Source: Acidobacteriota bacterium (GTDB lineage: Bacteria > Actinomycetota > Acidimicrobiia > Acidimicrobiales > Microtrichaceae). From it: a stretch of DNA of 35,331 nucleotides. A program made the position numbers and the translations under genes. The notes under the pieces are model-generated. The model did not search any database and was not told the origin of the DNA. It worked only from the letters and a program-made list of their open reading frames with translations. The stretch covers positions 1 to 35,331 of the forward strand of contig QEUP01000031.1 in the NCBI GenBank assembly GCA_003577145.1. Direction: 5' to 3'. Shown one piece after another: positions 1-35,331 of the stretch; the first letter of the stretch is position 1; every line of letters begins with the position of its first letter.

Positions 1-1
1 A

Positions 2-97
2 TCTCGTGCGGGAATCCCAGCTGCCGAATCGGAACGATGTCCCGCTGCCAACCTGCCTGGGCAACGACCGGAACGATGTCCTGTCGGCCAAGAGCTA
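2..97. repeat. Left copy of a 96-bp inverted repeat at the window ends
   Basis: Bases 2-97 are the exact reverse complement of 35236-35331; identity stops abruptly after position 97. Inside the repeat the 13-mer CGGAACGATGTCC occurs twice in the same direction (30-42 and 69-81, 39 bp apart), an arrangement seen in transposase-binding ends of insertion sequences. No transposase lies beside it. Because everything between the copies is ordinary chromosomal content, the likeliest reading is that the assembly stopped in two copies of one dispersed repeat. The identity of the repeat is unknown. Confidence 0.85.
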
Positions 98-431
98 CCG
101 TCCGGAAGCTCCCCGACGGCGGGCCCCGCCAGCACACACGGCCCGCCCCGTGCGAACACGCACCCCACCCCCCCGAAACCGCACCCCATCCAGCGACCTG
201 CCGAAAACCCTGGACTCGGGGGTCGCACCGCAGCGGCAGGCAGCTTAGTACTGTCCACGACCGCGAGGAGCAACTGGTCCCTGGGTCGTCGGTTCACTGA
301 CCGACGCTGCCGTGCCCACGGCCAACCGCTCCCGACGTCAACTGAATCAACCCAACAGCGACGGCAACGTCACGGCCGGCGGGCGCGTACTGCTCCCAGG
401 TTGGACGCGTCGTCGACGCCGACCTTCCAAG
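98..431. other. Intergenic stretch with no supported gene
   Basis: This lies between the left terminal repeat and the mutB stop codon. Two short plus-strand frames enter it from the repeat but show only Pro/Arg-rich composition typical of random high-GC frames, with no recognisable domain or ribosome-binding site. The left part is very rich in C runs. No clear terminator for the minus-strand mutAB operon is visible. In many actinobacteria meaB follows mutB; here there is no room for it before the window ends. Confidence 0.5.
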
Positions 432-2575
<2,144 letters not shown>

Positions 2576-2576
<1 letters not shown>

Positions 2577-4663
2577 CAGCGGACCCCCAGGATCGCCTGG
2601 GCGCGCTCGAGCACGTCGATGACGTCCACGCCGTGGTAGACGAACTCGTCGACCCCGGCAACCTCGTAACGGCCTGCCGCGTCGCCGGGCCGCCCGCTCA
2701 GGTACAGGCGCTCGGCACCGGCGGCCTTCAGGGCGGGGGCCACCTCCTCGACGAGCTCCTCGTAGACGGGATCGGCCGAGCAGAGCACCGCCAGGCGCGC
2801 ACCGCTGGCGCCGAAGGCCTCGGCGCAGTCGCCGGCTCCCTTGCAGCCTTCGTGACCCAGCACCTCGATGCCGCCGACCTCGAAGAGGTTCTTGGCGAAG
2901 GTCGCACGGGCGGTGTGATCGGCGGCGCTGCCCAGGTTGGCGAGGAACACCGCCGGCCGCTTGCCCTCCGCTCGCAGGAACTCGTCGCTTGCGTCCCGCA
3001 GCTCCTCGAAGGGATCCGCCAGCCGGGCGAAGGGCACCGGGTCGATGGTCGTCGCTTCACCGCTCGTGGCCGAGGCGATCTGCTCGACGGTTGCGCCGCG
3101 GGCAGCCACCGCGAAGACCTCGTCGACCACCTGCGCGGCGCTCGCAGCGTCGGGGAGGAAGACCTCGACGGCGCTCGTGGTCTGCGCTGCCCGCCGGCGC
3201 AGCGACGCGAGATCGGGGACGGTCCGGTTCACAGGCTCCTCGGCGAGGTTGGGGAACTCCGAGACGCCGGTGATCCGGTCACGCCTGGTTGCCAGGTGCG
3301 CCGAGCGCTCCGCCCGGGTACGGGCCAACTGCGCCCCGACGGTGCCGCGACACAGCGCTTGCACCATGCCTCCGGCTGCCTCGACATCCTGGAAGCGCCG
3401 CCACGCCTGCTGCACCAACTCCTCGGTGAGTTCCTCGACGAACCACGAGCCGCCGGCCGGGTCGATCACCCGCCCCACGTTCGACTCCTCCTGCAGGATG
3501 AGCTGGGTGTTGGCTGCGATTCGCCGAGCGAAGCCGTTGGGGAGGCCGATCGCAGCATCGAAGGGTGCGACGGTGATCGAATCGGCGCCACCGAGGGCCG
3601 CCGAGAAGCAGGTGACGGTGCTGCGCAGCATGTTGACCCAGGGATCGCGCCTGGTCATGACCCTCGCCGAAGTGGACACGTGAAGCTTCATGCCCTGCCC
3701 GTCAGCCGTTGCCCCGCTTGCCTCCATCACGTGAGCCCAGACGCAGCGGGCGGCACGGAGCTTGGCGATCCCCAGGAAGAAGTCGCAGTCGGAAGTGAGG
3801 GCGAACTCGATCTGCCCCGCGGCATCGTCGATCGACAACCCCGCGGCTACGAGGCGGCGCAGGTACTCGACCCCGGTGGCGACACCGAAGGCGATCTCTT
3901 GTGCCTCGGCCGCCCCGCCATCGGCATAGGGGGCGGTGTCCACAGCCATCGCGGTGACGTTCGGGTGGGCCTGGGCCACGCGCGCCGCCAAGGCGGCAGC
4001 GCGATCGAGAGCATCCTCCAGTCCCACCGGGAGGGTCCCGTCTGTGGCGAGCGTGCCGAGTGGGTCGGCCCGGAACGCCCCCCGCGCCTCACCGGGGGGC
4101 ACGCCTCGGCGGGCCCACAAGTCGCTGAGCATGCCCGCCGCAGCGACGAACTGGGGCCCGGCGTCGACGGCGACCGCCACCGCAGCCAGGTCCACGCCGG
4201 CGAGGACGGCGTCGAGATCGTCGACGGTGCTCACCAGCGTCCCTTCGACTCCCGAGAGCCGCCGGCCCGCGGTGGTCGCCGGGCCCACACCGCCACGGAA
4301 CCCCCCGTCGAGATGGAGCAGCACCGCGGTGACACCTCGCCGGAGGTCCCGGGTGATGGCATGGTTGGCGGCTGCGGGATCAGGGTCGCGGTAGGCCTGG
4401 CGGATCTCCCAGACTCCGCTCGGCCTTGCTTCGCGGCGGGTTCCCCTGCTGAACGGGAAGGCCCCCGGGAACCCGGCCGGGTCGACGAGCCCGCCCGCCT
4501 CGCTCCTCGTGTACAGCGGCTCGAGGGTGATCCCGTCGTAGGTGGTCGACTCCAGGGTCTCGAACGGAGCGCCCCGGAGGACCTTGGCGACGAGATCGAG
4601 CCAGTCCTGTCGCGACGGCTGGGGGAACCCGCTCGCCAGGGTCAGCTCATCTTCGATCTCCAC
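2576..4663 (-). CDS. mutA: Methylmalonyl-CoA mutase small (structural) subunit
   Basis: This 695-residue homologue of MutB forms the non-catalytic subunit of the heterodimer. It retains the barrel domain ([15 protein letters not shown] and [12 protein letters not shown] are recognisable family segments) and a C-terminal flavodoxin-like domain. That domain lacks the cobalamin-binding DxHxxG: the corresponding stretch reads [15 protein letters not shown]. This loss is typical for MutA, so the protein should not bind B12. The gene is immediately upstream of mutB with a one-base overlap and starts 70 bp after the MFS gene on the same strand, so the three genes may share a transcript. The ATG at 4663 begins MEIEDELTL, a normal family N-terminus. 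Confidence 0.95.
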
Positions 4664-4733
4664 GAACCCTCCACTGGCTCGTCCTGCCGGTCGGTTGACG
4701 ACCGCTCCGGCGGCAGCGCGAGGCTACCGCGGA

Positions 4734-6491
4734 TCACGATCGCTGCTCGATGGGAACGGACCGAGCAGCTCGTGCCAGTCTGTGCCCGAACACCAGGCCG
4801 ATCAACACGAGCAGCGCCGACACCGCGAACACGAGCCGCGTGCTCCAGACGTAGGCGCCCTCGATATCCACGGCTCCGTGCTCGAGCGCCGGGTCACTGG
4901 CGACGTCGTCGATGGTCGTACCGTCGTCGCGGCCCGAGCTGGTGCTACCCGCGGGAGCGTTGGCGGTCGAGTGGAGGAGGCCGACGATCTCCTGGCGATC
5001 AGAGGGGTGCAGCTCGGCCAGTGCGTCGATCTCGCTGGTGGCTCGGGGGACGGCCGTCCCGAGAAGGAGCGCGCTCAAGACGGCCCCGCCCAGGCAGATC
5101 GCACCTACCCGGACGGTGAGAAGCGTCCCGGAGGCGACACCGCCGAGTTCCTCGGGTACGGCATCCATGGCCACGTCGGTGATCTTGGCGAAGCTCATGC
5201 CGAAACCGGCTCCCGTGATGAACAGCGGCACGGGCAGCGCCCATCTCACCACCGCCGGGTCCATCGCGAGCGCACCGAGCAGCAACCCGGCGACGATCAC
5301 GACCATCCCGGCGTTGACCACCCAGACGTTGTCGTGGCGTTGAGCCAAAGGAGTGGCCACGAGGCCGAAGATGGCCACCGCGAGGCCGAAGGGCAACAGC
5401 ATCAGGCCGGTCTGGAGGGGGTCGAGCTTCAAGGCGATCCCGGTGAAGATCGGCACGACCAGCGTCATCGCGAACGGTCCGAAGATGAAGAAGAACGCCA
5501 CGATGTTGCTGAGCCGGAAGACCGGTCGCTTCCAGAGATCGATCCGGATCAGCACGCTCAGGCCCTTGCGGTACCGTGCGCGCTCCTCGAGGGCGAAGGC
5601 GACGAGGCTCACGACGGCCACTGCCATGAGCACAGGTGTGATCGAAACGGCCCCGCTCGGCCAGTCGACACCGGCAAAGGCCAACTGCCGCGTCGGTTTC
5701 CACCAGCCGTAGTCACCTCCGAGTTGGAGCAGCATCAGCAAGGCCCCCAGCCCCACGGCGAACAGGATGGTGCCGGACACGGCCAGCCCGTGGCCCCCCT
5801 CGCTGCGGCGGGTGCCCGGCAGGTACTTGAAGCCCAGCGGCAGGCACAAGGCGGTGACGCCCACAGGGATGAGGAAGGCGAGCCTCCAACTCCCGTACCT
5901 CACGACGAGGCCGCCGAACAGCGGTGCGATACCGGTGGCGCCTCCGAGGACCGCGGCATAGCAACCGAAGGCGATGGACCGGTCGCGTCCCCCGGTGAAG
6001 ACGGCGTTGAGCAGGGCGACCCCGGCGGTCGCGATGGCAGCCATGGCAGCGCCGAGCAGGGCGCGCCCGGCGAAGAACGTCACCGCGTCGGGACCCAACC
6101 CACTGAGGAGTCCGCTGAGCAGGTACAGGCCCGACGCCCACAAGAAGAGGCGCCGACGCCCGAAGCGATCGGCGGCGTCACCGGCGAGTATCAACAAGAC
6201 CGCGGTGAACATCCAGACGAGAGCCACCGAGATGTTCACCGACGTGATGCCGAACCCCAGGTCCTTCACCAGTGCCGGACCCAGTACCGCAGTCACCTCG
6301 GCGTCGAGGACGACCATCAACAGGACGGCCAGCACTATCCCGAGAACAGCCCAACGATGATCCCCGGGGACAGCCGCAGCCCCGGTCCCCGGGTCTGCGG
6401 TTCGCACCTCGTCGGCGGGAGCTTCTGACACCCTGGATGGAGTCGGCACCCCGGACCGAATCCTGAGAAAGGGATGCGATCCGGCTCGCAC
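4734..6491 (-). CDS. MFS drug/proton antiporter, DHA2 (EmrB/QacA) type
   Basis: This 585-residue inner-membrane transporter probably has 14 transmembrane segments. Motif A appears as GDAADRFGRRRLF at 103-115, after TM2, and an antiporter-type motif C follows in the GGATGIAPLFGG region of TM5. Asp63 lies within TM1 (VLLMVVLDAEVTAVL). Substrates of this group are usually amphipathic drugs, dyes or fatty-acyl compounds; none can be named here. A loop of about 60 residues before the last helix is polar (DDGTTIDDVASDPALEHG). The start used is GTG with no clear ribosome-binding site, so the first 40 polar residues may be shortened by an internal start. It is divergent from the lipoprotein gene at 6616 and 70 bp upstream of mutA. 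Confidence 0.88.
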   Translation of the reverse strand: MRAGSHPFLRIRSGVPTPSRVSEAPADEVRTADPGTGAAAVPGDHRWAVLGIVLAVLLMVVLDAEVTAVLGPALVKDLGFGITSVNISVALVWMFTAVLLILAGDAADRFGRRRLFLWASGLYLLSGLLSGLGPDAVTFFAGRALLGAAMAAIATAGVALLNAVFTGGRDRSIAFGCYAAVLGGATGIAPLFGGLVVRYGSWRLAFLIPVGVTALCLPLGFKYLPGTRRSEGGHGLAVSGTILFAVGLGALLMLLQLGGDYGWWKPTRQLAFAGVDWPSGAVSITPVLMAVAVVSLVAFALEERARYRKGLSVLIRIDLWKRPVFRLSNIVAFFFIFGPFAMTLVVPIFTGIALKLDPLQTGLMLLPFGLAVAIFGLVATPLAQRHDNVWVVNAGMVVIVAGLLLGALAMDPAVVRWALPVPLFITGAGFGMSFAKITDVAMDAVPEELGGVASGTLLTVRVGAICLGGAVLSALLLGTAVPRATSEIDALAELHPSDRQEIVGLLHSTANAPAGSTSSGRDDGTTIDDVASDPALEHGAVDIEGAYVWSTRLVFAVSALLVLIGLVFGHRLARAARSVPIEQRS

Positions 6492-6615
6492 CGGGCTGAG
6501 GTGGCGGTATTCGGCCCGGGCGAAATTCCTGGATCGGTGTCGGAAACGGCGTCACTTCCTCTACCGTTGTCCCCAACGCGGGCGTAGTGGGGATACCGAG
6601 GGGATACGGGAAGTC

Positions 6616-7611
6616 ATGAACAACGGCTCCCTCCGCTGGGGAGCGCTCGCCGTCACCGTCGCCGTCGCCGCCGCTTGCGGAGGGGGCAACGACGCGACCG
6701 TCGACGCCTCATCAACGGAAGCATCCGCGGCCAGCAGCGCACGCATCGCCGTCCAGCGTCCACAAGTCGAGGGGCTCGAGGACATCGCCCCCTACCTGTA
6801 CGACGAGAACGGCTGCCTCATCGTCATCGGCGCAGAACCGGTGTGCGAACGCGACGGCGGTGAGGACCCGGTTGCCGAGGGGGCCGATCCGGCAACGACG
6901 GAACTGTTCGTCGGCTACTTCGGCCCCCACTACGCGACCACGGTGCCCGCGGCGGCCGCCCGCCAGCAGATGACCGTGCTGGAGGAGACGCTGACTACGG
7001 CCTCCTCGGGGCCCTGGACGGCCAGCGGCATGGTCCGCAACGACTCGCCCGCCGCAGTGTCGGCGATCGCGGTCGAGGCCACGCTGAGCGACGCCGCCGG
7101 GAACGTGCTGGAGGTGGTCAGCGCCGAGGCCGCGGTGCACCATGTACGCCCCGGCGAACCCGCTCCCTTCGTGGTCGACGCCTCGGTGGACGCCGCCGAT
7201 GTCGCGTCGGTGTCCTGGAGGTCCACGCCCCTCGGACCCGGCGACGAGGCAAGGCGACTCGTCGACGTGCGCCCGGTCTCTTGGCTGCTCCCCTACGGGG
7301 AACGCCAACCGGTGTCCCACGCGACGCTGTGGGACGAACCGGTAGGCCCGCCGTTCCCCTACGTCGCCACCGGTTCGGTGGAGAACACGAGCGGCCGGCA
7401 GCTCAGCGGGGTACAGGTGAGCGCCGCGTGGCTCGACGCCGACGGGCGGGTGGTGCACGTCGACACCGTTCCTGCGGTCGACGTGACCAGGCTGGCTGTG
7501 GATCCGCTGCCCGACGGCTTCCCCGCGCAGTTCGTGATCACCTACGACGACCCGCAGCTCGGCCCTGAGCTGTCCGGCAAGACCATCGCCGTCTGGGGGT
7601 TTGCGGCATGA
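6616..7611 (+). CDS. Secreted lipoprotein with two FxLYD-like beta domains
   Basis: This 331-residue protein has a short hydrophobic signal ending in VAAAC, with Cys21 as the probable lipidation site, then a Ser/Thr/Ala-rich spacer. Two segments look like repeated beta-sandwich modules of the FxLYD type: ASGMVRNDSPAAVSAIAVEA (about 137-156) and ATGSVENTSGRQLSGVQVSA (about 254-273). Both have the pattern G-x-V-x-N-x-S followed by V-x-A, an Asp turn and a V-x-x-V strand. It should sit on the outer face of the cytoplasmic membrane. The ATG follows a purine-rich GGGATACGGGAAG. Its TGA overlaps the next gene's ATG (ATGA), so the two are translationally coupled. Function is unknown; FxLYD domains are generally extracellular ligand or partner binders. 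Confidence 0.75.
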   Translation: MNNGSLRWGALAVTVAVAAACGGGNDATVDASSTEASAASSARIAVQRPQVEGLEDIAPYLYDENGCLIVIGAEPVCERDGGEDPVAEGADPATTELFVGYFGPHYATTVPAAAARQQMTVLEETLTTASSGPWTASGMVRNDSPAAVSAIAVEATLSDAAGNVLEVVSAEAAVHHVRPGEPAPFVVDASVDAADVASVSWRSTPLGPGDEARRLVDVRPVSWLLPYGERQPVSHATLWDEPVGPPFPYVATGSVENTSGRQLSGVQVSAAWLDADGRVVHVDTVPAVDVTRLAVDPLPDGFPAQFVITYDDPQLGPELSGKTIAVWGFAA

Positions 7612-8606
7612 GAAGAAGACGCCACCGCAAGATCGCCGCCGTCGCCGCCGGATCGCTGGCCGCCGGTGGACTGACCGCTGCCGCTGCCGGACCGCTCGCC
7701 GGTACCGCCGCGGCACAGACGAACCGCTTCGGCAACGAACCCGTCGCCTCCATGTGGATCATCGCCGCCGGAACGCTGAACCAGCAGGGCGCCTGCTCGG
7801 GCCTGACGCCGACCAAGTTGGCCGCGATGATGATGGCGGTCTCCTGGTCCGAGCTGACCGGCACCAGCTCGATAGCCCCCTCGCCGATGACGCTGTCGCG
7901 GTGGGATTCGGTGGCGGTTCGCCCCGAGAACCAGAACCTCTACTCCTTCGGCACCATCGAGACCGAGCGGCGGGCCCACTGGAACCCGGGTGTCGGGCTC
8001 TTCCAGCTCGACCTGCTCGGGCCCAGCACGTCGATGGCGCATTGGGAGCGCATCTACGTGCCGACCGCCGCGGCGGTGGCCGCCGACTCGATGCGCGACG
8101 GCTACTGTGCCGGCGGCACCGAGGAGCAGCGCCTCGATCGCGCCTGGGCACCCTGGTACGGCTGCGCCGCCAACGACTGCAAGTCCCTCCTCAACTCGGT
8201 CTACGACTACAGCTCCGACCGCTTCAAGAACCTGCAGAAGGACTCGTCCATCACCGCCTACGGCGGCATGGTCCGCAAGTCCTGCTACTACTCGAGTGCG
8301 CCCAGTCCCCAGGTGTTCGACTGCTACTGGGTCCACCCGGCGTACGCCCAGGGCTACACCAACAACTGGGGTGAGCCCTACAAGCCCGAGGGCGGCAGCG
8401 GATCCAGCGCTCCCACGCCGGTGGCAACCGGCTTCTACTCGGCCAACTACGCCGCCCACACGCGGGCCCATTGGCGCTCCGAGGAGACCGGCTACTCCCG
8501 CGACATAGTCAAGTACATCCCCTACGGCACCAACCCCCGCAACCACACCACCTGGTACGGCTCGACTTCGCTGTGCGCCAAGACGATCTTCGGATGGGCA
8601 TGCTGA
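7608..8606 (+). CDS. Secreted cysteine-rich lysozyme/transglycosylase-like protein
   Basis: This 332-residue protein has a basic N-terminus (RRRRHRK), a hydrophobic segment and an Ala-rich cleavage region near residues 33-37, a Sec-type signal. The mature part has a helix with MMMAVSWSELTG (Glu82) followed about 45 residues later by WNPGVGLFQLD (126-135). This order, a helix with Glu and then a G-x-x-Q turn, resembles goose-type lysozyme and soluble lytic transglycosylase folds, where Glu is the catalytic acid. Eight cysteines (63, 167, 186, 191, 226, 239, 323, 332) could form disulfides outside the cell. Peptidoglycan cleavage is inference; sequence similarity is not strong enough for certainty. 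It overlaps both neighbours. Confidence 0.6.
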   Translation: MRRRRHRKIAAVAAGSLAAGGLTAAAAGPLAGTAAAQTNRFGNEPVASMWIIAAGTLNQQGACSGLTPTKLAAMMMAVSWSELTGTSSIAPSPMTLSRWDSVAVRPENQNLYSFGTIETERRAHWNPGVGLFQLDLLGPSTSMAHWERIYVPTAAAVAADSMRDGYCAGGTEEQRLDRAWAPWYGCAANDCKSLLNSVYDYSSDRFKNLQKDSSITAYGGMVRKSCYYSSAPSPQVFDCYWVHPAYAQGYTNNWGEPYKPEGGSGSSAPTPVATGFYSANYAAHTRAHWRSEETGYSRDIVKYIPYGTNPRNHTTWYGSTSLCAKTIFGWAC

Positions 8607-8842
8607 CCCTGCGCTCCCTCGACTCGTTCTCCGCCTGGCTGTCCGAGGGCGAGTCGGTGCTCGTCACCGGCGAGGGCACCGTCGAGGTGGACCCCGTCGG
8701 GGTCGTGGCTGTGGCCGCCATGTGCTCCGAAGCCGGAATGCCGGCATCGTTCGTCGACGAGGCGGGAGTGCACGACCTCAGCGACCTCTTCGAACGCTAC
8801 GTACAGCTAGCGGTGGCGACCGACATGGCGGCGCGACGATGA
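8594..8842 (+). CDS. Small acyl-carrier-protein-like protein lacking the Ser
   Basis: This 82-residue protein (80 if the ATG at 8600 is used) has its start inside the end of the preceding gene in another frame. Residues about 34-75 follow the pattern of helices II-IV of an acyl carrier protein: VDPVGVVAVAAMCSEAG, then PASFVDEAGVHDLSDLFERY. In a true carrier protein the first motif would read D-S-L, with Ser carrying phosphopantetheine; here it is D-P-V. If the comparison holds, this is a carrier-like protein that cannot be charged. A STAS-like fold is an alternative. The next gene is a GNAT acyltransferase overlapping by 4 nt (ATGA), which suggests a functional pair. Confidence 0.55.
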   Translation: MGMLTLRSLDSFSAWLSEGESVLVTGEGTVEVDPVGVVAVAAMCSEAGMPASFVDEAGVHDLSDLFERYVQLAVATDMAARR

Positions 8843-9453
8843 GCGACGGTTACTCCATTCCCCAGCCGCTCACGGAGACCGAACCGCCGGTGCTGGCGGC
8901 ACGCGGGACAAGGCTCCGGCCGGTGACACCGGCGGACTACGACTACCTCTACGGCCTGGCCACCGACGACGAGGTCGGCTTCCGCTGGCGCCATCGTGGC
9001 ACGACGCCCAGCCCCGAGGACTTCAGCCGATCGCTCTGGGAAGGCGTGTTCTCCCAGTTCCTGGTGTGCGATGCCGACACGGGGCGCCCGTTCGGGCTGG
9101 TCGTGGCCTACGGAGCCCACCCGCGGGACGGCTACGCCTACGTCGCGGCAGTCGCAGAGAGCCGGGCACACAGCACCGGGCAGATGGTCGTGGCGTTCGT
9201 GCTGTTCGTCGAGTACCTCTTCGCGGTCGGGAACTTCCGCAAGCTCTACATGGAGACCAACGAGTTCAACCTCGCCCAGTTCGGACGCCATCTCGATCGG
9301 TATGTCGACGTCGAGGGCCGCCTCAGCGAACACGAGTGGTACCGCGACCGCTTCTGGGATGTCCTCATCCTGTCGATCCGACGCGATTCGTGGGACAAGA
9401 GGGCGGGCCGCATCCGCGACTACGTGCTCCGAGGCCTCCGTTCCCAGCCTTGA
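8839..9453 (+). CDS. GNAT-family N-acyltransferase (RimJ/RimL-like)
   Basis: This 204-residue cytosolic protein resembles Acetyltransf_3-type GNAT enzymes: RLRPVTPADYDYLYGLATDD (about 25-44) forms the first strand and helix, then FLVCDADTGRPFGLVVAYG (strands 2-4), a central helix after SRAHSTGQMVVAFVLFVEY, and the closing VEGRLSEHEWYRDRFWDVL typical of this subfamily. The usual R/Q-x-x-G-x-G/A pyrophosphate loop is replaced by SRAHSTGQM, so the acyl donor may not be plain acetyl-CoA. The start is the ATG overlapping the upstream stop (ATGA); a longer in-frame extension back to 8722 would bury most of the upstream small gene. It is the last gene of the overlapping cluster 6616-9453. Confidence 0.8.
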   Translation: MSDGYSIPQPLTETEPPVLAARGTRLRPVTPADYDYLYGLATDDEVGFRWRHRGTTPSPEDFSRSLWEGVFSQFLVCDADTGRPFGLVVAYGAHPRDGYAYVAAVAESRAHSTGQMVVAFVLFVEYLFAVGNFRKLYMETNEFNLAQFGRHLDRYVDVEGRLSEHEWYRDRFWDVLILSIRRDSWDKRAGRIRDYVLRGLRSQP

Positions 9454-9587
9454 TCGGCAGCCGCAGCAGCTAGAACCCGATGGCGCAGCCCGCGCCAGTC
9501 CGGTAGCACGATGCCGGAGCGCGCCGCCGTGGTAGAATCGCGTCACCCTTCCCTCCACAAGATCTCCATTTGCGATCGAGGGAAGAG

Positions 9588-10106
9588 ATGCCGGTAGACG
9601 AAGGGCGACGACACGCCCTCTACACGAAGCTCGAGCAGGTCCTCGGGCACGATCAAGCAGAGACGTTCATGCAGCTCACACCGCCCACCGAATGGGCCGA
9701 ACTGGCAACCCACCAGGACTTCGAACATCTCGACACCAGCCTCGGCGCTCGTATCGACGGGCTGGAAGCCCGAATGGACAGGCTGGAAGCCCACGTCGAG
9801 AACATACGGCTAGGCCTGGAATCCCGCATTGACGGCGTGCAGGCAGCACTGGAATCCCACGTCGAGAACGTACGGGTAGGCCTGGAATCCCGCATCGACG
9901 GCGTGCAGGCAGCACTGGAATCCCGCATCGAGAACGTACGGGTAGGCCTGGAATCCCGCATCGACGGTCTCGAAGCCGACCAGCGGACCCGTGAAGCCCG
10001 CCTCATAGGCGAGCTACACCGGCTGCTGCGCCTCCAGACCATCTGGCTCATTGGCTCGATCTTCACCCTCGCCGCCCTCGTCCTCACCGCCGCCAAGCTC
10101 TTCTGA
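9588..10106 (+). CDS. Coiled-coil protein with C-terminal membrane anchor
   Basis: This 172-residue protein has an N-terminal helical region (ALYTKLEQVLGHDQAETFM, then LTPPTEWAELATHQDFEHL) resembling a small, widespread actinobacterial family of uncharacterised coiled-coil proteins. A long coiled coil (about 50-140) follows, then one C-terminal transmembrane helix (TIWLIGSIFTLAALVLTAA). The coiled coil is built of 11-residue units such as LESRIDGVQAA and LESHVENVRVG, hendecad periodicity, and its DNA is a near-perfect tandem repeat. The ATG at 9588 is preferred because GAGGGAAGAG precedes it at a good distance; an in-frame start 18 nt upstream has none. Function is unknown, perhaps a membrane-tethered scaffold. 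Confidence 0.78.
   Translation: MPVDEGRRHALYTKLEQVLGHDQAETFMQLTPPTEWAELATHQDFEHLDTSLGARIDGLEARMDRLEAHVENIRLGLESRIDGVQAALESHVENVRVGLESRIDGVQAALESRIENVRVGLESRIDGLEADQRTREARLIGELHRLLRLQTIWLIGSIFTLAALVLTAAKLF
9811..9966 (+). repeat. 66-bp tandem repeat inside the coiled-coil gene
   Basis: Copies begin TAGGCCTGGAATCCCGCAT at 9811, 9877 and 9943, giving an exact 66-bp period. Two full units differ at a few bases and the third is partial. Each unit encodes 22 residues, two hendecads. Identity at silent positions indicates recent duplication, so copy number may vary between strains. Confidence 0.9.
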
Positions 10107-10219
10107 GGCTCCGATCAGGGCCGCCACACGGGCTGAGGTTCGGTGTGGGGTCCGGCTGAGCGCTCCCTCACCTTGATGGACTGGCTGGTACCCCATCGGG
10201 CAGGTCGGAGCAGCCCTGA

Positions 10220-12181
10220 TCAGATGGGCTGACAGCCCAGACCGGCGTCGGAACCTCCACCGGTTCGGTTCAGCGCGTAGACGCACACCGTGTGAGCGCC
10301 CACCGGCAGGTTGGTGATCGCACCCGAGTAACCGTGGTACCCGCCGTAACCGGGGAAGACCGCCGCCAGATCCGCGCGGTAGTCGTCGGCCACGACATCG
10401 GTGAGGGTGTGGCCGCTGCTGCCGTACACGTAGACGTGGAGATGGACAGGCTGGGTGGTGTCGGTGTCGATCGCCCACACGTCGAGGGTCACAGAGCCCC
10501 CCTGCCGGTGTGCCCCGGCGAAGTTGCCGCCGGTCAGCGATCCGAACGACCAGACGTACTGGCAGCCGATCGGGGGGTTCCCCGTGCCGTATCCATGGTT
10601 GATCCCGTATGCGCACACGAGTTGCACACCGGGTTTGACGCCGTCGAGCTGGTAGCTGAAGCCGCGGTAGTTGCCCAGGCCGTAGACAGACCCGACGTCG
10701 GGGCGGTAGCCGTTGGCGGTCACCCCCTCGAGGACATGGGTGCCGTCGGTCTGCCATACGTAGGTGTGGATGACGGAGCTGGTCTCGTCATCGGGGTCGA
10801 TCACCCATCCCCGTACGTGTATGGCGTTGCCCGGCAGGTCGTAGGCGTAGTCGAGGTGGCCGAAGGGGTTGCCCAGGTAGTCGAAGTGCGAGCGGGCGAG
10901 GCTGCGGATCGACGGCAGGTCGTTGTAGAGGTACTGGCCCGGACATGCCGTGGCCTGGGCCTGGCGGTGCCCGATGATGGTGTTCACGGTGTGGTGGCCA
11001 CCCACGTAGTCGGTGAAGTTGACCGTGGTGTTCGGCACCACGTCGTGGATGCGCAGCTTCCAGCCGAGCAGCTGGCTGACGGCGCTCACTGAGTTCCAGC
11101 TGGGGTCGACGGTGTCGAAGTTGCCCAGCACCACCACCCCGGTCGTGCCGGTGTTCCAGTTGGTGGTGTGCCCACCCACGACGGCCTTGTCGATCCCGCC
11201 GCCCCGGGCCTCCCAGATCCCTCCGCAGAGGTCGACGGCGAAGTTGTAGGCGATGTCGTTCCAGCCGTTGCCGTCCATGTGGTAGTTCTGGATCGAGCGG
11301 AGGATCGACGGGACCTCGGAGCAGCCGTAGGAGTTGGAGGTCACCGAGTGGTGGACGATTCCGAGCTTGACGTTGCTGGCGTACGAGTAGGCGTACTTGG
11401 ACGGCCTCGCTCCCCACGACGACCTCGAGCGGATGTTGGGCTGCCCGTAGGTGGCGGCGCCGGCTTCGGTCTCCTCGATCTCCACCTCCAGCGAGTTGCC
11501 CGTCTCACGGACCAGTAAGACGTCGACCTGCTCCGCCGGGGCGGCCTCTGCGGGGACGTTCACCTCGTAGCCGTCGGCCTCACGGACCCACATCGGCATC
11601 GAGGTGAGCCGGCCGGCGCTCGCCTCCGGCCCGGGGTCGGGCCCCTCGAAGGGCTCGATCTGCAGCTCGCGCCACGGCTCCCAGCCCCCGGGCCCGTGCA
11701 CCCTGACCAGCACCGGCTCGTCGGGAACAGCATCGACCGCCACCCCGATCGTGGTGAACGGCGCCGTCTCGTCACTGCCTCCTTCGAGGCGACCCGGCTG
11801 CTCGCTGAGCGCTTCCTCGAGGGCCCCGGCTGCGGTGTGGCCGGCGTCGTCGACCGCCCCGGCATCGGGGACCGGGGTCCCTGGGTCGCTGCTCACCTCC
11901 CCGGAGGTATCGGCGCCCTGAGCGGCACTGTCGTCCTCGGCGTCCCCCTCCGGCGCGGTGCCCTCCGGTACCTGGGCAGACGCCGCTGGTTCGGCCAACT
12001 CGACGGGTCCGAGGCGGACCGACTCAGTGTCGGTCCGCAACTCGGGCACCAGCTCCACCGACACCTGCGGCACAAAGGCGAGAACCGAGCCGATCAGCAA
12101 CACCGCCAGAACCTGAGCTGTGCGGCGGTGGGTTCTGCCGTTACCCGACCCACCGGCGTGTTCGGAGTCCAATCGGACCAC
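10220..12181 (-). CDS. Secreted N-acetylmuramoyl-L-alanine amidase, PGRP type
   Basis: This 653-residue protein cuts the amide bond between muramic acid and the stem peptide. A signal anchor (VLAVLLIGSVLAFVPQV, about 24-40) is followed by an acidic Pro/Ala-rich region, a beta domain (about 140-235) and the PGRP/Amidase_2 domain (250-430). Zinc ligands are His277 (GIVHHSVT), His405 and Cys413 (GHRQAQATACPG), with the same 8-residue spacing as in T7 lysozyme. Two C-terminal repeats follow (about 440-540 and 552-650), each with GWVID or VWAID, a Pro/Asp turn and a Cys pair (523/540 and 633/650). The GTG start lies directly against GGGAGG, too close for translation; a TTG at 12172 has better spacing and may be the true start. 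It is divergent from the subtilisin gene. Confidence 0.92.
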   Translation of the reverse strand: MVRLDSEHAGGSGNGRTHRRTAQVLAVLLIGSVLAFVPQVSVELVPELRTDTESVRLGPVELAEPAASAQVPEGTAPEGDAEDDSAAQGADTSGEVSSDPGTPVPDAGAVDDAGHTAAGALEEALSEQPGRLEGGSDETAPFTTIGVAVDAVPDEPVLVRVHGPGGWEPWRELQIEPFEGPDPGPEASAGRLTSMPMWVREADGYEVNVPAEAAPAEQVDVLLVRETGNSLEVEIEETEAGAATYGQPNIRSRSSWGARPSKYAYSYASNVKLGIVHHSVTSNSYGCSEVPSILRSIQNYHMDGNGWNDIAYNFAVDLCGGIWEARGGGIDKAVVGGHTTNWNTGTTGVVVLGNFDTVDPSWNSVSAVSQLLGWKLRIHDVVPNTTVNFTDYVGGHHTVNTIIGHRQAQATACPGQYLYNDLPSIRSLARSHFDYLGNPFGHLDYAYDLPGNAIHVRGWVIDPDDETSSVIHTYVWQTDGTHVLEGVTANGYRPDVGSVYGLGNYRGFSYQLDGVKPGVQLVCAYGINHGYGTGNPPIGCQYVWSFGSLTGGNFAGAHRQGGSVTLDVWAIDTDTTQPVHLHVYVYGSSGHTLTDVVADDYRADLAAVFPGYGGYHGYSGAITNLPVGAHTVCVYALNRTGGGSDAGLGCQPI

Positions 12182-12336
12182 CCTCCCATGTCGTGGTCCG
12201 CCCGCGTGCCCCTCAAAGCGTAGCCCCGTCGCTGCTCACAGCGGCGCGAAGCAGCGAAATCAGCGGTAAGGGCGGCCGTCGAATCTGCCGTAATCGAGGA
12301 GGGGAAGGGCCACGACCCTACGGAGGCCACGTCACC
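12182..12336. promoter_or_regulatory. Divergent promoter region, amidase / subtilisin
   Basis: The 155 bp between two divergent exported-enzyme genes must contain both promoters. An 8-bp inverted repeat, TCGCTGCT (12229-12236) and AGCAGCGA (12250-12257), sits in the middle and could be an operator or a 5'-UTR hairpin. A Shine-Dalgarno CGGAGG (12321-12326) serves the plus gene. No confident -35/-10 pair was found. Confidence 0.4.
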
Positions 12337-14019
12337 ATGCACGCCACCACCAGACGGGTGCACGCTCTAGTCGTCGTGTCTGTTCTGGCGCTCGTTGCCA
12401 CCTTGACAACTAGCGCGAGCTCCGCGTCCGCTGCCGCTGGTCAGGCAACCGACGGGACCGAACGCGTGATCGTGGCCCTCGAAACCGGATCGGCTGCCCC
12501 TACACCGGCACAGATCGACGCCGCCGCCGCCGACGTCGTCGCCGACGTCGCCGGCTCGGGAGCGGACGAGATCGAGACCCTCGAGCACGTCCCGGTCATG
12601 ACCATGAGCGTCGACGCGTCCGCGTTGGCCGACCTCGAGGCTTCGGACTCCGTGCAGTCGATCCAGGAGGACAGGGTCAACTTCACGTCTCTCGTGCAGA
12701 GCACCGACCACATCGGAGCCACCGATGCCTGGTCGCTCGGCTTCACCGGCGACGGTCAGACCGTGGCGATCATCGACACAGGGGTGGACAAGAGCCACTC
12801 GTGGCTCGACGGGGGAAAGGTCGTCGCCGAGGGGTGCTTCACGACCACCGACGGTTCCCAGGACAGCGCAGGCGTCTGCCCCGGCGGCAACCCCGACTAT
12901 GCGATCGGACCCGGAGCGGGGGCACCCTGCCCGTTCGTGTCGACCTACGGGGACTGTGACCACGGGACCCACGTGGCCGGCATCGCCGCCGGGGACAACC
13001 CGAGCGGCGGCGGCGGGGTGGCGCCCGACGCCGACATCATCGCCGTCCAGATCTTCTCGAGGTTCGACTCCGGGTGCCCCAACGACCTCAACCCCTGCGC
13101 GGGCGCCTGGACCTCTGACATCATCGCCGGCCTCGACTACGTGTACAGCCTCAGGAACACCTACGACATCGCCAGCGCCAACCTGAGCCTCGGCGGAGGC
13201 TATTCCAGCGGCCCCTGCGACTCCGATCCCATCAAGGCGTCAGTCGACGCGCTCCGCAACGCCGGCATCGCAACAATCGTCGCCTCGGGTAACTCCGGCT
13301 GGAAGTCGGGGATGTCCTCGCCGGCGTGCATCTCGAGCTCGGTGGCGGTCGGCGCGACCGCCGACACCAACGACACAGTCCAGTGGTGGTCGAACTCGTC
13401 GAGCGCCCTGGACCTGCTGGCGCCGGGTGCCTCGATCACCTCGTCGGTCCCCGGCGGGGGCACCGCCACCTGGAGCGGCACGTCGATGGCGACCCCCCAC
13501 GTGACCGGCGCTTGGGCGGTGGTGGCCGAAGCAGACCCGGCTGCATCGGTGAGCGAGATCGAAGCGGCCCTGGAATCCGCCGGTGTGTCCGTGACCGACC
13601 CCGAGAACGGCCGCGTCACGCCCCGCATCGACCTGCCCGGCGCCCTCGGCTACGACGGCGAAGGTGACGACGGGGACGGCGGGGGTAGTTCCTCCACACC
13701 GGTCACCAGCTACTGGACCGCCAGCGAGTACCAGTCCGTCCTCAGCATCGCGAACTACTACGGCTTCAGCCCGGCCCTGCTGCAAAAGCAGGCCGTCGTG
13801 GCTTTGTACTTCTTCCTGGCACTCGAGGGCTTCCCGCCGCCGGCGCACTACCCGGCGCCTCCCGGCGGTAGCTACGGCGTGTCCTCGACCTACACCGCAG
13901 GCGAGTACGTCGCGATCGACGTCGTCTCGGACTACTTCTGGTTGTCGGACTCCCACAGCCAGAAGATCGCCACCAGCCTCATCGCCTACCTCACGATCCT
14001 CTCGGTCCTCTACGGCTGA
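12337..14019 (+). CDS. Secreted subtilisin-family serine protease (S8)
   Basis: This 560-residue protein has a Sec signal (VVVSVLALVATLTTSASSASA) and an I9-type propeptide region (about 45-120) before the catalytic domain. The triad is visible: Asp147 in IIDTGVD, His209 in DHGTHVAGIAAG and Ser383 in GTSMATPHVTGA; the oxyanion Asn is in ASGNSG. A Gly/Asp linker (GEGDDGDGGGSSS) follows the peptidase. The last 100 residues form two related segments, beginning YWTASEY (459) and TYTAGEY (518), each about 40 residues and helical, which I do not recognise. The start is the ATG 10 bp after CGGAGG; an upstream in-frame extension lacks a ribosome site and would push the signal peptide inside. Confidence 0.92.
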   Translation: MHATTRRVHALVVVSVLALVATLTTSASSASAAAGQATDGTERVIVALETGSAAPTPAQIDAAAADVVADVAGSGADEIETLEHVPVMTMSVDASALADLEASDSVQSIQEDRVNFTSLVQSTDHIGATDAWSLGFTGDGQTVAIIDTGVDKSHSWLDGGKVVAEGCFTTTDGSQDSAGVCPGGNPDYAIGPGAGAPCPFVSTYGDCDHGTHVAGIAAGDNPSGGGGVAPDADIIAVQIFSRFDSGCPNDLNPCAGAWTSDIIAGLDYVYSLRNTYDIASANLSLGGGYSSGPCDSDPIKASVDALRNAGIATIVASGNSGWKSGMSSPACISSSVAVGATADTNDTVQWWSNSSSALDLLAPGASITSSVPGGGTATWSGTSMATPHVTGAWAVVAEADPAASVSEIEAALESAGVSVTDPENGRVTPRIDLPGALGYDGEGDDGDGGGSSSTPVTSYWTASEYQSVLSIANYYGFSPALLQKQAVVALYFFLALEGFPPPAHYPAPPGGSYGVSSTYTAGEYVAIDVVSDYFWLSDSHSQKIATSLIAYLTILSVLYG

Positions 14020-14121
14020 GCGCATAAGGTCTAGCGCAACTCATCCGGGTCGCCCGCCGGCACTGCCGGAACCAGGTCCTTTCCTCTGGACAGTGCCATC
14101 GCCTATTCGAGGGGTTGCGCC

Positions 14122-14646
14122 ATGACAGAAGAGATGGACTTCGCGTTGACTCTCCTCCGGGTGGCCATCGGGCTGACGATGGTGGCGCACGGCTACAACC
14201 ACTTCTTCAAAGGCGGGCGCATCGCCGGCACCGGTCGCTGGTTCGAGAGCCTCGGTATGAGACCCGGCCGCTTCCATGCGGTGCTGGCCTCGACGCTCGA
14301 GATCGTCACCGGCTTGTTGATGATGGCCGGACTGCTCACCCCCTTCGCGGCAGCCGGGTTCGTGGGCCTGTTGTTCGTCGCCTACTGGACGGTGCACCGC
14401 AAGAACGGCTTCATGGTCATCAGAGAAGGCTGGGAGTACGTGTTCGTGCTGTCGGTCGCGGCGGTCACGGTGGCCATGCTCGGGCCCGGCGGATGGTCCG
14501 CCGACGACCAACTGGATCTCATCGACGTACTCGACGGATGGGTGGGACTGGCAATATCGGCCGGCGGGGGGCTGCTCGCCGCCACCGCCCTGCTGCTCGT
14601 CTTCTACCGCCCCCCGGCACCCGAACCCGGCCCGGCCACTGGCTGA
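14122..14646 (+). CDS. DoxX-family membrane protein
   Basis: This 174-residue integral membrane protein opens with LLRVAIGLTMVAHGYNHFF, a typical DoxX first helix, then LEIVTGLLMMAGLLTPFAA and further hydrophobic helices at about 78-97, 109-126 and 140-162. DoxX proteins are linked to quinone-dependent redox or oxidative stress functions, but the family is broad and no specific role can be claimed. The ATG is preceded by GAGGGG. It converges on astB, and the two stops are separated by a strong palindromic hairpin with a T-run that should end its transcript. Confidence 0.82.
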   Translation: MTEEMDFALTLLRVAIGLTMVAHGYNHFFKGGRIAGTGRWFESLGMRPGRFHAVLASTLEIVTGLLMMAGLLTPFAAAGFVGLLFVAYWTVHRKNGFMVIREGWEYVFVLSVAAVTVAMLGPGGWSADDQLDLIDVLDGWVGLAISAGGGLLAATALLLVFYRPPAPEPGPATG

Positions 14647-14663
14647 TACGAGCGGCACACCGT

Positions 14664-14710
14664 TTCTGTGAACGCGCGTGGCCCCTATAGGGGCCTTTTC
14701 GGTTCACAAA
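14664..14710 (+). terminator. Palindromic hairpin element, copy A (terminator-like)
   Basis: TTCTGTGAAC (14664-14673) is followed by the perfect 16-bp palindrome GGCCCCTATAGGGGCC (14680-14695), TTTT, and GTTCACA (14702-14708), which pairs with the outer arm. It is well placed to terminate doxX on the plus strand. The same nested structure occurs at 27258-27305, so it also belongs to a repeat family. Confidence 0.8.
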
Positions 14711-14726
14711 TCGAGCTGGGGGGCGT

Positions 14727-16058
14727 TCACTGCTGGAAGGAGTAGATCGAGCCCAGGCCCAGCAACCCGCTCAGCTCGTCCAGCGCGGTGCGCCCCTCCA
14801 CGAGCAGCTGGGGATCGGCCAGGTCGTCGAGCGACAGCTCGTCACGGTAGTGCCGGTCGACCCACTCCTCGAGTGCGGTGATCGACCCGGGGGTCAGCAG
14901 GCTTCCGGGGTTGACGGCTGCAAGCTGGTCGGGGTTCAGCACGACTCGCAACCTGAGACAGGCCGGGCCCCCACCGTTGCGCATGCTCTGGTCGAGATCG
15001 AAGAACCGCGCCTGCGATATCGGGCCCTGACCGACATGGGCATCCAGGTAGCGGGCCACTGACGGCACCCGCCGGCAGCGCTCCGGACAGATCAGGGCGC
15101 TCGACCCGTCGGGCAGGCTGACCAGTTGGCTGTTGAACAGGTAGCTGTCGACCGCTTCGGCAAGGCTGACCTCTGTCGCTTCGACCTCCATGAGCTCGAG
15201 ATCGAACGGGCACGCCTCGGTGAGGGCCCGGCAGACCCACGCCGGATCGGCGAAGGCAGCCTGGTGGTAGAAGAGCAGGCGTTCGTTGCCCACGGCGATC
15301 ACGTCGTTGTGGAACACCCCGGCGTCGATCGCCTCCGGAGCCTGCTGGGCGAACACCGCCCGTTGCGGGTCGAGGCCGTGCAGCCGAGCCACTGCCTCTG
15401 ACGCCTCCCGGGTCTGACGACCCGGGAAGGCCCCGGGAGATCGGCTGGGCTCCAACCCTCGCCGTCCGTAAACGAACAGCGAGGTGCCGGGTTCGCCGTG
15501 CGACGACGCCAGCCGTGTGTGGTTGGCCGCCCCCTCGTCCCCGAGATCGGCATGAGCCGGCAGCGGCGGGTGGTGGGCGAAATGGCTCTCGTCGGGAAAC
15601 GTCGCCGAGAGCATGCGGGCAGTGTGTGGCGCTTCGATCGACCGGTGCAGGTGCGTCGCGAGGTTCGCAACCGTGAGATGGACCCTGCCGTCGGGTGTGT
15701 CGGTCGACGGCGAAACCGTCGCGGCGTTGGCGACCCACATGCCGGCGGCTGATGACATCGCCACGAACAGGTCCCGGTGCCTGCTGGCCGCAGCCACGAC
15801 CTGCTCGTCGGTGCCCCCGAAGCCCAGCCGCCGCAGCGTCATGACGTCGGGTCGCTCCTGTGGGGGGAAGACCCCCTGCACCAGACCCAGCTCGATCAGG
15901 CCGGCCATCTTGGCCAGTCCCTGGCGAGCTGCCGCGCGGGGATTGGAGATCTCACCCCGGCTCGCCAACGACGCCTTGTTGCCGTACGCCAGGCCGGCGA
16001 ACAGATGCGTCGGGCCTGCCAGGCCGTCGAAGTTCACCTCCCGGGCCGCCTCGTTCAT
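14727..16058 (-). CDS. astB: N-succinylarginine dihydrolase
   Basis: This 443-residue enzyme of the arginine succinyltransferase pathway converts N2-succinylarginine to N2-succinylornithine, ammonia and CO2. It has the family N-terminus VNFDGLAGPTHLFAGLAYGN and the catalytic triad expected from E. coli AstB: Glu175 (DEGAANH), His250 (VFHNDVIAVGN) and Cys367 (NGGGPACLRLRV). Length agrees with the family. Its ATG overlaps the astD stop by 4 nt (ATGA). It is the last gene of astA-astD-astB. The pathway is best known from Proteobacteria, so its presence here is notable. Confidence 0.95.
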   Translation of the reverse strand: MNEAAREVNFDGLAGPTHLFAGLAYGNKASLASRGEISNPRAAARQGLAKMAGLIELGLVQGVFPPQERPDVMTLRRLGFGGTDEQVVAAASRHRDLFVAMSSAAGMWVANAATVSPSTDTPDGRVHLTVANLATHLHRSIEAPHTARMLSATFPDESHFAHHPPLPAHADLGDEGAANHTRLASSHGEPGTSLFVYGRRGLEPSRSPGAFPGRQTREASEAVARLHGLDPQRAVFAQQAPEAIDAGVFHNDVIAVGNERLLFYHQAAFADPAWVCRALTEACPFDLELMEVEATEVSLAEAVDSYLFNSQLVSLPDGSSALICPERCRRVPSVARYLDAHVGQGPISQARFFDLDQSMRNGGGPACLRLRVVLNPDQLAAVNPGSLLTPGSITALEEWVDRHYRDELSLDDLADPQLLVEGRTALDELSGLLGLGSIYSFQQ

Positions 16059-17469
16059 CGACGGAACCCCCGCCCCGCGCCTGCGGGGACCACCAGCGTC
16101 TCGGCCTCCAGCGACGCCACCGGGTAGGCGCAGTAGTCCGCGGCGTAGAAGGCGGCCGGGCGGTGGTTGCCGCTCGCCTTGACCCCACCGAAGGGCGCCC
16201 CGCTGCTGGCACCGGTCAAGGGCCGGTTCCAGCTGAGCACACCGGCTCGGACCTCGGCCCAGAACTGCTCGTATTCGGTCCTGTCCTCGGACAGCAGCCC
16301 CGCGGCCAGCCCGAACCGGGTGGCGTTGGCGAGCTCGATCGCCTCGCCGAACGAGCGGTACCGCTGGATGAGAAGGATGGGTCCGAACCTCTCCTCGTCG
16401 GGGATCCGGGCGCCAGCGGCTTCGATCAGCCCGGGTGTCACGAACCCGGACCCGGACCGGCCCTTCTCCATCGGGAGGACGGTCCTCGCCCCCGCTTCGA
16501 CCAACTCCTGTTGCAGCCGCAGCAGCTCATCGGCGGCGCGCTCCGATATCAGGGGACCACAGAACGGTTCGGGGTCCTCGTCGAAGCGGCCCACCACCAG
16601 CCGCTTCATCTGTGCCGCCAGGGCCGTCACCAGCTCGTCACCTACGGGGCCCGCCGGTATCACCCAGCGGCGGGCGCAGGTGCAGCGCTGGCCGGTGGTC
16701 AAGAAGGCCGACTGGATCGTGTGATGGATCACCGCTTCGGTGTTGCGCACCGTCCCGACGACCAGCGGGTTGTTGCCGCCCATCTCCAGGGCGACGATCC
16801 GCTCCGGCCGGTCGGCCAGTGCCCGATGGATCGACGCGCCTGTCGCGGCACTTCCGGTGAAGCACACACCGTCGATCGAGGCATGGGTCACCAGGTGTGC
16901 CCCCACCTGCCCGTTGCCCTGTACGAGCCCCACGACGCCGTGGGGAAGGCCAGCCTCCTCGAAGAGGCTCACCAGCTTCTCGCCGACCATCGGCGTGTGC
17001 TCGCTCGGCTTGAACACAACGGTGTTGCCCGCCAGCAGGGCAGGCACGATGTGACCGTTGGGCAGGTGGGCGGGGAAGTTGAACGGACCCAGTACCGCCA
17101 TCACGCCGTGGGGCTTGTGCCGGGTCACGCTGAGCGCCTCCGGACCGGCTCGCTCGGTATGACCGGCCCGCCGTTCGAGAGCCTCGGCGCTGACGGCGAC
17201 CTTGGCGATCACCGAGTCGATCTCGGCGCGGCACTCCCAGCGGGGCTTGCCGGTCTCGCGCGCCACGGCAACCACCAGCTCGTCGCGCCGCCGCTCGACC
17301 ACCTGGCAGAAGCTCTCCAGGAGACCCAGGCGGTCTGGCACCGAGCGGCGGGCCCACGAGCGTCCCGCCTCCCTGGCTCTTTCGACTGCCGTGTCGACAG
17401 CGGCAGCCGAGGCCGCCTGACCCCGCCACAGGACCTCCCCGTCGGACGGGTCGACCGAGACCAGCTCGC

Positions 17470-17473
<4 letters not shown>
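16055..17473 (-). CDS. astD: Succinylglutamate semialdehyde dehydrogenase
   Basis: This 472-residue NAD-dependent aldehyde dehydrogenase oxidises N-succinylglutamate semialdehyde to N-succinylglutamate. It shows the ALDH active site: Asn132 in GPFNFPAHLP, Glu230 in LEMGGNNP and Cys264 in TTGQRCTCARR, all close to E. coli AstD. The GTG start at 17473 overlaps the astA stop (GTGA). An upstream extension to 17620 is only read-through of another frame inside astA and was rejected. Its stop overlaps the astB start. Sequence plus context make other ALDH assignments unlikely. Confidence 0.94.
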
Positions 17474-21053
<3,580 letters not shown>

Positions 21054-21072
21054 GGTCTGCCCTTCCTCACGA

Positions 21073-22707
21073 TCACCTCACCTGAGCTGGGTGCGACTCC
21101 AGCACGAAGGCGGCGAGCTGCGGGTAGAGGAGCTCGTCTTCGGGCCGGAGCGGGTCCGCTGCGCCCTTGCCGAGGCCGTCGAGGATCGCCTGGCGGTCAC
21201 CCGGGTCGATCTCCTCGAAGAGCAGGCGATGGGCGAAGCGGTCGACGAGATCGCCGACGGTCTCCATCGGCTCGTCGCCGATGACTGCCGAGAAGTCGGG
21301 GGTGATCGCCCCAACCGATCCGCTGCTGATCATCTGGGCGGCGTTCCAGCGGGTGAGCACCGCACCCGCGTTCATCCAGGCGCCACCGACATCGGGGAAA
21401 CCGGTGGGTGGGGACCAGGAGAAGAGCGGCTGACCCAGCAGCTCCATGCCGGTCGTCACGTCACGTGCCAACCCCTCGCCCTGGGTCGGATCGACCTGGA
21501 CCTGCAGGGCGCGCATCATGGCCGGCACCAGATCGGCGGGGCGCCTGACCTTCGCTCCCATCGAGTCCCAGAACTCCTCGCTGTCGAACAGGTGCTCGAG
21601 CACGGGCACGATGGCGGTGTCGTTGTCCGAGTAGACGCTCGCCGTGCTCTGCACCACATCGTCACCGGGGCCGACCTGGTCGCCGATGAACCGCACCGCG
21701 AGCTTCCAGCAGATCCGTTCGGCGGTCTGGGGCAGCCGAGCCAGGTGCTCGAGGAAGGCGATGCCGTCACCCATGCCCTCGCCCGACGGGCGCCAGCCGA
21801 GGATGTCGCCCCCGGCCGACAGCGATTCGCCGAGGTCGTGGCGGTCGGGCCGGAAGACGAACTGACCACTTCGCCTGTCCACCGACCAGCCGCTGAGCAC
21901 GTGGGCGGCTTCGGCGACGTCCTGCTCGTCGTAGCCCCCGTCCACGCCGACGGTGTGGAGCTCCATGACCTCCCGGGCATAGTTCTCGTTGGGGACATGC
22001 TCACCGTCGGCACGGCTGGTGGCGTTATCGAGGTAGGTCAGCATCGCCGGGCTCTGGGCCGAGGCCAACAGCAGATCGGCGAAGCGCCCCATGGCATTGG
22101 GTCGTATCACCAGCCGGTCATCCGTCGGCTTCAGGTAGAACTCGGGCTGGTCCCGGAGGTAGATGTTGAAGTGGTTCGTCCAGAAGTCGACCATCACCTC
22201 GTAGAGCTGCCGCACGCTGTAGGTGGCCCGCAGCACCGCGGCGGTCGTCAGCTCGGCCACGATGTAACGGCGAGCCTCACCGTAGGTGGCCCGCAGCTCG
22301 GCAGGGTCCATGGTGAGGGTGGCGAAGCCCGCGATCAGCGCTTCCGTCTCGGCGTCGTCGAGGGAGAAGGGGTCGAGTTGCTCTGCTATGAATGCCTGCA
22401 CGCCGATGCTCTCGACGTGTTCGACGAGCTCGGGCGTGGGTCCGCTGGTGAGCCGCTTGACCACGTGCAGGACATCGCCGGGCGGCAGCCCCCCACCCCC
22501 GGGGATGGTCGTGCTCGTGGTGGACGACGTGGTGGTGGACGACGTGGTGGTGGACGACGTGGTGGTGGACGACGTCGAGGTGGATGACGTGGTGGTGGAT
22601 GACGTCGAGGTGGATGACGTGGTGGACCCGCCGCCGGGGTCGGGCGGGCCGCACGAGGCGGCTACAGCAGCGGCTCCGGCTCCGATCAGAAAGGCGCGAC
22701 GATCCAC
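21073..22707 (-). CDS. DUF1800 protein, Tat lipoprotein with Ser/Thr linker
   Basis: This 544-residue DUF1800 protein begins MDRRAFLIGAGAAAVAASCG, a twin-arginine signal ending in a lipobox with Cys19, so it is probably a membrane-anchored lipoprotein. Residues about 28-69 are almost only Ser and Thr in 5-residue repeats, a flexible and possibly glycosylated stalk encoded by a minisatellite. The DUF1800 body includes VDFWTNHFNIYL, PNENYAREVMELHTVG and AHVLSGWSV, well-conserved family segments. The start is GTG after AGGAGCTGAGG. It is cotranscribed with the DUF1501 gene; together they form a common exported pair of unknown activity. Confidence 0.9.
   Translation of the reverse strand: MDRRAFLIGAGAAAVAASCGPPDPGGGSTTSSTSTSSTTTSSTSTSSTTTSSTTTSSTTTSSTTSTTIPGGGGLPPGDVLHVVKRLTSGPTPELVEHVESIGVQAFIAEQLDPFSLDDAETEALIAGFATLTMDPAELRATYGEARRYIVAELTTAAVLRATYSVRQLYEVMVDFWTNHFNIYLRDQPEFYLKPTDDRLVIRPNAMGRFADLLLASAQSPAMLTYLDNATSRADGEHVPNENYAREVMELHTVGVDGGYDEQDVAEAAHVLSGWSVDRRSGQFVFRPDRHDLGESLSAGGDILGWRPSGEGMGDGIAFLEHLARLPQTAERICWKLAVRFIGDQVGPGDDVVQSTASVYSDNDTAIVPVLEHLFDSEEFWDSMGAKVRRPADLVPAMMRALQVQVDPTQGEGLARDVTTGMELLGQPLFSWSPPTGFPDVGGAWMNAGAVLTRWNAAQMISSGSVGAITPDFSAVIGDEPMETVGDLVDRFAHRLLFEEIDPGDRQAILDGLGKGAADPLRPEDELLYPQLAAFVLESHPAQVR
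22511..22626 (-). repeat. 15-bp minisatellite encoding the Ser/Thr stalk
   Basis: On the plus strand the unit GTGGTGGTGGACGAC and variants (with TCGAGGTGGAT) repeat with a 15-bp period across roughly 115 bp. On the coding minus strand each unit gives five Ser/Thr residues (SSTTT or SSTST). Such a tract can change length by slippage without breaking the frame. Confidence 0.85.
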
Positions 22708-22858
22708 CCTCAGCTCCTGACTAGCTCCCCGGTCCAGCTCCCTGGGCGAGTCCTCGGTACCGTTATCGGACCGGATTGTCAGCTCAGCGTGGTCGAGGTG
22801 TTAGGGAAGGGTTAGCCCGCATCGGCCGAGCTCACAGTCGTCGCGGCGCGATCAAGCG

Positions 22859-23125
22859 TCAGCTCTGGTCGTGCTCCTCGGCTTCGAGCCGGGCGATGGC
22901 TGCGCGGACCTGCCGGGCAGCCTCGGGATGACCGGCCTCCTCGGCCTGCTGGGCGGCACGGTACAGGTCCATCAGTTCCCGCCGGCGGCCTTGCTCACCG
23001 CCGATCTCGAAGTCGTCCCGTTCCCGCAAGCGCCGGCTCCTCGACCGCAGGACCACCACGGCCGACACCAGCACCCCCATGACCAGGGCCACGATGACGA
23101 GGGGCCACACCGGGAGCTCCGCCAT
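22859..23125 (-). CDS. Small single-pass membrane protein
   Basis: This 88-residue protein has one N-terminal transmembrane helix (WPLVIVALVMGVLVSAVVVL, about 7-26), a basic stop-transfer stretch (RSRSRRLRER) and a charged helical tail (RRELMDLYRAAQQAEEAGHP). Topology would be N-out, tail in the cytoplasm. No family is recognised. A TAGCAT box lies 5 nt before the ATG. It is divergent from the c-di-GMP enzyme gene, with 88 bp between them, but nothing links their functions directly. Confidence 0.65.
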   Translation of the reverse strand: MAELPVWPLVIVALVMGVLVSAVVVLRSRSRRLRERDDFEIGGEQGRRRELMDLYRAAQQAEEAGHPEAARQVRAAIARLEAEEHDQS

Positions 23126-23201
23126 GACCCAATGCTAGGAAAGCTGTTCCGGGCAGGGAACTCATCCCACGAGAAGTAGCCGCGCAACTACTCCGAGCAG
23201 T

Positions 23202-23213
23202 TAGGATGCTGGC
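23202..23213 (+). promoter_or_regulatory. Putative near-leaderless promoter of the GGDEF-EAL gene
   Basis: TAGGAT (23202-23207) fits TANNNT and is followed by 6 nt and then the GTG start at 23214. The same bases (AGGA) could instead act as a Shine-Dalgarno, so the assignment is open. Confidence 0.3.
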
Positions 23214-25853
23214 GTGCCCCGCCCGCCGGTTGCGAAGCCCCGCCTGATCGCCTCCCTGCTGGTCGGGCTGGCAGCAGTAGCGGCCTGGCTGTTGTCGCGG
23301 GGCTTCGGGGAGATCCTCGCTCACGACCTGTTCGTGCTGTCGTTCCCTTGCGGCCTGGCGCTGGCCGCCCTCTTGCTGGTGAGCCCGCGTTGGTGGGCGG
23401 CGATCACCGCCGGGTCGGCGCTGGCCGGCTTCCTCACCGCCATGTGGTCGGGCTGGAGCCTGGCCATGTCGCTGGCTTCGGCCACCGCGCTGGCCATCCA
23501 GCCCCTGGTCGCGGCCGTGTTCCTCCGCTGGTGGATAGACGGGCCGATCACCCTGCACCGCCTGCGATCCTCGGTTCTGTTCGTCGTGATCAGCGCCTTC
23601 GTCGCCTCGCCGTTGTCGGCTTCCCTCGCCAGCGGCGCATCCACCGAGTTGGGGACGACGTCGCCTGCGCCGGTGCTCGACTGGTGGTTCGCCACCGCCA
23701 TCGGGTCGCTGATCGTGACCCCCGTCTTCTTGACCTGGTCGGGAGGTCACCCGTTCCGGTTCGGCCTCGCCCGTCTCGCCGAGGCAGCCTTGCTCCTGGC
23801 GGCAACCGCCGGGCTCACCCTCTGGGTCTTCTCCGCCAACCCGTCGGCCGCGGACAGGCTAATCCCCTTCGCCTACCTCACCTATCCCGTCATCGTGCTG
23901 GCGGCCTTGCGCTTCGGACCCAAGGGTGCTTCCAGCGTCATGGCCGTCGTGGCGTTCATCGCGATCTGGTTCACCACCCGCGGCTCGGGACCACTCGCGT
24001 ACTCCACCGCGACCCCGGAACAGAACCTGCTGGCGCTCCAGGGCTACCTCGCCGTGGGAGCCGTCCTGAGCCTCCTGCTCGCAGCCGCCCTCGCCGACCG
24101 GATCGAATCCCAGACCGCCCTGGCGCTGAGCGAACGCCGCTTCCAGGCCGCCCTCGCCACCTCCCCCATCGGGATCGCCGTCATCGACCTCGACGGTCGC
24201 CTGCAAAAGGTCAACCGGGCGTTCTCCCAGATCGTGGGCAGACCGATGAGCGAGATCACCGGGTCACCGCTCGCGGAGGTGGAGCCGATCCACGAATCCA
24301 AGGCGCAGCTCCCGCGCTTCGCCGAGGTCCTCACCGGTGAGGTGCACAGCCACACCTCGGACCGGCGGTTCCGCCGCCCCGACGGCTCCCTCGTCTGGGG
24401 CCGTCAGCACGTCACCTTGCTACGAGGCACCGACGGCCGGCCCGAGGGGCTGTTCCTCCAGGTCGAGGACGTCACCGACCGCAAGAGCTCCGAGGCCGAG
24501 CTCGCCTACCGGGCAAGTCATGACCTCCTCACCGGATTGTCCAACCGCGACAGCTTCCACGAGCACGTCGACCGGGCCATCGCCCGGGCACGCCGCCAGG
24601 GCTACGGGGTGGCGGTGATCTTCCTCGACCTCGACGGCTTCAAGGCCGTCAACGACCGACGCGGGCACGCCGCTGGTGACGAGCTGCTCCAACGAGTCGC
24701 CCGCCGCCTGCACTCGGTGCTCAGGCCCGAGGACCTGATCTGCCGCTACGGGGGCGACGAGTTCGTGATCTGCTCCGAGGACATCTATGACGTGAACGAC
24801 GCCCGCCAGATCGCCCGGCGCGTCATGCGGGCCGTGGCCGAGCCCTTTCGGCTGGATTCGGGACCCACGACGATCAGCGCCAGCGTCGGGGTGGCCATGA
24901 CCGGCGCATCCGCGGCGCACGCCGAAGCGCTCGTCCGAGACGCAGACGCCGCCATGTACCGGGCCAAGGAGGCGGGCCGCTCCCGCATGGAGGTCTTCGA
25001 CGAGTCGATGAGGGAGCGCTCCCTTGCCCGACACCGCGCCAAGGAGGAGTTGGCGGCGGCCATCACCGAGGGCCAGCTCCGGCTGCTCTACCAGCCGATC
25101 ATCGACATCGCGTCGCGCCGGCTGGTCGCGGTAGAGGCGTTGGTCCGCTGGGCCCACCCGGTCCACGGCGTGCTACCACCGAAGGAGTTCATCCCCGTGG
25201 CCGAGGAGTCCCTCCTCATCCACGAGCTCGGCGAATGGGTGCTCGGAGCCGCCTGCCACCAGAGCGAGCAGTGGCGCCAGAGCCACCCTGGGGAGCCACA
25301 GCCGTCCGTCTGCGTCAACCTCTCGCCGCTCCAGCTCACCCGGCCCGACTTCGTCGAGGCGACACTGGCGACACTGGAGAGAACGGGCACCCTCCCCTCC
25401 CAGATGACCTTCGAGATCACCGAGACCGTCCTCACGGACCAAGGCGACGAGTCCACCTTCTCCAACCTCGAGGAGCTCGGCGAGCACGGAGTGGCCTTCG
25501 CTCTCGACGACTTCGGCACCGGATACTCCTCGCTGGCGAACCTCAAGAACCTCCCCATCACCACGCTCAAGATCGACCGGACCTTCGTCGACGGGCTCGG
25601 GCGGGATCCCGACGACACTGCGATCGTGACCGGCGTGATCGGGCTCGCAAGGTCCCTCGACCTCGAGATCGTCGCCGAGGGTGTCGAGACCGCCGACCAG
25701 TACCGGCTCCTGGCCGACCTCGGGTGCACGCGCGTCCAGGGCTACCTCTTCAGCAGGCCGAGGCCCCCCCGAGCCATCACCCGCATGGTCTTCGACACCT
25801 CGCCTCCCGTCCACCCCGCCGCAGCCGACCCTGACACGATCCTCCTGCCCTGA
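23214..25853 (+). CDS. MASE1-PAS-GGDEF-EAL c-di-GMP turnover enzyme
   Basis: This 879-residue membrane protein has an N-terminal MASE1-type sensor with about eight helices (10-295), a PAS domain (about 307-425, starting RRFQAALATSPIGIAVIDLDG), a GGDEF domain and an EAL domain. The diguanylate cyclase signature GGDEF is intact at 513-517, and an RxxD inhibitory site (RPED, 504-507) sits five residues before it. The phosphodiesterase motif EAL is at 641-643, with DDFGTGYSS, KIDRTFV and EGVET downstream, so both activities are potentially functional. The enzyme should make or degrade cyclic di-GMP in response to a membrane or PAS signal. The start is GTG. It converges on the AI-2E transporter gene with 24 bp between. 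Confidence 0.95.
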   Translation: MPRPPVAKPRLIASLLVGLAAVAAWLLSRGFGEILAHDLFVLSFPCGLALAALLLVSPRWWAAITAGSALAGFLTAMWSGWSLAMSLASATALAIQPLVAAVFLRWWIDGPITLHRLRSSVLFVVISAFVASPLSASLASGASTELGTTSPAPVLDWWFATAIGSLIVTPVFLTWSGGHPFRFGLARLAEAALLLAATAGLTLWVFSANPSAADRLIPFAYLTYPVIVLAALRFGPKGASSVMAVVAFIAIWFTTRGSGPLAYSTATPEQNLLALQGYLAVGAVLSLLLAAALADRIESQTALALSERRFQAALATSPIGIAVIDLDGRLQKVNRAFSQIVGRPMSEITGSPLAEVEPIHESKAQLPRFAEVLTGEVHSHTSDRRFRRPDGSLVWGRQHVTLLRGTDGRPEGLFLQVEDVTDRKSSEAELAYRASHDLLTGLSNRDSFHEHVDRAIARARRQGYGVAVIFLDLDGFKAVNDRRGHAAGDELLQRVARRLHSVLRPEDLICRYGGDEFVICSEDIYDVNDARQIARRVMRAVAEPFRLDSGPTTISASVGVAMTGASAAHAEALVRDADAAMYRAKEAGRSRMEVFDESMRERSLARHRAKEELAAAITEGQLRLLYQPIIDIASRRLVAVEALVRWAHPVHGVLPPKEFIPVAEESLLIHELGEWVLGAACHQSEQWRQSHPGEPQPSVCVNLSPLQLTRPDFVEATLATLERTGTLPSQMTFEITETVLTDQGDESTFSNLEELGEHGVAFALDDFGTGYSSLANLKNLPITTLKIDRTFVDGLGRDPDDTAIVTGVIGLARSLDLEIVAEGVETADQYRLLADLGCTRVQGYLFSRPRPPRAITRMVFDTSPPVHPAAADPDTILLP

Positions 25854-25877
25854 GGCCGACCAGAACGGTCGGTGGCG

Positions 25878-27185
25878 CTACCGCGTACGACGGCGCGTCC
25901 TTCGTATCGCCTCGGCCAGCCGGTCCGAGAGGTTCATCCGCACCCGCTCGAGGTCCTCGTCTTCGACCTCGGAGGGGAGCGGCTCTTGGGAGATGAGCGC
26001 CGACTCGACGACGTCGTGGCGGTGCAGGTAGGTCGACCCGAACGCCTGGATGATGGCCGCCGCGGGTAGGGCGAGGATGGCGCCGATCGGGCCGAGGATC
26101 GACGCGCCGGCGATGACCGCTCCGAAGGCAACCGCTGGATGGATCTCCATGGTCCGTGCGGTGATGCGAGGGGCGAAGAAGTAGTTCTCGATCTGTTGGT
26201 ACACCAGGATGAAGATCACCACCACGAGCGCGTCGATCGGATCGTTGATCAACGCCACCAGCACCGGCACCGCACCGGCGAGGTAGGTGCCGATGACGGG
26301 CACGAACTGCGAGACCAGGCCGAGCCACATGGCCAGCGCCAGCGGCGAGGGGATCTCCATGACCGCGAAGACGATCCATGCGCTGAGACCGGAGAGCAGC
26401 GCCAGCAACAGCCGCGAGTAGATGTAGCCACCGGTCTTCTGGATCGCCAGCTCCCAAACCGCCAGCACCACTCTCTGGCGGTCGGGGCGCAGACGCGAGC
26501 ACAGGGTGCGCCGGAACTTCGGGCCGTCCGCGACGAAGTAGAAGGTGAAGAGAAGGATCGTGAGGCTCTGGAAGAGCACTCCGACGACTTGGGTGGTCAG
26601 CGAGAGGACCCGGCCACCAAGGCTCTTGGCCAGGTTCTGCAGTTCGTCCTGGTAGTTCTCGAACTGCTCGTCGAGGTTCCCGGAGTTGATGTCGGTGTTG
26701 AACTGGTCGTTGATCCAGTCGGTGACGGTGTTGATGTAGCTCGGTGCCTGTGCCACCAGGTGGCTCACCTGGCCTATCACCAGATCGACGATCACGAACA
26801 GGAACAGCCCGGTGGCGATGATGAACACGAAGAACACCAGTGCCGTCGCCGGGCCCCGCCGCCAGCCCCGGCTCGCCATGAAGTTGACCGCGGGCTCCAT
26901 CGCAAAGGAGGCGAAAAGCGAGATGAGCAGCAGCACCAGCAGATCGGAGATGCGCTGGAACAACCACCACACGACAGCGAGCACCGTGACGCCGACCAGC
27001 GCGTAGAGGATCGCCCGGACCACCCAGTGGGGAAGTGCCTCCCGATCCCTGACGAGCCTGATCGCAGTCGAGCCGTCGGCGCCGGAGCCCTCCTCGGGAT
27101 CACCGACGGCGACCTCGACGGGTTCGGCGTCGCCGTCGTGGGCGTTGGCGCCCCCGGACGCGTCGGGATCGTCGGCCCCGGCCAT
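25878..27185 (-). CDS. AI-2E/PerM-family membrane protein
   Basis: This 435-residue protein of the AI-2E transporter (UPF0118) family starts with an acidic cytosolic segment, then two close helices (ILYALVGVTVLAVVWWLF and LLVLLLISLFASFAMEPAV), a third (FFVFIIATGLFLFVIVDLV), a large soluble loop (about 140-215) and the C-terminal helix bundle with LVSQFVPVIGTYLAGAVP and the conserved IENYFFAPRITARTM. Family members export AI-2 or exchange ions; the substrate here cannot be deduced. The basic C-terminus (RRTRRRTR) is cytosolic. The ATG at 27185 is preferred to an upstream TTG at 27248 that has no ribosome site and encodes unconserved residues. Confidence 0.88.
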   Translation of the reverse strand: MAGADDPDASGGANAHDGDAEPVEVAVGDPEEGSGADGSTAIRLVRDREALPHWVVRAILYALVGVTVLAVVWWLFQRISDLLVLLLISLFASFAMEPAVNFMASRGWRRGPATALVFFVFIIATGLFLFVIVDLVIGQVSHLVAQAPSYINTVTDWINDQFNTDINSGNLDEQFENYQDELQNLAKSLGGRVLSLTTQVVGVLFQSLTILLFTFYFVADGPKFRRTLCSRLRPDRQRVVLAVWELAIQKTGGYIYSRLLLALLSGLSAWIVFAVMEIPSPLALAMWLGLVSQFVPVIGTYLAGAVPVLVALINDPIDALVVVIFILVYQQIENYFFAPRITARTMEIHPAVAFGAVIAGASILGPIGAILALPAAAIIQAFGSTYLHRHDVVESALISQEPLPSEVEDEDLERVRMNLSDRLAEAIRRTRRRTR

Positions 27186-27257
27186 GGCGTCAGAATCCCA
27201 CGCTGTGCGTCCCGACCGGTGGACCGCCCCGCCGTGGTACGCCTCCAACCAAGCCGG

Positions 27258-27305
27258 TTCTGTGAACGGTTCTGGCCCCTATAGGGGCCTTTTCGGTTCA
27301 CAGAA
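27258..27305. repeat. Palindromic hairpin element, copy B
   Basis: This has the same nested design as 14664-14710: outer arms TTCTGTGAAC (27258-27267) and GTTCACAGAA (27296-27305) are a perfect 10-bp inverted repeat around GGCCCCTATAGGGGCC (27274-27289) and TTTT. Both neighbouring genes are on minus, so the T-run faces the wrong way for a simple terminator of the upstream hydrolase gene. Confidence 0.8.
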
Positions 27306-27328
27306 AACGCTTCTGATGGGCGGCGGGG

Positions 27329-28042
27329 TCATTGGCCGAACATCATCAACCACTGCTCTTCGGTCTTGGGGCGGAAGACGTAGTTGAGCTGGCGGGTCTC
27401 ACCGAGGCTCGCCGACGGCTGTGGCGCGTAGAGGTGGCCCGGGTAGAGGATGGCGTCGTCGGGGATCTTGGACAGGACCTTGGTGAGGCTGTGGTAGAGC
27501 GCCCGGGGGTCGCCACCGGGTAGATCGGTGCGCCCGCACCCTTCCAGGAACAGCGTGTCGCCGGCCACCAGGTTGTTGTCGACGTAGAAGCATTGGCTGC
27601 CCGGGGTGTGACCGGGTGTGTGCAGCAACTCGATGGGGATCTCACCCACGCGGATCTTCTCGCCGCCGCTGTGCTCGACCAGATCAGAGGCTTCGACGCC
27701 GGTGAGGCGCCTGACGCCGAGCGCCTCGTCACCCTGCACGTGGATGGGGACGGGACGGGCCGCGAGCAGTTCCCTCACCCCTTCTATGGAGTAGCCCATC
27801 ATGTCGCCGCCGATGTGATCGGGGTGGTAGTGGGTGGCGAGGACCCCGGTGAGCGTCAGGTCGTCGGCATCGACGATGTCGAGGATGCCGGCGACGTCGT
27901 AGGCGGGATCGACGACCAGGACCTCCTTCTTCTCGCGGTCGCCGATCAGGTACACGAAGTTGACCATCTGGCGGGCGAGCATGTCGCCGCCGCCGATGTC
28001 GCGACCGGCGAGGAGTTGCTTGAAGTAGAGGCGCTCGTGCAT
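27329..28042 (-). CDS. MBL-fold hydrolase, glyoxalase II-like
   Basis: This 237-residue metallo-beta-lactamase-fold protein has all metal ligands of the glyoxalase II group: His71, His73, Asp75, His76 (THYHPDHIGG), His145 (HTPGHTPGS), Asp162 (VAGDTLF) and His203 (YPGHLY). It may hydrolyse a thioester such as a hydroxyacyl-thiol adduct, possibly of mycothiol if this is an actinobacterium, or act as a persulfide dioxygenase; sequence alone does not decide. The start is the ATG at 28042 (MHERLYFKQLLAGRD); a frame extending to 29296 runs antisense through paaX and is not real. TAGATT lies 7 nt before the ATG, with no ribosome site. Confidence 0.9.
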   Translation of the reverse strand: MHERLYFKQLLAGRDIGGGDMLARQMVNFVYLIGDREKKEVLVVDPAYDVAGILDIVDADDLTLTGVLATHYHPDHIGGDMMGYSIEGVRELLAARPVPIHVQGDEALGVRRLTGVEASDLVEHSGGEKIRVGEIPIELLHTPGHTPGSQCFYVDNNLVAGDTLFLEGCGRTDLPGGDPRALYHSLTKVLSKIPDDAILYPGHLYAPQPSASLGETRQLNYVFRPKTEEQWLMMFGQ

Positions 28043-28049
28043 CCAGGCA

Positions 28050-28055
28050 AATCTA
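28050..28055 (-). promoter_or_regulatory. Putative leaderless -10 box of the MBL hydrolase gene
   Basis: On the minus strand TAGATT (28055-28050) matches TANNNT and ends 7 nt before the ATG at 28042. There is no purine-rich ribosome site. No clear -35 was found. Confidence 0.4.
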
Positions 28056-28057
28056 CG

Positions 28058-28094
28058 GTGCCGCGACCAGCTACTCCCATTCGAGGAACCAACC
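28058..28094. repeat. Extra copy of the paaX 3' end
   Basis: These 37 bp match 28128-28164 with a single difference (C at 28066, T at 28136). The other copy contains the last eight codons of the paaX-family gene and its stop plus a few bases downstream. This intergenic copy is therefore a duplicated gene tail, 70 bp from the original. Confidence 0.88.
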
Positions 28095-28140
28095 TTGCCC
28101 CTCGGTGACACTGCGGCACCGGGTCGTGTGCCGCGATCAG

Positions 28141-28908
28141 CTACTCCCATTCGAGGAACCAACCCCGCAGGACGGACCTGAATGCGCCGTCGTAGCGGTC
28201 GTAGTCGAGGCGCAGCTCCGAACCGGGCCAACCCGCGGGTTCGAGATCCGAGGGCAACAGCGGATCGGCCTGGACGTGACGCAGCACCCCGGCCGCCAGC
28301 ACGAATCCCGGGGCCAGGGCCCGGCGATCGTCGTCTTCGAGACGGCCGATCAGGCCATCCATGCGCTCCCTGAGGGCCTGCGCCTCCCGCGCCCAGCCGT
28401 CGAGGTCCCACAGCGCCCCGGCCAGGGCCGCGTCGTCGGCCACCTCGGCCTCGTACCACTCGCATTGCGAGTCGATCACCGCGCGCTCGGCACCGAACCG
28501 GCGGGGGTCGAGGTTGTCCGGTCTGGCCCAGACCCCTTCTCGACGCTCCGCCAGGCGCAGGGTGCGCATCGCCCGGCGGAGATCGAGCCTCTCGCCAGCC
28601 GAGCGAGCCTCGGCAACCACGACCGCCAGTCGCCAGCTCCCCCTCCAGGGACGCCGCTCGCCCAGCAGGCTCTCGCGCTGGCGACGTTGTCGCGACACCA
28701 GGTCGCCGGCCAACTCGTAGCTGCCGTCGACGTTGTGCAGCTCGCCCGCCTTCACCATGCGGCTGAGGGCGACCCTGACAGTTCCTTCGGCCAGCCCGAA
28801 AAGCGCTCCGGCCTGGACGAGCCGACGGCTGGGCAGTCGCGGCGGCTCGCTTCCCAGGAGCGTGCTGGCGATCACCGATCGTGCCGTCAGTGGGCGGTCC
28901 CGACTCAC
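28141..28908 (-). CDS. PaaX-family transcriptional regulator
   Basis: This 255-residue protein has the PaaX N-terminal winged helix (SVIASTLLG, then LVQAGALFGLAEGTVRVALS RMVKAGEL; about 11-57), a central domain with WRGSWRLAVV, and the C-terminal PaaX domain ending in GWFLEWE. In E. coli PaaX represses phenylacetate degradation and responds to phenylacetyl-CoA; here no paa genes are nearby, and the only divergent gene is a fatty acid desaturase, suggesting an acyl-CoA-type effector (inference). The GTG start follows AAGGAG at 10 nt. The last 37 bp of the gene are duplicated just downstream. Confidence 0.88.
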   Translation of the reverse strand: MSRDRPLTARSVIASTLLGSEPPRLPSRRLVQAGALFGLAEGTVRVALSRMVKAGELHNVDGSYELAGDLVSRQRRQRESLLGERRPWRGSWRLAVVVAEARSAGERLDLRRAMRTLRLAERREGVWARPDNLDPRRFGAERAVIDSQCEWYEAEVADDAALAGALWDLDGWAREAQALRERMDGLIGRLEDDDRRALAPGFVLAAGVLRHVQADPLLPSDLEPAGWPGSELRLDYDRYDGAFRSVLRGWFLEWE

Positions 28909-28925
28909 GAGCCGAAGAGCTCCTT

Positions 28926-28963
28926 CTTACACTATTGATTCGCTTGTTGAGGAATTGTAAGGT
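28926..28963 (+). promoter_or_regulatory. Desaturase promoter with overlapping inverted repeat
   Basis: TTGATT (28935-28940), a 17-bp spacer, TAAGGT (28958-28963) and 7 nt lead to the GTG at 28971, a well-formed leaderless promoter. The inverted repeat CTTACA (28926-28931) / TGTAAG (28956-28961) spans it and overlaps the -10. TGATTCGC (28936-28943) overlaps the -35 and, from memory, resembles the core of E. coli PaaX operators. Confidence 0.55.
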
Positions 28964-28970
28964 ACTTCCC

Positions 28971-29972
28971 GTGAGCGCGCCCTGCCGGAGTCCGGGAACC
29001 ATGTTGCCCGACCCGGCACTGCTGGTCGACGTCTTGCCCGCCGGCGAGCTGGCCGCCAATGGTCGCCCAGCGGGAGCCCTTCGCCGACGCTTGAGGCGAA
29101 CCCACGATGCCCGCAACGTGTTCAACGTGGCGTCGGTCTGGCTCCAGTCCTTCGGGGTGATCGGCTTGGCCCTCTGGCTCTCGAACCCTCTCGCCTGGGC
29201 CGCCGCCTTCTTGTTGATGGGACGTGCCTTCGCGCTGTTCGCGATCCTCACCCATGAAGCCGCCCACCGATTGCTGTTCTCCAACCGCGGGGTCAACGAC
29301 TTCGTCGGCAGGTGGCTCCTCGGCTACCCCGCCTTCCTGCCCCTCGACCTCTACCGGCGCTCCCACAATGCCCACCATCGCGACGAGTTGGGACCCGACG
29401 AACCGGACCTCGGCCTCTACCTCGGCTACCCGATCAGCAGGGACTCCTGGCACCGCAAGCTCTCCCGCGACGCCTTGTTCGTCTCGGGTTGGAAGAACCT
29501 CAGGGCTCTGCTGATGGCGTTCAAGAGCCCCATCGGGAGGCCGGTCGCCACCCGCATCGCCCTCACTCAGGCAGTGATCTTCGCGGTGTTCAGCATCCTC
29601 GGCTATCCCCTGGCATGGCCGCTGCTGTGGCTCGCCCCGTGGATGACGGTCTGGCGGGTCCTCAACCGGCTGCGGGCCATCGCCGAGCACGGTGGCGCCG
29701 AACGCTCCGAGGACCGCCGCCTCACCACCCACCACGCCCGCCAGTCGCTCCTGGCGCGCTTCTGGATCGTCCCCTTCAACACCGGGTACCACCTCGCCCA
29801 CCACGTCGACGTAGCCGTGCCCTTCCAGAACCTCCCCCGCTTGCACGCCGAGTTGGAGCGCGCCGGGTGGATCCAGCCCGGCCTGGCGTTCCCGAGCTAC
29901 CGGGCGCTGTGGCGCACCGCCTCGTCTGGCGCAGCTCAACCGGCGCTGTCATCGGGTGGGCCGGGCGGGTAG
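28971..29972 (+). CDS. Membrane fatty acid desaturase
   Basis: This 333-residue di-iron membrane desaturase has the three histidine boxes of the family: HEAAH at 95-99, HNAHH at 132-136 and HLAHH at 274-278, plus His240 in AEHGG. Hydrophobic pairs flank the first box (IGLALWLSNPLAWAAAFLLM) and the 195-225 region (AVIFAVFSILGYPLAWPLLW). It probably inserts a double bond into acyl lipids or a related hydrophobic substrate such as a carotenoid; the exact substrate is unknown. The GTG at 28971 is chosen because a TTGATT/TAAGGT promoter ends 7 nt before it; an ATG at 29001 preceded by GGAG is the alternative. It overlaps the convergent larC by 37 bp. Confidence 0.9.
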   Translation: MSAPCRSPGTMLPDPALLVDVLPAGELAANGRPAGALRRRLRRTHDARNVFNVASVWLQSFGVIGLALWLSNPLAWAAAFLLMGRAFALFAILTHEAAHRLLFSNRGVNDFVGRWLLGYPAFLPLDLYRRSHNAHHRDELGPDEPDLGLYLGYPISRDSWHRKLSRDALFVSGWKNLRALLMAFKSPIGRPVATRIALTQAVIFAVFSILGYPLAWPLLWLAPWMTVWRVLNRLRAIAEHGGAERSEDRRLTTHHARQSLLARFWIVPFNTGYHLAHHVDVAVPFQNLPRLHAELERAGWIQPGLAFPSYRALWRTASSGAAQPALSSGGPGG

Positions 29973-31153
29973 TCCTCGGGCGACTCGGGGAACCGGCCGC
30001 CCCGGCGCCGCCAGGCCTCCTCGGCCAGCGAGACGACCTCGCGCAGCGGAAGGCCTGTCTTGCGGGCAGCGCGGGCCGCATCGTCGTGTTCGATCTTGAC
30101 CCGCCCGGCGCTGACCTTGACCCTGATTGCCAGCCCCTCGACTTCGACTTCTTGCACCGAACGGGCGCTGGGCCAGCGATCGAGCGTCTGCCCACGCACC
30201 CCCAGGGAGCCGGTGCTGGTGCGCAGGGTGGCCGCCACCTGGGCGGCCAGAGCCAGGTCGGCGAGCGCGCTCACCGTGTGAGCAGGCCGGCCTTTCTTCA
30301 TGACGATCGGCGTCACCCAGGCGTCGTGGGCACCGGCTTCGAGCAGCTCGGAGATGGAGTCGGCCAGGACCTCACCGGTCGCGTCGTCGACGTTGACCTC
30401 CAGCAGCACCACCGGCTGGCCGGCCGCCAGCTCGGCCACCTCCTCGCCCAGCACGACCTGGGTGAGGTTCGGCTGGTCGGCAAGCTCGCGCGAGCCTGCC
30501 CCGAACCCGCTGGCCTGCACCCTCATGGCCGGCAGCGGCCCCCACTCGTGGACGTTGGCGGCCATCAGCGCGGCTCCCGTCGGTGTGGTCAGCTCCGCGT
30601 CCACCTCGACGCCAACCGTCGGCGCCCCCTCGAGCAAAGCGACCACCGCCGGCGGCGGGTTGGGGATCAGCCCGTGCGCCGACTTGATCATGCCCCGGCC
30701 GTTGACGATGGGGCTGCAGCAGATCCGCTCGACGTGCAGTACCTCGAGCGCCGCGCACGCGCCGACGATGTCGACGATCGAGTCGAGAGCTCCCACCTCG
30801 TGGAAGTGCACCTGCTCCACCGGCCAGCGATGAAGCCGGCCCTCGGCTTCGGCCAGGGCCTTGAAGGTGCCGATGGCCCTCAGCCGCACCCGTTCGGGTA
30901 GCCGGGCCTCCTCGATGAGGCCCTCTATGTGAGCGAAGGTCCGCACCACCGTGGTCGGCTCGGTGAGCACGCTCACCTTGACCCCACCGATCCCGCCTCG
31001 CATGACGGGCTCCACCGCCAGCTCCCACCCGCCCACCGGGAGGCGCTCGATCAGGGACCTCACCTCGTCGAGATCGGCACCGGCGTCGAGCAAGGCACCC
31101 AGCGCCATGTCACCGGCGATACCGGAGAAGCAGTGGAACCACGCGATGTTCAC
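29936..31153 (-). CDS. larC: Nickel insertion protein of the pincer cofactor, LarC
   Basis: This 405-residue LarC-family protein in one continuous frame inserts nickel into the pyridinium dithiocarboxylate mononucleotide, giving the Ni-pincer cofactor used by LarA-type racemases/epimerases. Landmarks are the N-terminal WFHCFSGIAGDMALGALLDAG, VHFHEVGALDSIVDIVG, PTGAALMA and the C-terminal VNVDDATGE...TPIVMKKGRP. In Lactobacillus plantarum larC is split and needs a frameshift; here there is no split. The GTG start overlaps the larB stop (GTGA). Neither larE nor larA is in the window. Confidence 0.92.
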   Translation of the reverse strand: MNIAWFHCFSGIAGDMALGALLDAGADLDEVRSLIERLPVGGWELAVEPVMRGGIGGVKVSVLTEPTTVVRTFAHIEGLIEEARLPERVRLRAIGTFKALAEAEGRLHRWPVEQVHFHEVGALDSIVDIVGACAALEVLHVERICCSPIVNGRGMIKSAHGLIPNPPPAVVALLEGAPTVGVEVDAELTTPTGAALMAANVHEWGPLPAMRVQASGFGAGSRELADQPNLTQVVLGEEVAELAAGQPVVLLEVNVDDATGEVLADSISELLEAGAHDAWVTPIVMKKGRPAHTVSALADLALAAQVAATLRTSTGSLGVRGQTLDRWPSARSVQEVEVEGLAIRVKVSAGRVKIEHDDAARAARKTGLPLREVVSLAEEAWRRRGGRFPESPEDYPPGPPDDSAG

Positions 31154-31914
31154 GGGCCGCCTCCTGGCGACTCAACAGGACCGAGGTGACGCAGCACAGC
31201 GCAGGCGGCACCGAACCCGTTGTCGATCCCGACAACCACCATGCCCGATGCGCACGAAGAGAGCATGGATAGCAGGGCCGTCACCCCTGCGAGCGAGGCG
31301 CCGTAGCCGACGCTGGTCGGCACGGCGATGACGGGACCGCCGGTGAGACCCCCCACGATGCTCGCCAAGGCGCCCTCCATGCCGGCCACCACCACCACCG
31401 CCTCGGCGCGATCGAGTGCCTCCAGGTGATCCACCAGGCGGTGGACGCCTGCCACGCCGACGTCGGCAACGAGCTCGGGGGTGAGGCCGTGGGCGGCCAA
31501 CACGGCCCGGCACTCCTCGGCCACCGCCAGGTCCGAGGTGCCGGCGGTGACGATCACGATCCGCTCAGAGCGCGGCGGTGAGGGCCGCCACGCGGCCGTC
31601 CCGCCGGTGACCACCGCGCCAGGGCATCGCCCGGTGGCGGCGGCGATCTGCGCGGCGTCCCCCCGGGTCAACAGCACCGGATGGGAGGCCGCGACCGACA
31701 GCAGTTCGGCGACGATCTCGGCGCACTGCTGAGGGGTCTTGCCCGGGCCGTAGACGACCTCGCCCAGCCCCTGCCTCATCGCGCGGTGGTGATCGACCCG
31801 GGCGAACCCCAGATCGGTGAAGGGAAGGTGGCGCAGTTTGCTGACGGCCTCGTCGGCATCGACAGCACCCGAACGGACCTCCTCGAGCAACTGCCTGAGG
31901 GTTTCGGAGTCCAC
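31150..31914 (-). CDS. larB: Pincer cofactor biosynthesis carboxylase, LarB
   Basis: This 254-residue LarB carboxylates and hydrolyses nicotinic acid adenine dinucleotide to give pyridinium-3,5-biscarboxylate mononucleotide, the first step of Ni-pincer cofactor synthesis. The C-terminal half is PurE-like, with IVTAGTSDLAVAEE, DVGVAGVHRL, VAGMEGALASIVGGL and IAVPTSVGYGAS. Length is normal. The GTG start has AGGA 7 nt upstream. The gene overlaps larC by 4 nt and is divergent from pheA across a very short gap of 19 bp, so the two promoters must overlap. Confidence 0.93.
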   Translation of the reverse strand: MDSETLRQLLEEVRSGAVDADEAVSKLRHLPFTDLGFARVDHHRAMRQGLGEVVYGPGKTPQQCAEIVAELLSVAASHPVLLTRGDAAQIAAATGRCPGAVVTGGTAAWRPSPPRSERIVIVTAGTSDLAVAEECRAVLAAHGLTPELVADVGVAGVHRLVDHLEALDRAEAVVVVAGMEGALASIVGGLTGGPVIAVPTSVGYGASLAGVTALLSMLSSCASGMVVVGIDNGFGAACAVLRHLGPVESPGGGP

Positions 31915-31919
31915 CTCAC

Positions 31920-31925
31920 TATCCT
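31920..31925 (+). promoter_or_regulatory. Putative leaderless -10 box of pheA
   Basis: TATCCT (31920-31925) fits TANNNT and lies 8 nt before the pheA GTG at 31934; no ribosome site is seen. It overlaps the larB leader on the other strand. Confidence 0.35.
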
Positions 31926-31933
31926 GACCGGCC

Positions 31934-32884
31934 GTGAACGATCCCGTCGCATCAGGACAAGCGCCCTTCTCGGTGGCCTACCTCGGGCCCGCCGGCACCT
32001 TCACCGAGGAGGCCCTGCTGGGCGAGCCGGACCTGGCAGCCGGGCGACCCGTCCCGCTGGCCTCGATTCCCGAGGTGCTGGCCGCCACCAGCCAGGGGGA
32101 GGTCGACTACGGGTTCGTCGCCATCGAGAACTCGATAGAGGGCACGGTGACGGTGACGATGGACACCCTCGCCTTCGACGCGGACCTCCTCATCCAGCGC
32201 GAGGTCGTCCTCAACGTCAGGCTCAGCCTGCTGGGGCTTCCCGGCGCGCAGATCTCCGATATCCGGCGTGTCGTCTCGTTCCCCCACGCCACCGCCCAGT
32301 GCCGCGGGTTCCTCAACTCCAACCTCCCCGACGCCCGCACCGGCGCGGCCGACTCGACCGCCGATGCCGCCCGCGTCCTGAGCGAGTCCGTCGACCGCAC
32401 GACCGCCGCCATCGGCACCTCCCTGGCGGCAAGGGTCTACGGCCTCGACGAGTTGGCCACCGACATCGAGGACCATCCCGAGAACCAGACCCGCTTCGTG
32501 GTGGTAGCGCGTGAGGGTGTGCCCGAACCGACCGGTCACGACAAGACCTCCATCGTCGTGTACCAGCGAGCCGACCGCCCCGGCAGCCTGCTGGCCATCC
32601 TCCAGGAGTTCGCCGCCCGCTCGATCAACCTCTCCAAGCTCGAATCCCGCCCGACCAAGCGGGCCCTGGGCGAGTACTGCTTCATGATCGATCTCGACGG
32701 GCACGTGGCCGACGAGGTCGTGACCGACTGCCTGCGCAACCTCAAGGCCAAGCAGGCCGACGTCAAGTTCCTGGGTTCCTACCCCGCCGCCGGCGAGGAA
32801 GGCCACGAGCTAAGGCGAGACGCCGACGCCTCGTGGCGAGAAGCCGACCGCTGGGTGCAGGAGATACGCAGCCACATCCGCTGA
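31934..32884 (+). CDS. pheA: Prephenate dehydratase
   Basis: This 316-residue monofunctional enzyme converts prephenate to phenylpyruvate in phenylalanine synthesis. It opens with the PDT domain (VAYLGPAGTFTEEAL at 14-28, then FVAIENSIEGTV) and holds the catalytic TRF motif at 186-188 (ENQTRF). A C-terminal ACT domain (about 205-285) has GSLL (217-220) and ESRP (237-240), the phenylalanine-binding signature, so feedback inhibition by Phe is expected. No chorismate mutase domain is present, as is common in actinobacteria. The start is GTG, apparently leaderless. tRNA-Ser follows 62 bp later. Confidence 0.96.
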   Translation: MNDPVASGQAPFSVAYLGPAGTFTEEALLGEPDLAAGRPVPLASIPEVLAATSQGEVDYGFVAIENSIEGTVTVTMDTLAFDADLLIQREVVLNVRLSLLGLPGAQISDIRRVVSFPHATAQCRGFLNSNLPDARTGAADSTADAARVLSESVDRTTAAIGTSLAARVYGLDELATDIEDHPENQTRFVVVAREGVPEPTGHDKTSIVVYQRADRPGSLLAILQEFAARSINLSKLESRPTKRALGEYCFMIDLDGHVADEVVTDCLRNLKAKQADVKFLGSYPAAGEEGHELRRDADASWREADRWVQEIRSHIR

Positions 32885-32946
32885 GACCGCCAGACAGGCG
32901 AGTCGCTGGGGCGAAGCAGCGGTGAGCGAGAGCTACCCTCGTCACC

Positions 32947-33031
32947 GGAGGGATGGCAGAGCGGACGATTGCGACGGTCTTGAAAACCGTTGACCCTCAC
33001 GGGTCCGGGGGTTCGAATCCCCCTCCCTCCG
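32947..33031 (+). tRNA. tRNA-Ser (anticodon UGA)
   Basis: This 85-nt gene folds as a class II tRNA. Acceptor GGAGGGA (32947-32953) pairs with TCCCTCC (33024-33030), with discriminator G at 33031. The anticodon stem ACGGT/ACCGT encloses the loop CTTGAAA with anticodon TGA (32981-32983). A long variable arm (GACCCTCACGGGTC) is typical of serine tRNAs, and the T arm is GGGGG-TTCGAAT-CCCCC. CCA is not encoded. Its 3' half is repeated at 34183-34231. Confidence 0.97.
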
Positions 33032-33033
33032 CC
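32985..33033 (+). repeat. att-like repeat, copy within tRNA-Ser
   Basis: This runs from the anticodon stem through variable arm, T arm and acceptor 3' strand to two bases past the tRNA. It matches 34183-34231 at 48 of 49 positions; weaker similarity extends left to 32977. Confidence 0.9.
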
Positions 33034-33241
33034 CGTATCTCCCCTGCAAGGTCGGGCCTTGCTCCGGGTTGCGGCATGCTGTCCATCGGGGCACAACCTC
33101 GGGGCGATGCCCCAGGTCGTTCTGTGCGGGCGTCCAGGGGATGTGCTGACCCTGCGAGAACCGTCGATCATGTACGGCTCGCCCCGTTGGGCGAGGACCG
33201 GCAGCTCGGCAACCCAGGACCCCTGAGAGGAAACCGGATCG

Positions 33242-33274
33242 GACATACAATGACTCAGTAGCGACATACAGTGA
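33242..33274 (+). promoter_or_regulatory. Toxin-antitoxin promoter with paired direct repeats
   Basis: GACATACAATGA (33242-33253) and GACATACAGTGA (33263-33274) are direct repeats 21 bp apart, two helical turns. The first contains TACAAT, close to a consensus -10; the second TACAGT. Repeats over the promoter are what an autorepressing antitoxin would bind. GAGGAGAG follows as ribosome site. Confidence 0.5.
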
Positions 33275-33285
33275 GGAGAGCGCGG

Positions 33286-33534
33286 ATGTCGACCAGCTAC
33301 GTCATGAAGGTGTCCTCCAATGGGCAGGTGTCCATCCCGGCTGACGCACGGGCGCGTTGGCAGGCGGAGAAGATGCTCGTCGTTGACCTCGGCGATCGGC
33401 TCGTCATGCGTCCACTGCCTGAGGACGCCGTCGACTCGTTGATCGCCAAGTACAAAGGCGGCCTCAGCACCGACGAGGCGCGACGCCGGTCACGGAAGGA
33501 CGATGCTGCGGCCGAGCGCCGGAAGCGACGGTGA
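33286..33534 (+). CDS. vapB: AbrB/MazE-type antitoxin (VapB-like)
   Basis: This 82-residue protein has a SpoVT/AbrB swapped-hairpin DNA-binding domain at about 4-45 (YVMKVSSNGQVSIPADARAR and KMLVVDLGDRLVMRPLP), then a charged C-terminal tail (DEARRRSRKDDAAAERRKRR) that would wrap and inhibit the toxin. The ATG at 33286 has GAGGAG at proper distance; an in-frame GTG at 33271 overlaps that site and was rejected. Its stop overlaps the toxin GTG (GTGA). It should repress its own promoter through the paired repeats upstream. Confidence 0.82.
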   Translation: MSTSYVMKVSSNGQVSIPADARARWQAEKMLVVDLGDRLVMRPLPEDAVDSLIAKYKGGLSTDEARRRSRKDDAAAERRKRR

Positions 33535-33965
33535 TCGTCCTCGACGCCTTCGCCGTGCTCGCGCTTCTCAAGGGTGAGCCCGCTGCCGGGCCGGTTCGTC
33601 TGCTCCTGGATGGGGATCAGGACGCGTCGCTGACAGCGCTCGGAGTCGCTGAGGTACTGGATCACCTCGTCCGCATCGTCGGTGCCAGCGAGGAAGATGC
33701 CGCGCTGGACCTCGCCCAGCTCGGTCTGACTGAGCCGGATCCGCTGGAAGCTGCTGTGGCCCTGCAAGCCGGACTGCTCCGCGCACGCCACTATCACCGT
33801 CGCGACCGGGCGGTCAGCCTCGCTGACTGCGTCCTCGCCGAATACGCGCGAGCGGCCCCGGCACCGCTCGCCAGTTCCGACCCCCAGCTGCTCAGCATGT
33901 GCCGCGACGAAGGCATCGACGTTGTCCCGCTTCCGGACAGCCAGGGAAGGACCTGGACTCGGTGA
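33531..33965 (+). CDS. vapC: PIN-domain ribonuclease toxin (VapC-like)
   Basis: This 144-residue PIN-domain protein carries the complete acidic tetrad: Asp5 (MIVLDAFAVLALL), Glu41 (ALGVAEVLDHLV), Asp99 (AVSLADCVLAEY) and Asp117 (LASSDPQLL). Such toxins cut tRNA or rRNA with Mg or Mn. It overlaps the antitoxin by 4 nt and is inside the tRNA-bounded segment. The sequence looks intact and therefore presumably active when freed from antitoxin. The target RNA cannot be deduced. Confidence 0.85.
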   Translation: MIVLDAFAVLALLKGEPAAGPVRLLLDGDQDASLTALGVAEVLDHLVRIVGASEEDAALDLAQLGLTEPDPLEAAVALQAGLLRARHYHRRDRAVSLADCVLAEYARAAPAPLASSDPQLLSMCRDEGIDVVPLPDSQGRTWTR

Positions 33966-34182
33966 CACACGTCGGCACGCGACGAAGACAACTCCGGCGA
34001 AGCGAGCGTCGATGTCCGACCGGGGCCGCGGGGCAGCGACCGCCTTCTCACCCGCATCATCAGCCACGTCGGTTGTGGCGGTCGGAGGATCTATTGCGAC
34101 TACAGGAATCCCGGCCCACGGGTGAGTAGAGAGGTATTGGCCTGTTGAGTCCCACGGAACCGTGCGTGGAGGCCGTCTCGAG
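33966..34182. other. Non-coding stretch between toxin and tRNA fragment
   Basis: These 217 bp hold only short unsupported frames on both strands. No integrase remnant, ribosome site or clear hairpin terminator is visible. The stretch just left of the tRNA fragment does not resemble a tRNA 5' half. Confidence 0.5.
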
Positions 34183-34231
34183 AACCGTTGACCCTCACGG
34201 GTCCGGGGGGTCGAATCCCCCTCCCTCCGCC
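34183..34231 (+). repeat. att-like repeat: truncated tRNA-Ser 3' half
   Basis: This copies the tRNA-Ser 3' half but carries G instead of T in the T loop (34210). To its left CTCGAGA replaces the loop CTTGAAA, so the apparent anticodon would be CGA, but the acceptor 5' strand and D arm are absent and the anticodon stem has a mismatch. It cannot be a functional tRNA. Confidence 0.88.
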
Positions 34232-34245
34232 GCGGCGATGACAGC

Positions 34246-35172
34246 TCAGCCGGTGAAACGGGGTTCTGCTGCCGCGGGTGAAGCGGGCGGGGCCGGCGCA
34301 GGTGCGGTGGTGTCACAGCCCGGCTCGATGGTCCAGGTGATCATCACCTCCCCATCGCCTGAACGCACTCCGGGCGTGAGCCCGCTGCCGCCAGGTGTGT
34401 AGCTGGAGCCGCCGCCACCGGCGCCCGCTCCCAGCGGGCCAAGATCGGCGCCGTTTCCACCACCTCCGCCGTAATAGCCGCCGCCTCCGCCTCCGCCGCC
34501 GTAACCCGCGGCTGGGTCCGCGGAACCGCCGGCGCCACCGATACCGAACGAACCCGGCGTGGCGTCGCCCCCTCCTGCTGCGCCGCCGGCGCTCTGGGTG
34601 CCACCGGCCCCGGGGGCGAAGCCCGAGCCCGGCTGCCCGTCGGATCCCCCGCCGTTGCCGCCGTCGATGTCATTGCCGGTAGCCCCACCGCCACCGGCGC
34701 CTACGACCACCCGGGCGTCGAGCAAGGTACCCCCCTGGCGCACATCCGAGCTACCGCCACCGCCGGCACCCCCGAAGTTCGGGCCGTTGCCGTCGGCGCC
34801 GGTGCCGCCGCTGCCGCCGCCGTTGAACCCCCCTGCTCCGGGTGGGTCGGATCCCCCGTCGCCGCCCCGGCCACCGACGTTGACCTGAAGCGACTCGCCC
34901 GGGGTCACTGCGATGGTCACCGCCGCCGAAGCGCCGAGGCCCCCTCCCCCGTCGGGACTGACGTTGCCGCCCTGGGCGCCATCAGCGGTGATGTTCACCG
35001 CGCAGACATCGGTGGGCACCGTGAAGGTCTGCGCCGCGCCCGTGTACTCGAACACCTGCTGGCCGAAGTCCTGCTGGTCGTCTTGAGCTGCGAGCTCCCC
35101 GCTGGTGAGCACGGTGCCCCCGAGCAGCACCAGCGCCGCAGCGACTACCCGAACCGTTCGCCTCTGAGCCAT
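34246..35172 (-). CDS. Secreted glycine-rich protein, ALK-like Gly-rich domain
   Basis: This 308-residue protein has a Sec signal (VRVVAAALVLLGGTVLTSGELAAQ). The exported part begins with FEYTGAAQTFTVPTDVCAVNITADGAQGG, then VTIAVTPGESLQVNVGGRGG, and continues with long Gly runs (GGGGGGGGYYGGGGG) and SSDVRQGG...DARVVVGAGGGG. This order resembles bacterial glycine-rich proteins related to the Gly-rich extracellular domain of the ALK/LTK receptors. A Pro/Ala tail (PAPAPPASPAAAEP) ends it. The ATG at 35172 gives the better signal peptide; a GTG at 35208 is possible. Its stop is 14 bp from the tRNA fragment. Function unknown, perhaps surface or adhesion. Confidence 0.75.
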   Translation of the reverse strand: MAQRRTVRVVAAALVLLGGTVLTSGELAAQDDQQDFGQQVFEYTGAAQTFTVPTDVCAVNITADGAQGGNVSPDGGGGLGASAAVTIAVTPGESLQVNVGGRGGDGGSDPPGAGGFNGGGSGGTGADGNGPNFGGAGGGGSSDVRQGGTLLDARVVVGAGGGGATGNDIDGGNGGGSDGQPGSGFAPGAGGTQSAGGAAGGGDATPGSFGIGGAGGSADPAAGYGGGGGGGGYYGGGGGNGADLGPLGAGAGGGGSSYTPGGSGLTPGVRSGDGEVMITWTIEPGCDTTAPAPAPPASPAAAEPRFTG

Positions 35173-35235
35173 CGGACCTGCCTTACTCGTCGGGACCAGC
35201 ACGCCCACCTTGACGTGAGCCGGTTGCGACGAGGC

Positions 35236-35331
35236 TAGCTCTTGGCCGACAGGACATCGTTCCGGTCGTTGCCCAGGCAGGTTGGCAGCGGGACATCGTT
35301 CCGATTCGGCAGCTGGGATTCCCGCACGAGA
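35236..35331. repeat. Right copy of the 96-bp inverted terminal repeat
   Basis: This is the exact reverse complement of 2-97, reaching the last base of the window. In this orientation the internal motif reads GGACATCGTTCCG twice. It begins 63 bp before the GTG alternative and the signal peptide of the glycine-rich gene, and contains no gene. Confidence 0.85.

Follow-up and report, generated by a model that had tools for sequence, protein, structure and literature searches.

Positions 6616–9453 of the window (the whole 35,331-nucleotide stretch of DNA that was analysed) are occupied by four open reading frames on the plus strand, listed here with the unit to which each was assigned.

Gene 1, P0001, positions 6616–7611, plus strand: lipoprotein of 331 aa with lipobox Cys21 and FxLYD modules; unit A.
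Gene 2, P0002, positions 7608–8606, plus strand: exported protein of 332 aa with a predicted lysozyme-like N-domain (residues ~37–210) and a Cys-containing beta C-domain; unit A.
Gene 3, P0003, positions 8594–8842, plus strand: ACP-like protein of 82 aa without the phosphopantetheine serine; unit B.
Gene 4, P0004, positions 8839–9453, plus strand: GNAT of 204 aa with an altered donor loop; unit B.

As the original prediction had stated, the four genes overlap one another, by 4, 13 and 4 nt at the 1/2, 2/3 and 3/4 junctions, respectively, and the overlap between genes 1 and 2 was also found at the homologous loci L002 and L003. Overlapping genes are frequent in GC-rich genomes, so overlap by itself is weak evidence; that more than chance is involved follows from the recurrence of genes 1 and 2 as a pair and from the membership of genes 3 and 4 in a family with a non-random neighbourhood. 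Long minus-strand ORFs spanning the site were set aside as GC-rich noise, since homologues exist for plus-strand products 1, 2 and 4. The labels first given to the individual genes largely hold. Specifically, P0001, described as a Cys21 lipoprotein with FxLYD-like modules, indeed matched the NCBIfam FxLYD model NF038353 over two stretches (57.5 bits, cut-off 23), and Cys21 was invariant in the three aligned rows formed by P0001 and its homologues at L002 and L003. These homologues scored 31.8 bits (L003) and 22.5 bits (L002, slightly under the cut-off) for FxLYD, and P0001 scored 26.2 bits against DUF3426, under its cut-off of 27.7. Pfam and NCBIfam scans detected no RTX or CdiA family in P0001 or P0002.

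Members of the P0002 family were present in 42 of the 397 genomes of the order, and 65 loci of the family were named. In a 28-row alignment, Glu82 was conserved in at least 90% of the rows, and within GVGLFQLD (residues 128–135) G128, G130, Q133 and D135 were invariant, in agreement with the two features first noticed in this protein. The family also shares a conserved SPMTLSRWD segment and the beta C-domain, and several relatives carry extra repeats. P0002 had no sequence-family match in Pfam or NCBIfam, and a sequence search for solved relatives returned only chance antibody rows. In the AlphaFold2 model (pLDDT 82.8), Glu82 lies at the end of helix 68–83, and of the 24 top VIA rows 23 were, as judged by title, of lysozyme type (Z 6.7 to 4.0); the remaining one was an uncharacterised phage protein, and the first clearly unrelated row appeared at Z 3.6. 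The model thus predicts the lysozyme-like fold that had been anticipated for the N-domain, with middling Z scores and no Foldseek match at E <= 0.001. From this model we infer that P0002 is probably a lysozyme-like glycan enzyme.

A neighbourhood search around the P0002 family weakened the idea that all four genes make up one system: at all 65 named loci, the fetched flanks (at most 6 kb, less where a contig ended) contained no GNAT of the P0004 family. The same idea is opposed by the finding that elsewhere the relatives of genes 3 and 4 are immediately preceded by genes for one or two exported proteins, whose families vary and are unrelated. The four genes are therefore two units rather than one conserved system. 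Unit A (genes 1 and 2) is a long-standing pairing of two exported proteins, established by synteny, which recurs elsewhere in the absence of genes 3 and 4, and unit B (genes 3 and 4) represents one copy of an exchangeable ACP–GNAT module. That the four genes nonetheless serve a single cell-wall-remodelling system, as originally proposed, we regard as very unlikely. The lysozyme-like model of P0002 fits such a role, as do the surface-polysaccharide-type neighbours seen by eye at 10 of 29 P0002-family loci, whereas P0002 homologues elsewhere lack genes 3 and 4 in the fetched flanks and the partners of gene 3 and 4 relatives are mostly not wall enzymes. The cell-wall link, in other words, suits the copy in the window, where the P0002 model is lysozyme-like, and not the GNAT family at large.

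The place of gene 3 fits the carrier-like character claimed for it: P0003 sits where its GNAT-family relatives have carrier domains. The serine of the carrier DSL motif is absent, DPV standing at the aligned position, and P0003 had no Pfam match, PF00550 included. Its sole strong sequence match in 61 genomes was itself, all others having E values from 0.005 up. The P0003 model (pLDDT 74.6) aligned mostly with ACPs among its best VIA rows, at Z 5.3 and below, but true ACPs present in the input alignment bias this model; no Foldseek match reached E <= 0.001. By reading, 35 serine-bearing and 11 serine-less carriers were listed, leaving out the ambiguous L099, L159 with its two carriers and all places where no carrier could be seen, so that serine-less carriers occur at at least 11 places, the window included. 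PF00550 was matched by 16 of 17 serine-bearing segments and by none of the 11 serine-less carriers, two of which gave single weak matches to other families; assignment of the serine-less carriers to a Pfam family was accordingly rejected. By hhalign, the serine-less profile A8 aligned with the serine-bearing profile A7 (95.3% over 25 columns), and P0003 alone gave no alignment with A7.

P0004 matched PF13302 (30.7 bits, cut-off 25.4), and its donor loop has the sequence RAHSTGQM in place of the GxG that many relatives show in the family alignment A5, which bears out the label of a GNAT with an altered donor loop. The expected association of genes 3 and 4 was also recovered, in that GNATs of this family are repeatedly paired with an ACP domain, the carrier being fused to or adjoining the GNAT in either order at many places. 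After removal of L104 and L098 for gaps, 34 serine-bearing and 10 serine-less places could be compared. The acyl-CoA donor loop GxG/A was present in 22 of the 34 relatives with a serine-bearing carrier and not in P0004. In the window, the lack of both the phosphopantetheine serine of the carrier and the donor-loop glycines of the GNAT argues against simple acyl loading.

It is conceivable, if rather unlikely, that the window and similar copies are non-catalytic, the serine-less carrier and the loop-altered GNAT forming a cytosolic chaperone, an export adaptor or a self-protection factor for the exported enzyme. The number of serine-less places speaks for this; loops without GxG at 7 of 10 serine-less places versus 12 of 34 serine-bearing ones are only suggestive (p = 0.07), and we do not claim a coupled loss of serine and loop. 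Against it, the rest of the GNAT domain is still conserved in the serine-less copies, and RtxC enzymes, which are GNAT-like and acyl-ACP-dependent, are active without CoA elements according to PMC8339906.

Immediately upstream of many members of the GNAT family stands a gene for an exported protein, and these proteins are of unrelated kinds: metzincin-type, trypsin-like and A4 peptidases and DNase-I-like enzymes. A lipoprotein often accompanies them. The gene next upstream scored as exported at 33 of 74 family places and at none of 20 control GNATs (Fisher p 9.7e-5, the places not being mutually independent); among the other genes of the control loci, 11 of 85 scored as exported. The 74 places derive from 80 loci chosen by score plus the window (81), after four loci had been dropped before the count (L094, L096 and L103, of tandem-GNAT type, and the generic L111) and three more set aside for short upstream sequence; taking the four as negatives gives 33 of 78, and other tandem-GNAT places (L177, L180, L181) were retained. 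The controls were hand-picked from weaker search rows (about 42 to 64 bits). Genes and signal peptides were called by heuristic scripts, which missed some genes, such as those for exported proteins at L072 and L179, which were found later.

Entire cassettes reappear in different genomes (L072/L073/L165, L102/L166, L083/L179, L088/L148, L153/L161 and L091/L105), and outside the class L235 combines a metzincin-type protein, a lipoprotein, a GNAT and a serine-bearing carrier. In the genome of the window, four of five GNAT places (C68, C6, C27 and C54, not C58) lie behind a lipoprotein and an exported protein, with no carrier seen at C6 and C27. At the other 41 of the 74 places the first gene did not score as exported; several of these have an intact carrier (e.g. 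L078, L081, L086, L087), and L150, L151 and L164 lie, by eye, behind a non-exported SnoaL-like protein. All-against-all BLAST divided the partner proteins into small unrelated groups, Pfam mostly gave no match for 30 upstream proteins (partners and a few cytosolic ones), and no shared or acceptor motif was noticed by eye in a limited set of exported partners.

The variability of the partners, together with the fact that genes 3 and 4 are missing from the flanks fetched around the named P0002-family loci, would suit the absence of any functional link, mobile or fast-moving GNATs settling by chance behind exported-protein genes. We consider this quite improbable, given the excess of exported first genes over the controls and the recurrence of whole cassettes across families. 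It also seems improbable that the ACP–GNAT pair makes an acylated small molecule (an amino-acid lipid, a polyamine or a sugar derivative) as a ligand, substrate or signal for the exported proteins: among solved structures, profile comparison places spermidine N-acetyltransferases closest to P0004 (70.3 bits), and ACP-dependent N-acyl amino acid synthases exist, but such unrelated exported partner enzymes fit one common small-molecule pathway poorly.

Our best reading, for which gene neighbourhood is the only basis, is that a movable ACP–GNAT module modifies or otherwise serves co-encoded exported proteins. Acyl modification, first suggested for this locus, remains a candidate role. The cytosolic GNAT would transfer an acyl group, held on the module's own or a housekeeping carrier domain, to the exported partner or the lipoprotein ahead of Sec export, in a mode like that of the RTX and CdiC acyltransferases and acting on Sec-exported enzymes; we give this neighbourhood-based proposal somewhat less than an even chance. 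It is favoured by the carrier domains fused to or adjoining the GNAT, with nearly all serine-bearing segments matching PF00550, by the excess of exported genes, the recurring cassettes, L235 and the own-genome places, and, by analogy, by the RtxC and CdiC precedents. P0003 without serine or Pfam match, the altered loop in the window, the places without an exported first gene, C6 and C27 without carrier and the lack of a noticed acceptor motif disfavour it. In the window, a dedicated carrier of this kind could not be loaded via the usual serine, so the role left to P0003 would be at most that of a docking partner for the GNAT, for its substrate or for another carrier.

A more general proposal is possible but doubtful: in acidimicrobial and some other actinobacterial genomes, exchangeable ACP–GNAT cassettes might fatty-acylate or otherwise tailor Sec-exported enzymes and lipoprotein partners before export, amounting to a general lipid-tagging outside RTX and RiPP systems, with a serine-less pseudo-carrier as docking subunit in a sub-branch that includes the window. 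The exported-partner neighbourhood hints at such an undescribed tailoring of secreted proteins, and no description of the module was found in the full-text literature searched, which leaves out most subscription papers. Should the gene neighbourhood mirror chemistry, this class of bacteria, which has been little studied, would possess a reusable modification of very different exported enzymes, one GNAT family could predict which secreted proteins carry it, and serine-less carrier domains would gain a testable role. If the pair is catalytically dead, it would be a recurring example of an acyltransferase and its carrier being repurposed as partners of secreted enzymes. Active or dead, many genes left unnamed by the family libraries used would be given a function.

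Among known systems, GH23 soluble lytic transglycosylases and goose-type lysozymes align with residues 37–210 of the P0002 model and share a conserved Glu ending a helix, followed by G-x-G-x-x-Q; P0002 differs in lacking a sequence-family match, in its SPMTLSRWD segment and beta C-domain and, in several relatives, in the repeats. GNATs of SpeG and RimJ-RimL type resemble P0004 as closest solved structures by profile and through PF13302, but they are not known to have a carrier domain, whereas the P0004 family often has one and a different neighbourhood. N-acyl amino acid synthases of FeeM/FeeL type combine a GNAT-type fold with a dedicated ACP; P0004 shares the fold type and is accompanied by a carrier-like protein, and it has no Pfam match to the synthase family. 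From HlyC, ApxIC and CdiC the module differs in that P0004 matches PF13302 only and not the RTX acyltransferase family (PF02794), in that P0001 and P0002 show no RTX or CdiA family, and in the Sec-type signals of the partners and the carrier domain inside the cassette. The likeness, as these enzymes are described in PMC8339906 and PMC8510554, lies in a GNAT-like fold that lacks the usual CoA elements, an acyl-ACP donor and an exported substrate encoded alongside, CdiC acylating the effector encoded with it (PMC8510554). No lantibiotic-type or RiPP maturase was detected by Pfam and NCBIfam among eight proteins scanned around the site. In the RiPP-lipidating systems (selidamides, lipolanthines, nostolysamides), the cluster GNAT acylates a gene-encoded peptide, and NpuN used acyl-CoA as donor, according to PMC13060382; the partners here, in contrast, are whole exported enzymes and lipoproteins.

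The four genes were confirmed as overlapping plus-strand open reading frames, as the original prediction had claimed, and all three junctions overlap (by 4, 13 and 4 nt along genes 1 to 4). The window spans the whole of contig C68, part of a source genome of 4.05 Mb.

6616-7611, plus strand: gene 1, lipoprotein (P0001)
7608-8606, plus strand: gene 2, lysozyme-like exported protein (P0002)
8594-8842, plus strand: gene 3, ACP-like protein (P0003)
8839-9453, plus strand: gene 4, GNAT (P0004)

Directly after the cluster lies a gene (9570-10106, plus strand) whose coiled-coil product repeats the segment LESRIDGVQAALES/HVENVRVG internally, followed by an exported protein (10220-12181, minus strand) that appears by eye peptidoglycan-recognition/amidase-like; neither Pfam nor NCBIfam matched it at E <= 1. 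A low-complexity ORF with VVVDDV-type repeats (22505-22720, plus strand), returned by the gene-finding script, is probably not a real gene.

The four genes had also been proposed to form one conserved system, a view not borne out by the gene-neighbourhood check: a P0004-family GNAT was found in the fetched flanks of 0/65 named P0002-family loci. Genes 1 and 2 (unit A) and genes 3 and 4 (unit B) do not travel together, and on this count we regard the window as showing an old exported pair now in front of an ACP–GNAT module.

As regards unit A, an NCBIfam profile search identified FxLYD modules in the lipoprotein P0001, while P0002 matched no family in Pfam or NCBIfam. The P0002 family is broad, with matches in 42 of the 397 order genomes, and its 65 named loci include Saccharopolyspora, Nakamurella, Nocardiopsis and Chengkuizengella. 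A P0001 homologue is located directly upstream of the P0002 homologue, with an overlapping junction, in loci L002 and L003, and a P0001 profile match occurs just upstream of the P0002-family gene in 8/65 named loci. The pair extends to Chengkuizengella axinellae (L259 and others among the named P0002-family loci), which we take to be an organism outside Actinomycetota. Surface-polysaccharide-type neighbours (nucleotidyltransferases, an epimerase, flippases) were seen at 10 of the 29 P0002-family loci inspected by eye, many others being without them. Some longer homologues carry long C-terminal extensions, which we presume from their motifs to be FG-GAP-like repeats in L002 and L004 and SLH-like ones in L003; the window P0002 is without them.

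The AlphaFold2 model of P0002, obtained from 28 family rows, showed a pLDDT of 82.8 and a pTM of 0.81. Following VIA structure comparison of residues 37-210, lysozyme-type enzymes occupied 23 of the best 24 rows (Z 6.7 to 4.0), the remaining one being an uncharacterised phage protein; the lysozyme-type matches comprise muramidases, MltC, MltE, a GH23-type chitinase, GH124, goose-type lysozyme and Slt35, and clearly unrelated structures begin at Z 3.6. Foldseek alone gave no match at E <= 0.001. In the family alignment, Glu82 and GVGxxQxD are kept. At model level, the lysozyme-like fold anticipated for the second protein is supported, and P0002 is likely a lysozyme-like glycan enzyme of predicted activity.

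In unit B, P0004 is a GNAT of PF13302 by Pfam search, with spermidine N-acetyltransferases as its nearest solved relatives. Its family (alignments A1 and A5) occupies five places in the window's genome, reaches 44/397 order genomes at E <= 1e-20, and has matches in 17 of the 296 genomes of the phylum sample; 11 of these 17 lie outside the class, with strong matches only in G804 and G697. In many members an acyl carrier domain is fused to or adjoins the GNAT, in either order, and the fusions L078 and L091 are also matched by NCBIfam carrier models. PF00550 matched 16/17 carrier segments bearing the phosphopantetheine serine (DSL) and 0/11 serine-less segments, P0003 included. The serine-less profile aligned with the serine-bearing one (hhalign 95.3%, last 25 columns); P0003 alone did not align with the latter. 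The P0003 model (pLDDT 74.6) matched mostly ACPs, with Z <= 5.3, a likeness that is supportive only, since true ACPs were present in its input alignment. At locus L159 (G386:C36, oriented 3724-4897), two ORFs frame a single GNAT gene: the upstream one is carrier-like and lacks the serine, and the downstream one encodes a carrier that has it. This layout would be in keeping with the serine-less carrier acting in docking.

In the window's genome, the GNAT is encoded after both a lipoprotein and an exported protein at four of its five places; the fifth (C58) is preceded by a non-exported protein. No carrier was seen at contigs C6 and C27. The order on C54 starts with the exported gene; in this cassette (L104, oriented 4005-4670) the carrier part, which has its DSL serine, is not in frame with the GNAT part, which would reflect either a broken gene or an assembly error.

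Exported partners at GNAT-family places
C6: DNase-I-like enzyme (PF03372, 24.6 bits; cut-off 24.5)
C27: DNase-I-like enzyme (no Pfam match; 54% identity to the C6 copy)
C54: metzincin-type protein with HEWGHVFGLGH (Pfam hits below cut-off)
C68 (window): lysozyme-like protein P0002
L161: peptidase A4 protein (73.3 bits)
L178, L079, L075, L106: trypsin-like or alpha-lytic-type (sub-threshold hits or by eye)
L166, L235: metzincin-type, full motif
L099, L107: metzincin-type, altered motif
L098: NlpC/P60-like (by eye)
L156: I36-type protein

By an automated upstream walk, in which our own caller missed some exported genes (C6/L072, L179), the first upstream gene was exported at 33/74 GNAT-family places versus 0/20 controls (p 9.7e-5), and at 33/49 versus 0/8 when limited to places with a nearby same-strand gene; other genes in the control loci scored as exported in 11/85 cases. 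The other 41 places include ones with no same-strand gene called, distant genes or non-exported genes; some are the caller misses just named, and others look real, for instance a GNAT subgroup (L150, L151, L164) preceded by a non-exported protein, SnoaL-like by eye.

Several whole cassettes recur, with exported genes 27-54% identical in L072/L073/L165, and identities of 43-49% in L102/L166, 54% and 39% in L083/L179, 46-54% in L088/L148 (same genus) and 33% in L153/L161; L091/L105 also recurs. Outside the window's class, G697 holds a set of metzincin-type protein, lipoprotein, GNAT and serine-bearing carrier. At L107 (G014:C169, oriented 6205-7284), a gene for a cytosolic cupin/JmjC-type protein (PF07883 32.6 bits, PF08007 29.1 bits) sits between the metzincin-type exported gene and the serine-less carrier–GNAT gene, so that this cassette may contain a second modifying enzyme.

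The simplest role for a cytosolic, carrier-equipped GNAT whose gene comes last, after those of exported proteins, would be to modify these proteins before export, possibly by acyl transfer serving surface anchoring or activation. The analysis establishes the families, the order of the genes, their recurrence and the missing serine, whereas the transfer of an acyl group, the protein it would reach and what it would serve are inferred. Against acyl transfer stand the window's carrier P0003, which is without the phosphopantetheine serine, and the altered donor loop of P0004, and the carrier–GNAT pair may instead have a non-catalytic role. Also against acyl modification, no acceptor motif common to the exported partners was noticed, and by automated count pre-export modification is not needed, or does not fit, at 16/49 places with a nearby upstream gene.

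Modification before export, the reading we favour, resembles described systems. Passages of PMC8339906 report that HlyC-type enzymes modify exported proteins beforehand using acyl-ACP, and that ApxIC is GNAT-like, without CoA-binding elements; acylation of a co-encoded effector by CdiC and of RiPP peptides by GNATs is described in portions of PMC8510554 and PMC13060382, respectively. Our literature search found no description of an ACP–GNAT module behind exported-protein genes. In conclusion, a dedicated acyltransferase adjoining its exported substrate is already known, and we rate the ACP–GNAT arrangement as a variant of that, with a predicted function.
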